Source: Lachnospiraceae bacterium
Lineage (GTDB): Bacteria > Bacillota > Clostridia > Lachnospirales > Lachnospiraceae
Length of the DNA stretch: 63,948 nucleotides
Reading direction: 5' to 3'
Assembly: GCA_017431515.1 (NCBI GenBank)
Contig: JAFRKV010000009.1
Coordinates: forward strand, 1 to 63,948
The first letter of the stretch is position 1, and each line of letters begins with the position of its first letter. Positions 1 through 63,948 of the stretch are shown here, in pieces. Made by a program: the position numbers and the translations under genes. The notes under the pieces were generated by a model that worked only from the letters and a program-made list of their open reading frames with translations, was not told where the DNA came from and ran no database searches.

Positions 1-1
1 C

Positions 2-655
2 AATGTGACGACCAGACCGGCGCCGGCGCAGGTGGGTCTGGGTACCAGAGTGTCCTCTACCGCAGCGCATTTCACGCAGGGATCTCTGGAAGCCAGCGAT
101 TTAACTTCCAGCTTCGCCATTGAGGGAAAAGGCTTTTTCCAGATCCGCGGCGCGGATGGCAAAACCTATTACACCAGAAGCGGAGATTTTTCGTGGTCGC
201 TGGGGACGGACAAACGCGCGATGCTGACAACGCAGGAAGGATACCCCGTGCTTGACAGCAAAGGAAAAGAGATCAAGCTTCCGGCAAACATTTCCGGTGA
301 GGATGCGAGTTATTCCACAAGCGGAAATGTGATGGGTTATACCGATGCCCAGGGGAAATTTGTTTCCCTGAACCAACGGATCGGGGTATATCAATTCCGC
401 AATCCGGCAGGACTGCGTTCGGTTTCCAATAACCGTTTTCAGGAAACGGATGCTTCCGGGGAAGCGATGAATGAAGAAAACAACAATAACCTTCAGCAGA
501 GCAAGGTACATCAGAATTATCTGGAAATGTCCAATGTGAATGTGGCGGATGAGATGGTGAATCTGATCGTGGCGCAGAGAGCATACGAAATGAATTCGAA
601 GGCGATCCAGGCGACGGATGACATGCTTGGTCAGGCAAATCAGCTGAGGAGATAA
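2..655 (+). CDS. flgG: Flagellar distal rod protein FlgG, C-terminal part (5' end outside window)
   Basis: The reading frame is already open at the first bases, so the N-terminus is missing and about 217 residues are visible. The central segment has the axial-protein core (GKGFFQIRGADG, then YYTRSGDFSW). The C-terminus reads SNVNVADEMVNLIVAQRAYE followed by MNSKAIQATDDML, which is the FlgG C-terminal helix used to pack the distal rod. It is exported by the flagellar type III system and joins rod to hook. The stop codon is one base from the ATG of the next gene, so the two are co-transcribed and probably coupled. FlgF-type proximal rod protein is the alternative; the C-terminal helix favours FlgG. 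Confidence 0.88.
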   Translation, partial: NVTTRPAPAQVGLGTRVSSTAAHFTQGSLEASDLTSSFAIEGKGFFQIRGADGKTYYTRSGDFSWSLGTDKRAMLTTQEGYPVLDSKGKEIKLPANISGEDASYSTSGNVMGYTDAQGKFVSLNQRIGVYQFRNPAGLRSVSNNRFQETDASGEAMNEENNNNLQQSKVHQNYLEMSNVNVADEMVNLIVAQRAYEMNSKAIQATDDMLGQANQLRR

Positions 656-656
656 C

Positions 657-1085
657 ATGTCTATTGATTGGACGAATACCATCGGACAAAATGTGCAGGC
701 GGCTCAGGAATACAGCTCCTCGGCAGTCGAGAAGCTGAAAAACAAGGATTACGCACATGCGGAAGACGACGAACTGAAAGAAGCCGTAAAATCCTTTGAG
801 TCGTATTTTGTGGAACAGGTCATCAAGGAAGTGGAAAAAACCATCCACACGGATGAAGAGGATTCTTATGCCGCGCAGATGACGGATTACTTTAAAGACA
901 GTGTCATCCAGCAGATCTCGGATAAGATCATAGATCAGTCGGGCGGCACTTATACACAGAAGCTTTACGAGCAGATGAAACGAAACTACGGGATACCTGA
1001 GGTGCCGGAAACAGACAATACTTCCGAGGCGTCACAGATGGCAGCCGCGGCTTTGGCGGCAGAGGAGGAGGATAACCATGCTTAG
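657..1085 (+). CDS. Rod-binding (FlgJ N-terminal-like) flagellar protein
   Basis: A 142-residue acidic protein. Residues of about 40-110 (LKEAVKSFESYFVEQVIKEV ... YFKDSVIQQISDKI ... GGTYTQKLYEQMKRNYG) match the rod-binding domain of FlgJ, the rod-cap/scaffold protein. No muramidase domain follows, as is usual for clostridial versions, so wall opening must come from another enzyme. The C-terminus is Ala/Glu-rich. Its last codons overlap the start of flgE by 8 bases, consistent with translational coupling. The family call rests on the domain pattern and on the position between rod and hook genes. Confidence 0.8.
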   Translation: MSIDWTNTIGQNVQAAQEYSSSAVEKLKNKDYAHAEDDELKEAVKSFESYFVEQVIKEVEKTIHTDEEDSYAAQMTDYFKDSVIQQISDKIIDQSGGTYTQKLYEQMKRNYGIPEVPETDNTSEASQMAAAALAAEEEDNHA

Positions 1086-2361
1086 ATCTCTTTACTCCGG
1101 CGTGACCGGACTGAAATCTCACCAGACCAAGCTGGATGCGATCGGCAATAATGTCTCCAATGTGAATACCATAGGATATCGCGGGAAAACCGTGAATTTC
1201 AGTGATGTTCTGTACCAGACGGCGGCAGAGGCGCATCCGGCCAACCAGGCGACAGCCTCTACCAACCCATATCAGATCGGGCTCGGATCAAAGGTCTCCT
1301 CGGTTACTTCCACCATGGGGAAAGAGGGATCGACCCAGGTGACGGGAAATACGTTTGACATGCGTATCAGCGGTCAGCCGAATGCCTTTTTCGTGGTGAA
1401 AAGCGGAAATGAAACCTTCTATACCAGAGACGGCGCTTTCGGGATTGACGCGGAACGGAATCTTGTGCTTCGTTCCAACGGCGCGTATGTGCAGGGTTGG
1501 AAAGGAGAGCAGGCAGGAGGCGCCGTGACGAAACTGACGATGCCGGACCCTAAAACGGAAAGCCATCTGGTATATGATACGGGGATTGACTTGTCAGGTG
1601 ACATCAGTGAGGTCACCTATGGAGAGGCAGGTACACAAACCTTTACCGGGACGATTAAAGAAAGAAGCGGTTCCGACTACAGGATTGAGTTTGATGTGGA
1701 AAAGGTGACGGATGATCCCGATGATGCCACCTACACTCTGAAAGCGACCAAAGTATATATCAAGAATGCCAAGGGTGAGGAGCAGGAAGTAAAGCTTTAC
1801 GGGGATGACAATGAATTCACGTTGAAATATGACAGGGGAACCGGAAAACTGGTCTCCATTGATGGCGGAGGCGGAACCCATGTTTCTTTTACGATTCCGG
1901 GCAGGAGTTCTCTGAGTGTTGATCTGGAAAAAACGTATTATCAGACTCCTCCTGCAGGCGGGACAGCCGGATCGTTATCCGCAGCGACCATATCCTTTGA
2001 CGATGTTGGGAAAGTCTCCGGATATGAAGTGAGCGGCAACGGCGCTATTTATACTGTTTTTTCCAATGGAAACCGTGAGATCGTCGGAAGGGTAGCGACG
2101 GCCGCGTTCAGCAATCCGGAAGGACTGTTAAGCTCCGGGGATAACCTTTATAAGGAATCCGTCAGTTCCGGAGATCCCAGACTGGAAGACATCGCAAAGA
2201 TGGGAGGAAGCATCACGTCCGGCGCTCTGGAAATGAGTAATGTGGATCTTGCATCGGAAATGACAGAACTGATTGTTGACCAGCGTGGTTTTCAGGCAAA
2301 CAGCAAGGTGATCACGACTTCGGATGAAATGCTGCAAACCTTAAGGGATCTGAAGAGATGA
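1078..2361 (+). CDS. flgE: Flagellar hook protein FlgE
   Basis: A 427-residue axial protein forming the hook. The N-terminus MLRSLYSGVTGLKSHQTKLD followed by IGNNVSNVNTIGYR is the conserved flagellar rod/hook motif. Next come TNPYQIGLGSKVSSV and a middle domain with FFVVKSGNETFYTRDGAF. The C-terminus LEMSNVDLASEMTELIVDQR with GFQANSKVITTSDEML is the FlgE C-terminal helix. Length is typical for a hook protein. The ATG lies inside the end of the preceding rod-binding gene, with a GGAGGAGG-like Shine-Dalgarno just upstream. Its last 21 bases are shared with the 3' end of convergent recD2. FlgD and FliK are not here, so hook genes must be split between loci or this is an extra hook protein. Confidence 0.9.
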   Translation: MLRSLYSGVTGLKSHQTKLDAIGNNVSNVNTIGYRGKTVNFSDVLYQTAAEAHPANQATASTNPYQIGLGSKVSSVTSTMGKEGSTQVTGNTFDMRISGQPNAFFVVKSGNETFYTRDGAFGIDAERNLVLRSNGAYVQGWKGEQAGGAVTKLTMPDPKTESHLVYDTGIDLSGDISEVTYGEAGTQTFTGTIKERSGSDYRIEFDVEKVTDDPDDATYTLKATKVYIKNAKGEEQEVKLYGDDNEFTLKYDRGTGKLVSIDGGGGTHVSFTIPGRSSLSVDLEKTYYQTPPAGGTAGSLSAATISFDDVGKVSGYEVSGNGAIYTVFSNGNREIVGRVATAAFSNPEGLLSSGDNLYKESVSSGDPRLEDIAKMGGSITSGALEMSNVDLASEMTELIVDQRGFQANSKVITTSDEMLQTLRDLKR

Positions 2362-4581
2362 TGAGGAAGCAGTCAGCTCTTTGATCCGTTCGCAGAGACC
2401 GGAATATCGTTTCTGCTCCGTCGTATTATCGATCATATCGCAAAACACGTGCTCGTCTCCGACGAGCACGACGCATTTTTTGGCGCGTGTCACCGCCGTA
2501 TATAGGAGATTCCGGTTATAAAGAAGCTTCGGTCCTGCCATCAGCGGGATGATCACCGCGGGATACTCGCTTCCCTGTGATTTGTGGATTGTCATGGCAT
2601 AGGCGAGTTCGAGGTCGTCCAGGAGCTTGTTTGGATAAGAGACGAGTTTACCCTCGTCAAATGCAACGGTGACGGTTTCGGAAAAGGCGTTGATTTCCAG
2701 AATGGTTCCGAGGTCGCCGTTAAAAACGCCTTCACCGCTTTCCGCGACCAGATTGTAGCGGGAGCGGATTTCCCAGGCCAATTGATAATTGTTTTTGGTC
2801 TGCATGACCTTGTCACCCTCCCGCAGGACACCATCCCCGTGCGGGATTTCTTTTTTTTCGTTGCTTTCCGGATTCAGATAACTCTGCAATACGGCATTGA
2901 GGCGGACAGAACCCAGCAGTCCTTTCCGCATCGGGGTCAGCACCTGAATTTCGTATGGATCCGCTTCTACATAGGAAGGAAGCTTCTGTTGGATCAGCTG
3001 CAAGGTGACATTGATGATCTTATCTGCTTCATAACGCTTCAAAAAGAAGAAATCCTTGCTTTTGTTATCGGGAATGACAGCGGTTCCCTCGTTGATCGCA
3101 TGGGCATTCAGGATGATGTCACTCTGCGCGGCCTGACGGAAGATGTGTTTCAGGGAGACGACATGAAAGTCCCTGCTGCTGATGAGATCTTTCAGGACGG
3201 CTCCCGGCCCGACGCTGGGGAGCTGGTGGACATCACCCACCAGGATCAGCCTGGTGCCGGCGAGAATGGCCTTGAGCAGCGCATGCATCAGGGGAAGGTC
3301 CACCATAGAGACTTCGTCGATGATGATGGCATCGGTTTCCAACGGATTCAGCTCGTTCCGTTCAAAATAGGAAACGGGGTTGTCTTCGGAAACACCGCCG
3401 TTGACTTCCAGCAGCCGGTGGATGGTACGGGCTTCAAAACCGGTCATTTCGCTCATGCGCTTTGCGGCGCGGCCCGTCGGCGCTGCCAGAAAAAGATCCA
3501 GCCCCTCCGCTTCGAAATAGCGGATGATGGCATTGATGGTGGTGGTTTTACCGGTGCCGGGACCTCCGGTCAGGATGAAAAGCCCGTTCCGGGCTGCGGA
3601 GCGGACTGCCTCCGCCTGCTCCGGCGCCAGCATGATGCCGGTTTCTTTCTCAATCCGGCTGATCCGGTCAGCGAGGAGCTCGTCCGGGACCGGATAGCGG
3701 ATATCCAGTTTTTTCAACATGGATGCCACATGAAGCTCCATATGGTAAAAAGAGGCAAGATAGACAAACACCGTATTTTCGGACTCGTGAAATACGATTT
3801 TCCGCTCAATGGCAAGATCCATGGCGCTTTTATCCACCAGATCCGGCTCCACATGGAGAAGCTCGACAGCCCGCTGAAGCAGTTCTTCTTTCGGCAGGCA
3901 GGTGTGGCCCTCTGATGTCGCCTGCGTCAGAATATAAATGATCCCGCTTCGGACACGGAAGTCGGAATCTGCGCGGATCCCGACCTTGGACGCGATCTCG
4001 TCCGCCGTTTTGAAGCCGATACCACGGATATCGTCTGATAATCGATAGGGATTGGTCTTTAAGATGGAATAGGTTTCATTGCCGTAGGCTTGAAAGATTT
4101 TGGTTGCCAGGGTCAGGGCAATCCCGTATTGCTGCAGAAAGAGAATGACCTGCCGAAGATCCTTGCGCTCTGTCAATTGTTCCGCAATTTCCATGGCTTT
4201 TCGTTCGGAAATGCCTTTGATCTCCGTTAGACGTTCGGGCTCTTCCTCCATGATGCGCAGCGCATCGGTTTTGAATTTTTTGACGATCCGCGCAGCAAGC
4301 GCCGATCCGATGCCTTTCACGGCGCCGGAGCCAAGGTAACGTTCAATCGCCTCAGCGCTTTCAGGGGCTGTCTCCTGAAAACTTTCTATTTTAAACTGTT
4401 CTCCATAGGAGGGATGGGAGACAAATTCACCATCCAGCCTGAGATTTTCTCCGGGGGTAACCTGTCCGAGATTACCGACGCAGGTAATCTCCTCACCTTC
4501 GCAGATGAAGTTCAGGACAGTATAGCCGTTGTCCGGGTTATGAAAAATGATGTGATCGATGTAGCCGTGAATGGTTTCCAT
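2341..4581 (-). CDS. recD2: ATP-dependent RecD2-type DNA helicase
   Basis: A 746-residue SF1B 5'-3' helicase of the RecD2 (RecD-like, no RecBC partner) type. In order: an N-terminal OB-like segment; helix-hairpin-helix region around residues 85-200 (YLGSGAVKGIGSALAARI and DIRGIGFKTADEIASKVGI); Walker A GGPGTGKTTT near residue 340; Walker B DEVSMVD near 420; GDVHQLPSVGPG; and the C-terminal UvrD-like motif AMTIHKSQGSE near 662. RecD2 proteins act in repair and replication-fork protection. The start codon overlaps the stop of the upstream methyltransferase gene (TAATG), so the two are one minus-strand operon. The 3' ends of recD2 and flgE overlap by 21 bases. Confidence 0.95.
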   Translation of the reverse strand: METIHGYIDHIIFHNPDNGYTVLNFICEGEEITCVGNLGQVTPGENLRLDGEFVSHPSYGEQFKIESFQETAPESAEAIERYLGSGAVKGIGSALAARIVKKFKTDALRIMEEEPERLTEIKGISERKAMEIAEQLTERKDLRQVILFLQQYGIALTLATKIFQAYGNETYSILKTNPYRLSDDIRGIGFKTADEIASKVGIRADSDFRVRSGIIYILTQATSEGHTCLPKEELLQRAVELLHVEPDLVDKSAMDLAIERKIVFHESENTVFVYLASFYHMELHVASMLKKLDIRYPVPDELLADRISRIEKETGIMLAPEQAEAVRSAARNGLFILTGGPGTGKTTTINAIIRYFEAEGLDLFLAAPTGRAAKRMSEMTGFEARTIHRLLEVNGGVSEDNPVSYFERNELNPLETDAIIIDEVSMVDLPLMHALLKAILAGTRLILVGDVHQLPSVGPGAVLKDLISSRDFHVVSLKHIFRQAAQSDIILNAHAINEGTAVIPDNKSKDFFFLKRYEADKIINVTLQLIQQKLPSYVEADPYEIQVLTPMRKGLLGSVRLNAVLQSYLNPESNEKKEIPHGDGVLREGDKVMQTKNNYQLAWEIRSRYNLVAESGEGVFNGDLGTILEINAFSETVTVAFDEGKLVSYPNKLLDDLELAYAMTIHKSQGSEYPAVIIPLMAGPKLLYNRNLLYTAVTRAKKCVVLVGDEHVFCDMIDNTTEQKRYSGLCERIKELTASSSSLQIP

Positions 4582-5438
4582 TAAGATGCACTCCAGCGCC
4601 CGCTGGCGCCACAGGGAAGGACAAGACCGGTAGAACTGACGGGCAGGCCGATCTCATCGGAAATGACCCGACCTCCGAACCGCTTTAACGCGGTGCTGAT
4701 CATATAGGTCAATACCGCGGGCTGCAGACCCGTGGTATAGGAATTGACAAGGAAAAACAGGGGATGATCGGACAAAAGCTCACTGCAGCGGCAGATCAGA
4801 TGAAATACCTGATCCTCCAGCTTCCAGATTTCCCCTTTCGGTCCTCTGCCGTAAGAGGGGGGATCCATGATGATCCCGTCGTAACGGCTGCCTCTGCGGA
4901 TCTCACGTTCCACGAATTTCAGGCAGTCGTCGGTGAGCCATCGGATCGGAGCATCGGAAAGACCGGAAGATACGGCATTTTCTTTTGCCCAGCCCACAAT
5001 GCCTTTGGCGGCATCTACATGGGTGACTGCGGCGCCGGCTGCTGCCGCGGAGATCGTGGCGCCTCCTGTATAGGCAAAGAGATTTAAGACCCGGATGTCC
5101 GTGCCAGCCGATTTGATCAGCCCGGAAAACCAGTCCCAATTGACCGCTTGTTCCGGAAAAAGACCGGTATGCTTGAAATGAAAAGGCTTGAGCTGGAAAG
5201 TCAACTTCCCATAGGTGATGCTCCATTGCTCCGGGAGGCCAAAAAACTCCCATTCCCCGCCGCCTTTGCTGCTTCTGTGATAGACAGCATTGCTCCGTTT
5301 CCAGGAACTGTTCTTTTTGGTACTCCAGATCACCTGCGGATCGGGACGGCGAAGGATATAGGAACCCCACCGTTCGAGCTTTTCTCCGTCCGAACAGTCC
5401 AGTACTTCATAATCCTTCCATTGATCTGCTATCCACAT
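4581..5438 (-). CDS. Class I SAM-dependent methyltransferase (RlmI/RlmK-like)
   Basis: A 285-residue Rossmann-fold methyltransferase. Motif I reads VLNLFAYTGGATISAAAAGA near residue 115, an acidic ribose-contact residue follows (VTHVDAAKG), and the catalytic-type motif IMDPPSYGRGPKGE lies near 188. This NLFAYTGG...DPPSYG pair is typical of the COG1092 group that methylates rRNA cytosines, but the PUA domain of RlmI is absent and the N-terminus (DYEVLDCSDGEKLERWGSYI) is that of a shorter clostridial subfamily. Substrate is therefore not assigned. It is the first gene of a two-gene minus-strand operon with recD2. Confidence 0.82.
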   Translation of the reverse strand: MWIADQWKDYEVLDCSDGEKLERWGSYILRRPDPQVIWSTKKNSSWKRSNAVYHRSSKGGGEWEFFGLPEQWSITYGKLTFQLKPFHFKHTGLFPEQAVNWDWFSGLIKSAGTDIRVLNLFAYTGGATISAAAAGAAVTHVDAAKGIVGWAKENAVSSGLSDAPIRWLTDDCLKFVEREIRRGSRYDGIIMDPPSYGRGPKGEIWKLEDQVFHLICRCSELLSDHPLFFLVNSYTTGLQPAVLTYMISTALKRFGGRVISDEIGLPVSSTGLVLPCGASGRWSAS

Positions 5439-5574
5439 CAGCGTGATCTCCTCATCTATCGAATATGATAGCGTATGTGGTGGAGGCGCGCAAGGGTGAA
5501 CCCTCTATATATAGTAGAAACAGAAAATGAAACCCCTATTTTTGAAAAAAGATGCAAAAAACCTGAAAAAAACC
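5439..5574. other. Divergent AT-rich intergenic stretch
   Basis: Gap between the divergent methyltransferase gene and the rpsJ promoter. It is rich in A and T tracts on the plus strand from about 5520 and presumably carries the minus-strand promoter of the methyltransferase-recD2 operon, which I could not pin down. No gene is seen. Confidence 0.5.
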
Positions 5575-5603
5575 TTGCAATACGAAAAAAAAGATGATAG
5601 TAT
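5575..5603 (+). promoter_or_regulatory. Probable sigma-A promoter of the S10 superoperon
   Basis: TTGCAA, a 17-base spacer and TAGTAT. It precedes the long rpsJ leader, giving a start near 5610. An A/T-rich tract upstream could act as an UP element. Matches are read by eye. Confidence 0.55.
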
Positions 5604-5609
5604 ACAACT

Positions 5610-5850
5610 TGCTGTGGCATTGATAGCGAAGAAGCGTGAGGTTGCTGCCGAGTAGTAGAGCCATACGAAATGGCAGGTTTTCCGTGGAGCGAATGTCAAG
5701 TTAGGAAACTGGCGACAAGTCACTGTGCAAGGTCTACCGCCCGGGAGAGGGCAGGAAAGTAGAAACGACGTGTGAGAACCTTTAGGACACACACGGGGAA
5801 GTGTACAGTCACCGCTTGTCGTACTGAAATAGTAAAGTGCGAAAAGGAGG
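5610..5850 (+). ncRNA. Structured 5' leader of the rpsJ (S10) superoperon
   Basis: About 240 nt of non-coding leader rich in complementary segments. CGACAAG near 5713 pairs with CTTGTCG near 5815 and closes a large domain. Inside it are a GCCC/GGGC hairpin near 5749 and a CGTGTG/CACACG hairpin near 5768-5796, and the 5' part can pair TGCC with GGCA around 5645-5674. The text TTTTCCGTGGAGCGAATG and GTCAAGTTAGGAAA looks like the conserved upstream region of rpsJ in Clostridia, a proposed ribosomal-protein leader. The likely role is feedback control by a ribosomal protein encoded downstream. That role is inference; the pairing is visible. Confidence 0.6.
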
Positions 5851-5860
5851 CGACTTTTTT

Positions 5861-6178
5861 ATGGCTCAGACAATGAGAATCACACTCAAGGCTTATGATC
5901 ACACTCTGGTGGACAGTTCCGCCAAGAAGATCATCGAAACAGTCAGAAAGAACGGATCCCAGGTGAGCGGTCCTGTACCGCTGCCGACCAAGAAGGAGGT
6001 TGTAACCATCCTTCGTGCGGTGCATAAATATAAGGATTCGAGAGAGCAGTTCGAGCAGAGAACGCATAAGAGACTGATCGATATCATCGCGCCGACCCAG
6101 AAGACTGTGGACGCTCTGTCCCGTCTGGAGATGCCGGCCGGTGTATACATCGATATCAAGATGAAAGACAACGATTAA
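5861..6178 (+). CDS. rpsJ: 30S ribosomal protein S10
   Basis: 105-residue uS10 of the 30S head, also the NusE antitermination factor. It begins [14 protein letters not shown] and ends [17 protein letters not shown], full family length. The ATG used here follows AAGGAGG by 10 bases; an in-frame GTG 24 bases upstream overlaps that Shine-Dalgarno and was rejected. First gene of the superoperon. Confidence 0.97.
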
Positions 6179-6243
6179 CAAAACAACTCCTGCTAGTATG
6201 AGTGCCATTGGCGCTCCTCTGTAGGAACAAAAGGAGGAAACTT

Positions 6244-6924
6244 ATGAAGAAAGCAATTTTGGCAACAAAGGTCGGCATGACCCAGATTTTCAATTCTGAT
6301 GGCGTGCTGGTTCCGGTAACGGTACTGGAGGCAGGCCCTTGCGTGGTAACGCAGGTAAAGACCATGGAGAATGACGGCTATGAAGCCGTACAGGTCGGTT
6401 TTGGCGAGCGCAAAGAGAAGTCGGTGAATAAGGATGCGAACGGTAAGAAAGAAGTTCGCCGCCGTCACGGCATCAATAAGGCGGAGAAAGGCCATTTCGC
6501 AAAGGCGGGCGTTTCCGGGAAGAGATATGTGAAAGAGTTCCGGTTTGAAAATGCTTCCGAATACAAGCTTGCGGATGAGATTAAGGCAGACATCTTCGCA
6601 GAAGGCGATAAGGTAGACGCAACCGCGATTTCCAAAGGAAAAGGTTTCCAGGGTGCGGTCAAGAGACTGGGACAGCATCGCGGACCTATGGCTCACGGTT
6701 CCAAGTTCCACCGTCATCAGGGTTCCAATGGCGCCTGCTCCTCACCGAGCCGCGTATTCAAAGGAAAAGGGATGCCCGGCCATATGGGTTCCGTAAAGGT
6801 GACGATCCAGAATCTGGAAGTGGTGCGCGTGGATGCGGAAAAGAACCTGCTTCTTGTAAAAGGCGCGGTTCCGGGTCCGAAGAAAGCGCTGGTAACCCTT
6901 CGGGAAACGGTAAAGACGGTGTAA
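6244..6924 (+). CDS. rplC: 50S ribosomal protein L3
   Basis: 226-residue uL3, an early 23S rRNA binder whose long loop reaches the peptidyl-transferase centre. It starts [16 protein letters not shown] and carries the L3 signature [20 protein letters not shown] followed by KGMPGHMG around residues 155-180. AAGGAGG lies 6 bases before the chosen ATG; an upstream in-frame start at 6202 lacks a ribosome-binding site and adds sequence foreign to L3. Confidence 0.97.
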
Positions 6925-6952
6925 CAGGAGACGAAGAAAGGAGTAAGGACAG

Positions 6953-7573
6953 ATGGCAAAGGTATCTGTTTTCAATATGGAAGGCAAAGAGGTAGGAAGC
7001 CTTGACTTAAACGATGCGGTGTTCGGCGTGGAAGTCAATGAGCACCTCGTTCATATGGCGGTGGTACAGCAGCTGGCAAACAACCGTCAGGGCACACAGA
7101 AGGCAAAGACCCGTTCCGAGGTCAGAGGCGGCGGAAGAAAGCCGTGGAGACAGAAGGGAACCGGTCATGCAAGACAGGGATCCACGAGATCTCCGCAGTG
7201 GACCGGCGGCGGCGTTGTGTTTGCACCGGTACCGCGCGATTATTCGTTCAAACTCAATAAGAAGGAAAAGAGAGCGGCATTAAAGAGCGCACTTTCCTCC
7301 AGAGTACAGGACGGCAAGCTCATCGTGGTGGACGAACTGAAGCTGGATGAGATTAAGACCAAGCAGTTCGCAAATATCATGAGCAACCTGAAAGTGGAAA
7401 AAGCGTTGGTGGTGCTTTCCGAGAGGAATGAAAATGTCGTGATGTCTGCGCGGAATCTTCCGGCGGTAAAGACGGCTCTTACAAACACCATCAATGTCTA
7501 TGACATTCTGAAGTACAACACCCTTGTGCTCACCAAGGATGCAGTGAAGTCGATTGAGGAGGTGTATGCATAA
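6953..7573 (+). CDS. rplD: 50S ribosomal protein L4
   Basis: 206-residue uL4. The basic loop [19 protein letters not shown] (residues about 60-80) is the extension that lines the exit tunnel. In many bacteria L4 represses its own operon through the S10 leader, which makes it one candidate ligand for the leader seen upstream of rpsJ. The stop overlaps the rplW start by one base (TAATG). Confidence 0.97.
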
Positions 7574-7872
7574 TGGCAAACGTACAGTATTATGATGTGA
7601 TCCTGAAGCCGGTCGTGACTGAGAAAGCGATGACGCAGAGCGCGGAGAAGAAATACACGTTTCTGGTACACCCGGATGCGACGAAGATCATGATCAAAGA
7701 TGCCGTGGAAAAGATGTTTGACGGCGTGAAGGTGCAGAAGGTCAACACCATGAACTGCGAAGGCAAGAACAAGCGCCGCGGCATGGTGACCGGCAAAACG
7801 GCAAAGACGAAGAAAGCGATCGTACAGCTGACGGAAGACAGCAAGGATATTGAGATCTTCGCAGGGCTGTAA
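7573..7872 (+). CDS. rplW: 50S ribosomal protein L23
   Basis: 99-residue uL23 at the tunnel exit, docking site for trigger factor and signal recognition particle. It begins with the family pattern [14 protein letters not shown] and continues with [20 protein letters not shown] and an [17 protein letters not shown] segment. Translation is coupled to rplD through the one-base overlap. Confidence 0.97.
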
Positions 7873-7912
7873 ACGTTGAGAACGGAAAAGAAGAAAGATA
7901 AGGAGAAAAACA

Positions 7913-8755
7913 ATGGGAATCAAAACATATAATCCGTACACTCCTTCCAGAAGAAACATGACGGGTTCGGATTTCTCGGAGATTACGAAGAAAACACCGG
8001 AGAGATCACTGATCGTTTCCAAGAAGAAGCATGCCGGACGTAATAATCAGGGTAAGATCACTGTCAGACATCATGGCGGCGGCAACAGACAGAAATACAG
8101 AATCATTGATTTCAAGCGGAAGAAGGATGATGTACCTGCAAAAGTCATCGGGATCGAATACGATCCGAACCGCACTGCAAATATCGCATTGATCTGCTAC
8201 GCAGACGGTGAGAAGTCCTATATCCTCGCACCGGAAGGACTGAAGGACGGAATGAGCGTCATGAACGGCGCAAATGCGGAAATCCGCGTCGGTAACTGCC
8301 TCCCTCTGGAGCAGATCCCGGTCGGTACGCAGATTCACAACATTGAGCTTTATCCCGGAAAGGGCGGCCAGATGGTTCGTTCCGCAGGAAACGCGGCGCA
8401 GCTGATGGCAAAAGAAGGAAAGTATGCGACACTTCGACTTCCCTCCGGAGAAATGAGAATGGTTCCGATCAACTGCCGGGCTTCCATCGGCGTCATCGGA
8501 AACGGAGACCATAACCTCGTGAAGATCGGTAAGGCCGGACGGAAGCGTCACATGGGCATCCGCCCGACGGTCCGCGGTTCGGTTATGAACCCGAACGACC
8601 ATCCGCACGGCGGTGGCGAGGGTAAGGCCCCCATCGGACGTCCCGGTCCGTGTACACCTTGGGGCAAGCCGGCTCTCGGTTTGAAGACACGCAAGAAGAA
8701 GAAAGCTTCCAACAAGCTGATAGTAAGACGCCGCGACGGACGCGCGATCAAATAA
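7913..8755 (+). CDS. rplB: 50S ribosomal protein L2
   Basis: 280-residue uL2, needed for subunit joining and the peptidyl-transferase site. The C-terminal signature [17 protein letters not shown], including the conserved histidine region, and the lysine-rich tail [16 protein letters not shown] are present. It starts [14 protein letters not shown]; a Shine-Dalgarno (AAGGAGAA) lies just upstream. Full length. Confidence 0.97.
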
Positions 8756-8767
8756 GGAGGAGAGAGA

Positions 8768-9046
8768 ATGTCAAGATCATTAAAAAAAGGACCTTTCGCA
8801 GACGAGAGCCTGCTGAAAAAAGTAGATGCAATGAACGCTTCCAATGACAAAGCGGTCATTAAGACCTGGTCTCGCCGTTCAACGATCTTCCCGAGTTTTG
8901 TCGGACATACGATTGCGGTTCACGACGGCAGAAAGCACGTGCCGGTATACATTACCGAAGATATGGTAGGACACAAGCTTGGCGAGTTTGTCGCAACGAG
9001 AACCTATCGCGGACACGGCAAGGACGAGAAGAAATCAAGGGTGTAA
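8768..9046 (+). CDS. rpsS: 30S ribosomal protein S19
   Basis: 92-residue uS19 of the 30S head, which contacts S13 and the A-site finger. [20 protein letters not shown] and the [19 protein letters not shown] stretch are diagnostic. AAGGAGG precedes the ATG. It ends in the normal basic tail and is followed 19 bases later by rplV. Confidence 0.97.
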
Positions 9047-9065
9047 TGCCTGAAAGGAGATAATC

Positions 9066-9461
9066 ATGGCAAAGGGACATAGAAGCCAGATCAAGAGAGA
9101 AAGAAACGAACAAAAAGATACAAGACCATCCGCAAAACTTTCTTATGCACGGGTATCTGTCCAGAAGGCAGGGTTCGTTCTGGATGCGATCCGCGGAAAG
9201 GGTGCGCAGGAAGCTCTTGCGATCGTAACCTATAATCCGAGATACGCGTCAAGCGTGATCAAGAAGCTCCTGCAGTCGGCGATCGCGAATGCGGAGAACA
9301 ACTATCCGGACAAGAACTACAGCATCGAGAACCTTTATGTGGCAGAGTGCTACGCGAATAAGGGACCGACGATGAAGCGGATTCAACCGAGAGCACAGGG
9401 AAGAGCTTACCGGATCGAGAAGAGAATGAGTCACATTACGATCGTGCTGGATGAAAGGTAG
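9066..9461 (+). CDS. rplV: 50S ribosomal protein L22
   Basis: 131-residue uL22. The globular part binds all 23S domains, and the hairpin near ECYANKGPTMKRIQPRAQGR reaches the tunnel constriction where macrolides bind. Start MAKGHRSQIKRERNEQKD has a short N-terminal extension relative to E. coli, as is common in clostridia. Confidence 0.96.
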   Translation: MAKGHRSQIKRERNEQKDTRPSAKLSYARVSVQKAGFVLDAIRGKGAQEALAIVTYNPRYASSVIKKLLQSAIANAENNYPDKNYSIENLYVAECYANKGPTMKRIQPRAQGRAYRIEKRMSHITIVLDER

Positions 9462-9475
9462 GAGGTTAGAAACGA

Positions 9476-10153
9476 ATGGGTCAGAAAGTAAATCCTCATG
9501 GTTTAAGAGTAGGAATTATCAAGGATTGGGACTCCAGATGGTATGCAGATAAGGATTTCGCGGATAATCTTGTGGAAGATTACGAAATCCGGGAGTTCCT
9601 GAAGAAAAAGCTTTATGCAGCCGGCATCAGCAAAATCGAGATCGAGCGCGCTTCGGATCGCGTCAAGGTCGTGCTTTATACAGCGAAACCGGGTGTCGTG
9701 ATCGGCAAGGGCGGCGCAGGCATTGAGCAGGTCAAGAACGAGCTCCAGAAGAGAACCGGCAAGAAGCTGACGGTGGATGTGAAAGAGATCAAGAGACCGG
9801 ATAAGGATGCACAGCTTGTGGCGGAGAATATCGCATTACAGCTGGAAAACCGTGTGTCCTTCCGCCGCGCAGTCAAGTCCAGCATGCAGCGGACGATGAA
9901 AGCGGGCGCCCTTGGAATCAAGGCTTCCGTTTCCGGACGTCTCGGCGGTGCGGACATGGCGCGTAAGGAATTCTACAGCGACGGAACCATCCCGCTTCAG
10001 ACGCTTCGCGCAGACATTGATTACGGTTTTGCGGAGGCAGACACCACTTATGGAAAAGTCGGCGTAAAGGTTTGGATCTACAAAGGGGAGATCCTTCCGG
10101 CAAAGGCCGATGAGAACCACGAGAAGGCAGATAAGGAAGGGAGCGATAAATAA
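9476..10153 (+). CDS. rpsC: 30S ribosomal protein S3
   Basis: 225-residue uS3 at the mRNA entry channel. It begins [20 protein letters not shown], contains a KH domain with the GxxG-type loop [16 protein letters not shown] near residue 78, and the C-terminal domain [20 protein letters not shown]. It ends in an acidic/lysine tail. The stop overlaps the rplP ATG by one base (TAATG). Confidence 0.97.
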
Positions 10154-10578
10154 TGTTAATGCCGAAGAGAGTAAAGCATCGTAAACAGTTCCGTGGCTCC
10201 ATGGCGGGCAAGGCGATGCGCGGAAATAAGATTACCAATGGCGAATACGGTATTGTCGCGTTAGAGCCGGCATGGATCAAATCCAACCAGATCGAAGCTG
10301 CCCGTATCGCAATGACACGTTACATCAAGCGTGGTGGTCAGGTTTGGATCAAGATTTTCCCGGATAAACCCGTAACAGCGAAGCCGGCTGAGACCCGACT
10401 GGGTTCCGGTAAAGGAACGTTGGAATATTGGGTAGCGGTTGTAAAACCGGGTCGTGTATTGTTTGAAATTTCCGGTGTTGCTCCGGAAACAGCACAGGAA
10501 GCGCTGCGGCTTGCCATCCACAAGTTACCGGTAAAGTGCAAGATCGTTTCTAAAGCGGATTTAGAAGGCGGTGAATGA
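10153..10578 (+). CDS. rplP: 50S ribosomal protein L16
   Basis: 141-residue uL16, contacting A-site tRNA and late-assembling on 23S rRNA. It reads [20 protein letters not shown] and GYGIVALEP-like [21 protein letters not shown] second ATG two codons on could also start the protein; the first overlaps the rpsC stop and is preferred. Its stop overlaps the rpmC start (ATGA). Confidence 0.96.
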
Positions 10579-10790
10579 GTATGAAAACAAGCAAATATTT
10601 GGAGGATTTAAACACACAGTCTGTTGCAGACCTGGACGCGGCTCTTACGGATGCCAAAAAGGAACTTTTTAATCTGAGATTCCAGAATGCAACCAACCAG
10701 CTTGACAATACGGGTCGCATCAAAGAGGTACGCCGGAATATCGCGCGCATCCAGACAGTGATCACGATGAAGAGTCAGTCGGCTACTTAA
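10575..10790 (+). CDS. rpmC: 50S ribosomal protein L29
   Basis: 71-residue uL29, a two-helix protein next to L23 at the tunnel exit. It shows the family helix [20 protein letters not shown] and [16 protein letters not shown] overlaps the rplP stop; a second in-frame ATG two codons later is the alternative start. Confidence 0.95.
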
Positions 10791-10825
10791 TGAATGGTTT
10801 TTCATTAGGGAAAGGAGAAAAAACT

Positions 10826-11080
10826 TTGGAACGGAATTTAAGAAAAACGCGTACAGGCATTGTTGTCAGCGACAAGATGGAAAAGACCATTGTTGTAGCC
10901 GTAAAGGATAACGTCAAGCATCCTCTTTACAACAAGATCGTCAAAAGAACCTATAAGCTGAAAGCGCATGATGAAAACAACGAGTGCAGAACCGGCGATA
11001 CGGTGAGAGTGATGGAGACCCGCCCGCTCAGCAAGGATAAGAGATGGAGACTCGTTGAGGTCATCGAAAGAGCGAAATAG
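10826..11080 (+). CDS. rpsQ: 30S ribosomal protein S17 (TTG start)
   Basis: 84-residue uS17, an early 16S binder. It reads (M)[20 protein letters not shown] with TIVVAV and [20 protein letters not shown]. The chosen start is TTG because AAAGGAG lies 8 bases before it and homologous S17 proteins begin here. The in-frame ATG at 10790 would overlap the rpmC stop and add 12 residues unlike the family. Confidence 0.93.
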
Positions 11081-11172
11081 GCACTGAGTACTTAATGAGT
11101 GCGAAGTACGAATTTAGTACGAAGGCCGTTCTGTGAGATTAGCGAGGGACGAGCTTAGCGAACAGAACTTCC
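11081..11172 (+). repeat. Superoperon intergenic repeat, copy 1 (rpsQ-rplN gap)
   Basis: Non-coding segment with two nested inverted-repeat parts. The first is GCACT...AGTGC around GAGTACTTAATG, followed by GTAC-rich text. The second runs from GTTCTGT (11128) to ACAGAAC (11168) and contains GAGATTAGCGAGG and CGAGCTTAGCGA. The same modules recur at 12654-12850 and 19272-19460. Function unknown. Confidence 0.75.
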
Positions 11173-11196
11173 TTCTGGAAAGGAGAAAAGTAAGAA

Positions 11197-11565
11197 ATGG
11201 TACAGCAGGAAACCAGACTGAAGGTTGCCGACAATACCGGAGCAAAAGAGCTTCTGTGCATCCGGGTCATGGGCGGATCAACCAGAAGATATGCAAACAT
11301 CGGCGATATTATCACGGCGACGGTGAAGGATGCGGTGCCGGGAGGTGTCGTGAAAAAGGGTGATGTCGTGAAGGCAGTGGTTGTCCGTACGGTAAAGGGC
11401 GCGCGTCGGAAAGACGGTTCCTATATCCGGTTTGACGAGAACGCTGCGGTAATCATCAAAGAGGATAAGACACCGAGAGGAACCCGTATTTTCGGACCTG
11501 TCGCAAGGGAGCTTCGCGAGAAACAGTTTATGAAGATTGTTTCTTTGGCTCCGGAAGTCTTGTAG
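11197..11565 (+). CDS. rplN: 50S ribosomal protein L14
   Basis: 122-residue uL14 at the subunit interface (bridge B8). [20 protein letters not shown] and the [18 protein letters not shown] signature, then [10 protein letters not shown], are diagnostic. It follows a repeat-bearing gap but has its own AAAGGAG Shine-Dalgarno. Confidence 0.97.
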
Positions 11566-11574
11566 GAGGCAGAT

Positions 11575-11886
11575 ATGGCGAGTTTAAAGATTAAAAAAGG
11601 CGACATGGTCAAAGTGATCGCCGGAAAAGACAAAGAGAAAGAGGGCAAGGTCATTGCCGTCAATCATAAAAAGGGAACGCTCCTCGTTGAGGGTGTGAAC
11701 ATGATCACGAAGCATGAGAAGCCGAGTATGGCAAATCAGCAGGGTGGCATCATCCATAAAGAAGCCCCGATCGATATTTCCAACGTGATGTATCTTCACA
11801 AAGGAAAGCCGACACGCGTAGGCTTTAAGCTGGACGGCGACAAGAAGGTCCGTATTGCAAAAAAAACGGGCGATGTGATCGATTGA
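11575..11886 (+). CDS. rplX: 50S ribosomal protein L24
   Basis: 103-residue uL24, assembly initiator on 23S domain I. The KOW motif [20 protein letters not shown] is near the N-terminus, followed by [25 protein letters not shown] precedes the ATG, and the gap to rplN is 9 bases. Confidence 0.97.
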
Positions 11887-11905
11887 GGAGAGGAGGTATC
11901 AAACG

Positions 11906-12448
11906 TTGAGTAGACTGAAAGAGCAGTATGAGTCTGAAATCAAAGACGCGCTGATGAAAAAATTCAGTTATAAGAATGTGATGCAGGTTCCGAAGCTGGA
12001 TAAGATCGTCATCAACATGGGCGTTGGTGAAGCAAAGGAGAATGCGAAGATCCTGGAAGCCGCGATGGCGGATCTCCAGACCATCACCGGTCAGAAGCCG
12101 ATCATCACAAAGGCAAAGAATTCCATCGCGAACTTTAAGATCCGTGAAGGCATGTCTATCGGATGCAAGGTGACGCTTCGCGGCGAGAAGATGTATGAGT
12201 TTCTCGATCGTCTTGTGAATCTTGCGCTGCCTCGTGTGCGTGACTTCCGCGGCGTCAATCCGAATTCCTTTGACGGAAGAGGAAATTATGCCCTTGGCAT
12301 CAAGGAGCAGATCATCTTCCCGGAAGTGGAGTATGATAAGGTGGATAAGGTCAGAGGTATGGATATCATCCTTGTGACCACCGCAAAAACCGATGAAGAA
12401 GCCCGCGAGTTACTGGCACAGTTCAACATGCCGTTTGCAAGAGCATAG
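11906..12448 (+). CDS. rplE: 50S ribosomal protein L5 (TTG start)
   Basis: 180-residue uL5, which binds 5S rRNA and P-site tRNA. It reads [20 protein letters not shown], a TGQKP segment and [23 protein letters not shown] is chosen because AGGAGG ends 9 bases before it and the protein then has family length with the normal [11 protein letters not shown] start; no ATG fits. Confidence 0.95.
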
Positions 12449-12466
12449 GATTGAGAGGGAGATATC

Positions 12467-12652
12467 ATGGCAAAAACAAGTATGAAGATTAAGCAGCAGC
12501 GCAAACCGAAGTTCTCCACGAGAGCATATACGCGTTGCAGAATCTGCGGACGTCCGCATTCGGTATTAAAGAAATACGGAATCTGCAGAGTTTGTTTCCG
12601 TGAACTTGCCTACAAAGGCCAGATCCCGGGTGTGAAGAAGGCAAGCTGGTAG
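12467..12652 (+). CDS. rpsN: 30S ribosomal protein S14, zinc-binding type
   Basis: 61-residue uS14 of the short C+ class. Cys24, Cys27, Cys40 and Cys43 (CRIC and CRVC) form the zinc knuckle. Such organisms may carry a second zinc-free S14 used in zinc shortage; it is not in this window. GAGAGGGAG lies upstream of the ATG. Confidence 0.97.
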
Positions 12653-12653
12653 T

Positions 12654-12850
12654 TCTCGAGTACTTATTGAGAACGAGCGAAGCGAAGTTCGAAATTAGTA
12701 CGAAGACAGTTCTGGGAGATTAGCAAGATCAAGGCGAAGCCGCAGATCGAGCTTAACGAGCGGAACTTCCTTAATCAGCGAAGTTCGAGTTTAACGAAAA
12801 GAACTTCCATAGTTCGAGCTTAACGAGCAGAACTTCCTTATCACACAGCA
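12654..12850 (+). repeat. Superoperon intergenic repeat, copy 2 with tandem units (rpsN-rpsH gap)
   Basis: The 243-base gap between rpsN and rpsH holds no gene. It begins GTTCTC...GAGAAC around GAGTACTTATT, the counterpart of the GCACT/AGTGC stem of copy 1, then GAAATTAGTACGAAG, then GTTCTGGGAGATTAGCAAG. It ends in three near-tandem units of the form TTCGAGCTTAACGAGCAGAAC at about 12746, 12783 and 12812, each followed by TTCC. Each unit can pair GTTC with GAAC. Confidence 0.75.
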
Positions 12851-12895
12851 CTTCCTTAAAAGAGATATTACAAACAATTCAGGAGGAAAAAACAC

Positions 12896-13294
12896 ATGAC
12901 GAGTGATCCGATTGCAGATATGCTTACAAGAATCCGCAATGCAAACACGGCTAAGCATGACACGGTAGAAGTACCGTCATCCAAGATGAAAGTCGCGATT
13001 GCAGATATTCTTGTAAACGAAGGATACATTGAGAAATATGAAATGGTTGATAACGGAAACTTCAAGAATATCCGTATCAGCTTAAAGTATGGTTCCGATA
13101 AGAACGAGAAGATCATCACCGGTCTGAAGAGAATCAGCAAGCCGGGACTTCGCGTTTATGCGGGCAAGAACGATATTCCGAAGGTTCTCGGTGGGCTTGG
13201 GATCGCAATCCTTTCCACAAACCAGGGGATCGTTACTGACAAAGAAGCCAGAAAGCTTCAGGTCGGCGGAGAAGTGCTGGCGTTTGTCTGGTAA
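12896..13294 (+). CDS. rpsH: 30S ribosomal protein S8
   Basis: 132-residue uS8, central-domain 16S binder. It reads [20 protein letters not shown], and the C-terminal signature is [20 protein letters not shown] followed by [15 protein letters not shown]. In E. coli S8 is the regulator of the spc operon. AGGAGG lies 9 bases upstream of the ATG. Confidence 0.97.
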
Positions 13295-13351
13295 TATCGG
13301 AGAAGAAACATCAATCAATCAGAATCAGAAGTTGAATAGGAGGAAACGGGC

Positions 13352-13891
13352 ATGTCACGTATAGGAAGAATGCCAATCGCTGTACCGGCAGGCGTTACTG
13401 TCGATATTGCAGAAAATAATCATGTGACGGTAAAGGGTCCGAAAGGAACATTGGAACGGACGCTTCCATCTGAGATGGAGATCAAACTGGAAGGGGCTGA
13501 GATCGTCGTCACGAGGCCGAATGACCTGAAGAAGATGAAATCGCTCCATGGTCTGACGAGAACACTGATCAACAATATGGTGGTGGGTGTGACGGAAGGC
13601 TACACGAAGGAATTGGAAGTAAACGGCGTCGGATACAGAGCGCAGAAGTCGGGCAAGACCCTGACGCTTTCCCTCGGTTATTCGCATCCGGTTGAGATGA
13701 CGGATCCGGAAGGGCTGGAGTCCACGGTCGACGGTAACAAGATCATCATCAAGGGAATTGACAAGGAAAAAGTCGGTCAGTACGCCGCTGAGATCAGAGA
13801 TAAAAGAAGACCGGAACCGTACAAGGGGAAGGGTATCAAATATGCAGATGAGGTCATTCGCCGTAAAGTCGGAAAGACCGGTAAAAAATAA
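13352..13891 (+). CDS. rplF: 50S ribosomal protein L6
   Basis: 179-residue uL6 with two similar domains, near the factor-binding centre. [33 protein letters not shown] and the C-terminal [19 protein letters not shown] are diagnostic. AGGAGG precedes the ATG. Confidence 0.97.
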
Positions 13892-13906
13892 AAGGAGTGA
13901 AAAGAA

Positions 13907-14275
13907 ATGGTCAATAAAAAATCAAGAGCCGAAGCTCGTAGCAAGAAGCATAAAAGAATGCGCAATCATCTTTCCGGCACTGCTGAGAGACCACGTCTTT
14001 CCGTGTTCCGCAGCAATCAGCACATTTATGCGCAGATTATTGACGATACTGTCGGGAACACGCTTTGCTCCGCATCCTCTCTGGATAAGGATGTTGCAAA
14101 AAGCCTGAAGAAGACAAATGATGTGGAAGCTGCAACGGCTGTCGGCGCAGCGATCGGGAAGAAAGCGGTAGATAAGGGCATCAAAGAGGTCGTTTTTGAT
14201 CGCGGCGGTTATATCTATCAGGGTAAGGTACAGGCACTTGCAGACGCAGCCCGTGAGGCTGGCTTAGAGTTTTAG
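13907..14275 (+). CDS. rplR: 50S ribosomal protein L18
   Basis: 122-residue uL18, a 5S rRNA binder. It shows [20 protein letters not shown] with [13 protein letters not shown] and the C-terminal [20 protein letters not shown]. Basic N-terminal arm as usual. AAAGGAG precedes the ATG. Confidence 0.97.
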
Positions 14276-14289
14276 GAGGAAAGCGATTC

Positions 14290-14799
14290 ATGAAACGAAC
14301 AATTATCGATCCGGGTCAGCTGGAATTATCGGAAAAGGTAGTCGCCATCAAGCGCGTCACCAAGGTTGTAAAGGGTGGACGTAACATGCGCTTTTCCGCT
14401 CTCGTTGTGGTAGGCGACGGCAACGGTCATGTCGGTGCAGGTCTTGGAAAAGCAACGGAGATTCCGGAGGCGATCCGTAAAGGAAAAGAAGATGCTGCGA
14501 AGAAGCTGATCGAAGTGAAGCTGGATGACAACAACAGTATCACGCATGATATCATCGGAAAGCATACCGGCGCGACGGTGCTTCTTAAGACGGCTCCGGA
14601 AGGTACCGGTGTGATTGCCGGAGGTCCGGCACGTAACGTTTGCGAACTTGCGGGAATCAAGAATATCCGTACCAAGTCGCTCGGGTCCAATAACAAGCAG
14701 AACGTCGTGCTTGCCACGATCGATGCGCTGAGCCAGCTCAAGTCTCCCGAAGAGGTTGCGCGCCTCAGAGGAAAGAGCGTGGATGAGATCGCAAACTAA
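14290..14799 (+). CDS. rpsE: 30S ribosomal protein S5
   Basis: 169-residue uS5, an accuracy-determining protein and target of spectinomycin resistance. The double-stranded RNA-binding fold begins [20 protein letters not shown] and continues [20 protein letters not shown]. The C-terminal LNR-like segment [20 protein letters not shown] is complete. Confidence 0.97.
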
Positions 14800-14835
14800 C
14801 GGATACGTGACGACTACGGAAAGGAGGGCAATGAA

Positions 14836-15030
14836 ATGCCTGCAAAAAAAGTAAAAAAGGTAAAAGTTACGCTGGTCCGTTCAACGATCGGCGCGGTTCC
14901 GAAAAATCGGAAGATCATAGAGGCAATGGGATTGAAAAAGCTTCACAAGACTGTTGAACTTCCGGATAATGATGCAACCAGAGGGATGATCCGGTTGGTT
15001 GCACCGTATGTAAAAGTAGAAGAGGCATAA
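14836..15030 (+). CDS. rpmD: 50S ribosomal protein L30
   Basis: 64-residue uL30. It reads [20 protein letters not shown] and [15 protein letters not shown]-like [20 protein letters not shown]. Slightly long N-terminus (MPAKKVKK). AAGGAGGG lies upstream of the ATG. Confidence 0.95.
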
Positions 15031-15053
15031 GAAAAGCCGAAGGAGGGAGCAAC

Positions 15054-15494
15054 ATGGATTTATCCAATTTAAAGCCGGCAGAAGGCTCTAAGCAGAGTGA
15101 TAACTTCCGGAGAGGCCGCGGCCACGCATCCGGAAACGGTAAGACGGCAGGAAAAGGACATAAAGGACAAAAGGCGCGTTCCGGCGCACCGAGACCGGGA
15201 TTTGAAGGAGGTCAGATGCCGCTGTACCGGAGACTTCCGAAGAGAGGTTTCAAAAATCGTAATACGAAAGAGATCGTCGGCATCAATGTGAGCGCGTTGG
15301 AGCGGTTCGATCAGGACTCCACCGTATCCGTAGATTCGCTGGTTGAGAGCGGGATCATCAAGAACCCGTGTGACGGCGTCAAGATCCTCGGAAACGGAGA
15401 GCTGACCAAAAAGCTGACCGTTCAGGCAAATGCATTCAGTGCCGCTGCGAAAGAAAAGATCGAGGCGCTTGGTGGAAAAGCTGAGGTGATCTGA
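15054..15494 (+). CDS. rplO: 50S ribosomal protein L15
   Basis: 146-residue uL15, a late assembly protein. The glycine-rich N-terminal extension [20 protein letters not shown] and [20 protein letters not shown] are typical. It ends at a TGATG junction that shares one base with secY, so the two are probably translated together. Confidence 0.97.
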
Positions 15495-16810
15495 TGTTTG
15501 AAACAGTTCGCAATGCGTTCAAGATAAAGGATATCAGAAAGAGAATTCTGTTTACCTTTGTCATGCTGATTATCATCCGGATCGGTTCCGAATTGCCGAT
15601 CCCCGGAATCAACCGTGAGGTTTTTCAGCAATGGTTTGAAAGCAAGAGTAACGATGCGTTCAGCTTTTTTGATGCGGTTACCGGCGGATCATTCTTACGC
15701 ATGTCGGTATTTGCATTAAATATCACACCGTACATCAATTCCTCCATTATTATGCAGCTTCTGACGATTGCGATTCCGAAGCTGGAGGAAATGCAAAGAG
15801 ACGGGGAAGAAGGACGCAAGAAGATCGTTGAGATCACGCGTTACCTGACCGTCGTGCTCGCTTTGGTGGAAGCAATTGCGATGGCGATTGGCTTCGGACG
15901 GGCCGGTTATCTTACGGAATTCACATTCCTCAATACGCTGGTGGTCATCGTAACGTTAACAGCCGGTTCCGCGGTGTTGATGTGGATCGGTGAGCGGATT
16001 ACGGAAAAGGGCGTCGGGAACGGTATCTCTATCGTCCTGATCATCAATATCATTTCCAGAGTACCGGATGATCTGACTTCCCTGTACGAACAGTTTGTTG
16101 CAGGAAAGACCGTGGCCCGCATGGTGCTTGCGATTGCGATCATAGCGGCCGTGATTCTGGCTACGATCGTATTGGTCGTTGTGCTTCAGGGCGGTGAGCG
16201 GAGAATTCCCGTACAGTACAGCAAAAAAATTCAGGGACGCCGTCAGGTCGGCGGACAGTCCACCCATATTCCGCTGAAGGTCAATACCGGCGGTGTGATC
16301 CCGGTCATCTTCGCACAGTCGTTGATGATGTTCCCGGTGATGATCGCCCAGTTTGTCGGGGCGGATAAAGGAACCGGTGTAGGCAGCTGGATCCTCAGGA
16401 TGCTTTCGCAGTCCAACTGGTGCAATCCTGCAGAGCCGCTTTATTCCATCGGTTTGGTGATCTATATCGCATTGATTATCGCATTTGCGTATTTCTATAC
16501 TTCGATCACCTTCAATCCGCTGGAGATTGCGGAAAACATGAAAAAAGCCGGAGGCTTTATTCCGGGTATCCGTCCGGGAAAGCCCACCAGCGACTATCTG
16601 ACGAAGATCCTGCACTATGTGGTATTCATCGGCGCAGTAGGTCTGGCATTTGTAACGTTCCTGCCGATCTTCTTTAACGGCGTCTTTGGTGCAAACGTTT
16701 CCTTCGGCGGCACGTCCATCATCATCGTGGTCGGGGTTGTCATTGAAACGATCAAGCAGATCGAATCGCAGATGACGGTTCGGTATTACAAGGGTTTTTT
16801 GAGTGATTGA
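15494..16810 (+). CDS. secY: Protein translocase channel subunit SecY
   Basis: 438-residue ten-helix membrane protein forming the Sec channel. Signatures include GSELPIPGINREVFQQWF near residue 35, the plug-region segment DAVTGGSFLRMSVFALNITP, PYINSSIIMQLL, GERITEKGVGNGISIVLI and cytoplasmic loop GGERRIPVQYSKKIQGRRQV used for ribosome/SecA contact. The start overlaps the rplO stop. Length and order are normal for a Gram-positive spc operon. Confidence 0.97.
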   Translation: MFETVRNAFKIKDIRKRILFTFVMLIIIRIGSELPIPGINREVFQQWFESKSNDAFSFFDAVTGGSFLRMSVFALNITPYINSSIIMQLLTIAIPKLEEMQRDGEEGRKKIVEITRYLTVVLALVEAIAMAIGFGRAGYLTEFTFLNTLVVIVTLTAGSAVLMWIGERITEKGVGNGISIVLIINIISRVPDDLTSLYEQFVAGKTVARMVLAIAIIAAVILATIVLVVVLQGGERRIPVQYSKKIQGRRQVGGQSTHIPLKVNTGGVIPVIFAQSLMMFPVMIAQFVGADKGTGVGSWILRMLSQSNWCNPAEPLYSIGLVIYIALIIAFAYFYTSITFNPLEIAENMKKAGGFIPGIRPGKPTSDYLTKILHYVVFIGAVGLAFVTFLPIFFNGVFGANVSFGGTSIIIVVGVVIETIKQIESQMTVRYYKGFLSD

Positions 16811-16824
16811 GAGTAATGCGAAGA

Positions 16825-16852
16825 GAGCTATCCGCATCGCGCGGATCAGCTC
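16825..16852 (+). other. Strong hairpin in the secY-adk gap
   Basis: GAGCTATCCGC and GCGGATcAGCTC form an 11-bp stem with one bulged C and an ATCGC loop. No T-run follows, so it is not a simple terminator. It lies about 8 bases before the adk Shine-Dalgarno and could be a processing or stability element. Confidence 0.6.
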
Positions 16853-16876
16853 GCTTTGCGTGTAAGGAGGGTTTCT

Positions 16877-17521
16877 ATGAAAATCATCATGCTGGGGGCT
16901 CCGGGCGCGGGCAAAGGCACACAGGCCAAACAGATTGCTGACAAATACGGGATTCCGCATATTTCGACGGGTGATATCTTCCGGGCAAATATCAAGAACG
17001 GAACAGAACTCGGGAAAAAGGCAAAGGAATACATGGATCAGGGCGCTTTGGTGCCGGATGAGTTGACCTGTGATCTGGTGATGGATCGGATTGCGCAGGA
17101 TGACGCAAAGAACGGGTTTGTTCTGGACGGATTTCCACGGACGATCCCGCAGGCGGAGGCATTGACGGCGGCACTGGAAAAGATCGGACAGAAAATGGAC
17201 TTCGCCATCGATGTGGATGTGCCGGATGAGAATATTGTGAATCGGATGTCCGGCAGACGCGCCTGCTTAAACTGCGGCGCAACCTATCATATCGTATCCA
17301 TTCCTCCGAAACAGGAAGGAATCTGCGACCGGTGCGGGAGTGAAATCGTTCTCAGGGATGATGATAAACCGGAAACCGTGCAGAAGCGTCTGAGCGTCTA
17401 TCATGAACAGACACAGCCGTTGATCGAGTACTATCAGAAACAAGGCATTTTACAGTCTGTGGACGGCACGGTGCCGATGGAAGAGGTTTTCCGTTCGATC
17501 GTGGCGATTCTGGGAGAATAG
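16877..17521 (+). CDS. adk: Adenylate kinase, zinc-lid type
   Basis: 214-residue kinase interconverting AMP, ADP and ATP. P-loop [20 protein letters not shown] at residues 7-26, GFPRT segment ([16 protein letters not shown]), and an expanded LID with four cysteines (CLNCG...CDRCGSE) that binds structural zinc, common in Gram-positives. The start was set at ATG preceded by AAGGAGGG; an in-frame upstream start at 16856 would run through the preceding hairpin. One base separates its stop from the map ATG. Confidence 0.97.
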
Positions 17522-17522
17522 G

Positions 17523-18302
17523 ATGTCCATCAAGGTCAAGAATGCCGGAGAAATCGCATTGATGCGTGAAGCCGGCAGACGGCTTGCAAAGGTGCATCAG
17601 GATCTGGCTCATGAGCTGAAGGAAGGGATGACGACAAAGGAGATCGACCGGATCGCCGAAGAGATGATCAGAGACCTGCAATGTGTGCCGAACTTTCTTC
17701 ATTATCAGGGTTATCCGGCAAGTATCTGTGTTTCGATCAATGACGAAGTGGTGCACGGGATCCCGGATGAGAGCCGCGTTCTGATGAACGGCGATATTGT
17801 AAGTCTGGATCTGGGATTGATTTATAAAGGGTATCATTCTGATGCCGCAAGGACACACGGCATCGGGGAGATCTCAAAAGAAGCGCAGCTTTTGATCGAG
17901 CGGACCAGAGAGAGTTTTTTCCAGGGAATCCAATTTGCAAGAGCCGGAAGCCATCTGAACGATATCTCCGGCGCCATCGGTGATTATGCGGAGAGCTTTG
18001 GATACGGCGTGGTTTATGATCTGGTGGGACACGGGATCGGCACGCATCTTCACGAAGAGCCGGAGATCCCGAATTTCCGGCAGCGAAGGAGAGGTCCGAG
18101 ACTGAAAGAGGGCATGACGCTGGCGATCGAGCCCATGATCAATGCAGGATGTCCGGATGTCTACTGGATGGAGAACGGGTGGACCGTGGTAACGGATGAC
18201 GGAGCGTTGTCCGCGCACTATGAAAACACGGTTCTGATCACGAAAGGGGATCCCGAGATCCTGACACTGACAGAAGAAGAAAAAGAGAGCAATGTAAGCT
18301 GA
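17523..18302 (+). CDS. map: Methionine aminopeptidase, type I
   Basis: 259-residue metallo-enzyme removing N-terminal Met from nascent proteins. The pita-bread ligands are visible in order: DLGLIYKGYHSDAART (two Asp), VGHGIGTHLHEEP (His), LAIEPMIN (Glu) and SAHYENTVLITKGDPEIL (Glu). The position in the secY-adk-map-infA string is classic. A second, SEC-C-bearing homologue lies at 25509, so the organism has at least two. Confidence 0.96.
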   Translation: MSIKVKNAGEIALMREAGRRLAKVHQDLAHELKEGMTTKEIDRIAEEMIRDLQCVPNFLHYQGYPASICVSINDEVVHGIPDESRVLMNGDIVSLDLGLIYKGYHSDAARTHGIGEISKEAQLLIERTRESFFQGIQFARAGSHLNDISGAIGDYAESFGYGVVYDLVGHGIGTHLHEEPEIPNFRQRRRGPRLKEGMTLAIEPMINAGCPDVYWMENGWTVVTDDGALSAHYENTVLITKGDPEILTLTEEEKESNVS

Positions 18303-18317
18303 GAGGTGGAAAGAGTT

Positions 18318-18536
18318 ATGTCAAAGGCAGATGTGATCGAGGTAGAGGGAAAGGTACTGGAAAAACTTCCGAACGCCATGTTTTCCGTGGAACTTGAAAA
18401 CGGGCATCAGGTACTTGCCCATATCAGCGGAAAACTTCGTATGAATTATATCCGGATTCTTCCCGGTGACAAGGTGACCTTGGAGATGTCCCCTTACGAT
18501 CTGACAAAGGGACGGATCATCTGGAGAGATAAATAG
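18318..18536 (+). CDS. infA: Translation initiation factor IF-1
   Basis: 72-residue OB-fold protein that occupies the 30S A site during initiation. [20 protein letters not shown] and [20 protein letters not shown] are diagnostic. The ATG follows GAGGTGGAAAG; an in-frame ATG four codons upstream overlaps that site and was rejected. Confidence 0.97.
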
Positions 18537-18557
18537 AGAAAATCTGTATTTTTTTTG

Positions 18558-18586
18558 TTGCATTGTGGAAAAAACCGTGATACAAT
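18558..18586 (+). promoter_or_regulatory. Internal sigma-A promoter before rpmJ
   Basis: TTGCAT, 17-base spacer, TACAAT: a near-consensus promoter inside the superoperon. It would give rpmJ-rpsM-rpsK-rpsD-rpoA-rplQ a separate transcript. A small AGCCAG/CTGGCT hairpin (about 18631-18648) lies in the resulting leader. Confidence 0.65.
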
Positions 18587-18692
18587 GCTAGTCGGACGCT
18601 TTCCGATAGAAAGAGGGAAAATGCGTGAAAAGCCAGTAAATATCTGGCTTTACGGCATATAGACATGGAGTGATTCAGAAAGGAGGATACCC

Positions 18693-18806
18693 ATGAAAGT
18701 AAGATCTTCTGTAAAACCGATTTGCGAAAAATGCAAAGTCATTAAAAGAAAAGGAAGCATTCGGATCATTTGCGAGAATCCGAAGCACAAACAGAGGCAG
18801 GGCTAA
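18693..18806 (+). CDS. rpmJ: 50S ribosomal protein L36, zinc-binding type
   Basis: 37-residue bL36, [16 protein letters not shown] onward, ending NPKHKQRQG. Cys11, Cys14, Cys27 and His32 form the zinc site (C+ class). AAAGGAGG lies 8 bases upstream of the ATG. It sits in its normal place between infA and rpsM. Confidence 0.96.
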
Positions 18807-18902
18807 GATCGGCGGCTGTAGCAGCGGGACCGAACGCTGCGTATTTCATATATATATATTAAGTATCTTGTTTTCAACAAATGTATGGAGGTGTAAACAC
18901 AC

Positions 18903-19271
18903 ATGGCACGTATTGCAGGTGTAGATTTACCGAGGGACAAAAGAGTAGAGATTGGTCTTACCTATATCTACGGGATCGGACGCGCAAGCAGCAATCGTAT
19001 TCTTGCTGCAGCAGGCGTGAATCCGGATGTGCGTTGCAAGGATCTGACGGACGAAGAAGTCAAAAAGATCAGCAGCGTGATTGATGCATCCCAGACCGTG
19101 GAAGGTGATCTTCGACGTGAAATCGCGCTGAATATCAAGCGGCTTCAGGAAATCGGCTGCTATCGCGGGATCCGTCACCGGAAAGGATTGCCCGTTCGCG
19201 GACAGAAGACCAAAACTAACGCTCGCACGCGTAAAGGCCCGAAGAGAACGGTAGCTAATAAGAAAAAATAA
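18903..19271 (+). CDS. rpsM: 30S ribosomal protein S13
   Basis: 122-residue uS13 of the 30S head, with bridges to the 50[35 protein letters not shown] and the basic tail [17 protein letters not shown] are diagnostic. GGAGGTG lies upstream of the ATG. Confidence 0.97.
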
Positions 19272-19460
19272 AGCACTTAGTGAAAACAAACGCAGTGCAG
19301 TTTGAACTTAGTGCGCATTTTGTTCTGTGAGATTAGCGAGGCTGAAAGCATCTTAACGAGATCAAGACGAATGTCGCAGATCGAGTTTGATGCGAAGCCG
19401 TTCTGCGAGATTAGTGAGAGGGAGGCGTAGACGAACCTCGAACCTAACGAGCAGAACTTC
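19272..19460 (+). repeat. Superoperon intergenic repeat, copy 3 (rpsM-rpsK gap)
   Basis: The 216-base gap has no gene. It starts GCACTTAGTG...CAGTGC, then carries GTTCTGTGAGATTAGCGAGG (19322), identical to 20 bases of copy 1. A second related unit, GTTCTGCGAGATTAGTGAG, is at 19400, closing with ACGAGCAGAACTTC at 19449. So copy 3 is a partial internal duplication of the GTTCTG...CAGAAC module. Confidence 0.75.
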
Positions 19461-19487
19461 ATATTATTTTTCAGAAAGGATCAAAAA

Positions 19488-19883
19488 ATGGCTGGTAAAC
19501 AGGTAAAAAAGACGACAAAGAAACGTGTCAAGAAAAATGTCGAGCATGGCCAGGCACACATTCAGTCCTCTTTCAATAACACAATCGTGACGATTACCGA
19601 TGCACAGGGGAATGCGCTTTCCTGGGCGAGTGCAGGCGGTCTTGGTTTCAGAGGATCCAGAAAATCGACTCCTTATGCTGCGCAGATGGCAGCAGAAACT
19701 GCAACAAAAGCAGCGCTTGTACACGGATTGAAGACGGTGGATGTCATGGTAAAGGGACCCGGATCGGGAAGAGAAGCAGCGATCCGCGCGCTTCAGGCAA
19801 ATGGTCTGGAAGTGCTTTCCATTCGTGACGTGACGCCGGTACCGCATAACGGGTGCCGTCCGCCGAAGAGACGTAGGGTTTAA
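19488..19883 (+). CDS. rpsK: 30S ribosomal protein S11
   Basis: 131-residue uS11 lining the mRNA exit/E site. It reads [40 protein letters not shown] and the C-terminal [27 protein letters not shown] precedes the ATG. Confidence 0.97.
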
Positions 19884-19899
19884 TTAGGAGGAGATTGTC

Positions 19900-20493
19900 A
19901 TGGCAGTAAATAAAGTACCGGTATTAAAGAGATGCAGATCTCTTGGTCTTGAGCCGAGTTTCCTCGGTTATGATAAGAAGTCCAGGAGACAGCTTGTAAG
20001 AAGCAACCGTAAGGTTTCGGAATACGGACTTCAGCTGCGTGAAAAGCAGAAAGCGAAGTTCATCTATGGTGTTTTGGAGAAGCCTTTCCATAATTACTAT
20101 GAGAAAGCGGATATGATGAAAGGCATGACCGGCGCCAATCTTATGACGATGCTGGAATCCAGACTGGATAACGTGGTTTTCCGTCTCGGTTTCGCAAGAA
20201 CCCGCAGAGAAGCGCGTCAGATCGTGGATCATAAGTTCATTCTGGTAAACGGAAAACGTGTGAACATTCCGTCCTATCTGATAAAAGCAGGTGACGTGAT
20301 CTCCATTGACGAGAAGCACAAGAGCGGACAGAGAATGAAAGATGTCAGGGAAATCACAGCCGGCAGACTTGTGCCGGAATGGCTGGAGGTTGATCCTGAG
20401 AAACTGGAAGGAACAGTAAAGGAGCTTCCGACCAGAGACATGATCGATGTTCCTGTTGACGAGATGCTGATCGTCGAGTTGTACTCCAAGTAA
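19900..20493 (+). CDS. rpsD: 30S ribosomal protein S4
   Basis: 197-residue uS4, primary 16S binder. The S4 RNA-binding domain is at MTMLESRLDNVVFRLGFART with RREARQIVDHKFILVNG. The N-terminal zinc cysteines of some Gram-positive S4 proteins are not complete (one Cys in VLKRCRSLGLEP). S4 can repress the alpha operon in other bacteria. Shine-Dalgarno AGGAGGAG. Confidence 0.96.
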   Translation: MAVNKVPVLKRCRSLGLEPSFLGYDKKSRRQLVRSNRKVSEYGLQLREKQKAKFIYGVLEKPFHNYYEKADMMKGMTGANLMTMLESRLDNVVFRLGFARTRREARQIVDHKFILVNGKRVNIPSYLIKAGDVISIDEKHKSGQRMKDVREITAGRLVPEWLEVDPEKLEGTVKELPTRDMIDVPVDEMLIVELYSK

Positions 20494-20539
20494 TGATTTC
20501 TGATGTTATTAAGAGACAACAGACGGAGGGAGGATTTGA

Positions 20540-21502
20540 ATGTTCGATTTCGAAAAACCCAATATTGAGATCGTTGAAATTTCAGAGGACAAGAAATACG
20601 GAAGATTTGTGGTAGAGCCGCTCGAGAGAGGATACGGCACCACGCTCGGCAACTCGCTTCGCAGGATCATGCTTTCGTCCCTTCCGGGATCGTCGGTGAG
20701 CCAGGTGAAGATTGACGGGATCCTGCATGAATTCAGCTCGATTCCGGGTGTGAAGGAGGATGTCATTGAGATCATCCTGAACATCAAGAATCTGGCTATC
20801 AAAAACAACAGTTCCGACGATGAGCCGAAGACAGCGTATATCGAGTTTGAATGCGAAGGGACAGTGACTGCAGCCGATATCCAGATCGATCAGGATATTG
20901 AGATCATGAATCCGGAGCTTGAGATCGCGCACTTAAACGGCGGTCCGGACAGTAAGCTGTTTATGGAGCTGACGATTACAAACGGCAGAGGCTATGTCAG
21001 CGCCGAGAAGAATAAGGATGAGAGCACCCCGATTGGTGTCATTGCGGTAGATTCCGTCTATACTCCGGTGGAGCGCGTCAATCTTTCCATTGAGAATACC
21101 CGTGTCGGACAGATGACGGATTATGACAAGCTGACGCTGGATGTGTACACGAACGGCACGCTGGCGCCCGACGAGGCGGTTTCTCTGGCTGCGAAGGTGC
21201 TGTCTGAGCATCTTTCCCTGTTCATTAATCTTTCGGACACCGCACAGTCTGCGGAAGTCATGATCGAGCCGCAGAATGTGGCGCAGGAAACAGTTCTTCA
21301 GATGAACATTGATGAACTGGAATTATCCGTCAGATCTTACAACTGCCTGAAGAGAGCAGGGATCAATACGGTAGAGGAGCTTTGCAACAAGACGCCGGAA
21401 GACATGATGAAGGTACGGAATCTCGGACGCAAGTCCTTAGAGGAAGTGCTGGCAAAGCTGAAAGAACTCGGGTTACAGCTCAGCCCGCGTGAGGAAGTTT
21501 AA
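20540..21502 (+). CDS. rpoA: RNA polymerase alpha subunit
   Basis: 320 residues. The N-terminal dimerisation/assembly domain carries [20 protein letters not shown] and ILLSSLPG-like [18 protein letters not shown]. After an acidic linker the C-terminal domain ([20 protein letters not shown] onward, [16 protein letters not shown]) binds UP elements and activators. Usual length for a Firmicute alpha subunit. Confidence 0.97.
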
Positions 21503-21550
21503 CAGAAAAGCCAATCCGGTAAGCCCGAAGAGCACGGAAGGAGGAAAAAC

Positions 21551-22087
21551 ATGGCAAAGTACAGAAAGCTCGGAAGAACGTCCGCTCAGAGAAAGGCGCT
21601 TCTTCGCAATCAGGTAACGGCGCTCATCAATCACGGCAAGATCGTGACGACTGAGGCAAAGGCAAAAGAGATCCGCAAGACGGCAGAGAAGCTGATCGCG
21701 CTTGCAGTCAAGGAAAAAGACAATTTCGAAGAAGTTACCGTAACGGCAAAAGTGCCGCGCAAGGACAAGGACGGCAAAAGGATCAAAGAAGTGGTGGATG
21801 GCAAGAAAGTCACCCAGTATGATCAGGTCGAGAAGAAGATCAAGAAGGATAAGCCTTCCCGTCTGCATGCAAGACGTGAAATGCTGAGAGTCCTTTATCC
21901 GGTAACGGAGGTTCCGACAGAACTGGCCGGAAAGAAGAAAAATACGAAGAAGGTGGATCTGCCTGCAAAGCTGTTTGATGAGATCGCTCCGAAGTATGCA
22001 AACAGAAACGGCGGCTATACCCGTATCGTAAAGATCGGACCGCGTAAAGGCGACGGCGCAATGGAAGTGCTGATCGAGCTGGTATAA
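21551..22087 (+). CDS. rplQ: 50S ribosomal protein L17, long form
   Basis: 178-residue bL17, last gene of the superoperon. The N-terminal [20 protein letters not shown] with the [20 protein letters not shown] block and the C-terminal [20 protein letters not shown] are standard. It is about 55 residues longer than the usual 113-130: charged inserts lie near residues 56-100 ([18 protein letters not shown]) and 118-140 ([18 protein letters not shown]). Similar long L17 proteins occur in Lachnospiraceae. The stop codon lies in an AGCTGG/CCAGCT inverted repeat. Confidence 0.95.
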
Positions 22088-22099
22088 ACCAGCTGCTTC

Positions 22100-22876
22100 T
22101 TAAAGGGATCCGTTCTTTTCAAGAAAAGCAAGATTCTCAAGATACATCTCCCGGATGACGTTTTGAACGTCGCCCGGGAGTTTTTTTCGTGTTTCGGGAG
22201 TGAGACCGGCGGTCTCAACAGGCGTCCCGTAGCGCAGGACAATGTGGGTACGGTAAAGGATCGGGAGGTGATCTTCAAATACGCTCTTGCTGTAGGTGAT
22301 CGCCATGGGAATGATGGGACACCCGGTTTTTTCAGCCGGCTTAAAGCTCCCGGCATGGAAGGACTGTACGGGTTCCTCTGTTTTATTCCGTGTGCCTTCC
22401 GGATAAATACAGATGGAAATGCCCTGCTTGAGGTACTCGATGGAGGTCAGGATCACCTGCAGACTCTGTTTGAGGTTTTCTCGCTTCATAAAGAGGCAAT
22501 ACAGCCGCTTCATCCAGATGGAGATCACAGGGAGCTTGGCGATGCTTTCTTTTGCGATGTAGCCTGTCGGCGTCGGAACCTGTGCGTAGGAGACGATGAT
22601 ATCGAAGATGCTGCGATGGTTTCCGACATAAAAAACCGGCCGGTCGGTGGGGATGTTCTCGTTTCCGAGGACGGTGATCTTCTGTCCGCCGAGAAACAGG
22701 ACGGTGCGAAAGCCCCATTGGACAAAACGCAGGCTCATGAGGTCACCCTTTTTCTTGTCGGCTTTTCGCACAAAATAGGTAAAGGGGAGCATAAAGAAAC
22801 TGAGAATGCAGAAGAAAACAACATATGAGATAGCAATGATGGTAAAAAACATAGTCACAAGATTCCTTTCCAGCAC
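22100..22876 (-). CDS. plsC: 1-acyl-sn-glycerol-3-phosphate acyltransferase
   Basis: 258-residue membrane-bound enzyme making phosphatidic acid from lysophosphatidic acid. An N-terminal hydrophobic segment (FFTIIAISYVVFFCILSFFM) anchors it. The acyltransferase motifs are NHRSIFD (HxxxxD, about residue 82) and YPEGTRNKTEEP (about 155). It is convergent with the ribosomal superoperon, and its C-terminal codons double as that operon's terminator, which constrains the sequence there. Confidence 0.92.
   Translation of the reverse strand: MLERNLVTMFFTIIAISYVVFFCILSFFMLPFTYFVRKADKKKGDLMSLRFVQWGFRTVLFLGGQKITVLGNENIPTDRPVFYVGNHRSIFDIIVSYAQVPTPTGYIAKESIAKLPVISIWMKRLYCLFMKRENLKQSLQVILTSIEYLKQGISICIYPEGTRNKTEEPVQSFHAGSFKPAEKTGCPIIPMAITYSKSVFEDHLPILYRTHIVLRYGTPVETAGLTPETRKKLPGDVQNVIREMYLENLAFLEKNGSL
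22148..22187 (+). terminator. Terminator of the ribosomal superoperon, inside plsC
   Basis: CTCCCGG-at-GACG, loop TTTTGAA, CGTC-gc-CCGGGAG, then seven T. It is an 11-bp GC-rich intrinsic terminator on the plus strand, lying wholly within the 3' coding part of the convergent plsC gene. Confidence 0.85.
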
Positions 22877-22961
22877 ATTATATCATAGCCCTTCGTGCAG
22901 TTGCAATTGCATAGATGTTGTGGAAAAGAAACAAAGATTTCAAAGATATAGTAGATTTTTC

Positions 22962-22990
22962 TTGACAATGTGCCCTGCTTGTGATATCTT
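22962..22990 (+). promoter_or_regulatory. Sigma-A promoter of veg
   Basis: TTGACA, 17-base spacer, TATCTT. Transcription would begin near 22997, about 37 bases before the veg ATG. Confidence 0.7.
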
Positions 22991-23033
22991 TTAAACGTAG
23001 TTTTTGATTTGATAGCCGAGGAGGGCAGTGAAA

Positions 23034-23276
23034 ATGGAGCAGAAAGAGATCGATAAGATCAGAGCGTCAATCCTTCAGCAGTGCGGAAGTAAGGTCATGA
23101 TCCAGCTGGATCGGGGACGGAACAAGATCGACATTCAATCCGGCGTGATCCAAAATGCTTACCCGAGTGTATTTACGATTCTTGTCAATGACAAGAATGA
23201 GAATAATCCACCGCAGCTGCTTTCCTTTAGTTATAAGGATGTGGTTACAAGAGACATCCGCATGAAGCTCTGCTAA
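23034..23276 (+). CDS. veg: Veg family protein
   Basis: 80-residue small protein of the Veg family (DUF1021). The conserved core includes GVIQNAYPSVFTILVNDKN and LLSFSYKDVVTRDI. In Bacillus subtilis Veg promotes biofilm matrix expression by counteracting SinR; the clostridial role is unknown. ATG was chosen because GAGGAGGG lies 8 bases upstream; an in-frame GTG two codons earlier is only 2 bases from it. A terminator follows. Confidence 0.85.
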   Translation: MEQKEIDKIRASILQQCGSKVMIQLDRGRNKIDIQSGVIQNAYPSVFTILVNDKNENNPPQLLSFSYKDVVTRDIRMKLC

Positions 23277-23296
23277 GATCTTTTGTGAAACAACAT

Positions 23297-23333
23297 GGGG
23301 CTGCCACACTGTAAAGTGCGACAGCCCTTTCCT
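23297..23333 (+). terminator. Terminator-like hairpin after veg
   Basis: GGGCTG pairs with CAGCCC and an inner CACT with AGTG; TTTCCTC follows, a weak T-run. It ends about 10 bases before the next start codon, so it may also act on that gene. Confidence 0.65.
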
Positions 23334-23343
23334 CATTAAAACA

Positions 23344-24843
23344 ATGAAAAACCTGTATCAGGCCCTGAAAAATAAAAAAAAGTGCGTGTTGGCGGCAGTT
23401 CTCGGACTGGCGCTGTTTGGCGTTGATCCGTCACAGATCCCGGCTGCAACGGCCGGCGCGGCGGAAGCTGCCACCGCAGCTGCAGCGGCTGCGGAGAGCG
23501 CATCAGGCACAGATGGCGCTGCTGCATCCGACAGCAGTACATCCGGACAGGCGTCCTCTGATCAAAACACTTCCCAGAGCGCGACGGATGCGTCGTCCGG
23601 TTCCTCTGAGACAACGGGCAATACGACGAATAACACGTCGAATGCTTCCACCGGGACCACATCATCCGGTACCAGCAGTTCGACTTCTGCTTCCAACAAG
23701 ATCATATCGGATGCAAACGCCAAGAAAAATCAGGCGGAGCAGAATCTGAACGCGGTCAATAATGAGATTTCCGGCATACAGGGAAAGCAGAACCAGCTGC
23801 AGAGTGAAATGAATGAGCTGGATGCGGAGCTTTCCGACCTGCTGGTCAATATCGCGATCCTCGAAGATGAGATCGTGCAGACCGAAGCGGAGCTGCAGCA
23901 GGTCACCGAAGATCTTAGTGAAGCGGAGGCAAAGGAAGCAAAAGAATACGCTGATATGAAAAAGCGTATTCAGTATATGTATGAAAACAGTGACGGCGCA
24001 TTATGGGATGCACTTCTGGGATCGGACAGTTTTTCCGATTTTCTGAATCGGATCGAATATGTGGATGCCATGTATTCCTATGACCGGAATCTGCTGACAG
24101 AGTACCAGCAAACGGTGGCGGAGGTGACAGACCTGCGGGAAGCTTTGCTGGATACCCAGGATGAGCTGGAAGAGATCATGACGGAGTACGAGGCGGAGCA
24201 GGCGGCGCTGGAGGATGCGATCGCGCGCAAGCGTAAAGAGTCGGCAGACTTCGATGTAAAACTTGCAAACGCGCAGGCACTGGCGCAGGCATATGCGCAG
24301 ACCATCGCGGAGCAGAACGCCATCATCAAAGAGGAACAGCGTAAGCAGGAAGAAGAGCGGAAGCGGAAAGAAGCGGAGGAAAAGGCCAGAGCTGAGGCGG
24401 CTGCCAGAGCGGCTTCATCCGGTTCGTCCTCCGGCAGTTCCAGCAGCGCGAATACTTCCTCTGTCAGTGGGGAAACCATGAATCCTTCGTATAAAACCGG
24501 TGTCAGCGGCTCGGATGTCGTGAATTATGCCATGCAGTTTGTCGGTAATCCTTATGTCTTCGGCGGAACGAGCCTTACGGACGGATGTGACTGCTCCGGT
24601 TATACCCAGAGCGTGTTTGCGCATTTCGGGATCAATCTGCCGCGTTCATCGGGATCACAGGCCACTGTCGGTTCGCCGGTTTCTTATGATGCGGCACAGC
24701 CGGGGGATCTGGTCTGTTATGTGGGACATGTGGGGATCTATATCGGCGGAGGCCAGATCGTCAACGCCAGCACACCCCGTACCGGCATCAAAACACAGTC
24801 AGCAACGTATCGACCGATCACAACCATTCGGAGGGTATTATGA
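23344..24843 (+). CDS. Secreted NlpC/P60 peptidoglycan endopeptidase with coiled coil (PcsB/CwlO-like)
   Basis: 499 residues. Signal peptide at about 1-37 (KNKKK then VLAAVLGLALFG); Ala/Ser/Thr-rich low-complexity linker to about 118; long coiled coil about 120-345 (repeated ELDAELSDLL-like heptads, then an EEERKRKEAEEKARAEAAAR stretch); Ser/Gly linker; NlpC/P60 domain about 385-499 with catalytic Cys in CDCSGY (about 418) and His in GHVGIYIGG. The architecture matches FtsEX-controlled wall hydrolases such as PcsB and CwlO, which cleave peptide crosslinks in growth or division. No Shine-Dalgarno precedes the ATG, and a terminator-like hairpin lies just upstream. The end overlaps the next ATG by 4 bases. 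Confidence 0.85.
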   Translation: MKNLYQALKNKKKCVLAAVLGLALFGVDPSQIPAATAGAAEAATAAAAAAESASGTDGAAASDSSTSGQASSDQNTSQSATDASSGSSETTGNTTNNTSNASTGTTSSGTSSSTSASNKIISDANAKKNQAEQNLNAVNNEISGIQGKQNQLQSEMNELDAELSDLLVNIAILEDEIVQTEAELQQVTEDLSEAEAKEAKEYADMKKRIQYMYENSDGALWDALLGSDSFSDFLNRIEYVDAMYSYDRNLLTEYQQTVAEVTDLREALLDTQDELEEIMTEYEAEQAALEDAIARKRKESADFDVKLANAQALAQAYAQTIAEQNAIIKEEQRKQEEERKRKEAEEKARAEAAARAASSGSSSGSSSSANTSSVSGETMNPSYKTGVSGSDVVNYAMQFVGNPYVFGGTSLTDGCDCSGYTQSVFAHFGINLPRSSGSQATVGSPVSYDAAQPGDLVCYVGHVGIYIGGGQIVNASTPRTGIKTQSATYRPITTIRRVL

Positions 24844-25493
24844 AAAAAGGCAGAATTGTTCTGACAGTCATCCTTGTGGCGGCTGCGCTGGTCGTGCTTT
24901 TTTTGATCGCGGTCTTTCATGACGATCATAAGGAAGAGCTGATTTATAACCAAAGCCTGGATCTGGTGGCGGTCACTGTGGAAGGAGAGGATCTGACGCT
25001 TTATGATCTGGCGTTCTATATTGCCTATGAAGAGGGACAGGTGAATGAGCAGGCCATGATCTATAATCCGGATGATCCGCAGGCGTATTGGAATATCCAT
25101 ACCAACGGAGAGTTTTTAAGGGTTACCGCGCGGGATACGGCGGTGGACATGATGATCCACGATTACGTATACGCCCGTGATGCGGCAGAAGACGGGATGT
25201 CGTTGAGTAAAGAAGAGGAAAAGGCCTGTGACAGCAGCGCAGAGGACTTTTGGAACGATCTGACAGAGGAACAGAGGGAAGCACTTGGAATTCCCATAGA
25301 CGAGGTGTATACTGTGTGCAGACAGATCGGCCTTGCGGAGAAATGGACAGAGCATCTGCATGAGACCGAAGGGAGGGATCTCGCCTCCTATCAGGTCGGC
25401 GGCAAGGCATGGGAAGAACAGCGTGACAATATGGATATCGTATACCATAATGATGTGCTGGACCGGATTGAAATGGGAACGATCACGCTGTAG
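24840..25493 (+). CDS. Membrane-anchored SurA/PrsA-N-like protein, no PPIase domain
   Basis: 217 residues. One N-terminal membrane anchor (VILVAAALVVLFLIAVF) followed by an extracytoplasmic region starting VAVTVEGEDLTLYDLAFYIA and DTAVDMMIHDYVYARDAAED. That arrangement resembles the N-terminal chaperone part of SurA/PrsA-type foldases, where a strand is followed by helices and a paired C-terminal helix, but the parvulin domain is missing. The ATG overlaps the end of the endopeptidase gene (ATGA), so the pair is probably translated together and may act together at the cell surface. The family assignment is tentative. Confidence 0.55.
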   Translation: MKKGRIVLTVILVAAALVVLFLIAVFHDDHKEELIYNQSLDLVAVTVEGEDLTLYDLAFYIAYEEGQVNEQAMIYNPDDPQAYWNIHTNGEFLRVTARDTAVDMMIHDYVYARDAAEDGMSLSKEEEKACDSSAEDFWNDLTEEQREALGIPIDEVYTVCRQIGLAEKWTEHLHETEGRDLASYQVGGKAWEEQRDNMDIVYHNDVLDRIEMGTITL

Positions 25494-25508
25494 GAAAGGC
25501 AGCAGACA

Positions 25509-26384
25509 ATGGCAAGTAAACTCGGCAGAAATGACCCCTGTTGGTGCGGAAGCGGGAGAAAATACAAAACCTGCCACATGGCATTCGATGAAAAAATCGA
25601 GGATTTCCGCAGAAAAGGCGCGAAAGTGCCCGGCCACGAGCTTTTGAAGACGCCGGAACAGATCGCCGGCATTAAAGAAAGCGCGAAGATCAATATCGCG
25701 GTGCTGGATTACATCGCCGATCATATTGAGATCGGGATGTCCACCGAAGCGATTGACCGTATGGTATACGAGCAGACGACGGTCATGGGCGGGATTCCGG
25801 CGCCGCTTCACTACAAGGATTACCCGAAGAGCGTCTGCACTTCCGTCAATGAACAGGTCTGCCACGGGATTCCTGCCGAAGACATCCTGCTGCAGGACGG
25901 CGATATCGTCAATGTGGACTGTTCCACGATCTTAAACGGGTATTTTTCGGATTCTTCCCGCATGTTTATGCTTGGAAACGTCAGCGAGGAAAAGAAGCGC
26001 CTCGTCCGGGTGACGAAGGAATGCATGGAAAAAGGCTTTGAGGCCGTGAAACCATGGGGATTTCTGGGCGATATGGGACAGGCTGTGCACGATCATGCTT
26101 TTGCGAACGGCTATACGGTGGTGCGCGAGATCGGCGGACATGGCGTGGGGCTGGAGTTTCATGAAGAGCCCTGGGTCGGTTACAACAGCAAGAAAGGGAC
26201 GGAGATGCTGCTTGTCCCGGGGTTGATGTTTACGATTGAACCGATGGTGAACATGGGACGGGTTGAGATCTATATTGATGACTCGAACGGCTGGACTGCC
26301 TATACCGAGGATGGCAAGCCCTCTGCCCAGTGGGAGATCCAGGTGCTTGTGACGGAAGATGGTGCGGAAATCATCTCCTATTAG
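25509..26384 (+). CDS. Methionine aminopeptidase with N-terminal SEC-C zinc motif
   Basis: 291 residues. The first 25 residues hold a SEC-C motif (GRNDPCWCGSGRKYKTCH), the zinc knuckle known from SecA, thought to aid ribosome or nascent-chain binding. The catalytic part keeps all ligands: VDCSTILNGYFSDSSRMF, GGHGVGLEFHEEP, TIEPMVN and QWEIQVLV. It is a paralogue of the superoperon map gene at 17523. It lies between a SurA-like protein and a lipoprotein gene with short gaps, so it may share their transcript. Confidence 0.92.
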   Translation: MASKLGRNDPCWCGSGRKYKTCHMAFDEKIEDFRRKGAKVPGHELLKTPEQIAGIKESAKINIAVLDYIADHIEIGMSTEAIDRMVYEQTTVMGGIPAPLHYKDYPKSVCTSVNEQVCHGIPAEDILLQDGDIVNVDCSTILNGYFSDSSRMFMLGNVSEEKKRLVRVTKECMEKGFEAVKPWGFLGDMGQAVHDHAFANGYTVVREIGGHGVGLEFHEEPWVGYNSKKGTEMLLVPGLMFTIEPMVNMGRVEIYIDDSNGWTAYTEDGKPSAQWEIQVLVTEDGAEIISY

Positions 26385-26397
26385 GACGGGCCACGAG

Positions 26398-27456
26398 ATG
26401 CGAAAAAAACAATCGATTCGTTTGCTGCCGTGGGTGACGGCATTTTTTGTCCTCACAGGCTGCGGGAATCTTCAGGGAAACGAAGAAGAGATTGCCGCCA
26501 CAGAAAAAGCTGCGCCGTCAGCGGTGGAGATCAGCATGGATCAGCCGGAGGCCTCTTTGCCTGCGCAAACGCAGCAGAACCCTTATCCGGCTGCGGAGAA
26601 AAAGACCGTGCGTATCTTTCTGCCGGATAGAAGCGAACTCCGGTTTCGCATGGACGGAGAGTATCTGGAGGAACAGTTTGAAAATGCAGGATTTGAGGCG
26701 GTGATCTATGATGCCGGGCTCGACCCGCAGAAGCAGGCATCGGCGTTGAAAAGCGCGTGCGACCTTCCGACCGATCTTTGTGTCCTCGTGCCGCTTGATG
26801 AGCGGGAAGTGAGGGAAGCCGTATGGGAGATCGGAGAAAGCGAGATACCTCTGGTGATCTATGACCAACCGCTTACCAATATGGGAGCGGCTGCTTTTTT
26901 TGTCGGTTTCCGGGACAGTGACGTGGAAAAGGCGCTTGAAGAGGCGGAATTGTTGGAAGAAGCGCATCAATTGGAACTCCTGGAGCAGGAAGTGCAGTTG
27001 ACCGGAGACGAAGAGGGGATGCAGGATGCCCCGGAGGAGAAGGAACTGACGGAAGATACAAAGCAGGAAGAGGAAGTTTTGGAAACGGAGACTGCGGAAG
27101 ATCTGATTCCGCCGCTTTTGGGAGAGGATCCGGAGACAGATACGATGCTTCTTCGGGAGCTTACCGACGGGGACCGACAGGCACTGGTGTATCGTGACAT
27201 CTCTGAGGAGGGGATTGTGGTATTGGACCTTGGCCTCAATCTTCTGCGCGGGGTCACTCCGGATGCAGGGTTAATCCCTGCTTCCGGCTGGGGATTTCCT
27301 TGTGAGTATCTGGACGGAGAAGAAGGAGTCCGTCCTGCTGCATTTTATCTGCAGCCTGTGCTGATCACAACAGAGAATACGGAAGAAAAGCTGGTGGTTC
27401 CGGGCTATTATGTGATGGGATCGGATGGATATCTGCAGCCGAGAACGGCAGAGTAA
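26398..27456 (+). CDS. Lipoprotein with half of a sugar-binding-protein fold
   Basis: 352 residues. Signal with lipobox VLTGC; Cys22 would be lipidated. Residues of about 60-180 resemble the N-terminal lobe of periplasmic sugar-binding proteins of the xylose/ribose type (EEQFENAGFEAVIYDAGLDP, LCVLVPLDEREVREAVWEI, IPLVIYDQPLTN, FFVGFRDSDVEKALEEA). A strongly acidic Glu-rich segment then replaces the usual second lobe, and the C-terminal 130 residues match nothing I recognise. Ligand binding as in a transporter is therefore doubtful. ATG chosen directly before MRKKQSIRLL; a weak Shine-Dalgarno. It may be a sensor or an envelope protein. Confidence 0.6.
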   Translation: MRKKQSIRLLPWVTAFFVLTGCGNLQGNEEEIAATEKAAPSAVEISMDQPEASLPAQTQQNPYPAAEKKTVRIFLPDRSELRFRMDGEYLEEQFENAGFEAVIYDAGLDPQKQASALKSACDLPTDLCVLVPLDEREVREAVWEIGESEIPLVIYDQPLTNMGAAAFFVGFRDSDVEKALEEAELLEEAHQLELLEQEVQLTGDEEGMQDAPEEKELTEDTKQEEEVLETETAEDLIPPLLGEDPETDTMLLRELTDGDRQALVYRDISEEGIVVLDLGLNLLRGVTPDAGLIPASGWGFPCEYLDGEEGVRPAAFYLQPVLITTENTEEKLVVPGYYVMGSDGYLQPRTAE

Positions 27457-27469
27457 AGGAGGAGAACGG

Positions 27470-28141
27470 ATGAAAAAACAATCACCAATCAGGCGGTATG
27501 CCGGAATCATGATCCTGATCGCTTTGATCATTGTGTTTGTCGTCTTGTGGGCGATGGGCATTCTGGATGGCGAACGGATTACGACCATTGTGAGGATCGT
27601 GTCATTTCTGCCTGTGCTGCTTGCCGGCATGATGCTGTTTCTGAGCAAAGACGACCAAAACGGGAAAAAAGTCCTTTCCGCGCTGATGTGCATCGGTGGC
27701 ACGGCGGCATTTGCCCTGGTGACGCGTCTCACTCCATTGAAGGGCATGCTGAACGGAATTTTCGGACCGGATGCGACGCTGTTGATTCCGGGTCTTGACC
27801 GGGAGGGAAGGGCGGTATCCGCGCTTCTCATCGGGATCATCTTTGGTGTTGGGCTGCTGGCGGCTACGATTCTCAGCATCGGGAAACAAAAAAAGGGAAG
27901 AAAAATGAAGCGGCGTCCGCTGGATCAGTTGATTCTGGCGCTTCTTGCGGCTGTTCTGGTGATCCTGATCGCGGTGGCGCTCTTTCTGTACCGCGGTATA
28001 CCCGTCGCGACCCTGGTCGCGCTCGTGCTTTTTATCGTGCTGAAAGCCATTCCGGCAGAAAAACTGTCTTCCAACTCAGCGACAGCAGTTGCCCTGATTT
28101 TTGCAATCTGCGCAGGCGTGATGCTGGGCGGGACCCTTTGA
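27470..28141 (+). CDS. Polytopic membrane protein of unknown function
   Basis: 223 residues with about seven hydrophobic segments, for example IMILIALIIVFVVLWAMGIL, FLPVLLAGMMLFL, LLIGIIFGVGLLAATILSIG and LILALLAAVLVILIAVALFL, split by a basic cytoplasmic loop KQKKGRKMKRRP. No family recognised. GGAGGAGAACGG precedes the ATG, and it starts 13 bases after the lipoprotein gene, so the two are likely co-transcribed. Confidence 0.7.
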   Translation: MKKQSPIRRYAGIMILIALIIVFVVLWAMGILDGERITTIVRIVSFLPVLLAGMMLFLSKDDQNGKKVLSALMCIGGTAAFALVTRLTPLKGMLNGIFGPDATLLIPGLDREGRAVSALLIGIIFGVGLLAATILSIGKQKKGRKMKRRPLDQLILALLAAVLVILIAVALFLYRGIPVATLVALVLFIVLKAIPAEKLSSNSATAVALIFAICAGVMLGGTL

Positions 28142-28157
28142 TTAAATCCTGTTTCTG

Positions 28158-28186
28158 TTGCAATCGGCCACATCCTGTATTATAGT
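28158..28186 (+). promoter_or_regulatory. Sigma-A promoter of the Na/Pi transporter gene
   Basis: TTGCAA, 17-base spacer, TATAGT, immediately downstream of the preceding stop codon. The start would be near 28193. Confidence 0.6.
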
Positions 28187-28229
28187 AGACGCGGTAATAT
28201 TAAGTGTTTATTCGGAATCGAGCATACGT

Positions 28230-30194
28230 ATGGATGCAATTGCAGTTTTTAAAATGATCGCAGGGCTGGTCGGCGGACTGGCGCTCTTTCTCTATGGTAT
28301 GAACATTATGAGCGGCGGTCTGACCAAGGCGTCAGGCGGCCAGCTCGAGCATCTTCTTGCCCGGGTGACGAAAAACAGGTGGCTTGCCTATCTGTTCGGC
28401 ATCGGCGTCACCGCGGTCGTACAGTCCTCCTCCGCATCCACAGTAATGGTGGTCGGCCTTGTAAACTCCGGCATCATGAAGCTTGCGGAAGCAGTCAATG
28501 TGATCCTCGGCGCCAATCTCGGCACCACCTTCACGGCATGGCTTCTTTCTCTGAATGCCATCAGTACGGACAATTTCTTTCTGAATCTGTTTAAGCCCAT
28601 GTCCTTCTCGCCGTTCCTGGCGTTGATTGGCATCGCGCTTCTGATGTTTACCAAATCGGATAAAAAGAAAAACCTCGGCATTATCCTGATCGGTTTTGCG
28701 GTGCTGATCTTCGGTATGGACATGATGAGTTCCGCCGTGATGCCACTTCGTTCCTCTGCGGAGTTTCAGAGTTTTCTCACGACTTTTACCAATCCGCTGG
28801 TCGGACTTCTGATCGGTGTGGTTTTCACCATGGTGATCCAGAGTTCCGCCGGTACGATTGCTGTGCTGCAGGCGTTGTCTTCCACGATCTTTATCAGTTA
28901 CGGCATGGCGCTGCCGGTTGTCATCGGCGCGGAAGTCGGTACCTGTATCACCGCGATCATTTCCTCCATCGGCGCTAATAAAAACGGGAAACGCACCGCC
29001 CTCATGCATCTGTATTTCAATATCATCAAGGCATCCACCTTTATGATCGTGTTCTATTCCCTGAATGCGGTGTTCCGGTTTGCCTTTTTACAGGATCAGG
29101 CAAGCATGGTAGGCATCGCGTTTATTCACACAGCCGTGAACCTTGTGGCGACGCCGCTCATGGTGCCTTTCTCCGGGCTGCTGGTCAAGCTTGCCCTGAA
29201 GACGATTCCGATTGATGAGAAGGAAAGGGAGCAGCAGGACGAGGAACGACGGATCGCAGCCCTCGACACCAGATTCCTTTCCACCCCGGCTTTTGCTTTG
29301 CAGCAGGCGAAGCTCGCGGCAAATGATATGGCGGATATGTCAAAGGATGCGCTGGATAAGGCCATGCATTTGTTCGAGGGCTATACGAACGAGGATGCGG
29401 AAGAGGTGGCGCGGATCGAAAACACCGTGGATCGCTACGAAGACCAACTCGGCACCTATCTTGTCCATCTCTCCAGCACGGATCTGAATCAGAGGGACAG
29501 TCACAGTCTTTCCATTATCCTGCACTGCATCACGGACTTTGAGCGGATCAGTGACCATGCGTACAATCTGATGCTGACGGCCAAGGGAATGCATGAGGAT
29601 AATAAGCACTTTTCCAGCAAAGCCCAGGAAGAACTGCGGATCTTTTCCGATGCAGTCAGGGAGATCGTGGATATGTCGGTGCGCGTCTTCCGAAATGAGG
29701 ATCTGGTCCTTGCGAAATCCGTGGAGCCGCTGGAGGAAGTGATCGATGGTCTGCATATGGAGGTGCGGCGGCGCCATATCAGGAGGCTGCGAAAAGGAAA
29801 ATGCACCATCGATCTCGGCTTTGCCTTGAATGACCTCGGCACGGACTATGAAAGAATCGCGGATCATTGCTCCAATATCGCGGTATGCCTCCTGCAGGTC
29901 AGCCAGGATGGATTTGATACCCATGAATACCTTGAGATGATCCGGCAGGAGAAGAGTGAAAGCTTCGAACAGGCTGTGGAGCATTATGAGCGCCGCTACA
30001 GTCTTCCAAGCAAGAAGGCGTCGGAGGAAGAGGAGGCTGCGCTGACGGTGCAGGAAGTGCCATCCGAAGAGACTCCGGCCAAAGAAGAGGATAAGGATCT
30101 GCTGAAAAAGGCCAAGGAAAAGGCAAAAGAAAAGAAAGAGAAAATCAAGGAAAAGACCAAAGAGAAACTGAAAGAACCCAAGAAGAAGGCATAA
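28230..30194 (+). CDS. Na+/phosphate symporter family protein with PhoU domain
   Basis: 654 residues. Two Na/Pi-cotransporter repeats: the first with GGLALFLYGMNIMSGGLTKA and VVQSSSASTVMVVGLVNSGI, the second with MVIQSSAGTIAVLQALSSTI; the QSSS/QSSA motifs are the substrate-site signature. A cytoplasmic PhoU-like helical domain follows (about 370-600), then a Lys/Glu-rich tail (KKAKEKAKEKKEKIKEKTKE). It imports phosphate, or possibly regulates phosphate flux, as shown for NptA/YjbB relatives. The start was set at MDAIAVFKMIAGL; the Shine-Dalgarno is weak. Confidence 0.88.
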   Translation: MDAIAVFKMIAGLVGGLALFLYGMNIMSGGLTKASGGQLEHLLARVTKNRWLAYLFGIGVTAVVQSSSASTVMVVGLVNSGIMKLAEAVNVILGANLGTTFTAWLLSLNAISTDNFFLNLFKPMSFSPFLALIGIALLMFTKSDKKKNLGIILIGFAVLIFGMDMMSSAVMPLRSSAEFQSFLTTFTNPLVGLLIGVVFTMVIQSSAGTIAVLQALSSTIFISYGMALPVVIGAEVGTCITAIISSIGANKNGKRTALMHLYFNIIKASTFMIVFYSLNAVFRFAFLQDQASMVGIAFIHTAVNLVATPLMVPFSGLLVKLALKTIPIDEKEREQQDEERRIAALDTRFLSTPAFALQQAKLAANDMADMSKDALDKAMHLFEGYTNEDAEEVARIENTVDRYEDQLGTYLVHLSSTDLNQRDSHSLSIILHCITDFERISDHAYNLMLTAKGMHEDNKHFSSKAQEELRIFSDAVREIVDMSVRVFRNEDLVLAKSVEPLEEVIDGLHMEVRRRHIRRLRKGKCTIDLGFALNDLGTDYERIADHCSNIAVCLLQVSQDGFDTHEYLEMIRQEKSESFEQAVEHYERRYSLPSKKASEEEEAALTVQEVPSEETPAKEEDKDLLKKAKEKAKEKKEKIKEKTKEKLKEPKKKA

Positions 30195-30207
30195 GGAAGG
30201 AAAAAGC

Positions 30208-30807
30208 ATGAAGATCGTTTGCTTGGATATGGAAGGGGTGCTTGTCCCCGAAATCTGGATTGCGTTTGCCGAAGCAAGCGGGATCCCGGAACTGAAACGC
30301 ACGACCCGGGATGAGCCGGATTATGATAAACTGATGAAATACCGACTTCAGATTCTCAGAGACCATCAACTCGGGCTCAAAGAAATCCAGGAGGTGATCG
30401 GCACCATTGATCCGCTGCCGGGGGCAAAGGCGTTTCTGGATGAGCTGCGGACTTTGACACAAGTCATTATCCTCAGTGACACCTTTACGGAGTTTGCATC
30501 GCCCCTGATCAAAAAGCTCGGTTATCCGACACTGTTCTGTAACTCCCTTGTGGTGGGGGAAGACGGCCAGATCCTGGATTATAAAATGCGGATCGCCCAA
30601 TCCAAGCTTTCCACTGTGAAGGCGCTGCAGTCCATCGGTTTTGAAACCATCGCAGCCGGAGACAGTTTTAATGATCTGGACATGATCAGAGCCGGCCGCG
30701 CAGGCTTTTTATTCCGTTCCACGGAACAGATCAAAAAGGACTTTCCGGAGATTCCGGCATATGAGGATTTTTCCGATCTCCTGAAGGCAATCAGAGAAAA
30801 CCTGTAA
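30208..30807 (+). CDS. thrH: ThrH-type phosphoserine phosphatase / homoserine phosphotransferase
   Basis: 199-residue HAD-family enzyme. It reads CLDMEGVLVPEIWIAFAEAS (nucleophile Asp7, Glu9 in place of the usual second Asp, as in ThrH), VIILSDTFTEFASPLIKKLG, and the C-terminal Mg site IAAGDSFNDLDMI. ThrH from Pseudomonas dephosphorylates phosphoserine and can transfer its phosphate to homoserine, linking serine and threonine synthesis. AAGGAAGG lies just upstream, and it follows the Na/Pi gene by 13 bases. A bidirectional-type terminator follows. Confidence 0.9.
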   Translation: MKIVCLDMEGVLVPEIWIAFAEASGIPELKRTTRDEPDYDKLMKYRLQILRDHQLGLKEIQEVIGTIDPLPGAKAFLDELRTLTQVIILSDTFTEFASPLIKKLGYPTLFCNSLVVGEDGQILDYKMRIAQSKLSTVKALQSIGFETIAAGDSFNDLDMIRAGRAGFLFRSTEQIKKDFPEIPAYEDFSDLLKAIRENL

Positions 30808-30839
30808 AACCGCAGGGTTTCACAGGCCGGACATAAATC

Positions 30840-30876
30840 CACAAAAAGGAACTCTTTCGGGAGTTCTTTTTTTGTG
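30840..30876 (+). terminator. Terminator after thrH
   Basis: GAACTC, loop TTTCGG, GAGTTC, then seven T; the flanking A and T runs extend the stem (CACAAAAA/TTTTTGTG). Confidence 0.85.
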
Positions 30877-30898
30877 CAGATTTTGTGCCTATTTTGCG

Positions 30899-30927
30899 TT
30901 GACAAAAAAAAGAATACTAGATATAGT
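30899..30927 (+). promoter_or_regulatory. nrdGD promoter P1
   Basis: TTGACA, 17-base spacer, TATAGT. Its -10 is inside the first palindrome of the probable NrdR operator. Confidence 0.65.
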
Positions 30928-30959
30928 ATTTTATGTTGACGAATATGTGATGTCACTAT
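30913..30959. promoter_or_regulatory. Probable NrdR operator (two boxes)
   Basis: Box 1 is the palindrome AATACTA-GATA-TAGTATT (30913-30930); its core ACTAGATATAGT resembles the NrdR consensus. Box 2 centres on GTGATGTCAC (30947-30956) about 30 bp away, roughly three helical turns, which is the usual arrangement for a pair of NrdR boxes. Both overlap the tandem promoters. NrdR represses ribonucleotide reductase genes when dATP is high. The nrdR gene is not in this window, and box 2 is a poor consensus match. Confidence 0.5.
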
Positions 30960-30964
30960 ATAAT
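30936..30964 (+). promoter_or_regulatory. nrdGD promoter P2
   Basis: TTGACG, 17-base spacer, TATAAT. The start would be about 30970-30972, only some 5 bases before the annotated nrdG ATG, so P2 would give a nearly leaderless mRNA. Confidence 0.65.
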
Positions 30965-30975
30965 TAATTTTAGAT

Positions 30976-31500
30976 ATGATTTTTGAGGAGTTTGGAACGG
31001 TCCGAATTGCCGGAACGCTGGCGCATTCCTCAGTAAATGGTCCGGGTGTCCGATATGTCATTTTTTTTCAGGGCTGCCCGCATCATTGCAAGGAGTGTCA
31101 GAATCCGGAGACCTGGGATCCGTCAGGCGGAGAAGAATGCTCTGTGGAGCAGGTGATCTCGGCGATGAAAGCGGTACGATATCTGGATGGCGTCACATTA
31201 TCCGGAGGAGACCCGCTGTTACAGCCTGTTGCCGCCGGGAGGATTGCGAAAGCCGCGAAGGAATCGGGTCTGACCGTATGGTGCTACACCGGATGGACGT
31301 TTGAAGCGCTGATGCAGGGGGCTGCCGGGGAAGAGGCGATCCGCTCGCTTGCGTGGATGGATGTCCTGGTGGACGGGGTCTTTCGGATCGAAGAAAAGAC
31401 AGAGGATGCGCTGTATCGGGGGAGCGCAAATCAAAGACTGATCGATTTGCCGGCAAGTCTGCCGGAACGCATAGTACATGTTGTCTCACACATCTATTAG
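30976..31500 (+). CDS. nrdG: Anaerobic ribonucleotide reductase activating protein (radical SAM)
   Basis: 174-residue radical SAM enzyme that installs the glycyl radical on NrdD. The 4Fe-4S motif is CPHHCKEC (CxxxCxxC), preceded by GPGVRYVIFFQG; SAM-contacting TLSGGDPLLQP follows. The gene precedes nrdD, the reverse of the common order. The start is uncertain: ATG is used, but the only GAGGAG lies within the first codons and no good in-frame start follows it. Confidence 0.92.
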   Translation: MIFEEFGTVRIAGTLAHSSVNGPGVRYVIFFQGCPHHCKECQNPETWDPSGGEECSVEQVISAMKAVRYLDGVTLSGGDPLLQPVAAGRIAKAAKESGLTVWCYTGWTFEALMQGAAGEEAIRSLAWMDVLVDGVFRIEEKTEDALYRGSANQRLIDLPASLPERIVHVVSHIY

Positions 31501-31512
31501 GGGGTTATGAAA

Positions 31513-34038
31513 ATGTCACTCACGAAAGTAAAGAAAAGGAACGGGTCAACTGCGCCATTTCAGGCGAGTAAGATCGAAAATGCCGTTGCGCAGGCATTTA
31601 TGGCGACCGAAGAGATCGGCACGCGGGATCTGTCTACAATGTCCCGGGCGATCGAGCTCATGGTCGAGACGTCGCTGAATGATTCCGGGGTACAGGCGCC
31701 CACCGTGGAGGAGATCCAGGACATGGTGGAAGCGACCTTGATGAAATGCGGTTACAACAAGACCGCAAAAGCCTACATTCTTTACCGCAGCCAGCACCAG
31801 AGAGTACGTGAGACAAAGACAACCCTTCTTGATTATAAAAAGCTGGTAGACGGGTACATCGGTACGGAGAAAGACTGGCGCGTGAAGGAGAATTCCACGG
31901 TGACATTGTCCGTCGGAGGCTTGATCCTTTCCAATTCCGGCGCGATCTCCGCAAACTACTGGCTGACCGAAGTCTATGACGAAGAGATTGCCGAGGCGCA
32001 TCGGCAGTGTTTCATGCATATCCATGATCTTTCCATGCTGACCGGTTACTGCGCAGGCTGGAGCCTGAAGCAGCTGATCGTAGAAGGACTCGGCGGTGTG
32101 CCGGGCCGAATCACCAGCGGTCCCGCGAAGCATCTTTCCACCCTTTGCACGCAGATGGTCAATTTTCTCGGCATCATGCAGAATGAATGGGCCGGGGCGC
32201 AGGCGTTTTCCTCGTTTGATACTTATCTGGCGCCCTTTGTGAAAGCGGATCATCTTTCCTACGGCGAAGTCAAGCAGTGCATCCAATCCTTTATCTATGG
32301 GGTGAATACGCCGTCCCGCTGGGGCACGCAGGCGCCGTTTACCAACGTTACGCTGGATTGGACGGTTCCGGAGGATATGGTCAATCTACCGGCGCTTGTG
32401 GGCGGCGTGGAACAGGATTTCACTTACGGCGACTGCAAGGCGGAGATGGATATGGTCAACAAGGCCTTTATCGAGATCATGATCGAGGGAGATGCCAACG
32501 GCCGCGGGTTCCAGTATCCGATCCCGACCTATTCCATTACAAGCGAATTCGACTGGAGCGACACGGAAAACAACCGTCTGCTCTTTGAAATGACTGCAAA
32601 ATACGGCACTCCGTATTTTTCCAACTATATCAATTCCGATATGAAGCCTTCGGATGTCCGTTCGATGTGCTGCCGCCTGCGGCTGGATCTTCGCGAGCTT
32701 CGCAAAAAGGGCGGCGGGTTCTTCGGTTCCGGCGAATCTACCGGTTCCATCGGCGTCGTGACCTTGAATCTTCCGCGGATCGCATATATTGCCCGCGATC
32801 GCAAGGAATTCTATGAGATCCTTGACAGATATATGGACATTGCGGCCAGGTCGCTGCATATCAAACGCGGCGTGGTGACGCGCCTTATGAATGAAGGGCT
32901 GTATCCGTATACCAAACGGTATCTCGGCAGTTTTGAGAATCACTTCAGCACTATTGGTCTTGTGGGCATGAATGAGGCGATCAAAAATGCGGACTGGATG
33001 GATACGGATATCACGACCGAAGGCGGACGCGCGTTTGCGCGAGAGGTATTGAACCATATGCGCGAGCGTCTCTCGGATTATCAGGAGCAGTACGGCGACC
33101 TTTATAACCTGGAGGCGACGCCGGCAGAGTCCACCACCTATCGTTTTGCAAAGCACGATACGGAGGAGTTCCCGGATATCATCACCGCTTCCGAAAACGG
33201 CGCGGCGCCGTATTACACCAACAGCACCCATCTGCCGGTGGGCTATACGGACGATATTTTTGACGCGCTGGAGATGGAGGACGAACTGCAGACACTGTAT
33301 ACGTCCGGCACGGTCTTCCATGCGTTCCTCGGAGAGCGGATCCCGAATTGGAGCAACGCCGCTTCCCTTGTCAGGAAGATTGCGGAGAATTTCAAACTTC
33401 CCTATTATACCCTTTCCCCGACCTACTCCATCTGTGAGGAGCATGGTTACATCGCAGGCGAGCATTTTGCATGCCCCTGCTGCGGGAGAGATACAGAGGT
33501 ATATTCCAGAATCACCGGTTACTATCGTCCGGTCAAGAACTGGAACGACGGAAAAGCAGCGGAGTTCCGCGCGAGAAAGACCTACGAACCGGAAGAACTT
33601 CACAGCGCGGAACAGGTCAAAAAGATTGCGGTATTGCCGGTAGACAGCGAAGACATCGAAAGAGAGACGCTGGAAAAGATCGAGCAGAAGGTCATCTTGC
33701 GCACGATCTCGCCGGAGGAATTTATGGACGAGGAGGAAACACTGGAGATTCTGGATCTGAACGAAGAGACAGCAGATAAGGAAGATCCGGAAATGATCCT
33801 GCTTTCCACAAAGACCTGCCCGAACTGCCTTGCGGCGCAGCGCATCCTGCGTGAAGGCGGGCTGGAATTCAAAGTAATGTACGCGGAAGACCCCGACGGC
33901 GCAAGTCTTGCTTCCGAGTTTCATATCACACAGGCGCCCACGCTTTTTGTGCCGGAAGGGGACGGCTACATGACGGTTTATAACCTCAGTAATATTAAAG
34001 GGTTTGTGGATCATCAGGCGGTCATGGAGAACGCGTAA
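31513..34038 (+). CDS. nrdD: Class III (anaerobic) ribonucleoside-triphosphate reductase with fused glutaredoxin-like domain
   Basis: About 841 residues. An N-terminal ATP-cone (VKKRNGSTAPFQASKIENAV) for allosteric control is followed by the large catalytic barrel. The metal/radical end holds CPCCGRDTEVYSRITGYYRP, where the Gly of RITGY is the expected glycyl-radical site, and NWNDGKAAEFRAR. The last roughly 80 residues are a separate thioredoxin-fold domain (MILLSTKTCPNCLAAQRIL with CPNC, and cis-Pro loop QAPTLFV). It makes dNTPs without oxygen; the fused redoxin suggests a thiol-dependent rather than formate-dependent subtype. Two possible ATGs lie two codons apart; the second has 8-base spacing from TTAGGGGG and is used. 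Confidence 0.93.
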   Translation: MSLTKVKKRNGSTAPFQASKIENAVAQAFMATEEIGTRDLSTMSRAIELMVETSLNDSGVQAPTVEEIQDMVEATLMKCGYNKTAKAYILYRSQHQRVRETKTTLLDYKKLVDGYIGTEKDWRVKENSTVTLSVGGLILSNSGAISANYWLTEVYDEEIAEAHRQCFMHIHDLSMLTGYCAGWSLKQLIVEGLGGVPGRITSGPAKHLSTLCTQMVNFLGIMQNEWAGAQAFSSFDTYLAPFVKADHLSYGEVKQCIQSFIYGVNTPSRWGTQAPFTNVTLDWTVPEDMVNLPALVGGVEQDFTYGDCKAEMDMVNKAFIEIMIEGDANGRGFQYPIPTYSITSEFDWSDTENNRLLFEMTAKYGTPYFSNYINSDMKPSDVRSMCCRLRLDLRELRKKGGGFFGSGESTGSIGVVTLNLPRIAYIARDRKEFYEILDRYMDIAARSLHIKRGVVTRLMNEGLYPYTKRYLGSFENHFSTIGLVGMNEAIKNADWMDTDITTEGGRAFAREVLNHMRERLSDYQEQYGDLYNLEATPAESTTYRFAKHDTEEFPDIITASENGAAPYYTNSTHLPVGYTDDIFDALEMEDELQTLYTSGTVFHAFLGERIPNWSNAASLVRKIAENFKLPYYTLSPTYSICEEHGYIAGEHFACPCCGRDTEVYSRITGYYRPVKNWNDGKAAEFRARKTYEPEELHSAEQVKKIAVLPVDSEDIERETLEKIEQKVILRTISPEEFMDEEETLEILDLNEETADKEDPEMILLSTKTCPNCLAAQRILREGGLEFKVMYAEDPDGASLASEFHITQAPTLFVPEGDGYMTVYNLSNIKGFVDHQAVMENA

Positions 34039-34063
34039 ACTCCGGACGCCAAAAGCGTGAGTT

Positions 34064-34936
34064 ATGAAAAAAAGAATCAACAAGATCCGTCTCAGGGATG
34101 CTCTCTTGATTTTTCTCGGGAGCACCCTGATGGCGTTTGCGGTAAAATATATCTTTGATCCGGCAGGGCTTGTAACGGGCGGCGTGTCGGGTCTTGCGAT
34201 TGTCATAAAGGATCTCTCTGCGCGGTTTTGGCAGTTTGAGATCCCACTCTGGGTCAGCAACGTGGTCTTAAACGTGCCGATCTTTCTTTTTGCAATCAAA
34301 ACCGACGGCATCCGAAGCGTTCTCCGGACAGGCTTGGCCTGGGTGATCATGTCGGCGGAGCTTGCGGTCTTTCCGGAATACAACTTCCTGCCGGATAATC
34401 TCCTTCTGGTTTCCCTCTATGGCGGTGTCTGTTTTGGCGTCGCGACGGGGATTCTCCTTTCGGCCCGCGCCACCAGCGGCGGTACGGATATGCTGGGCAA
34501 TTCCCTGCATAAATACTTCCGCCAATACAGCATGGGACGGATCATCCAGGTTCTGGACGGTCTGATCGTGGTGCTCGGCGCCGTGGTTTTTGACATTGAG
34601 CGGACGTTGTTTGCCATCATTTCCGTTTACATGATGGGCAGGCTCACGGATAAGGTGCTGGATTTCGGAAAACGGGCCAAGATGGCGTTTATTATTTCCG
34701 ATCGAAATGAAGAAATCGCGCATGTGATCATGACGGAGCTGGATCGCGGCGTGACGGCCCTTCACGGAAAAGGGATGTATCGCGGAGAAGAACGGGATAT
34801 TCTCTTTTGCATTTGCAGCAAACGTGATATAGTGGATATCAAGCAAATTGTAAAGGAATATGACAAAAAAGCGTTCTTCATCATCGGAGGCGCGAGTGAA
34901 GTTCTGGGCGAAGGCTTTATAGAAAACTGGACCTAG
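34064..34936 (+). CDS. YitT family membrane protein (DUF2179)
   Basis: 290 residues. An N-terminal membrane part of about five helices carries the family pattern FLGSTLMAFAVKYIFDPAGL followed by VTGGVSGLAIVIKD, and ARATSGGTDMLGNSLHKYF. A cytoplasmic C-terminal domain (about 200-285) includes HVIMTELDRGVTALHGKGMY, typical of DUF2179. Substrate unknown for the family. It follows nrdD by 25 bases and ends in a strong terminator. Confidence 0.88.
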   Translation: MKKRINKIRLRDALLIFLGSTLMAFAVKYIFDPAGLVTGGVSGLAIVIKDLSARFWQFEIPLWVSNVVLNVPIFLFAIKTDGIRSVLRTGLAWVIMSAELAVFPEYNFLPDNLLLVSLYGGVCFGVATGILLSARATSGGTDMLGNSLHKYFRQYSMGRIIQVLDGLIVVLGAVVFDIERTLFAIISVYMMGRLTDKVLDFGKRAKMAFIISDRNEEIAHVIMTELDRGVTALHGKGMYRGEERDILFCICSKRDIVDIKQIVKEYDKKAFFIIGGASEVLGEGFIENWT

Positions 34937-34943
34937 TTAGGGC

Positions 34944-34966
34944 GCCCCCTGCGGGGGGCTTTTTTT
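34944..34966 (+). terminator. Terminator after the YitT gene
   Basis: GCCCCC, loop TGCG, GGGGGC, seven T. It ends 13 bases before the Shine-Dalgarno of the next gene, leaving no room for a promoter between them. Confidence 0.85.
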
Positions 34967-34991
34967 CACTTTTCTTTTGGAGGAGAGTAAC

Positions 34992-37900
34992 ATGCGTCAA
35001 AGGCTGATGAAGGAAGGGAAAAGCGTGAAATGGCAGCAGCTTCCGCCGAATTGCAGCAGGAAATCTTTCCTGCTGCAATGGATGATCTTTCTGGCGGCGT
35101 TTTCATTGACCACGGTCTTCGGCATTCTGGAGCTGGACTGGACAGGATACAACACCGTTCAGATGGGTCTTTTCGGAATCAACATCCAGTGTATTCTGAT
35201 GATGATCTTTGCCGGAATGTTCGGATATGTGGCTGCTATGAGTTCCGCGTTCCTGATCTTTGTTTATGCGGTGGTGGTGCGGCCGGAGGAGGCCTACTTC
35301 GCATCCATCTACCTTCTGGCTGCGATCCTCTTTTCTCTTGCGGGACAGAAAAGGGTGTTTGCAAGCTGGAAAAAGACACTGCTGTTCTGGCCCATTGCGA
35401 CCTTTCTGATGGCGCTTTTATCCTTGCTGCTGACCATGCTGCAGAGTTATACGCTTGTGGCTGACCATAATACCATTGCGAGAGAGTATCTGCTGGATGT
35501 GGTTTCCCAGATTCTGCAATGCGGCGTGAGTACGTATGTGTGCCGTCTGTTTTTCAAATGCTGTCCGGACAAGGTGAAGTCCAAGGTGGCGCTGGGTCTG
35601 CTGTATTACAATCATGGATATGAAACGGATGAAAGGCTTCGCAAGGCAATGCGCAAGAATGTCATCGGCTCAAGAGTGTCGACGTTTATTTTGGCGGAAG
35701 CGGTGATTCTCGTGGTTTCGGCCATTGCTTTTACGCGCATCCTGTTTCCGGATCTGCAGAGGATGCAGGTGACGGCCGATCCGGGCGATCCAGCGCAGAC
35801 AGAGTCGGAGATACAGAGGGATACAGAAGGGGACGCCGTTACCACCCTGGAAGAGATTTCCGAAATGACAGGCCTGGATGTGGAGGAGATCCGCAAGGCG
35901 GCTGGGGTTCTCGAGAGCGGAGACTATGTCGGATTTGTATCGGGACATGAAATCCGTGAAGCCCTGCGTCAGCAAGTGAAGGAGATGCTGCCGGAGATCG
36001 GGACAAATGCATTTGTCTACAATGCATACAGCTATGCCTATATCCTCAAGATGATCCTGATGCTCTTCTGCGTGTCGGTGCCGGTGGCTTCTTTTGTCAA
36101 TTTTTATGCGCAGATCAAGATTGCCGGACCCATCAGCCGGATCTCGGACTATATGGTGCGTTTTTCTTCCACCCCGCGCAAGGATTTGAGACACTGTGTG
36201 GACAATATCTATACACTGCAGATCCATACCCGTGATGAGATTGAGCAGCTGTATCACGCGGTGGATCAGACCGTGCACGAAGTGACGGATATGATTGACC
36301 GGATTCAGGAGGAAGCCAAACTGCAGGAAGACCTTCGTGTGGCGCAAAAGGCCAGCGAGGCGAAAAGCCTCTTCCTTTCCAATATGTCACATGAGATCCG
36401 GACGCCCATTAACGCGGTACTCGGCCTGAATGAGATGATCCTGCGGGAAACGGAAGAGCCTGTTACGAAAAAGCATGCGTTCGACATCAAAACCGCGGGG
36501 AACACCCTGCTTTCCCTAGTAAATGATATTCTGGACTTTTCCAGGATTGAAGCGGGAAAGATGGAAATCCTGCCGGTACAGTATGAACTCAGCTCGACGA
36601 TGAATGATCTGGTCAATATGATTGCGACGAGGGCAGCCGAAAAGAATCTGGATCTCATCGTACATGTGGAGGACACCATACCGCATCTGTTATACGGAGA
36701 TGAGGTCCGGATCAAGCAATGCGTGACAAACATTCTGACCAATGCGGTGAAGTATACGGAGCAGGGATCCGTCACGTTGAATGTCACCAGCAGACCGCTT
36801 TCCGAAGAGGAGATTGCATTACGGTTTCAGGTGATCGACACCGGCATCGGGATCAGGGAAGAGGATCTGGAAAAGCTTTACTCTCCGTTTGAACGCATCG
36901 AGGAGATCAGGAATCGCACCATCGAGGGCACCGGGCTTGGCATGAGCATTGTGAAAAAAATCCTTGCCATGATGGATACGAGACTCGAGGTCAAAAGCGT
37001 ATACGGCGAAGGGTCGGATTTCTCTTTTGAGGTCAGACAGAAGGTCTGTGATGCGGAGCCGATCGGAGATTTTGAGGAAAACTACAACCGCGCTGTGGAA
37101 AGCGCGGAAACATATCAGGAAGCGTTCCATGCGCCAGAGGCAAAGGTGCTGATCGTCGATGATACCAAAATGAACCTGACGGTTATGGAGGGACTGCTCA
37201 CGCAAACACTGCTTCAGATCACAACGGCGCAGAGCGGAATGGAAATGCTGAAGCTGACGGAACAGGAAAAATACGATGTGATCCTGCTGGATCACCGCAT
37301 GCCGGAAATGGACGGGATCGAAACGCTGACGGCATTAAAGGCGGAGGCATCGAATCCGAACCGGGAGACGCCGGTCATTGCCCTGACGGCAAATGCGGTG
37401 GCGGGAGCGAGAGAAATGTATCTTGAGGCAGGCTTTTCGGACTATCTCACAAAGCCGGTGGATGCGGAGAAGCTGGAAAAGACGCTGGCCGCTTTCCTCC
37501 CAGACGATAAGCTGATTCTGCCGAATGATCCCCGGTTTGCCGCCCATTCTTCCTACAAGATTCCGGAGCAGGGCATGGATGCAAACGGTTATCTGAAAGG
37601 AAATGGCGTTGACACCCAGCATCCCCTTGCAAAAGAAGCGGACCGTCAGACCCATGAGCTCCTGTTGAAGTGCGAGGGCATCCATCTGAAGGAAGCGGTC
37701 AAAAACTGCGGTAATGAGGGAATCTTATATGATGCGATCAAGGAGTTTTTGATCGCTCTGCCGGCGAAATCAGAGCAGATCGACCGATATGCGCAGGAAA
37801 AAGATTTTCGCAATTACACGGTGCTCGTGCATGCGCTGAAAAGTTCCGCCCGTCTGATCGGTGCAAAGGAACTGTCGGAGCAGGCCGCATACCTTGAAAC

Positions 37901-38228
37901 CTGCGGAAATGAGCAGAATGCAGATGAGATCGCAGAGAAAACACCGGAACTGCTTGCGTTATATCGCAGCTACCTGGAAAAACTTTCTCCTGTCAATCCG
38001 GCGGTTACCCGCACGGAAATGGAGAAGCCGCAGATTACGGAGGAAGAGTTTGCGGAGGCAGTGATGGGATTGAAAGAATTTGTGGAAGCCTATGACTTTG
38101 ACAGCGCGGACAAGATTCTGAAAATGCTGGAGGCCTACAAAATACCGTCGCCACTTAACGAAAAATATGCTAAGATAAAAGAACTCATGGCAGCTGTGGA
38201 CAGGACTGCGCTTCTGGAATTGCTCTGA
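34992..38228 (+). CDS. Membrane hybrid sensor histidine kinase with receiver and Hpt domains
   Basis: 1078 residues. About six N-terminal membrane segments (residues 25-245), an extracytoplasmic segment (about 246-345), another membrane helix (MILMLFCVSVPVASFVNFYA), a HAMP-like linker and coiled coil, HisKA with FLSNMSHEIRTPINAVLG (His about 466), HATPase with ILTNAVKYTEQG, DTGIGI and GTGLGMSIV, a receiver (VLIVDD near 718, phospho-Asp in LLDHRMPEMDG), and an Hpt domain with VHALKSSARLIG (His about 947). A complete phosphorelay is thus in one chain. GGAGGAG lies 6 bases before the ATG. The next gene is a double-receiver protein and the likely partner. Confidence 0.93.
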   Translation: MRQRLMKEGKSVKWQQLPPNCSRKSFLLQWMIFLAAFSLTTVFGILELDWTGYNTVQMGLFGINIQCILMMIFAGMFGYVAAMSSAFLIFVYAVVVRPEEAYFASIYLLAAILFSLAGQKRVFASWKKTLLFWPIATFLMALLSLLLTMLQSYTLVADHNTIAREYLLDVVSQILQCGVSTYVCRLFFKCCPDKVKSKVALGLLYYNHGYETDERLRKAMRKNVIGSRVSTFILAEAVILVVSAIAFTRILFPDLQRMQVTADPGDPAQTESEIQRDTEGDAVTTLEEISEMTGLDVEEIRKAAGVLESGDYVGFVSGHEIREALRQQVKEMLPEIGTNAFVYNAYSYAYILKMILMLFCVSVPVASFVNFYAQIKIAGPISRISDYMVRFSSTPRKDLRHCVDNIYTLQIHTRDEIEQLYHAVDQTVHEVTDMIDRIQEEAKLQEDLRVAQKASEAKSLFLSNMSHEIRTPINAVLGLNEMILRETEEPVTKKHAFDIKTAGNTLLSLVNDILDFSRIEAGKMEILPVQYELSSTMNDLVNMIATRAAEKNLDLIVHVEDTIPHLLYGDEVRIKQCVTNILTNAVKYTEQGSVTLNVTSRPLSEEEIALRFQVIDTGIGIREEDLEKLYSPFERIEEIRNRTIEGTGLGMSIVKKILAMMDTRLEVKSVYGEGSDFSFEVRQKVCDAEPIGDFEENYNRAVESAETYQEAFHAPEAKVLIVDDTKMNLTVMEGLLTQTLLQITTAQSGMEMLKLTEQEKYDVILLDHRMPEMDGIETLTALKAEASNPNRETPVIALTANAVAGAREMYLEAGFSDYLTKPVDAEKLEKTLAAFLPDDKLILPNDPRFAAHSSYKIPEQGMDANGYLKGNGVDTQHPLAKEADRQTHELLLKCEGIHLKEAVKNCGNEGILYDAIKEFLIALPAKSEQIDRYAQEKDFRNYTVLVHALKSSARLIGAKELSEQAAYLETCGNEQNADEIAEKTPELLALYRSYLEKLSPVNPAVTRTEMEKPQITEEEFAEAVMGLKEFVEAYDFDSADKILKMLEAYKIPSPLNEKYAKIKELMAAVDRTALLELL

Positions 38229-38259
38229 AGCCCGGTCAGACAGGATGGAAAGGACTTGT

Positions 38260-39045
38260 ATGGAGAAAAGGATCTTTTTGATTACGGATCAGAAGAATAA
38301 GGGGTTTATGATCAATGCGATCATCCAGGAACTCACGGAGGAAGGCTATGAAGTGCGTGAATGCCTGCCGAATCCGACGGAGCTCAGCAAACTGAACGAA
38401 GAGAGCGGCGTTTATCTGGCGTATCTGGACGGGATGGAAGGTGAAAGAGAGAATCCGGACCAGATGCTTTTGTACCTGAAGGAACAGATTGTCGAAAATG
38501 AGATTGCGCTGGTACTGATCGGGAAGCAGGATGATTTTTCTTATGTGAACCGGATCATTCCGGATGAGATGCTGGCTGCGAAGTTTCTGCGGCCGGTGAA
38601 TGTCAAGGAGCTCGGGCAGAAGCTCGGATCCATTGTAAAGATGGAGGAAGAGAAGCTGGCGAAGAAAAGGATCCTTGTGGTGGATGATGACGGGATGATG
38701 CTGCGGACGATCAAGACTTGGCTGTCCGAGAAATATCAGGTCTATATGGTGAATTCCGGCATGAACGCCATTACGTTTCTGGCGAAAAATACAGTGGATC
38801 TGATTCTTCTGGATTATGAGATGCCTGTCACCACAGGCCCGCAGGTGCTGGAGATGCTGCGGTCGGAACCGGCCACAAGCCAGATTCCGGTGATGTTTCT
38901 GACTGTGAAAGATGACAAGGAAAGCGTCATGAAGGTGCTCTCCCTGAAGCCGGAGAAATACTTGCTGAAAACCATGCCGCCGGCGGAACTGATTGCAAAC
39001 ATTGATGCGTTTTTTGAGGAACAGAGAAGAGAAAAGCATTTCTAG
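38260..39045 (+). CDS. Double-receiver response regulator without output domain
   Basis: 261 residues. The second half (about 135-258) is an intact receiver: KRILVVDDDGMMLRTIKTWL, phosphoacceptor in LILLDYEMP, PVMFLTVKDD and a Lys-bearing EKYLLKTMPP. The first half (KRIFLITDQKNKGFMINAII to VNVKELGQKL) has a receiver-like fold pattern but lacks the acidic pocket, so it is probably a pseudo-receiver. No DNA-binding or enzymatic domain is seen. A Shine-Dalgarno (GGAAAGGA) 7 bases upstream selects this ATG over one five codons earlier. It likely takes or stores phosphate from the upstream hybrid kinase. Confidence 0.82.
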   Translation: MEKRIFLITDQKNKGFMINAIIQELTEEGYEVRECLPNPTELSKLNEESGVYLAYLDGMEGERENPDQMLLYLKEQIVENEIALVLIGKQDDFSYVNRIIPDEMLAAKFLRPVNVKELGQKLGSIVKMEEEKLAKKRILVVDDDGMMLRTIKTWLSEKYQVYMVNSGMNAITFLAKNTVDLILLDYEMPVTTGPQVLEMLRSEPATSQIPVMFLTVKDDKESVMKVLSLKPEKYLLKTMPPAELIANIDAFFEEQRREKHF

Positions 39046-39060
39046 GAAAAGGAGATTCTG

Positions 39061-40344
39061 ATGTCGGAGATCAAAGCAAAAATTCATGAAATGAAGCTGG
39101 ATGCGCCGAAAATGATGACGACATCGGCCAAGATCAGGAACAAAGCGCTTCTTGCCATCAGGGATGCGCTGCTTGCCGGGAAGGAGCAGATTTTTGCGGA
39201 AAATGAAAAGGATCTTTCCGCAGCGGAGGAGAACGGGATCGCGGACGCGGTCAAAAAACGTCTGCGTTTTCACGAGGGGAAGCTTTCCGATGTGGTGAAA
39301 GGGCTGGAAGGGCTGGCAGAGCTCCCGGATCCTGTGGGGCGTGTGACATTGCACCGGCAGCTGGATGAGGGTCTGATCTTAAAGCGGATTACCTGTCCGA
39401 TCGGCGTGATCGGCGTGATCTTCGAGGCCAGGCCGGATGCCCTGGTGCAGATTTCCGCACTGTGTATCAAAAGCGGAAATTGCGCGGTGCTGAAGGGCGG
39501 AAAAGAAACAACCCATACGAACCGGATCCTGTTTCGCCTGATCAGGGATGCCGCCGTGGGGGCGGGGCTGCCGGAAAACTGCCTCATGCAGGCGGAGCAG
39601 CACAGTGAGATCGATGAGCTGCTGGAGTGTGATACGGAAGTGGATCTTCTGATCCCCCGCGGTTCGAATACGTTCGTGCGTTACATCATGGATCATACCA
39701 GGATTCCGGTCATGGGCCATGCGGATGGCGTCTGTCATATCTATGTGGGGAAAACGGCGGATCAGGAGAATGCGATCCGTATCCTTTTGGATGCCAAGAC
39801 CCAGTACACGGCGGCCTGCAACGCGGTGGAGTCGATTCTTGTTCATCGGGAGATTGCAAAGGAGTTTCTGCCGAAGCTGGAGGGCGCCTGCAAAGCGCAG
39901 GGGATCAAGCTCCGCGGCACTAAAGAGGTGTGCCAGGTAATCTCCGGCGAAAGCATGGATGACGCAGAATTTTCCACGGAGTATCTGTCGCTGACCGCGT
40001 CGGTCAAGCTGGTCTCCGGTGTGGAAGAGGCGGTGGATCATATCAACCGGTACGGCTCCCATCATACGGATGCGATCCTGACGGAGGATGATGAGGAAGC
40101 GGCATATTTTATGCAGATGGTGGATTCCGCCGGTGTTTACCGGAATTGTTCCACCCGTTTTTCGGACGGCTACCGGTACGGATTCGGCGCAGAGGTCGGT
40201 ATCAGCACGGGAAAATTGCACGCCAGAGGGCCTGTGGGACTGGACGGGTTGATGACCTATAAATATGAGCTTACCGGAAGCGGACAGATCGTGGGGGATT
40301 ACGCGGAAGGGAAGTCGTCGTTTCATTTCCGTGATTTGGAATAA
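39061..40344 (+). CDS. proA: Gamma-glutamyl phosphate reductase
   Basis: 427-residue NADPH-dependent reductase giving glutamate semialdehyde for proline synthesis. It shows the aldehyde dehydrogenase-like core: EARPDALVQISALCIKSGNC, VLKGGKETTHTNR, RGSNTFVRYIMDHTRIPVMG, the catalytic Cys in YTAACNAVESILVH and RFSDGYRYGFGAEVGISTGK. The glutamate 5-kinase gene proB is not adjacent. It starts 15 bases after the response regulator with AAAGGAG upstream, so it may ride on the same transcript despite no obvious link. Confidence 0.95.
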   Translation: MSEIKAKIHEMKLDAPKMMTTSAKIRNKALLAIRDALLAGKEQIFAENEKDLSAAEENGIADAVKKRLRFHEGKLSDVVKGLEGLAELPDPVGRVTLHRQLDEGLILKRITCPIGVIGVIFEARPDALVQISALCIKSGNCAVLKGGKETTHTNRILFRLIRDAAVGAGLPENCLMQAEQHSEIDELLECDTEVDLLIPRGSNTFVRYIMDHTRIPVMGHADGVCHIYVGKTADQENAIRILLDAKTQYTAACNAVESILVHREIAKEFLPKLEGACKAQGIKLRGTKEVCQVISGESMDDAEFSTEYLSLTASVKLVSGVEEAVDHINRYGSHHTDAILTEDDEEAAYFMQMVDSAGVYRNCSTRFSDGYRYGFGAEVGISTGKLHARGPVGLDGLMTYKYELTGSGQIVGDYAEGKSSFHFRDLE

Positions 40345-40379
40345 AAAAACAAGGGGATCGTCCTATTTTTTGGCTAGTA

Positions 40380-40414
40380 TTTTTCTGGCTTTTTTACAAC
40401 AGATGCTATATAAT
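40380..40414 (+). promoter_or_regulatory. Probable promoter of the nucleoside uptake cluster
   Basis: A clear -10 TATAAT at 40409-40414; the -35 (TGGCTT at 40386) is weak, which suggests activator dependence or a control site. The 40345-40462 gap holds nothing else recognisable apart from a strong AAGGAGG before the next ATG. Confidence 0.45.
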
Positions 40415-40462
40415 GTGAGATGGCTTGAAAACCGTTGATTTTTTTAAGGAGGAAAAGAAAGT

Positions 40463-41647
40463 ATGAAAAAGAGAGTATTAGCACTCATGCTTGCCGGTGT
40501 GATGGGCCTTTCTCTGACCGCTTGCGGCGAGAACGTAACGCCGGAGCAGCAGGCTCAGATCGAGCAGGCAATCAACGAAGCTGCTACTGAGATCGCAAAT
40601 GCGGTTGACGAGGCGCAGGCTGGTGAGGCGGCAGCTGCCACAGATGCAGGCACGGGCGCAACGACGGACGTTGCTTTTGTAACGGACGTAGGAAACATTG
40701 ACGACCATTCGTTCAATCAGTATTCCTGGGCAGGTGTGCAGGAGTTTGCTTCCGCAAACGGTCTGTCCGCAAACTACTATCAGCCGTCCGAGGACTCTGA
40801 CGCAGCGCGTCTGGAGCAGATGGACAATGCGGTAAATGACGGCGCAAAGGCGATCGTTATGGCAGGTTACCTGTTTGGTTCCTCTCTTGCAGAGGCACAG
40901 GACAAGTATCCGGACATCCAGTTCGTAGCATTGGATGTATCCACCGGTGACCTTGAGAACCCGGGCAGCAACACCGCTCTGATCACTTATCAGGAAGAGC
41001 AGGCCGGCTATCTTGCTGGTTATGCAGCAGTGACCGACGGTTACAAAGAGATCGGTTTCCTTGGCGGTATGGCAGTTCCGGCCGTGATCCGTTACGGCTA
41101 TGGTTTCGTACAGGGTGCGGAGCAGGCTGCAAAGGACAACAAGGTTGACGGTGTCAATGTGAAGTATTGGTATTGCGGCGGATTCGCTCCGACAGATGAT
41201 ATCAAGGCAAAGATGGACAGCTGGTACAGCGAGGGCACGGAAGTCGTGTTCGCATGCGGCGGCGGCATCTATCTTTCCGCACTTGCAGCAGCAGAGGCAA
41301 ACAACGGTAAAGTTATCGGTGTTGACGTTGACCAGTCCGCAGAAAGTGATCTGATCATCACTTCTGCAATGAAGGGTCTTGCAAACTCCGTTGTGCTTGC
41401 GCTGACCGACTGCTATGACAATGGCTGGAAGTTCTCTGATGCTTACGCAGGGAAAGAGACCAAGCTTGGCGCTGCTGAGGATTCCGTTGGTCTTCCGATG
41501 GAAACCTCCCAGTTCAAGGTGTTCAGCCAGGATCAGTACGATGACCTGTTTGCATCCCTTGCAGACGGATCCCTTGTGGTAGACAACAACATCGATGCTG
41601 ACATCGCAGCATCCGTCTCCACGATCAAGGTAGACGTTCAGGAGTAA
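40463..41647 (+). CDS. BMP-family nucleoside-binding lipoprotein
   Basis: 394 residues. Lipobox LTAC with Cys21 follows the signal peptide MKKRVLALMLAGVMG. The mature protein has the BMP/PnrA pattern: VAFVTDVGNIDDHSFNQYSW, GYLAGYAAVTDGYKEIGFLG, VFACGGGIYLSALAAA and GKVIGVDVDQSAESDLIITS. PnrA/TmpC relatives bind purine and pyrimidine nucleosides for ABC import. The ATPase and permeases follow, then salvage enzymes, which supports a nucleoside substrate. Confidence 0.93.
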   Translation: MKKRVLALMLAGVMGLSLTACGENVTPEQQAQIEQAINEAATEIANAVDEAQAGEAAAATDAGTGATTDVAFVTDVGNIDDHSFNQYSWAGVQEFASANGLSANYYQPSEDSDAARLEQMDNAVNDGAKAIVMAGYLFGSSLAEAQDKYPDIQFVALDVSTGDLENPGSNTALITYQEEQAGYLAGYAAVTDGYKEIGFLGGMAVPAVIRYGYGFVQGAEQAAKDNKVDGVNVKYWYCGGFAPTDDIKAKMDSWYSEGTEVVFACGGGIYLSALAAAEANNGKVIGVDVDQSAESDLIITSAMKGLANSVVLALTDCYDNGWKFSDAYAGKETKLGAAEDSVGLPMETSQFKVFSQDQYDDLFASLADGSLVVDNNIDADIAASVSTIKVDVQE

Positions 41648-41703
41648 TCATTGCATACTGACGGGACCGGTCGTTGACGGGACCTGAAAAAAAGACCGAA
41701 AAA

Positions 41704-41738
41704 AGAGTGCTTGTGGATAGCCACGGGCACTCTTTTAT
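41704..41738 (+). terminator. Attenuator/terminator between the binding protein and ATPase genes
   Basis: AGAGTGC and GCACTCT form the stem, with an inner GTG/CAC pair, followed by TTTTATG. Partial termination here would give more binding protein than ATPase and permeases, as is common in such operons. Confidence 0.75.
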
Positions 41739-41807
41739 GTTACTATAAAAGGTGAGTGATGATCTCATTCATTAAGGGGTTTAGGACCGGAAAGGGGTGC
41801 AAAAGGA

Positions 41808-43343
41808 TTGGGTGAGGATTATGTGATTGAGATGCTCCATATCACAAAAGAATTTCCCGGTATCAAAGCAAATGACGACATCACCTTGCAGCTGAAAAGG
41901 GGAGAAATCCACGCGTTGCTCGGAGAAAACGGCGCGGGGAAAAGCACGCTGATGTCAGTGTTGTTTGGTTTATACCAGGCGGAGCAGGGAGAAATCAGAA
42001 AGGACGGCAAGCCCGTTCACATCAAGGATCCGAATGAGGCGAACCGTCTCGGGATCGGTATGGTTCATCAGCATTTCAAACTGGTGGAGTGTTTTACGGT
42101 ACTGGATAACATCATACTCGGCGTGGAGGATACCAGACACGGATTCCTGCAATATGATTCCGCGCGCAAGAAGGTCATGGAGCTGTCGGAAAAGTACGGA
42201 TTGCGTGTGGATCCGGATGCGCTGATTTCGGATATCTCTGTCGGGATGCAGCAGAGAGTGGAGATCTTAAAGATGCTTTATCGGGACAATGAGATCCTGA
42301 TCTTTGACGAGCCGACCGCCGTGTTGACGCCTCAGGAGATCCAGGAGCTCATGGATATCATGCGCGGCTTCAAGGAGGAGGGCAAGAGCATTCTCTTTAT
42401 CACGCACAAGCTGGCGGAGATCATGGCGGTTGCGGATCGCTGCACGGTACTGAGAAAGGGCCAATATGTCGGTACGGTAAATGTCGCCGACACCACCCGG
42501 GAAGAATTGTCCCGCATGATGGTGGGCCGCGAGGTGTCCTTTGATCTTGATAAAAAAGCCAAAAATGTCGGAGATGTGATCCTTTCCGTCAAAGATATGG
42601 TTGTGGCCAGCAAGGCGCACAATAACAATGCGGTCAAGGGTGTCAGTTTTGATGTCCATGCCGGTGAGATCGTCTGTATCGCCGGGATCGAGGGGAACGG
42701 CCAGACAGAGCTGATTTACGGACTGACCGGTCTGGAGCCCCTGAAGAACGGCACCATTACGCTGTGCGGGAAAGATATTACCCATGCTTCCATCCGGGAC
42801 CGGAGCAAGGCGGGAATGAGCCATATTCCGGAAGACCGTCATAAACACGGACTGGTTCTGGACTATACCTTGGAACAAAACATGGTGCTGCAGCGTTACT
42901 GGGAGCCGGAATTTCAGAATCATGGCGTGATCCGCAGCCAGGAGGTGCGCAAATACGCGGAAAAGCTCATCGAACGGTTTGATGTCCGCTCCGGCCAGGG
43001 TCCGGTGACCATCGCCCGTTCCATGTCCGGCGGCAATCAGCAAAAGGCGATCATCGCCAGAGAGATCGATAAGGATCCACAGCTTTTGATCGCTGTGCAG
43101 CCCACCAGAGGTCTGGATGTGGGTGCCATCGAATACATTCATCAGCAGCTTCTTGCGGAGCGGGATGCCGGACGGGCGGTGCTCCTGATCTCGTTGGAGC
43201 TGGATGAAGTCAGATCCCTTTCTGACCGGATCCTCGTTATTTTCGAGGGTGAGATCGTCGGTGATTTTGAGAAGGCGGAGATGGAAGAGCTTGGTCTCTA
43301 TATGGCCGGCGCCAAAAGAAAAGGAAAGGGGGCAGCGAAATGA
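41808..43343 (+). CDS. Nucleoside ABC transporter ATPase, two nucleotide-binding domains
   Basis: 511 residues. The first domain has Walker A LLGENGAGKSTL, signature ISVGMQQRVEILKM and Walker B ILIFDEPTAVLTPQE. The second has degenerate Walker A (GIEGNGQTELIYGL), intact signature MSGGNQQKAIIARE and AVQPTRGLDVGAIEY in place of the DEP motif, as usual for the RbsA/BmpA class. It drives uptake with the two permeases that follow. The start is uncertain between TTG at 41808 and GTG at 41823; the GTG has GGTGAGG at short spacing. Confidence 0.92.
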   Translation: MGEDYVIEMLHITKEFPGIKANDDITLQLKRGEIHALLGENGAGKSTLMSVLFGLYQAEQGEIRKDGKPVHIKDPNEANRLGIGMVHQHFKLVECFTVLDNIILGVEDTRHGFLQYDSARKKVMELSEKYGLRVDPDALISDISVGMQQRVEILKMLYRDNEILIFDEPTAVLTPQEIQELMDIMRGFKEEGKSILFITHKLAEIMAVADRCTVLRKGQYVGTVNVADTTREELSRMMVGREVSFDLDKKAKNVGDVILSVKDMVVASKAHNNNAVKGVSFDVHAGEIVCIAGIEGNGQTELIYGLTGLEPLKNGTITLCGKDITHASIRDRSKAGMSHIPEDRHKHGLVLDYTLEQNMVLQRYWEPEFQNHGVIRSQEVRKYAEKLIERFDVRSGQGPVTIARSMSGGNQQKAIIAREIDKDPQLLIAVQPTRGLDVGAIEYIHQQLLAERDAGRAVLLISLELDEVRSLSDRILVIFEGEIVGDFEKAEMEELGLYMAGAKRKGKGAAK

Positions 43344-44455
43344 CAAAGAAAAAACCTCTGGCAGAAAACCAGATGCTTGTCAGCATCCTTGCCTCTGTCA
43401 TCTCGATTGCAGTAGGACTGTTATTCGGCTTTATCCTGCTTTTGATCCTGAATCCCTCCAAGGCAGGGGTCGGTATGAGCGCTATGCTGACCACCGGCTT
43501 CGGAAGTCTGGACAAATTCGGAAAGGTGCTCTATCAGGCAGCGCCGTTGATGCTCTGCGGTCTGTCTGTCGGTTTTGCCTTCAAGACCGGACTCTTCAAC
43601 ATCGGTGCTTCCGGTCAGTATACCATGGGCGCGTTTTTCGCCCTGATCGGCGCCATCGTGCTGCAGCTTCCCTGGTGGGCATGCCTCTTGCTCTCCTGTA
43701 TCGGCGGCGGTATCTGGGGTATTTTCCCGGGACTGTTCAAGGCGTTGTTTAATGTGAATGAGGTTATCACGTCGATCATGTTCAACTGGATCGGCATGTT
43801 CCTTGTGAATCTGCTGCTGGCAAATATGCCGACGATGCTGGCTTCCGCATGGGGCGCGAGTAATTCGGATCGTACGGCGGACCTCAACGCGGCCAATCCT
43901 TCCGCCATCATTCCGAAGGCCGGATTGGACAAGCTTTTCGGTAATTCCCCGTGGATCAACATCAGCGTGTTTATTGCGATCGGCGTTGCGATCCTGATGT
44001 GGTTCATCCTGCAGAAGACCACCTTTGGTTACGAGTTAAAGGCCTGCGGGCTGAATAAGGAAGCATCCCGCTATGCCGGGATCAACGCGAACCGGAACAT
44101 CGTTCTTTCCATGATTATCGCCGGCGCGCTTTCCGGACTGGGCGGCGGTCTTTACTATCTGGCCGGGACGATCCAGTACGTGTTGGAAAAATCCGTGCTC
44201 GGCATGGGCTTTGACGGTATCCCGGTTGCATTGCTTGCAAATTCGCATCCCATCGGCACGATCTTCTCCTCGCTTTTCATCAGTTATATCAAGGTGGGCG
44301 GATCGGCCATGCAGCCGAACTTCTCTTCTGAGACCATCAACATCATTATTGCCGTGATCATTTACCTGGCGGCGTTTGCGCTTTTGATGCGCGGCTTGAT
44401 CGTGAAGCTTCTGAAGAAGCTGACCAGAAAATCCGAAAAGGAGGTGAGCGCATGA
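43340..44455 (+). CDS. Nucleoside ABC transporter permease 1
   Basis: 371-residue membrane protein of the branched-chain/ribose permease type (BPD_transp_2). N-terminal anchor SVISIAVGLLFGFILLLILN; GAPLMLCGLSVGF-like AAPLMLCGLSVGFAFKTGLF with NIGASGQYTMGAFFALIGAI; coupling-type region ELKACGLNKEASRYAGINAN. The ATG overlaps the ATPase stop by 4 bases. It pairs with the next gene product. Confidence 0.92.
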   Translation: MTKKKPLAENQMLVSILASVISIAVGLLFGFILLLILNPSKAGVGMSAMLTTGFGSLDKFGKVLYQAAPLMLCGLSVGFAFKTGLFNIGASGQYTMGAFFALIGAIVLQLPWWACLLLSCIGGGIWGIFPGLFKALFNVNEVITSIMFNWIGMFLVNLLLANMPTMLASAWGASNSDRTADLNAANPSAIIPKAGLDKLFGNSPWINISVFIAIGVAILMWFILQKTTFGYELKACGLNKEASRYAGINANRNIVLSMIIAGALSGLGGGLYYLAGTIQYVLEKSVLGMGFDGIPVALLANSHPIGTIFSSLFISYIKVGGSAMQPNFSSETINIIIAVIIYLAAFALLMRGLIVKLLKKLTRKSEKEVSA

Positions 44456-45438
44456 CAGTTCTTGCGAATATTATCAGTCTGACCGTCATTTTTGCGGTTC
44501 CACTCCTGTTGGTTGCGCTCGGTGGCATGTATTCCGAGCATTCCGGTGTCATCAACCTGGCGCTGGAGGGTATCATGGTGATCGGCGCCCTGTGCGGATG
44601 CTTTTTGCTGCGGACGTTTGATATGAACGGCTTTGGAAAGGCGCATCCCCAGGTTGCGATGCTGCTTGCGATCCTCATTGCTGCGGCTGCCGGGACGGCA
44701 TTTTCGCTACTTCTTGCCTTTGCCGCGATTAATCTGAAAGCAGACCAGACCATCGGCGGTACGGCGCTCAATATTTTCGCTCCCGCGTTTGCGGTCGTTG
44801 TGACCTGGGCGATCCAGGGACAGGGTCAGACGACGATTCAGATTCCGACCTGGATCAAGATCACACAGGAGACATTCGGGTTTGAACGGACGGACGGCTT
44901 CTTTGCCACGCTGTTTTTCAAATACCAGTATCTGACGACGCCGATTGCCATCCTGCTCTTTATTGTGGCGTGGCTGCTGATGTACAAGACCAAATTCGGT
45001 CTGCGTCTGCGGTCCTGCGGTGAGCATCCGCAAGCGGCAGATTCGGTTGGCATTAACGTCTACCGGATGCGTTATGCAGGTGTCATGATCTCCGGATTTT
45101 TGGCCGGGATCGGCGGCCTGGCCTATGTCATTGCGGTGGGATCCGGCTTTTCCAGCAGCGTAGGCGGTTACGGTTTCCTGGCTTTGGCCGTGATGATCTT
45201 CGGTAACTGGAAACCTTTTACGATCCTCGGCTCAGCGCTCATCTTTGCATTGTTCAAGGTGATTGCGGCCTATAATTCCTCGATCCCGTTCCTGCCGAAG
45301 TTTGAAGGGCTGAAGGACAAGTCCTCCCTGTATCAGATGCTGCCCTACATTGTGACGATGGTGGTGCTGATCTTTACTTCCAAGAAATCCAAGGCGCCGA
45401 AAGCAGAGGGTATCCCTTATGATAAGGGAACCAGATAA
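44452..45438 (+). CDS. Nucleoside ABC transporter permease 2
   Basis: 328-residue permease of the same family: VPLLLVALGGMYSEHSGVIN, LALEGIMVIGALCGC, FGLRLRSCGEHPQAADSVGI and NVYRMRYAGVMISGFLAGIG. Start overlaps the stop of permease 1 (ATGA). With permease 1 it forms the heterodimeric channel. Confidence 0.92.
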   Translation: MTVLANIISLTVIFAVPLLLVALGGMYSEHSGVINLALEGIMVIGALCGCFLLRTFDMNGFGKAHPQVAMLLAILIAAAAGTAFSLLLAFAAINLKADQTIGGTALNIFAPAFAVVVTWAIQGQGQTTIQIPTWIKITQETFGFERTDGFFATLFFKYQYLTTPIAILLFIVAWLLMYKTKFGLRLRSCGEHPQAADSVGINVYRMRYAGVMISGFLAGIGGLAYVIAVGSGFSSSVGGYGFLALAVMIFGNWKPFTILGSALIFALFKVIAAYNSSIPFLPKFEGLKDKSSLYQMLPYIVTMVVLIFTSKKSKAPKAEGIPYDKGTR

Positions 45439-45495
45439 GCGGGTTTCGCACAGATCGTTTCAGAAAAGGATCAACGTTTTTAAAAGGAGACACAA

Positions 45496-46281
45496 ATGGT
45501 AGATTATACGGAAGGCTCCGGTAAACAATATCATATCGGCATCGGGCCGGGAGATGTGGGAAGGTATGTGATCCTGCCGGGAGATCCGAAGCGCTGTGAA
45601 AAGATTGCGGCATATTTCGATGACGCGAAGCTGGTGGGCGACAGCCGGGAATATGTGACCTATACGGGGACGCTTCTCGGCGAGAAGGTTTCTGTGACTT
45701 CCACCGGGATCGGCGGGCCTTCGGCTTCCATCGCGATCAATGAGCTCAGCAAGATCGGCGCCGACACGTTCCTCAGAGTCGGGACCTGCGGCGGGATGCA
45801 AAAGGAGATCTGCGGTGGTGACATCGTGATCGCCAGCGGCGCGATCCGGATGGAAGGCACCAGCCGCGAATATGCCCCCATCGAGTATCCGGCTGTTCCG
45901 GATTATCATGTGATGAACGCCATGATCGAAGCGGCGGAGGCCGCCGGCACAAACTATCATGTCGGCGTGGTGCAATGCAAGGATTCTTTCTACGGACAGC
46001 ATGAGCCGGAGATCATGCCGGTCAGTTACGAGCTGCAGAATAAATGGGAAGCATGGCTTCGGATGGGATGCCTCGCTTCCGAGATGGAGTCGGCTGCGCT
46101 CTTTATCGCGGGGAGCTTTCTTCGCGTCCGCGTTGGTTCCTGCTTCCTTGTGGTGGCCAATCAGGAACGCGCCAAAGCAGGATTGCCGAATGCGCAGGTG
46201 CATGATACGTCTCTTGCCATCGTGACGGCAGTGGATGCGATCCGTCTTCTGATTCAAAAAGACAAAGAGGGAACGAAATGA
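45496..46281 (+). CDS. udp: Uridine phosphorylase
   Basis: 261-residue NP-I family phosphorylase splitting uridine (and deoxyuridine) into uracil and (deoxy)ribose 1-phosphate. It reads [51 protein letters not shown] and [20 protein letters not shown]. The pattern [12 protein letters not shown] fits uridine phosphorylase better than purine enzymes. AAAGGAG lies upstream. The overlap of its end with cdd (ATGA) links cleavage with deamination. Confidence 0.9.
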
Positions 46282-46697
46282 CAAACGGAGAACTGGTGGC
46301 GCTTGCACTGGAAGCCAGAAAGCTGGCCTACGCGCCGTATTCCCATCACCTGGTCGGCGCAGCGCTTCTTACGAAGAGTGGAAAGGTTTATACCGGCTGT
46401 AACGTGGAAAACGCGGGATACACGCCCACCAACTGCGCGGAACGGACAGCGGTCTTTAAAGCAGTCAGCGAAGGCGATAGAGAATTTGTGTCGATCGCCA
46501 TTGTGGGCGGGAAGGAAGATGCAGCCCATCTGCCGATCTGTGCGCCCTGTGGCGTCTGCCGGCAGGTATTGCGCGAGTTTTGCGATCCTGCCACATTTAC
46601 CGTGATCCTCGGCACCGACCGCCCGGAGGATACGAAGGTCATGCTCTTATCGGAATTGTTACCGCTGGGTTTTGGTCCGGAGTCGCTTTTGCAGTAG
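46278..46697 (+). CDS. cdd: Cytidine deaminase
   Basis: 139-residue tetrameric zinc deaminase converting (deoxy)cytidine to (deoxy)uridine. Zinc ligands and catalytic Glu are in [12 protein letters not shown] and [19 protein letters not shown] contacts the base. It supplies substrate for the phosphorylase just upstream. Overlaps the udp stop by 4 bases. Confidence 0.95.
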
Positions 46698-46773
46698 TTT
46701 GTAGTGTTAAACGACTTACAGTATCAATCGGTTCAGCAGAAGAACCATCTGGAAATGGGAAGGAGAAATTGAT

Positions 46774-47424
46774 ATGGATGTGAAAAAAATACTGGGCATG
46801 TGTGACCATACCCTGCTCCTGCAGACAAGCACCTGGGAGGAGATCAAAGAGATCTGTGATGACGCGATCAAGTACGAGACAGCGTCGATCTGCATCCCGC
46901 CCTGCTATGTGAAGCAAGCCAGGGACTACATGGGTGATAAGATGAAGATCACCACCGTGATCGGCTTCCCGAACGGCAACTGCTCCACGGCGACCAAGGT
47001 GTTTGAAACAAAAGATGCGATCAAAGACGGCGCGGATGAGATCGACATGGTAATCAATGTGGGGAGACTGAAGGCAAAGGAATATGATGCCGTCAGAAGC
47101 GAGATCGAAGAGATCAAGGCAGCCTGCGACGGGCATATTCTGAAGGTGATTATTGAGACCTGCCTGCTGACCGATGAAGAAAAGATCAAGATGTGCGAGA
47201 TCGTGACGGAGGCAAAGGCTGATTTTATCAAGACGTCGACGGGTTTTTCCACAGCAGGCGCGACTTTTGATGACGTGGCGCTTTTTGCCAAACATGTGGG
47301 ACCGGAGGTACAGATCAAAGCAGCCGGCGGCATCGGAAGCCTTGAGGATGCGGAGAAGTTTATCAGTCTCGGAGCGACAAGGCTCGGCACCAGCCGGATT
47401 GTGAAGATCGTAAAAGCACAATAA
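46774..47424 (+). CDS. deoC: Deoxyribose-phosphate aldolase
   Basis: 216-residue class I aldolase splitting deoxyribose 5-phosphate into acetaldehyde and glyceraldehyde 3-phosphate. It reads [41 protein letters not shown], Schiff-base Lys region [14 protein letters not shown] and [25 protein letters not shown] lies 8 bases upstream of the ATG. Confidence 0.95.
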
Positions 47425-47452
47425 GCGCAGTCTCAATAAGGTAGGTGAACAT

Positions 47453-48646
47453 ATGAAAAAGTACAACAGAGTGTTTGTGGTCGTCATGGATTCCCTGGGG
47501 ATCGGCGCCATGCCGGATGCCGACAAGTTCGGTGATGCAGGGACGGATACGCTGGGACATATTTCGGAGACGGTGGCGCATTTCAACATTCCGTCACTCC
47601 AACGACTTGGGCTTGCCAATCTGAAAGCCCTGAAACAGGTGGAACCGGTGGAAAAGCCTTTGGGCTATTACGCTGTCCTGCGGGAAAAGAGCAACGGCAA
47701 GGATACCATGACCGGCCATTGGGAAATGATGGGGATCCATACGACGAAACCGTTCATTACCTTTACGGAAACCGGATTTCCGAAGGAGCTGACCGATGAA
47801 CTGGAAAAGCGGACCGGGAGACAGATCATCGGAAACAAGGCAGCCAGCGGAACCGAGATTCTGGAGGAGCTTGCGGAGCAGGAGATCAACGAAGGGAAGC
47901 TGATCGTCTATACCTCTGCGGATTCGGTTTTGCAGATCTGCGGAAATGAAGAGACGATGGGACTTGAGACCCTGTATCATTATTGTGAGATCGCCAGAGA
48001 GCTTACCATGAAGGATGAATGGCGCGTCGGGCGCGTGATCGCGCGGCCTTATACCGGCAAGCAGAAGGGATCCTTCAAGAGAACGAGCAACCGTCATGAC
48101 TATGCATTGAAGCCGACGGGACCCACCGTGCTTAATGCGTTAAAGGATGCCGGGATTGACGTGATTTCCGTCGGCAAGATCAATGACATCTTTGTGGGAG
48201 AAGGGATCACGGAAGCACTGCATTCCGATTCTTCGGTTCATGGGATGGAGCAGACGATCGATATCGCAAAAAGAGAGGATTGGAGCGGCCTTTGCTTTGT
48301 GAATCTGGTGGACTTCGATGCGCTTTGGGGACATCGGAGAGATCCCATCGGATACGGCGCTGAGATCGAGCGGTTCGATGAGAAACTGACGGTTCTGCTT
48401 CCGCTTTTAAAGCAGGATGATCTTCTGATCATTACGGCGGATCACGGGAATGATCCCACGTATACCGGGACGGATCATACGAGAGAAAAGGTGCCGTTTT
48501 TGGCATATTCACCGTCGATGCAGGGCGCGGGGGCGCTGCCGGAAGAAGATACCTTTGCCGTGATCGGCGCGACCATAGCGGATAATTTCGGCGTTTCGAT
48601 GCCGGCAGATACCATCGGCGCCTCGATTTTGGAAAAACTGGTATAA
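47453..48646 (+). CDS. deoB: Phosphopentomutase
   Basis: 397-residue alkaline-phosphatase-superfamily mutase converting (deoxy)ribose 1-phosphate to the 5-phosphate. Metal-site motifs are [28 protein letters not shown] (nucleophile Thr), [10 protein letters not shown] and [20 protein letters not shown]. It feeds deoC and closes the salvage route. Full length. Confidence 0.96.
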
Positions 48647-48706
48647 TAGGGAAATAACCAACATCTGGGGGGTGGGGAATACAACAGATGGAGGTACTGC
48701 CTGAAG

Positions 48707-50740
48707 ATGGTGGACGAGAAAGAACAGCTGACAGCACAGTCGGAAGAAAACAACACGGAAAACCAGAACGAAGAGACAGAAAAGAAGCCGAAACTCTTTG
48801 CGTATGCATTTACAAAAAAGCAGCTTCGCGCGGCATTGATCGCCTTTGCGGTCATGCTCGGGTTTTGTATTTATGGCCACACGAATATCCTGCTTGCAGT
48901 GGTTTGCGGAGGGGTGTACTATCTCATTAAAGGAATGACGATCCATCTCCCGGAAAAGTTGAACTATCTGTGGCTTGGGATTGAGTTTTTCCTGTGTTCG
49001 CTGTTCACTGTGTATCTGGTGCAGTACATGCTGCTGGATGATGAGCTGCGGGCCAAAACCACGCCGGAAAAGCTTCGCTTGAATGTGCTGTGCGCGCTGA
49101 CGGTTTATCTGATCGTGATGGCGATCATTGCGCGGGTCAGCAAGTGTGTGATGATCTCACATATCACGCTGCTTTCCCTGGCCGGGATCAATTACTTTGT
49201 GTATCGCTTCCGTGGAAACGAGATCATCTTCAGTGACTGGAAGTCTTTTCGCACCGGGCTTTCCGTTGCGACGGAATACCAGTTTTCCATCGAAAGCCAC
49301 GCGGTGTTTGCGATTGTGGTCTCCATCGTTTTCGTGGCATTGATCCGCAAATTTCAGCTGCAGTTTAAAAGGAAATGGCTCCTTCGCCTGATCTGCGCCG
49401 GCGGTGCGGCGGTTTTGATCGCGGTCGTATCGGCGAATTCCGGTGAGATCAATACGGAAAGCTGGCAGCAGAAGGGCACTTACCGCAACGGGTTCATCCT
49501 GAATTATGCGCTTTCCATCAGAGATTCGGTAGTGGAGATCCCGTCCGGATATTCCACCGCCGCGGTACAGGATCTGGAGAAACGATATCCGGCTGATGCA
49601 GCTGCGGATGCAGCGAGCGTGCCGGAGGATGCACCGGTGATCATCGGGATCATGGACGAGTCGTTTGCGGATCTGTCCGTGATCGGGGATCTGGAATTGA
49701 ACCAGGAGTTCATGCCCTTTATTAACTCCATGGACAAAAATGTGACAAAGGGCTATGCACTGGCTTCTGTTTTTGGCGCGAAGACGCCGAATTCCGAGTG
49801 GGAGTTTTTAACCGGCAATACCATGGCGTTTCTCCCGAACGGGTCTGTGGTATACCAGCAGTATCTGGACGGAGAGCCCTATTCCATCGTGGATGTGCTG
49901 ACCAAATACGGTTATACCTGCAAAGCGATGCATCCCTATTTTAAGAGCGGATGGAGCAGAGAGAGAAATTATCCCATGATCGGCTTTACGGAGAGCCTGT
50001 TTTTGGAGGATTTCGCCCAGAAAAACATGATCCGGAATTACGTTTCGGATCAGGAAATGTTTGAAAAACTGATTGAACTGTATGAGGCGAAAGGGGAAGA
50101 CGAGAAGCTGTTTCTGTTTGGCGTGACGATGCAGAATCACGGCGGTTACAAGGATACCTATGAGGACTTTGAGACCGATACCGTGATGACAAACGGCAAT
50201 TATCCCGATGTGAACCAGTATCTTTCGGTTGCCCATCAGACGGATGTGGCCGTGGAAAAGCTGATCGAATACTTTGAAAAGGTGGACGACAAGGTCGTGA
50301 TCTGCTTCTTCGGAGATCATCAGCCGAGCCTTCAGGAGGCGTTTTACCGCCAGTTGAACGGATACGGACTTGGCGGGATGGAGCTCAATGAAATGCAGAA
50401 CCTGTTTAAGGTGCCGTTCTTCATTTGGACGAATTATGACAGCGCTGCCGAAACAGTGGACTGCACGTCCCTCAACTTCCTGTCTTCCATGACATTGCAA
50501 AAGGCGGGGCTTCCGCTCCCGCCATACAGTCAGTTTTTGCTTGATCTGGAAAAAGAGATTCCTGCATTGAACAGCAGGGGCTATTACTCCAGGACGGAGG
50601 GCGGCTTTCTCAATTTTGCGAGTGCCGCCGGAGAAGAGGCACAGTGGTTATCTGATTACCGGATCCTTCAGTATAACAGCATGTTTGACCGGTTCAACCG
50701 GAGTGAGACCTTTTTCGGGCAATACATGAGAGAACCGTAA
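48707..50740 (+). CDS. LTA synthase-like membrane sulfatase
   Basis: 677 residues. A charged cytoplasmic N-terminus, about five to seven membrane segments (residues 40-250), and an extracellular alkaline-phosphatase-type domain (about 300-640). Active-site text includes IIGIMDESFADL, KTPNSEWEFLTGNTMAFLPN (nucleophile Thr) and FFGDHQPSL. This is the fold of LtaS-type polyglycerolphosphate transferases; related proteins in clostridia modify other surface polymers, so the exact product is not assigned. GGAGGT lies 11 bases before the ATG. It is convergent with the flagellar-locus gene that follows. Confidence 0.85.
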   Translation: MVDEKEQLTAQSEENNTENQNEETEKKPKLFAYAFTKKQLRAALIAFAVMLGFCIYGHTNILLAVVCGGVYYLIKGMTIHLPEKLNYLWLGIEFFLCSLFTVYLVQYMLLDDELRAKTTPEKLRLNVLCALTVYLIVMAIIARVSKCVMISHITLLSLAGINYFVYRFRGNEIIFSDWKSFRTGLSVATEYQFSIESHAVFAIVVSIVFVALIRKFQLQFKRKWLLRLICAGGAAVLIAVVSANSGEINTESWQQKGTYRNGFILNYALSIRDSVVEIPSGYSTAAVQDLEKRYPADAAADAASVPEDAPVIIGIMDESFADLSVIGDLELNQEFMPFINSMDKNVTKGYALASVFGAKTPNSEWEFLTGNTMAFLPNGSVVYQQYLDGEPYSIVDVLTKYGYTCKAMHPYFKSGWSRERNYPMIGFTESLFLEDFAQKNMIRNYVSDQEMFEKLIELYEAKGEDEKLFLFGVTMQNHGGYKDTYEDFETDTVMTNGNYPDVNQYLSVAHQTDVAVEKLIEYFEKVDDKVVICFFGDHQPSLQEAFYRQLNGYGLGGMELNEMQNLFKVPFFIWTNYDSAAETVDCTSLNFLSSMTLQKAGLPLPPYSQFLLDLEKEIPALNSRGYYSRTEGGFLNFASAAGEEAQWLSDYRILQYNSMFDRFNRSETFFGQYMREP

Positions 50741-50759
50741 GGACTCGGCTTTCGGGGGG

Positions 50760-51293
50760 TTACGCCTCCACATCCAGGATGCTTCCGGATGCACTGCTGC
50801 GGCTCTCCAGTTTTTTGGCATACTGATTCAGCTTTTTCATGAATTCGCTGTCTTTGGAGAAGATTTTTTTCACACGCTCCGGATTGGATTTGGCAAGCTT
50901 ATTCTCGTCCACCGAGAGTTTGCCGCTTTCCTTGATGGTGATGCCGATCATCTCCAGTTCCTGCTGCTGTTTTCTGGACAATCCTTTGATGGATTTGCGG
51001 AGCGACGCGATCTCGTGAACTTCGGTGGCGCTGCTGGAGTCCAGGACGTTGTTATAAGTAGAAGAAAAGGCTTTGATGGCGTGAAAAATCTCTTTGCCGG
51101 AAACATTGCCGTTTTCAAAGATGCCGCTGAAGGTGTCGATGGCCCGGTGCAGCGCGTTGCTGTCAGAGGAGATCAGCAGGCTTTTCGGAATGCTGGATCG
51201 GTTTTCCGAGATCCTGGCGGATTCGTTTCCTTTATAAAAGAAGCGATAGAACTGCGCTTCACTGTAATTGTTGATAGAAGAGCTGATTTTCAT
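50760..51293 (-). CDS. Orphan FliD-C-like flagellar-locus protein
   Basis: 177 residues. Residues of about 75-165 (FHAIKAFSSTYNNVLDSSSA, LEMIGITIKESGKLSVDENK, NPERVKKIFSKDSEFMKKLN) resemble the C-terminal module of the filament cap FliD, in which a helix, an IGI-DG-L-D element and a p-e-v-k-F helix recur. No coiled N-terminal export helix of FliD is present. It is alone on the minus strand, divergent from flgM, with a perfect CCGGAGGT Shine-Dalgarno. The function is unknown; a role in flagellar assembly or adhesion is inferred from motif and place. Confidence 0.6.
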   Translation of the reverse strand: MKISSSINNYSEAQFYRFFYKGNESARISENRSSIPKSLLISSDSNALHRAIDTFSGIFENGNVSGKEIFHAIKAFSSTYNNVLDSSSATEVHEIASLRKSIKGLSRKQQQELEMIGITIKESGKLSVDENKLAKSNPERVKKIFSKDSEFMKKLNQYAKKLESRSSASGSILDVEA

Positions 51294-51324
51294 AAAAAAT
51301 TACCTCCGGACTGTACGAAAGTAC

Positions 51325-51351
51325 TAAACATTTCAAAATCATTTCCGATAT
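51325..51351 (+). promoter_or_regulatory. Sigma-D promoter P1 upstream of flgM
   Basis: TAAA, 15-base spacer, TCCGATAT: full match to the flagellar sigma-D/FliA type. The -10 is half of the palindrome CCGATATATATATCGG, which also shows a -10-like sequence on the other strand, though without a matching -35 there. Confidence 0.7.
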
Positions 51352-51431
51352 ATATATCGGCAGGGAAAAACAAAAAACAAATGCTTCTGAGTCTATTTTC
51401 TGTTTTTCCGAAATTTTTTTCAAGTACGGTG

Positions 51432-51458
51432 TAAAGAATTCTTTTTTTCGTCCGATAT
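51432..51458 (+). promoter_or_regulatory. Sigma-D promoter P2 upstream of flgM
   Basis: TAAA, 15-base spacer, TCCGATAT, the same form as P1. The start would be near 51466, some 45 bases before flgM. Confidence 0.8.
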
Positions 51459-51511
51459 AAGAGATAGAACATATCAGACGGAAAGGATGCCGTCGGGAAG
51501 GAGTCACTGTT

Positions 51512-51793
51512 ATGCGTATTGAAACACTCAATCAGGTCGCCGGACTTTACAAATTAAACAAACCGGCAAAGACCGCCAACACCAACGGGGTTGCAGCGGG
51601 CCGTGATCAGGTTCAGATCTCCCGCGTTGGAAAGGATTATCAGATCGCAAAGCAGGCAGTCGCAAATGCTTCGGATGTCAGGGAAGACAAAGTCGCGGAT
51701 CTCAAAGCGAAAATTGCAGCAGGCACCTACAACGTGAGCACAGATGACTTTGCCAGCAAGCTGATGGAAAAGTACAACGCTCTGCAGTTTTAA
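51512..51793 (+). CDS. flgM: Anti-sigma-D factor FlgM
   Basis: 93 residues. It reads MRIETLNQVAGLYK, QVQISRVGKDYQIAKQAV and the C-terminal sigma-binding helix VADLKAKIAAGTYNVSTDDF ending ASKLMEKYNAL. FlgM holds sigma-D inactive until it is exported through the finished hook. It heads the operon behind two sigma-D promoters, which makes a negative feedback loop. AAGGAGT lies upstream of the ATG. Confidence 0.93.
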   Translation: MRIETLNQVAGLYKLNKPAKTANTNGVAAGRDQVQISRVGKDYQIAKQAVANASDVREDKVADLKAKIAAGTYNVSTDDFASKLMEKYNALQF

Positions 51794-51806
51794 TTAGGGG
51801 GTTCTC

Positions 51807-52319
51807 GTGGCCAGTTTAATGGATAATCTCCTCGATGTTCTGAATGAGGAAGAAAGTCAGTATCGTGAGCTGATCAATCTGTCCAATGAAAAGAAAGACG
51901 TTCTGATCAAAGCAGATATCGAACGTCTCCAGCAGATCACGGAGGCTGAACAGAACATCACGGACGATCTGCACAACCTGGAAGCCAAAAGACGAAGCAT
52001 CATCTCGGACATGGCGGTTGTGTTGCGGCGTGACGAAGGAGAGCTGACGGTTGAGAAAATGATCGAGATTCTCGATAAGCAGCCGGAGGAGAAAGAAAAA
52101 CTGGCAGAGGTGCGGAAGCGCCTGAGAGAAACCCTGGATGAGATGATCCGGGTCAATACCCAGAATCAGATTTTGATCAAGCAGGCCATGGAAATGGTTG
52201 AGTTTGACCTTACTCTGTTCCGGAGCATGCGACAGGCACCGGAAACCGCTAATTACGGAAGAGATGCGGAAAGCACCGGAGATCTTCTGGGGAGAAGCGG
52301 GTTTGATGCCAAGCAGTAG
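51807..52319 (+). CDS. flgN: Flagellar export chaperone FlgN (GTG start)
   Basis: 170 residues, largely helical and charged: DNLLDVLNEEESQYRELINL, LSNEKKDVLIKADIERLQQI, then LRETLDEMIRVNTQNQILIK, the FlgN pattern. FlgN escorts FlgK and FlgL to the export gate, and both genes follow. The start is GTG after TTAGGGGG; the first ATG, four codons in, is the alternative. Confidence 0.88.
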   Translation: MASLMDNLLDVLNEEESQYRELINLSNEKKDVLIKADIERLQQITEAEQNITDDLHNLEAKRRSIISDMAVVLRRDEGELTVEKMIEILDKQPEEKEKLAEVRKRLRETLDEMIRVNTQNQILIKQAMEMVEFDLTLFRSMRQAPETANYGRDAESTGDLLGRSGFDAKQ

Positions 52320-52365
52320 CACCCCAGACAACTTGCCGGGTGCATTCGAATAGGAGTAAAAAACC

Positions 52366-54207
52366 ATGGCAAACAGTATGGGCAGCCTCTATATCGGGGC
52401 AGAAGGCGTCAGACATCATCAGAATGCAATCAATACAACCGCAAACAACCTGTCCAACTTAGGTTCGGCAGGTTATGTGCGGCAGTCGGTTCTCTTTACG
52501 GATCGGAATTATGTCACGTTTGGACATGCATCGATCAGCGACCAGCAAGCAGGACTTGGTGTGTCGATTGGCGATGTGGTGCACGCACGTGATATTTTTT
52601 TGGATAAATCCTACCGTCAGGAGGGCGGCCGGGAGGCTTTTTACGACAGCTACCATGAGGCCATCGACGAGATCCAGACCTTTTTCCAGGAGATGGAAGG
52701 GACGCAGTATCAGGAAGCGATCAACAACTTCTGGACTGCGATCCAGACGCTTTCCAATTCTCCGGCGGATACCGTCAATCAGAACCTGGTGCTGCAGAAA
52801 GCCAATCTCTTTCTGAGCAGAAACAAAGCCGTGATGAGCGGTCTGGAAAGCTATCAGAATAATATCAATGTGCAGATCGGAAATCAGATCGACCGGGTCA
52901 ATGAGATCGGAAAGCGTCTGGTGGAATTAAATCTGGCGATTCAGAAGATCGAGGCAGGCGGCGTGGAGACCGCCATGACCATGCGGGATGAGCGGGATCT
53001 TCTGCTGGATGAGCTTTCTTCTCTCGGACGAATCGATTATAAAGAAATGCCTGACAATTATGTGAAGGTCAGCTTTGAGGGCATTCCCTTTGTGGGGATG
53101 ACCGATTATCATGAGATGGGAAAGCGCGTGGACAAGACCACAGGCTTTGTGACGCCGTTCTGGCCCTATCTTTCTTCCGGATATGACAAAGAAACCGATA
53201 CCTATCAGGGATATAAGGAGGTCTTCAATTATGATGTGGAGATTTCCTCTGCCCTGAATTCCGATATCGGCTCCTTAAAATCCCTGGTTCTTGCAAGAGG
53301 AGGATTCAAGGCCAATTACAGCGATCTTGACTATGTCAAGCGGGATGAGAAGGGACAGATACTGGAGCAGGATCTCTGGAAAGAGATCGCGCTTTCTGAA
53401 AGCGATACGACGAGCGAGCAGGAGGAGAAAAAACGCATCTACTCCCACGGCATCGGCGCCAGCTGCATGATGAATACCGAAGCGGAGATCGACCGGTTTT
53501 TCCATGAAGTGGTGACGAGGATCAATGATGCCTTCTGCCCCAATACGGATGCAAACTCCATGGGGATCGCCGAAGGAACGGTTCTTTACGATGCGAACGG
53601 GAGACAGGTGGCTGTGGTGGATTCCGGTACGCACTTTCTGGATCAGGGCAACTGCTATGTGGGCTCCGACGGGAAGCTTCCACCTCAGGAGATTTTCGTC
53701 CGGAAGGGATGCGAACGGTATACGGAAGTGAATGACGGCGCGGGACATACGTATTGGCTTTATAATGAGGAAGATCTGACCGATGAGGCCAAAATGTACA
53801 CCACCAACAGCGTCTCCATCAATGAGAAGTTGACGATGCAGCCGTCTCTGCTCCCCGGATATCTCCAGAACGGAGAGGTGGCGCAGCCTCTGCGGGACAA
53901 ACTGGCGGAGATCTGGTCAAGTGATACCATGACGCTCAACCAGCTGGATACGGAGGATTGCACCTTCAAGGAGTTTTATAACAAACTGATCAGCGATCTG
54001 GCCTCCACGGGTTCTGTCTATCAGACCATGGCGACGAGTCTGGCGGGAACGACCCAGTCCATTGATAATCAGCGGCAGCAGGTGATCGGTGTTTCCTCGG
54101 ATGAGGAACTGCAGAGCCTGATCAAGTACCAGAATGCTTATAACGCATCCAGTCGTTTTATGAATGTCATCAGCGAGATGATGGAAACTATCATCAACCG
54201 GCTGTAA
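52366..54207 (+). CDS. flgK: Hook-filament junction protein FlgK, first copy
   Basis: 613 residues. N-terminus MGSLYIGAEGVRHHQNAINT with TANNLSNLGSAGYVR, and C-terminus EELQSLIKYQNAYNASSRFM, are the FlgK end helices that pack into the axial tube. The middle (about 250-450) is a large variable surface domain. It is longer than the usual 450-550 and followed directly by a second FlgK-like gene, so the junction may be a mixed assembly. GGAGTAAA lies upstream. Confidence 0.9.
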   Translation: MANSMGSLYIGAEGVRHHQNAINTTANNLSNLGSAGYVRQSVLFTDRNYVTFGHASISDQQAGLGVSIGDVVHARDIFLDKSYRQEGGREAFYDSYHEAIDEIQTFFQEMEGTQYQEAINNFWTAIQTLSNSPADTVNQNLVLQKANLFLSRNKAVMSGLESYQNNINVQIGNQIDRVNEIGKRLVELNLAIQKIEAGGVETAMTMRDERDLLLDELSSLGRIDYKEMPDNYVKVSFEGIPFVGMTDYHEMGKRVDKTTGFVTPFWPYLSSGYDKETDTYQGYKEVFNYDVEISSALNSDIGSLKSLVLARGGFKANYSDLDYVKRDEKGQILEQDLWKEIALSESDTTSEQEEKKRIYSHGIGASCMMNTEAEIDRFFHEVVTRINDAFCPNTDANSMGIAEGTVLYDANGRQVAVVDSGTHFLDQGNCYVGSDGKLPPQEIFVRKGCERYTEVNDGAGHTYWLYNEEDLTDEAKMYTTNSVSINEKLTMQPSLLPGYLQNGEVAQPLRDKLAEIWSSDTMTLNQLDTEDCTFKEFYNKLISDLASTGSVYQTMATSLAGTTQSIDNQRQQVIGVSSDEELQSLIKYQNAYNASSRFMNVISEMMETIINRL

Positions 54208-54222
54208 TTTCAGGAGGAGCTT

Positions 54223-56145
54223 ATGCCATCTCAATTTTTCGGTCTGACAATCGCGGGAAGCGGCATTAATGCCTATCAGACTTCCATCAATACCACGGCA
54301 AACAATATCGCAAACGTGCAGACGGACGGCTATTCCAGACAGGTGACCAATATGGAGGCCAATAATCCGATGCGCGTCTATGCCAGGTACGGCTCCGCCG
54401 GCACCGGTGTCGTCACCACCTCCATCAAGCAGGTGCGGAATGAGTATTACGACACGAAATACTGGGAAAATCAGAACAGTCTCGGGTTTTATGACAACAA
54501 GCTTTACTATATGACCCAGATTGAGGATTATTTCACGGATGATGACATGACCACAGGCTTTGTGAGCCTGTTGAACGAGTATCAGAGCAATCTGGACAAT
54601 GTGAAGGATGCGGATGGAAGCGAGACCTCCCGGCAGGCTTTCATCAGCAGCGCTCAGAGCCTCGGCACCTTCTTCCACAATGTCAATCAGCAGCTTTCTT
54701 CGCTTCAGTCCAGTATCAATGACCAGATCAAGACGACGGTGGAAAGCATCAATTCCATTGCGGAAAAGATGGCTCTTCTCACGAAACAGATCAATGTCAT
54801 CGAGATCCAGGGAGGATATGCCAATGAATTGAGAGATCAGAGGAATCTTCTGGCGGATCAGCTGAATGAGATCATTCCGGTGGAGATTCAGGAAGCCCCC
54901 ATAAAAAATACGAATGATGAAGAGATCTATCTCGGGGGCACAAGCTATAGAGTAAAGTTCATGGGGATCAATCTGGTGGACAGTTATGATTACCGCACCA
55001 TCGAATGTGTGGCGCGGGAGTATCCCAAGAACCAGAGCGATACCAACGGTCTCTATGACCTCCGCTGGAAGGATACGGGTGTCACCATCAATGCAGCCGG
55101 CGAAGGCATGAGCGGATCGCTGCGGGCGCTGTTTGATATGCGTGACGGCAATAACAACACCAACTTCACGGGGTATCTGACGGAAGCGGTAAAGGGTACG
55201 GACGGTCATGCGGAGGCGGTGTTCGCTGCCGGTGATTTTAATCACGAGATGACTTCTGTCTACAACATGAATATGCCCCAGCACGGCTATATCAACATCA
55301 ACAACGTGGAATATGAATACGACGGCTTCAGCTATGATACCGAGATCGTGGAAAAGTCTCAGGCCGACGGTTCTGTGGTATACGAAGAAGTGGTGACCGG
55401 CTATCGCTTCCATATGGTGGATGCGACCAAGGAAACATTGGATAAGGGAATCGGCAAATACAGCCATATTGGCGAGACCATTGACAACATGGGCGTTCCG
55501 TATTACATGAACCAGATGAACTCCTTCTTACGCTCCTTTACGCAGAAGTTTAACACGATCCAGGAGTCCGGCGTGGATATGGACGGCAATCAGATGGGCG
55601 CGTTCTTTGTGGCGAACAGCAAGGTTGATGGTGTGGAGTATGATTTTAACGCGTATTCCACGGCGTTGAAGGATTACCTCGACAACGGGACGGTTTCCCA
55701 TTCCTATACGATCGGCGGAGGAGATTCTACCTATTATAATCTGACTGCGGAGAATTTTGACATCGCATATGAAAGCGCGCACAATCCGCGGCGCTTCGCA
55801 ACGGCGACCAGCATCATCGACGGCGTGGAGAAGGGCGATCTGGTAGACCGGATGAAGAGGCTGTACGGGGATGTGGAGATCTATCGCGGCTGCAAGGCAA
55901 AGGATTTCCTGCAGTGCATGTATGATGATGTGGCGGTGGATAAGGAAGAGACCAAGACGTTTCTTGACAACTACACCAGTATCCGCGGATCCATTCAGAC
56001 CCAGCGGGACAGTGTATCCGGCGTGGATCAGGATGAAGAGGCGCTGTCGCTCATCAAATTCCAAAATGCATACAATCTCAACTCTAAGGTTATTCAGGTT
56101 TTGACCGAAATATATGATAGATTGATACTGGAAACCGGAGTGTGA
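54223..56145 (+). CDS. flgK: Hook-filament junction protein FlgK, second copy
   Basis: 640 residues. The N-terminus FFGLTIAGSGINAYQTSINT, TANNIANVQTDGYSRQVTNM is closer to canonical FlgK than the first copy; the C-terminus reads DEEALSLIKFQNAYNLNSKV. The middle domain shows little similarity to copy 1 (YVTG-like blocks absent). It starts 15 bases after copy 1, with AGGAGG just before the ATG. Two adjacent flgK genes point to an old duplication with divergence of the exposed domain. Confidence 0.9.
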   Translation: MPSQFFGLTIAGSGINAYQTSINTTANNIANVQTDGYSRQVTNMEANNPMRVYARYGSAGTGVVTTSIKQVRNEYYDTKYWENQNSLGFYDNKLYYMTQIEDYFTDDDMTTGFVSLLNEYQSNLDNVKDADGSETSRQAFISSAQSLGTFFHNVNQQLSSLQSSINDQIKTTVESINSIAEKMALLTKQINVIEIQGGYANELRDQRNLLADQLNEIIPVEIQEAPIKNTNDEEIYLGGTSYRVKFMGINLVDSYDYRTIECVAREYPKNQSDTNGLYDLRWKDTGVTINAAGEGMSGSLRALFDMRDGNNNTNFTGYLTEAVKGTDGHAEAVFAAGDFNHEMTSVYNMNMPQHGYININNVEYEYDGFSYDTEIVEKSQADGSVVYEEVVTGYRFHMVDATKETLDKGIGKYSHIGETIDNMGVPYYMNQMNSFLRSFTQKFNTIQESGVDMDGNQMGAFFVANSKVDGVEYDFNAYSTALKDYLDNGTVSHSYTIGGGDSTYYNLTAENFDIAYESAHNPRRFATATSIIDGVEKGDLVDRMKRLYGDVEIYRGCKAKDFLQCMYDDVAVDKEETKTFLDNYTSIRGSIQTQRDSVSGVDQDEEALSLIKFQNAYNLNSKVIQVLTEIYDRLILETGV

Positions 56146-56154
56146 TGGTTTGCA

Positions 56155-56287
56155 GGAGTCAAAAGTCACATGTCACGAAGTGACATTGTGACCTTTGTGT
56201 GGAGAGGCGTTCTGACACGCTAGCGTGTCGAGACGCCTTCTCACACAAAGTGCACATGCGTGTTCCACGCATGGCACTTTTGACTCC
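56155..56287 (+). repeat. Cloverleaf-like inverted-repeat element A (flgK-flgL gap)
   Basis: 133 bases that can fold into a closed multi-arm shape. Outer stem GGAGTCAAAAGT/ACTTTTGACTCC (12 bp). Left arm CACATGTCAC-gaa-GTGACAT-t-GTG. Central arm CTTTGTGTG...AGGCGT...GACACG-CTAG-CGTGTC...ACGCCT...CACACAAAG. Right arm ATGCGTG-ttc-CACGCAT. No T-run. A related element in opposite orientation is at 62749-62886. It occupies most of the gap and ends about 28 bases before the flgL Shine-Dalgarno. Confidence 0.85.
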
Positions 56288-56329
56288 CAACCCCGGAAAC
56301 ATTACGCAAACCCGAACGGAGGGCTTTTC

Positions 56330-57934
56330 ATGAGAATTACAAATAACGTGATCATGCGCAATACCAAGACGAATATCAATGGCAACAAGATCAACGTGAA
56401 TGAAAAGAATAACCAAATGTCCAGCCAGAAAAAGATTGACCGTCCGTCCGACGATCCGGTAATCGCGGTACGGGCGCTTCGTTTGCGCAGCAACCTGAGC
56501 GAGCTGAAGCAGTACTTAAAGACCAACATCGAGGAGGCGGAGTCCTGGATGAACATCACCGACACCGCTCTTTACAACATGCGCGGGATTATGAATGATA
56601 TGCACACGCTTTGCGATCATGCCGCCAACGACACGTTGAATCAGGATGACCGCAACCAGATCCTGGCGCAGCTCCGCCAGAATCAGGAGCAGATTTTTGC
56701 GGAGGGCAATGCGGATTACGCGGGACGTACCGTATTTACTGGGTGGAAGACCGATACGACCCTGACATTCTCCATGGACAAGGCGAATGAGCATTACACG
56801 ATTACACAGCCTCTTTCCTATGCCGATCTGGAGGAGGAGGCCTACAATTACAACACCGTCAGCAATGAGGATATCATGAATTTCCGGACGAAGGCAGCGA
56901 CGATTTCCCAGTTGACGGAACAGCCTGCCAGCGCCACCTTAAACCGGATTAGACTGGCGTATGACAATCTGAGTCTGGCGGCGGATACCACGACAGATCC
57001 CACGGGGCAGACCCCGATCACGACGCTGGAGATCAAATATGCCCAGGCGGACGGCACGGCTGGGAGCCTGTCCCCCATTGCCTATACGACCACCACCACG
57101 GCGGCGATGGAAGCCGCCGGCTACACCATCGGCGCGAATGACTGCGTATTCAATACAGACACGGGAGAGCTGTATTTCGGGGAAACGCTTTCGGACACAC
57201 TGAAGCAGGAGCAGGCGCAGTTTACCTTTACCTACGACAAGACCGGATTTGAAAAAGGCGATCTGACGCCGGAGAATTACTTCAACTGCACAAACTGGTC
57301 CAAGGGGGATGCTTCCGACTGGGATCGTTACACCTACACCCATTATGAGGGCGGAACCTGGGACGGCACCACCTATACCACCCCCGAATGGATCCATGAG
57401 GACATCAACTACACGGTAGCCACCAACCAGGAGATGGCGATCAATCTCGAAGCAAAAGATGTGCTGGATCAGAACCTTGACCGCGATATTTCCGCACTGG
57501 CGGATATCGTACAGGCATCAATTGATGCGCACAACAAGCTGGACAGACTGACCGCGATGCAGAAACAGGATGCCTATTCATCACCGGAGGATCAGACAAG
57601 GCTGGCGGCCATGATCGAAGCCGTAAGCAAAGAGGTGGATTACGCGGATGACAAGATGCGCGATGTCTTTACCCATTACGTCGGGAAGATGCAGGGCTAT
57701 CTGACCACGATGGATCTCGCGCGGACGGATCTCGGCTCTCTCGGACAGCGGCTGGATCTTACCAAGAACCGTGTGGAAAGCCAGTACACGACCGTGGATA
57801 AGCTGAAAGCGGAAAACGAGGACGAGGATCTGTCGGATATCGTGATCGATTATCAGGCAGCGTACCTTGCTTATCAGGCCTCCCTGCAGGCAGCGGCGAA
57901 GGTGCAGCAGCAGACGCTGTTGGATTACATCTAA
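56330..57934 (+). CDS. flgL: Hook-filament junction protein FlgL
   Basis: 534 residues. The N-terminus MRITNNVIMRNTKTNINGNK and KIDRPSDDPVIAVRALRLRS match flagellin-like FlgL; the C-terminus is RVESQYTTVDKLKAENEDED with a YLAYQASLQAAAKVQQQTLL helix. The central domain (about 150-400), with many Thr/Gly and aromatic blocks, makes it longer than the usual 300-400. ATG chosen by GGAGGG 6 bases upstream and the family start; the frame is open further upstream across element A but that is not coding. Confidence 0.92.
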   Translation: MRITNNVIMRNTKTNINGNKINVNEKNNQMSSQKKIDRPSDDPVIAVRALRLRSNLSELKQYLKTNIEEAESWMNITDTALYNMRGIMNDMHTLCDHAANDTLNQDDRNQILAQLRQNQEQIFAEGNADYAGRTVFTGWKTDTTLTFSMDKANEHYTITQPLSYADLEEEAYNYNTVSNEDIMNFRTKAATISQLTEQPASATLNRIRLAYDNLSLAADTTTDPTGQTPITTLEIKYAQADGTAGSLSPIAYTTTTTAAMEAAGYTIGANDCVFNTDTGELYFGETLSDTLKQEQAQFTFTYDKTGFEKGDLTPENYFNCTNWSKGDASDWDRYTYTHYEGGTWDGTTYTTPEWIHEDINYTVATNQEMAINLEAKDVLDQNLDRDISALADIVQASIDAHNKLDRLTAMQKQDAYSSPEDQTRLAAMIEAVSKEVDYADDKMRDVFTHYVGKMQGYLTTMDLARTDLGSLGQRLDLTKNRVESQYTTVDKLKAENEDEDLSDIVIDYQAAYLAYQASLQAAAKVQQQTLLDYI

Positions 57935-58015
57935 GCCCATTGCAAACGCAGGTGAAAATGATTATCATAAAAGAGTAACCAAAAACTTTTAATACAAAGG
58001 GAAGGAGAGCAGGAC

Positions 58016-58042
58016 ATGAAGTTCTGCGGAAAATTGCTATGA
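58016..58042 (+). CDS. Short upstream ORF coupled to fliW
   Basis: Eight codons, MKFCGKLL then TGA, behind a strong AAGGAGAG at ideal spacing. Its TGA overlaps the fliW ATG (ATGA), while fliW has no Shine-Dalgarno of its own. It may serve to bring ribosomes to fliW, or be a leader peptide. It is too short to judge by similarity. Confidence 0.5.
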   Translation: MKFCGKLL

Positions 58043-58506
58043 AAGCAGCACATACCAGACTCTTCGGTTATATGGAGATCGAAGACGAGAAGATCGTTCA
58101 CTTTGACAACGGGATCATCGGGTTTCCGAATCTGAAGGATTTCACCCTGATCCAGGATGCAGAGGACGAAAAGAACGAGTCCAGCATCAACTGGCTGCAG
58201 TCTATGGACGAGCCGGATCTGGCGCTTCCGGTGATGGATCCGCTGGTGATCGAGCCGAACTACGACCCGGTGGTGGAGGATGAATTCCTGGAGCCACTCG
58301 GAGAGATGACACCGGAGTCCACATTTGTACTGGTCACCGTCACCGTGCCGGCGGATATCAAAGAGATCGCGGTCAATCTGAAAGCGCCGATCATCATCAA
58401 TCTCGCCACCAACCGCGCAGGACAGCTCATTGTGGAAAATGATTATCCGGTTCGTCATAAGATCTATGACCTGCTGAAAGAGAATGACGAAAGGGCGGGT
58501 GAGTAG
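58039..58506 (+). CDS. fliW: Flagellar assembly factor FliW
   Basis: 155 residues. It reads IEDEKIVHFDNGIIGFPNLK followed by DFTLIQDAED and the C-terminal VNLKAPIIINLATNRAGQLI, the FliW signature. FliW binds flagellin and, when free, binds CsrA allosterically and removes it from the flagellin mRNA. The csrA gene follows at 3 bases. The start is the ATG that overlaps the preceding short ORF, giving the normal N-terminus. Confidence 0.95.
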   Translation: MKAAHTRLFGYMEIEDEKIVHFDNGIIGFPNLKDFTLIQDAEDEKNESSINWLQSMDEPDLALPVMDPLVIEPNYDPVVEDEFLEPLGEMTPESTFVLVTVTVPADIKEIAVNLKAPIIINLATNRAGQLIVENDYPVRHKIYDLLKENDERAGE

Positions 58507-58508
58507 AG

Positions 58509-58727
58509 ATGTTGGCTTTAACGAGAAAGAAAGGCGAAGCCCTGGTCATTAACAATAATATCGAAGTAACGGTGCTTGAGATCCGCGGTGATCAGATCAA
58601 GCTCGGCATTGCGGCGCCGAAGGAGGTGCCGGTGTATCGGAAGGAGGTTTACCTCCAGATCCAGAAAGAAAATGAAGCAGCGTTGAATGTAGGCGGTTTG
58701 GATGCATTGAAGGGACTGCTCAAGTAA
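58509..58727 (+). CDS. csrA: RNA-binding regulator CsrA
   Basis: 72 residues: MLALTRKKGEALVINNNIEV, VLEIRGDQIKLGIAAPKEVP and VYRKEVYLQIQKENEAA. A dimeric RNA binder that recognises GGA in hairpin loops and blocks translation, in this genomic setting mainly of flagellin. A matching GGA hairpin lies in the flagellin leader at 63158. A terminator follows. Confidence 0.97.
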   Translation: MLALTRKKGEALVINNNIEVTVLEIRGDQIKLGIAAPKEVPVYRKEVYLQIQKENEAALNVGGLDALKGLLK

Positions 58728-58736
58728 ACAGATTTT

Positions 58737-58775
58737 CCCCGGAGAGACAGCGGTTTTTCCGGGGATTTTCTTTTT
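58737..58775 (+). terminator. Terminator after csrA
   Basis: CCCCGGA pairs with TCCGGGG over a 14-base loop, followed by ATTTTCTTTTT. Confidence 0.8.
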
Positions 58776-58819
58776 GGAAAAAATTTTGTGAAAATGAGAA
58801 ATATTTTTGTGGAAAACTA

Positions 58820-58846
58820 TAAATTTTTTTGATAAGGTGACGATAT
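58820..58846 (+). promoter_or_regulatory. Sigma-D promoter of flaG-fliD-fliS
   Basis: TAAA, 15-base spacer, GACGATAT, one mismatch to the sigma-D -10. It lies after the csrA terminator and about 60 bases before flaG. Confidence 0.7.
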
Positions 58847-58913
58847 AGAGATTAGAAAAACTGTCAATGTCACTTTTTGTACCAAAATTCAAATCACATG
58901 GAGGTGAATCAAA

Positions 58914-59354
58914 ATGGCTATGGAAGGAATTCAGGCGGCAGCAGTCAGCTATCAGTCCACGCCCGCAGTCCAAAAACCCGTAGAGGTTCCGAAAACAGCT
59001 CCGACGCAATCGGCGGAGAATTTTTCGACTGCAGATACAGCGACCACGGTAGCAATGGGTACTTCCGCGACGGCTGAGCTGAGCCGTCAGTATGAAGGCG
59101 ATAGTCAGCAGGGAAGCGAAGAACAGCAGAACAGACAGAACGAAAAGATCAAAAAGGCAGTTGAGGAGATCAACAAGAAAGCCAAGAATACTGAGGCTGT
59201 TTATGGCTTCCATGAGAAGACGAATCGCGTGACCATCAAGATCGTCGACAAAGAGACCAAAGACACGATCAAAGAATTCCCGGCGGAGGAAACGCTGGAT
59301 ATGATCGCAAAGGCCTGGGAGCTTGCCGGTCTGATGGTAGACGAGAAGCGGTAA
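58914..59354 (+). CDS. flaG: FlaG family protein
   Basis: 146 residues. A variable Ala/Thr/Gln-rich first half and a conserved C-terminal part EKTNRVTIKIVDKETKDTIK followed by EFPAEETLDMIAK, the FlaG/YvyC signature. In other bacteria FlaG limits filament length and works near FliD. GGAGGTG lies upstream of the ATG, and fliD follows at 17 bases. Confidence 0.9.
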   Translation: MAMEGIQAAAVSYQSTPAVQKPVEVPKTAPTQSAENFSTADTATTVAMGTSATAELSRQYEGDSQQGSEEQQNRQNEKIKKAVEEINKKAKNTEAVYGFHEKTNRVTIKIVDKETKDTIKEFPAEETLDMIAKAWELAGLMVDEKR

Positions 59355-59371
59355 GCGAAGGAGGATAAACT

Positions 59372-61813
59372 ATGGCAATCAGAATTTCCGGACTGGTTTC
59401 CGGACTGGATACCGAGTCCCTTGTTTCAGAACTGGTATCTGCCTACTCCGTCAAGAAAGATAACTATGTCAAGGCACAGACAAAGCTTTCCTGGAAACAG
59501 GATGCATGGAAGACGCTGAATAAAAAGGTTTACAGCCTTTACAGCAGCGTCAGCAATCTGCGTTACTCTTCCGCGTACAGCCTGAAGAAAACCACGGTTT
59601 CCGATACCACGAAAGCGACCGTGAAGGCTTCCAACAATGCGGTGAACGGAACACAGAAGCTGGTGGTCAAGCAGTTGGCGGCGACGGGTTATCTGACCGG
59701 CGGGACGCTGAAGACGAAGGACGGCAAAAAGGCAGAGAGCACCACAACCCTCAGCAATCTGACCGATAACAATACTAAAGGATACGGTCTTTCGGAGGGT
59801 GAAACCGGAACCATCAATGTAAACGGCACAGAGATCAGCCTTTCTTCTTCGAATACGATCGCGGATGTGATCAACAAGATGAAGGATGCAGGTGTCAATG
59901 CGTCTTTTGATGCCACCAATCAGCGGCTCTTTGTCAGCGGCAAAGAAAGCGGCACGGAAAATGAGTTCACGCTGACCGCTTCCAACGAAGGCGGCGCCAA
60001 GATTCTGCAGTCCCTCGGATTGATGACAAATATGTCAAAGGACTCATCCGCGTACAAAGAGTATGAATCCATCATTAACGCGTACTCGACGGGCGGCTCT
60101 GTGGATCCGGGCAAGATCAAAGACGCGATCGCGAACGGGACGCTCACCGTTTCTTCCTATGGAGATGCAGCGTACCAGACAGCGATCAAGACCTATGAGT
60201 ATGCGAAGGCTGCTTCGGAAGGCAAGGATGGGACTCTCAGAACGGATTATGAGACGTATCTCACGAATCAGGCGAAGCTGGATGCGCTGGATACGGCTGG
60301 TTTCAAGAAAAACATCTATGACGGCCTCTCCGGTGCGACGGAGACGCAGCTTGAGAATCAGTTCCTGGATGCCAACGGCAATCAGATTTCCGTAGAGCGT
60401 GATGAAGACGGCAATATCACCAAGATCAACGGAAAAGAAGTGGACGGCGAAGGAAAGACAGAAGACGGGTATTCGATTTCCGGCAATACGATTACCTATC
60501 AGGATCCGTCCGATCCGGAAGCGGAAACTGTGACCTATACCAAGGCCGGCGATGTCCTGAACAACATGAAAGATGCGCTGACCGCGGCTTATCCGGGAGC
60601 AGCGGATGCGGAAGCGGCTTATGCGGAATATGAAGCGACGCTCAATGCAGCGAACACCTTTAAGGCCTCTTATGGGAACGATCTTTCGATCCTGGCGCAG
60701 GTATACGGCGATGGCGCGGATCTGGATACGCTGATGAACGATAACCTCATTGTCGCGGCAGACAGCTTTTCCACGAAGGTGCAGGCGGCGTTGACGGCAG
60801 TGAACGGCGACGGCATCTATACGACGAACAGCGGCGCGGTAAGGATCGATGCGAAAGATGCCAAGATCGAGTTGAACGGCGCGGAGTTTACGGGAAGCAC
60901 CAATAACTTCTCTATCAATGGTCTTTCCATCGATGTGACAGGCGTGACGGATGACAATGGGATCACGCTTACCACGACGACGGATACCCAGGCGATCTAT
61001 GACAAGGTCAAGGATTTCCTGACCCAGTACAATGAAGTCATGAACGAGATGTGCTCGCTCTATAATGCAGCTTCCGCGAAAGGCTATGAGCCGTTGACAG
61101 CGGACGAGCGGAAAGCCATGAGTGACACCCAGGTGGAGGAATGGGAAGCGAAGATCAAGAGCGCGCTACTGCGACGCGATACCACGCTGGACTCCCTGAT
61201 CACGACCATGAGTTCCTCCATGCAGAAGTCCTATATTATGGGAAAGGATGCCCACGGTAACAACATCACTTTTACCCTGAACAAGGACGGCACCTACGGC
61301 GGGAGCAACGGCAAGACCTACACACTTGACGAGCGCAGCGGCGGGAAATACACGATGCGGGATGAGGATGGCAATACCCTTGCGGCATCCAGTTATTCCT
61401 GGTCCAGCTTCGGTGTGGCGACCCTTGGTTATATGAATGCAGCGGCCAATGAGTACAATGCATATCATATTGACGGCGATCCGGATGATGAGAACTCCTC
61501 CGGCAAGACCGATAAGCTTTTGGCAGCGATCGCAGGAGATCCCGATACGGTCATTGATTTCCTGAAGCATGCGACGAGCAGCCTCTATGATTCCATCAAT
61601 AAGAAGATGGCTTCCACTTCCCTTCGTTCTGCATACACGGTGTATAATGATAAGGAAATGAGCAAAGAATACAGCGATTACACCGATACGATCAAGAAGT
61701 GGGAAGACAAGGTTTCTTCCATCGAGGACAGCTATTACAAGAAATTCGCAGCGATGGAGTCAGCGCTTGCCACGATCCAAGGTCAGTCCTCGGCACTCGG
61801 CGGCTTGTTCTAA
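59372..61813 (+). CDS. fliD: Flagellar filament cap protein FliD
   Basis: 813 residues. The N-terminal domain reads IRISGLVSGLDTESLVSELV, with QTKLSWKQDAWKTLNKKVYS. The C-terminal FliD domain has DVTGVTDDNGITLTTTTDTQ, VKDFLTQYNEVMNEMCSLYN and a late DAYTKKFAAME-like EDSYYKKFAAMESALATIQ. The middle (about 150-480) contains Ala/Tyr-rich and acidic repeats and makes the protein much larger than the usual 450-550. It caps the filament and folds incoming flagellin. AAGGAGG precedes the ATG. Confidence 0.93.
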   Translation: MAIRISGLVSGLDTESLVSELVSAYSVKKDNYVKAQTKLSWKQDAWKTLNKKVYSLYSSVSNLRYSSAYSLKKTTVSDTTKATVKASNNAVNGTQKLVVKQLAATGYLTGGTLKTKDGKKAESTTTLSNLTDNNTKGYGLSEGETGTINVNGTEISLSSSNTIADVINKMKDAGVNASFDATNQRLFVSGKESGTENEFTLTASNEGGAKILQSLGLMTNMSKDSSAYKEYESIINAYSTGGSVDPGKIKDAIANGTLTVSSYGDAAYQTAIKTYEYAKAASEGKDGTLRTDYETYLTNQAKLDALDTAGFKKNIYDGLSGATETQLENQFLDANGNQISVERDEDGNITKINGKEVDGEGKTEDGYSISGNTITYQDPSDPEAETVTYTKAGDVLNNMKDALTAAYPGAADAEAAYAEYEATLNAANTFKASYGNDLSILAQVYGDGADLDTLMNDNLIVAADSFSTKVQAALTAVNGDGIYTTNSGAVRIDAKDAKIELNGAEFTGSTNNFSINGLSIDVTGVTDDNGITLTTTTDTQAIYDKVKDFLTQYNEVMNEMCSLYNAASAKGYEPLTADERKAMSDTQVEEWEAKIKSALLRRDTTLDSLITTMSSSMQKSYIMGKDAHGNNITFTLNKDGTYGGSNGKTYTLDERSGGKYTMRDEDGNTLAASSYSWSSFGVATLGYMNAAANEYNAYHIDGDPDDENSSGKTDKLLAAIAGDPDTVIDFLKHATSSLYDSINKKMASTSLRSAYTVYNDKEMSKEYSDYTDTIKKWEDKVSSIEDSYYKKFAAMESALATIQGQSSALGGLF

Positions 61814-61852
61814 AAAGGATTTTTATCATAAACACAGGGAGGGACACGAAAC

Positions 61853-62269
61853 ATGCCATTGCAAAACGGATATGCGGCATATCAGAACAACCGGATTCAG
61901 ACCGCTTCACCGGCGGAGCTTACGTTAATGCTTTATGAGGGAGCGATCAAGTTCTGTAATATCGCGATCATGGCAGTCGAGAACAAGGAAATCGAAAAAG
62001 CGCATATCAACATCCACAAGGTGGAGGATATCATTTCCGAGTTTCAGGCGACCTTGAACTACAAGTATCCTGTCGCAAAAGACTTTAATAACGTCTATGT
62101 TTATCTGAAGGACCGGCTGCAGGAGGCCAACTTCAAAAAGGATAAAGAGATCCTGGAGGAAGTTCTGGAGCACCTGCGGACGTTGCGGGATACCTGGAAG
62201 GAAGTCATGAGGATCACCAAGAACGGTACCGACACCAAAGCAAGAGGACCGGTAGCCGCGGGGGTATGA
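61853..62269 (+). CDS. fliS: Flagellin export chaperone FliS
   Basis: 138 residues. It reads YAAYQNNRIQTASPAELTLM followed by LYEGAIKFCNIAIMAVENKE, and DFNNVYVYLKDRLQEANFKK, the four-helix FliS pattern. It binds the flagellin C-terminus and prevents early polymerisation. GGGAGGGA lies upstream of the ATG. Confidence 0.95.
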   Translation: MPLQNGYAAYQNNRIQTASPAELTLMLYEGAIKFCNIAIMAVENKEIEKAHINIHKVEDIISEFQATLNYKYPVAKDFNNVYVYLKDRLQEANFKKDKEILEEVLEHLRTLRDTWKEVMRITKNGTDTKARGPVAAGV

Positions 62270-62273
62270 GTGC

Positions 62274-62747
62274 GTGAAACAAACATTGAGCCTCCTGGAG
62301 CAGAGCCTCGAAAAGAAGCTTCTGCTCCTGGACGGCATCCTGGAAAAGAGCCGGGATCAGGAAGTCCTGTTAAAGGATGAGGAGCTGGATCCGGATCAGT
62401 TTGAACAAAATGTGGAAGAAAAAGCGGCGTTGGTGGAGCAGCTTATAGAACTGGATGCAGGGTTCGAGCAGGTCTACGCCCGGATCAAAGAGGATCTTCC
62501 GAAGCAGAAAGAGCAGTACCAGGAAGAGATCAAAAAGATCCAGAAGCTGATCTCCGAGATCACAGCCCGCAGCACCTCCATTCAGGCGGAGGAAGCAAGA
62601 AACAAGGACCTTGCCCAGAAGAAGTTTGCAACCGTGAAGAAGCAGATCAAGGAAGCAAAAACCAGCCGGCAGGTCGTGAATCAGTATTATCAAAACATGA
62701 TGAAACTGAACTTTGTCGATCCGCAGTTTATGGATGATAAGCAGTAA
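62274..62747 (+). CDS. FliT/FlgN-like flagellar chaperone (GTG start)
   Basis: 157 residues, almost entirely helical with heptads (SLLEQSLEKKLLLLDGILEK, VEEKAALVEQLIELDAGFEQ, EEIKKIQKLISEITARSTSI). Its position right after fliS suggests FliT, the FliD chaperone; the length and coiled-coil character also fit FlgN-type proteins. The GTG start lies 4 bases after the fliS stop and relies on coupling. Confidence 0.7.
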   Translation: MKQTLSLLEQSLEKKLLLLDGILEKSRDQEVLLKDEELDPDQFEQNVEEKAALVEQLIELDAGFEQVYARIKEDLPKQKEQYQEEIKKIQKLISEITARSTSIQAEEARNKDLAQKKFATVKKQIKEAKTSRQVVNQYYQNMMKLNFVDPQFMDDKQ

Positions 62748-62748
62748 A

Positions 62749-62886
62749 ATTGTTGTCAAAAGTGCCATGCGATGAAATCGCATGCGCACTTTGCACGAAG
62801 ATGTGCCTTGGCGTGCTAGCACGCCAGAGCACATCCTTGTGCAAAGGCCACATGTCACTTCGTGACAAGTGCCTTTTGACAACAAT
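62749..62886 (+). repeat. Cloverleaf-like inverted-repeat element B (upstream of flagellin)
   Basis: 138 bases. Outer stem ATTGTTGTCAAAAG/CTTTTGACAACAAT (14 bp, perfect). Left arm CATGCGAT-gaa-ATCGCATG. Central arm CTTTGCAC...GATGTGC...GGCGTG-CTAG-CACGCC...GCACATC...GTGCAAAG. Right arm CAC-a-TGTCAC-ttc-GTGACA-a-GTG. Read in reverse complement it matches element A arm for arm. It begins 2 bases after the stop codon of the fliT-like gene. Confidence 0.85.
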
Positions 62887-62923
62887 CTGCATCAAAAATA
62901 TCTGTAAAAACAACGCAAATCTC

Positions 62924-62951
62924 TTGAATTTTCAGATAACCGTGCTATAAT
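62924..62951 (+). promoter_or_regulatory. Sigma-A-like promoter upstream of the flagellin gene
   Basis: TTGAAT, 16-base spacer, TATAAT. The start would be near 62958. A terminator-like hairpin follows at 63008, so its transcript may stop before flagellin. Confidence 0.55.
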
Positions 62952-62957
62952 GATAAT

Positions 62958-63034
62958 ACTACAAAAGACACGGATGGATTGCTTTTCTAACCTGTTCAGA
63001 CTTATCACAAAACTTTTTTCAAAAGTTTTGTTTT
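62958..63034 (+). ncRNA. Candidate short RNA ending at a terminator
   Basis: About 77 nt between the sigma-A-like promoter and the hairpin CAAAACTTTT-ttc-AAAAGTTTTG-TTTT (63008-63034). No coding potential with a ribosome-binding site is seen. It could instead be an attenuated leader of the flagellin gene. Predicted from promoter and terminator only. Confidence 0.4.
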
Positions 63035-63039
63035 AGGTA

Positions 63040-63066
63040 TAATGTATCGGAGAAATGATCCGATAT
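63040..63066 (+). promoter_or_regulatory. Sigma-D promoter of the flagellin gene
   Basis: TAAT, 15-base spacer, TCCGATAT. One mismatch in the -35. The start near 63073 gives a leader of about 125 bases. Confidence 0.75.
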
Positions 63067-63157
63067 ATGAGGTAAGTAAACAAGTTATTGTTACTTGGCG
63101 ATGGAATCAGGATGGAGCGTACGGCCGGAATGACGAAGTCGCAAACAAAAGCAAACT

Positions 63158-63190
63158 GTAGCAAGGACGCTACATTAATTTCAAGGAGGA
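63158..63190 (+). promoter_or_regulatory. CsrA target sites in the flagellin leader
   Basis: GTAGC-AAGGAC-GCTAC forms a 5-bp hairpin with GGA in its loop (63158-63173). The Shine-Dalgarno AAGGAGG (63183-63189) offers a second GGA. This is the two-site arrangement known for the Bacillus hag leader. A further AGGATGGAG lies at about 63107. Confidence 0.7.
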
Positions 63191-63197
63191 AAAAACT

Positions 63198-63948
63198 ATG
63201 GTAGTACAACACAACATGCAGGCGGCAAACGCAAACAGACAGTTAGGTATCACGACAAGCGCACAGGCGAAGTCAACTGAGAAGCTTTCTTCCGGTTATC
63301 GCGTAAACCGTGCAGGCGACGACGCAGCAGGTCTTGCGATTTCTGAAAAGATGCGCAACCAGATTCGTGGTCTTGACAAGGCATCGACGAACGCACAGGA
63401 CGGCATCTCTCTGATCCAGGTAGCAGAGGGCGCTCTGAATGAGACCCACAGCATCCTTCAGCGTATGAACGAGCTGGCTACTCAGGCAGCAAACGATACG
63501 AACACCTCTACGGACCGTACCGCGATCCAGAACGAGATGGATCAGCTGACCAGCGAGATCAACCGTATCCAGTCCACGACTCAGTTCAACACGATGAACC
63601 TGATCGATGGTTCCTTCTCTAGCAAGAACCTTCAGGTAGGTTCTCTGTCTGGACAGAAGATCGAGATCAGCATCTCCAACATGAATGCATCTGCGATCGG
63701 TGTCAGCGGACTGAAAGTCAGCAGCTTCTCGGCAGCAGGCGCAGCAATGAAGAGCGTACAGAGCGCTATCGACATCGTTTCTGCTCAGAGAGCAAAACTC
63801 GGTGCATTGCAGAACCGTCTGGAGCATACGATTGCAAACTTGGATACCGCATCCGAGAACACCCAGGCAGCAGAAAGCCGGATCCGCGATACGGATATGG
63901 CGAAAGAGATGGTCACCTACAGCAAGAACAACATTCTTGCACAGGCAG
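63198..63948 (+). CDS. hag: Flagellin, N-terminal and central part (3' end outside window)
   Basis: 250 codons visible; the frame is open at the window end. N-terminal D0/D1: [52 protein letters not shown] and [20 protein letters not shown]. After a short stretch (residues about 145-190) the C-terminal D1 begins at [20 protein letters not shown] followed by [20 protein letters not shown]. There is almost no D2/D3 insert, so this is a compact flagellin of roughly 275 residues. AAGGAGG lies upstream, with CsrA sites before it. Confidence 0.96.

Follow-up and report, generated by a model that had tools for sequence, protein, structure and literature searches.

Copies A and B, two cloverleaf elements in the flagellar locus of the window (the whole 63,948-nucleotide stretch of Lachnospiraceae DNA analysed here), belong to a new family of structured, MITE-like repeats, a variant of the ERIC/BOX/Correia-like kind. 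The family is rather probably non-autonomous, MITE-like mobile DNA in which the complementarity of the arms is maintained largely by template switching. The evidence is good for dispersal of the family, and moderate for a DNA-level mechanism in which copying from arm to arm maintains the pairing.

Folding of both elements returned the cloverleaves drawn in a preliminary description of this DNA, at the same coordinates and with the same outer flanks (Table 1). The outer pairing extends over 56155-56287 in A and 62749-62886 in B. The fold of A has an energy of -81.0 kcal/mol (z -10.4) and that of B an energy of -84.4 kcal/mol (z -10.5), and none of 200 shuffles folded as well in either case. Both have two small arms with 3-nt loops and a central arm, the tip of which is a perfect palindrome with CTAG. 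The flagellar gene context had also been identified correctly: A is flanked on one side by a FlgK-type gene (54223-56145) and on the other by a gene in the FlgL position that has a flagellin domain (56330-57934), and B is found downstream of an FlgN-type gene (62274-62747). Two FlgK-type genes stand side by side in the window (52366-54207 and 54223-56145), and an S10-Clostridia ribosomal protein leader (RF03136, 90 bits) occupies 5621-5718.

Table 1. Coordinates in the window of the two cloverleaf elements, their parts, and a site occupied in a congener
Feature	Position	Strand	Remark
Copy A core cloverleaf	56158..56284	+	Family member by search
Copy A left outer flank GGA	56155..56157	+	Pairs with 56285-56287
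Copy A right outer flank TCC	56285..56287	+	Partner of GGA
Copy A left end and arm 1, loop GAA	56158..56196	+	Parsed
Copy A central arm, CTAG tip	56197..56246	+	Parsed
Copy A arm 3 (loop TTC) and right end	56247..56284	+	Parsed
Copy B core cloverleaf	62755..62880	-	Orientation opposite to A
Copy B outer flank ATTGTT	62749..62754	-	Pairs with 62881-62886
Copy B outer flank AACAAT	62881..62886	-	Partner of ATTGTT
Unfilled site	22871..22890	+	Filled in congener G003 (L112)

The element had been thought to occur in two copies, which was wrong. Covariance-model searches located it in at least 42 places at 77 bits or more in the source genome (G000), or at least 50 with weaker and partial ones included, and in at least 28 places in the congener G003; among the matches listed, G001 had a single one (48 bits) and G002 was without any. 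These counts were made by hand and are lower bounds, 150 candidates having been scored per genome (150 of 794 in G000). When copy A itself was used as a DNA query against the source genome, 40 of 66 candidates were scored and 55 rows of matches resulted. Further copies, for which the preliminary description had proposed a search of other Lachnospiraceae genomes, were also found there. The first covariance model, built from 34 copies, matched in three of 200 genomes of the wider family. A second model was built partly from the finds of the first, sequences from G179 and G059 included, and matched in eight of 397 genomes and six of 334 genera of the Lachnospiraceae sampled; the matches in G179 and G059 are by construction because the model contains their sequences, and both genomes had already matched the first model. 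G360 gave one match to the second model, and the matches in genus g47 were weak (57 bits at best) and of another layout by reading. All of the genomes are drafts, in which repeats may be misassembled.

A match to a named repeat family had been raised as the alternative to a new class of element, and no Rfam family was found at gathering score in the window elements or the loci of five relatives; two microRNA matches were rejected as far below their gathering scores. Searches of phages, plasmids and E. coli genomes gave no match to the family, viral contigs gave none to one exact 37-base pattern, and no published description of the family was found among open-licence papers.

The anatomy of the family was examined in 71 copies and fragments (41 from G000 and 30 from G003), of which 64 were parsed and seven incomplete or odd ones excluded. 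Each copy has a core of about 127 nt that ends near GTCAAAAG/CTTTTGAC and carries three hairpins on one outer stem, in the order arm 1 (loop GAA), central arm, arm 3 (loop TTC). The central arm is about 50 nt long; its stem is variable and contains an internal mismatch of 3 nt, and its tip is usually CTAG. Loops GAA and TTC are each kept in 58 of the 64 copies, and arms 1 and 3 show strong sequence conservation across the aligned copies. As 127 nt amounts to at most 42 codons, the core does not encode a transposase of its own; 37 of the 64 cores are without any stop-free frame and 27 have at least one.

Beyond the core, the outer flanks differ by locus, yet each is complementary to its own partner. 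Among 63 copies, the pairing of flanks with their own partners, as opposed to mixed partners, was.95 against.43,.87 against.35,.83 against.36 and.70 against.28 at positions 1 to 4, and fell to background near position 11. Out to about 21 nt the flanks are also poor in C and follow a weak consensus, ATGATGTTGAG, and the ends GATGTYGGGG are well kept in the copies from genome G243, which suggests that the flanks are largely part of the element. Terminal inverted repeats are present as GTCAAAAG/CTTTTGAC and, further out in G243 and some G000 copies, as GATGTYGRGG.

Several variant forms were also seen. In three copies (L038:3010-3189, L039:3001-3180 and L111:2001-2176) additional hairpin sequence makes the central arm about 50 nt longer, and this sequence stands in opposite orientation in L038 and L039. 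A divergent G000 copy (L242:1554-1704) differs in its arm sequences, has more than 15 pairs in its outer stem and folds at -122 kcal/mol over 220 nt. Single-hairpin forms occur at L035:4150-4220, L245, L246 and L247, and are probably internal-deletion derivatives.

The covariation for which the preliminary description had called proved strong. In the alignment of 34 copies, 97.0% of cells were paired, compared with 86.0% in shuffles; two-sided changes occurred in 30 of 56 pairs (17.8 in shuffles), and the covariation score was 0.335 against 0.122, with none of 500 shuffles as high. These figures are not probabilities, because the copies are related and the alignment itself had supplied the structure. 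Such covariation is what a functional structured RNA or mRNA element, acting in processing, stability or attenuation and spread by duplication, would display if its fold were under selection. The conservation of the loops and the position of the copies are also in keeping with a structured RNA. Copies are mainly intergenic and just past stop codons, often between co-directional genes and inside likely transcripts; where a gene has its 3' end towards a copy, the median distance is 20 nt, with 55 of 71 such ends no more than 35 nt away, and for facing 5' ends it is 44 nt, by gene calls from a crude longest-ORF method. Some sites are also common to two species that share 86% DNA identity over the flagellar stretch.

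A selected RNA fold is nevertheless unlikely to be the main explanation. On the transcribed strand of the 37 copies that stand between co-directional genes there were 118 G.U and 105 A.C mispairs, or 54 G.U and 42 A.C if only isolated mispairs were counted (P=0.26). The best-register tRNA control of 15 acceptor stems gave five G.U and no A.C, a difference from the element with P=0.07; this control is small, and a version with some tRNAs in faulty register gave 13 G.U, seven A.C and 31 others. On the element strand A.C exceeded G.U (109 to 65, P=0.001), for which no explanation is offered. The orientation of copies relative to co-directional genes was mixed (14 the same and 23 opposite), the orientation differed at 10 of 15 shared sites, and there is no Rfam family for the element. 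The absence of a significant G.U excess on the transcribed strand suggests that the covariation may stem from DNA copying between the arms and not from selection on the fold. The earlier proposal that structure, and not sequence, is under selection therefore holds in part: the element is structured and strongly covarying, but arms 1 and 3 and the loops are conserved in sequence as well, and the G.U excess is not significant.

Copying between arms was considered further at the sites that G000 and G003 have in common. In six of 14 ortholog pairs, picked by similarity and with two hairpins of unequal length skipped, there were 19 two-sided changes from one Watson-Crick pair to another and 11 one-sided changes; the ortholog pair of A alone had one two-sided and three one-sided changes. 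The element is inverted at 10 of the 15 common sites. The cores at orthologous sites were more similar than permuted ones (0.837 against 0.801, P=0.002), and with the test confined to inverted pairs P was 0.011 for the core but 0.12 for the central arm. The two species' copies at six of the 14 sites compared (B, L013:6282, L023, L024, L035 and L021) resembled each other no more than random ones do, which implies that replacement or repeated insertion also occurs and that some of the apparent inversions may be separate insertions.

Inversion was also seen within the element. L009 and L013:7659 have central arms that are exact reverse complements of each other, although each of these differs at 10 places from its own reverse complement, and the orientation of arms 1 and 3 is unchanged. 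For 21 of 64 copies, the most similar central arm among the others is a reverse-complemented one, a figure that has no chance control. The GATCCG-type central-arm subfamily has a single constant orientation by reading. A site-specific recombinase that acts at inverted repeats and turns round the whole element or its central arm would produce both this exactly inverted central arm and the inverted orientation at shared sites. It is, however, a most improbable explanation, as the outer stems, which would be its sites, differ at each locus and the two-sided stem changes would be left unaccounted for.

Template switching, in contrast, is described as homogenising arms and inverting spacers (excerpts of PMC8604942), and as able to create and maintain hairpins, with within-strand switching repairing stems and keeping the loop (excerpts of PMC8794818). 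Neither small-arm loop was inverted in any of the 64 copies, which, like the constant orientation of the GATCCG type, weighs against the favoured reading, though it would fit within-strand switching that keeps the loop, as set out in those excerpts (PMC8794818). A tentative and more specific possibility is that the elements are nested inverted repeats, whose arms rewrite each other and sometimes flip at replication, and that strong RNA-type covariation, extending even to the variable outer flanks, would thereby arise without RNA selection. Selection, too, could account for the strong sequence conservation of arms 1 and 3, a point against the favoured reading.

The possibility that the element is a small mobile one was supported by signs of mobility: filled and unfilled sites and a few 7-bp duplications. 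By both flanks, 24 of the 41 G000 entries could be placed in G003, of which 14 were occupied and 10 were without a full element; the comparison covered about 1.29 of 3.0 Mb of G003, where the remaining 17 entries were not represented by both flanks, and the 15th shared site was placed by a match to one flank. Sampling of G003 began with the DNA around its copies, so that filled sites are over-represented and 15 against 10 is no estimate of sharing. The G003 counterpart of one entry (L027) is an element remnant with flanks 99 and 87% identical, attributable to an internal deletion between CATG repeats. Conversely, three G003 copies are missing at the corresponding G000 sites. One of these is the unfilled site in the window (Table 1), where TATCATA (22881-22887) is present singly; at the filled site in G003 it flanks the element on both sides as an exact 7-bp duplication.

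Another idea considered was that terminators or other hairpins already in place serve as insertion targets, the outer stem then being the target's. Two of the 10 unfilled G003 counterparts (L018 and L025) have terminator-like hairpins by reading. No hairpin was seen by reading at the junction in most of the other unfilled sites, however, and the flank consensus, the C shortage and the kept G243 ends mark the flanks as mostly the element's own, making insertion of this kind quite improbable.

In G243, exact 7-bp target duplications were read in three of five complete copies (L261, L267 and L273). Among 66 G000 and G003 copies (the 63 of the flank analysis and three added), exact 7-mer duplications were found in five against 2.5 expected, which is no significant excess, and with one mismatch allowed in 30 against 29.3 expected. 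In G179, the cloverleaf lies inside a unit of about 195 bp with different inverted ends, TTGAGTTTCC, for which there were 58 exact sites and none for a control pattern; duplications of 8-12 bp were read in several of 13 loci. Units of about 60 bp with the same ends as this long unit, and without a cloverleaf, were present at L203 and L216.

No autonomous element with the same ends was seen at 30 of the 58 G179 end sites, and no autonomous partner was seen in 21 G243 loci, where a second pattern (last base not A) missed some sites. Two longer G243 spans, of 543 and 1112 bases, contained no likely transposase by reading; L309 has no ORF of 80 aa or more, and L310 has ordinary-looking enzyme ORFs. 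A Y1 transposase gene was found in two of six genomes, G000 and G003, and was absent from G001 and G002 and from the element carriers G059 and G179. G000 has one (L233, G000:C61:68923-69288), which, by reading, we take to be IS605-like, with ends unlike those of the element. A Y1/RAYT mobiliser was rejected as a candidate: no copy of the element lies within a few hundred bases on either side of the G000 Y1 gene.

In the favoured model of template-switched mobile DNA, the mobile unit would comprise the core and a variable outer arm of about 10-25 nt on each side. It would be moved by a transposase, the better preserved forms having the inverted ends GATGTYGRGG and 7-bp target duplications. Copies that settle past stop codons between co-directional genes could be co-transcribed. 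Strand copying would switch between the inverted arms, homogenising the stems and at times inverting the intervening part, and selection may additionally keep the arm sequence and loops to some degree. The element might affect its neighbours in cis, as a transcript hairpin or attenuator; repeats of comparable kind attenuate or destabilise transcripts, according to excerpts of PMC3049150 and PMC2229807.

The Lachnospiraceae gain an undescribed family of structured mobile repeats. With copies by the dozen, inverted forms among them and sites that two species have in common, it makes RNA selection and copying between DNA arms separable as causes of covariation. If the tentative self-copying reading is true, such palindromes would show by a natural example that covariation does not prove a functional RNA.

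Among known systems, REP/BIME repeats with RAYT have a much shorter unit than the present one, and the sole Y1 gene of G000 is presumably IS605-like by reading; in the excerpted account, REP palindromes occur chiefly past the ends of coding regions, where the adjoining genes are unidirectional or convergent (PMC3733652), a placement like that seen here. BOX, RUP and SPRITE of pneumococcus are likewise tightly folded intergenic repeats with paired ends and inferred mobility, sometimes inserted in or beside operons (PMC3049150, in excerpt). By description BOX is set apart by its host and by its modules, which stand in a row, whereas here three hairpins meet at one junction. The Correia/NEMIS elements of Neisseria are about 107 and 155 bp long with inverted ends, and an RNase III effect on transcripts has been proposed for them (excerpt of PMC2229807); they are also set apart by description, as the central arms here are highly variable and one is inverted. 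Template-switched inverted repeats have arm homogenisation and spacer inversion in common with the present family, but are described in the excerpted sources for yeast genes and RNA genes (PMC8604942, PMC8794818), whereas here switching is proposed for a bacterial repeat family. Copy A was without a match in 20,395 E. coli records in a search for similarity to ERIC. The 127-bp enterobacterial ERIC/IRU/RU-1 elements are nonetheless alike in length, intergenic place, palindromes and the view that they are non-autonomous, and are co-transcribed with their neighbours in published cases (PMC2229807, in excerpt); the family described here differs in having three arms on its outer stem and locus-specific outer flanks.
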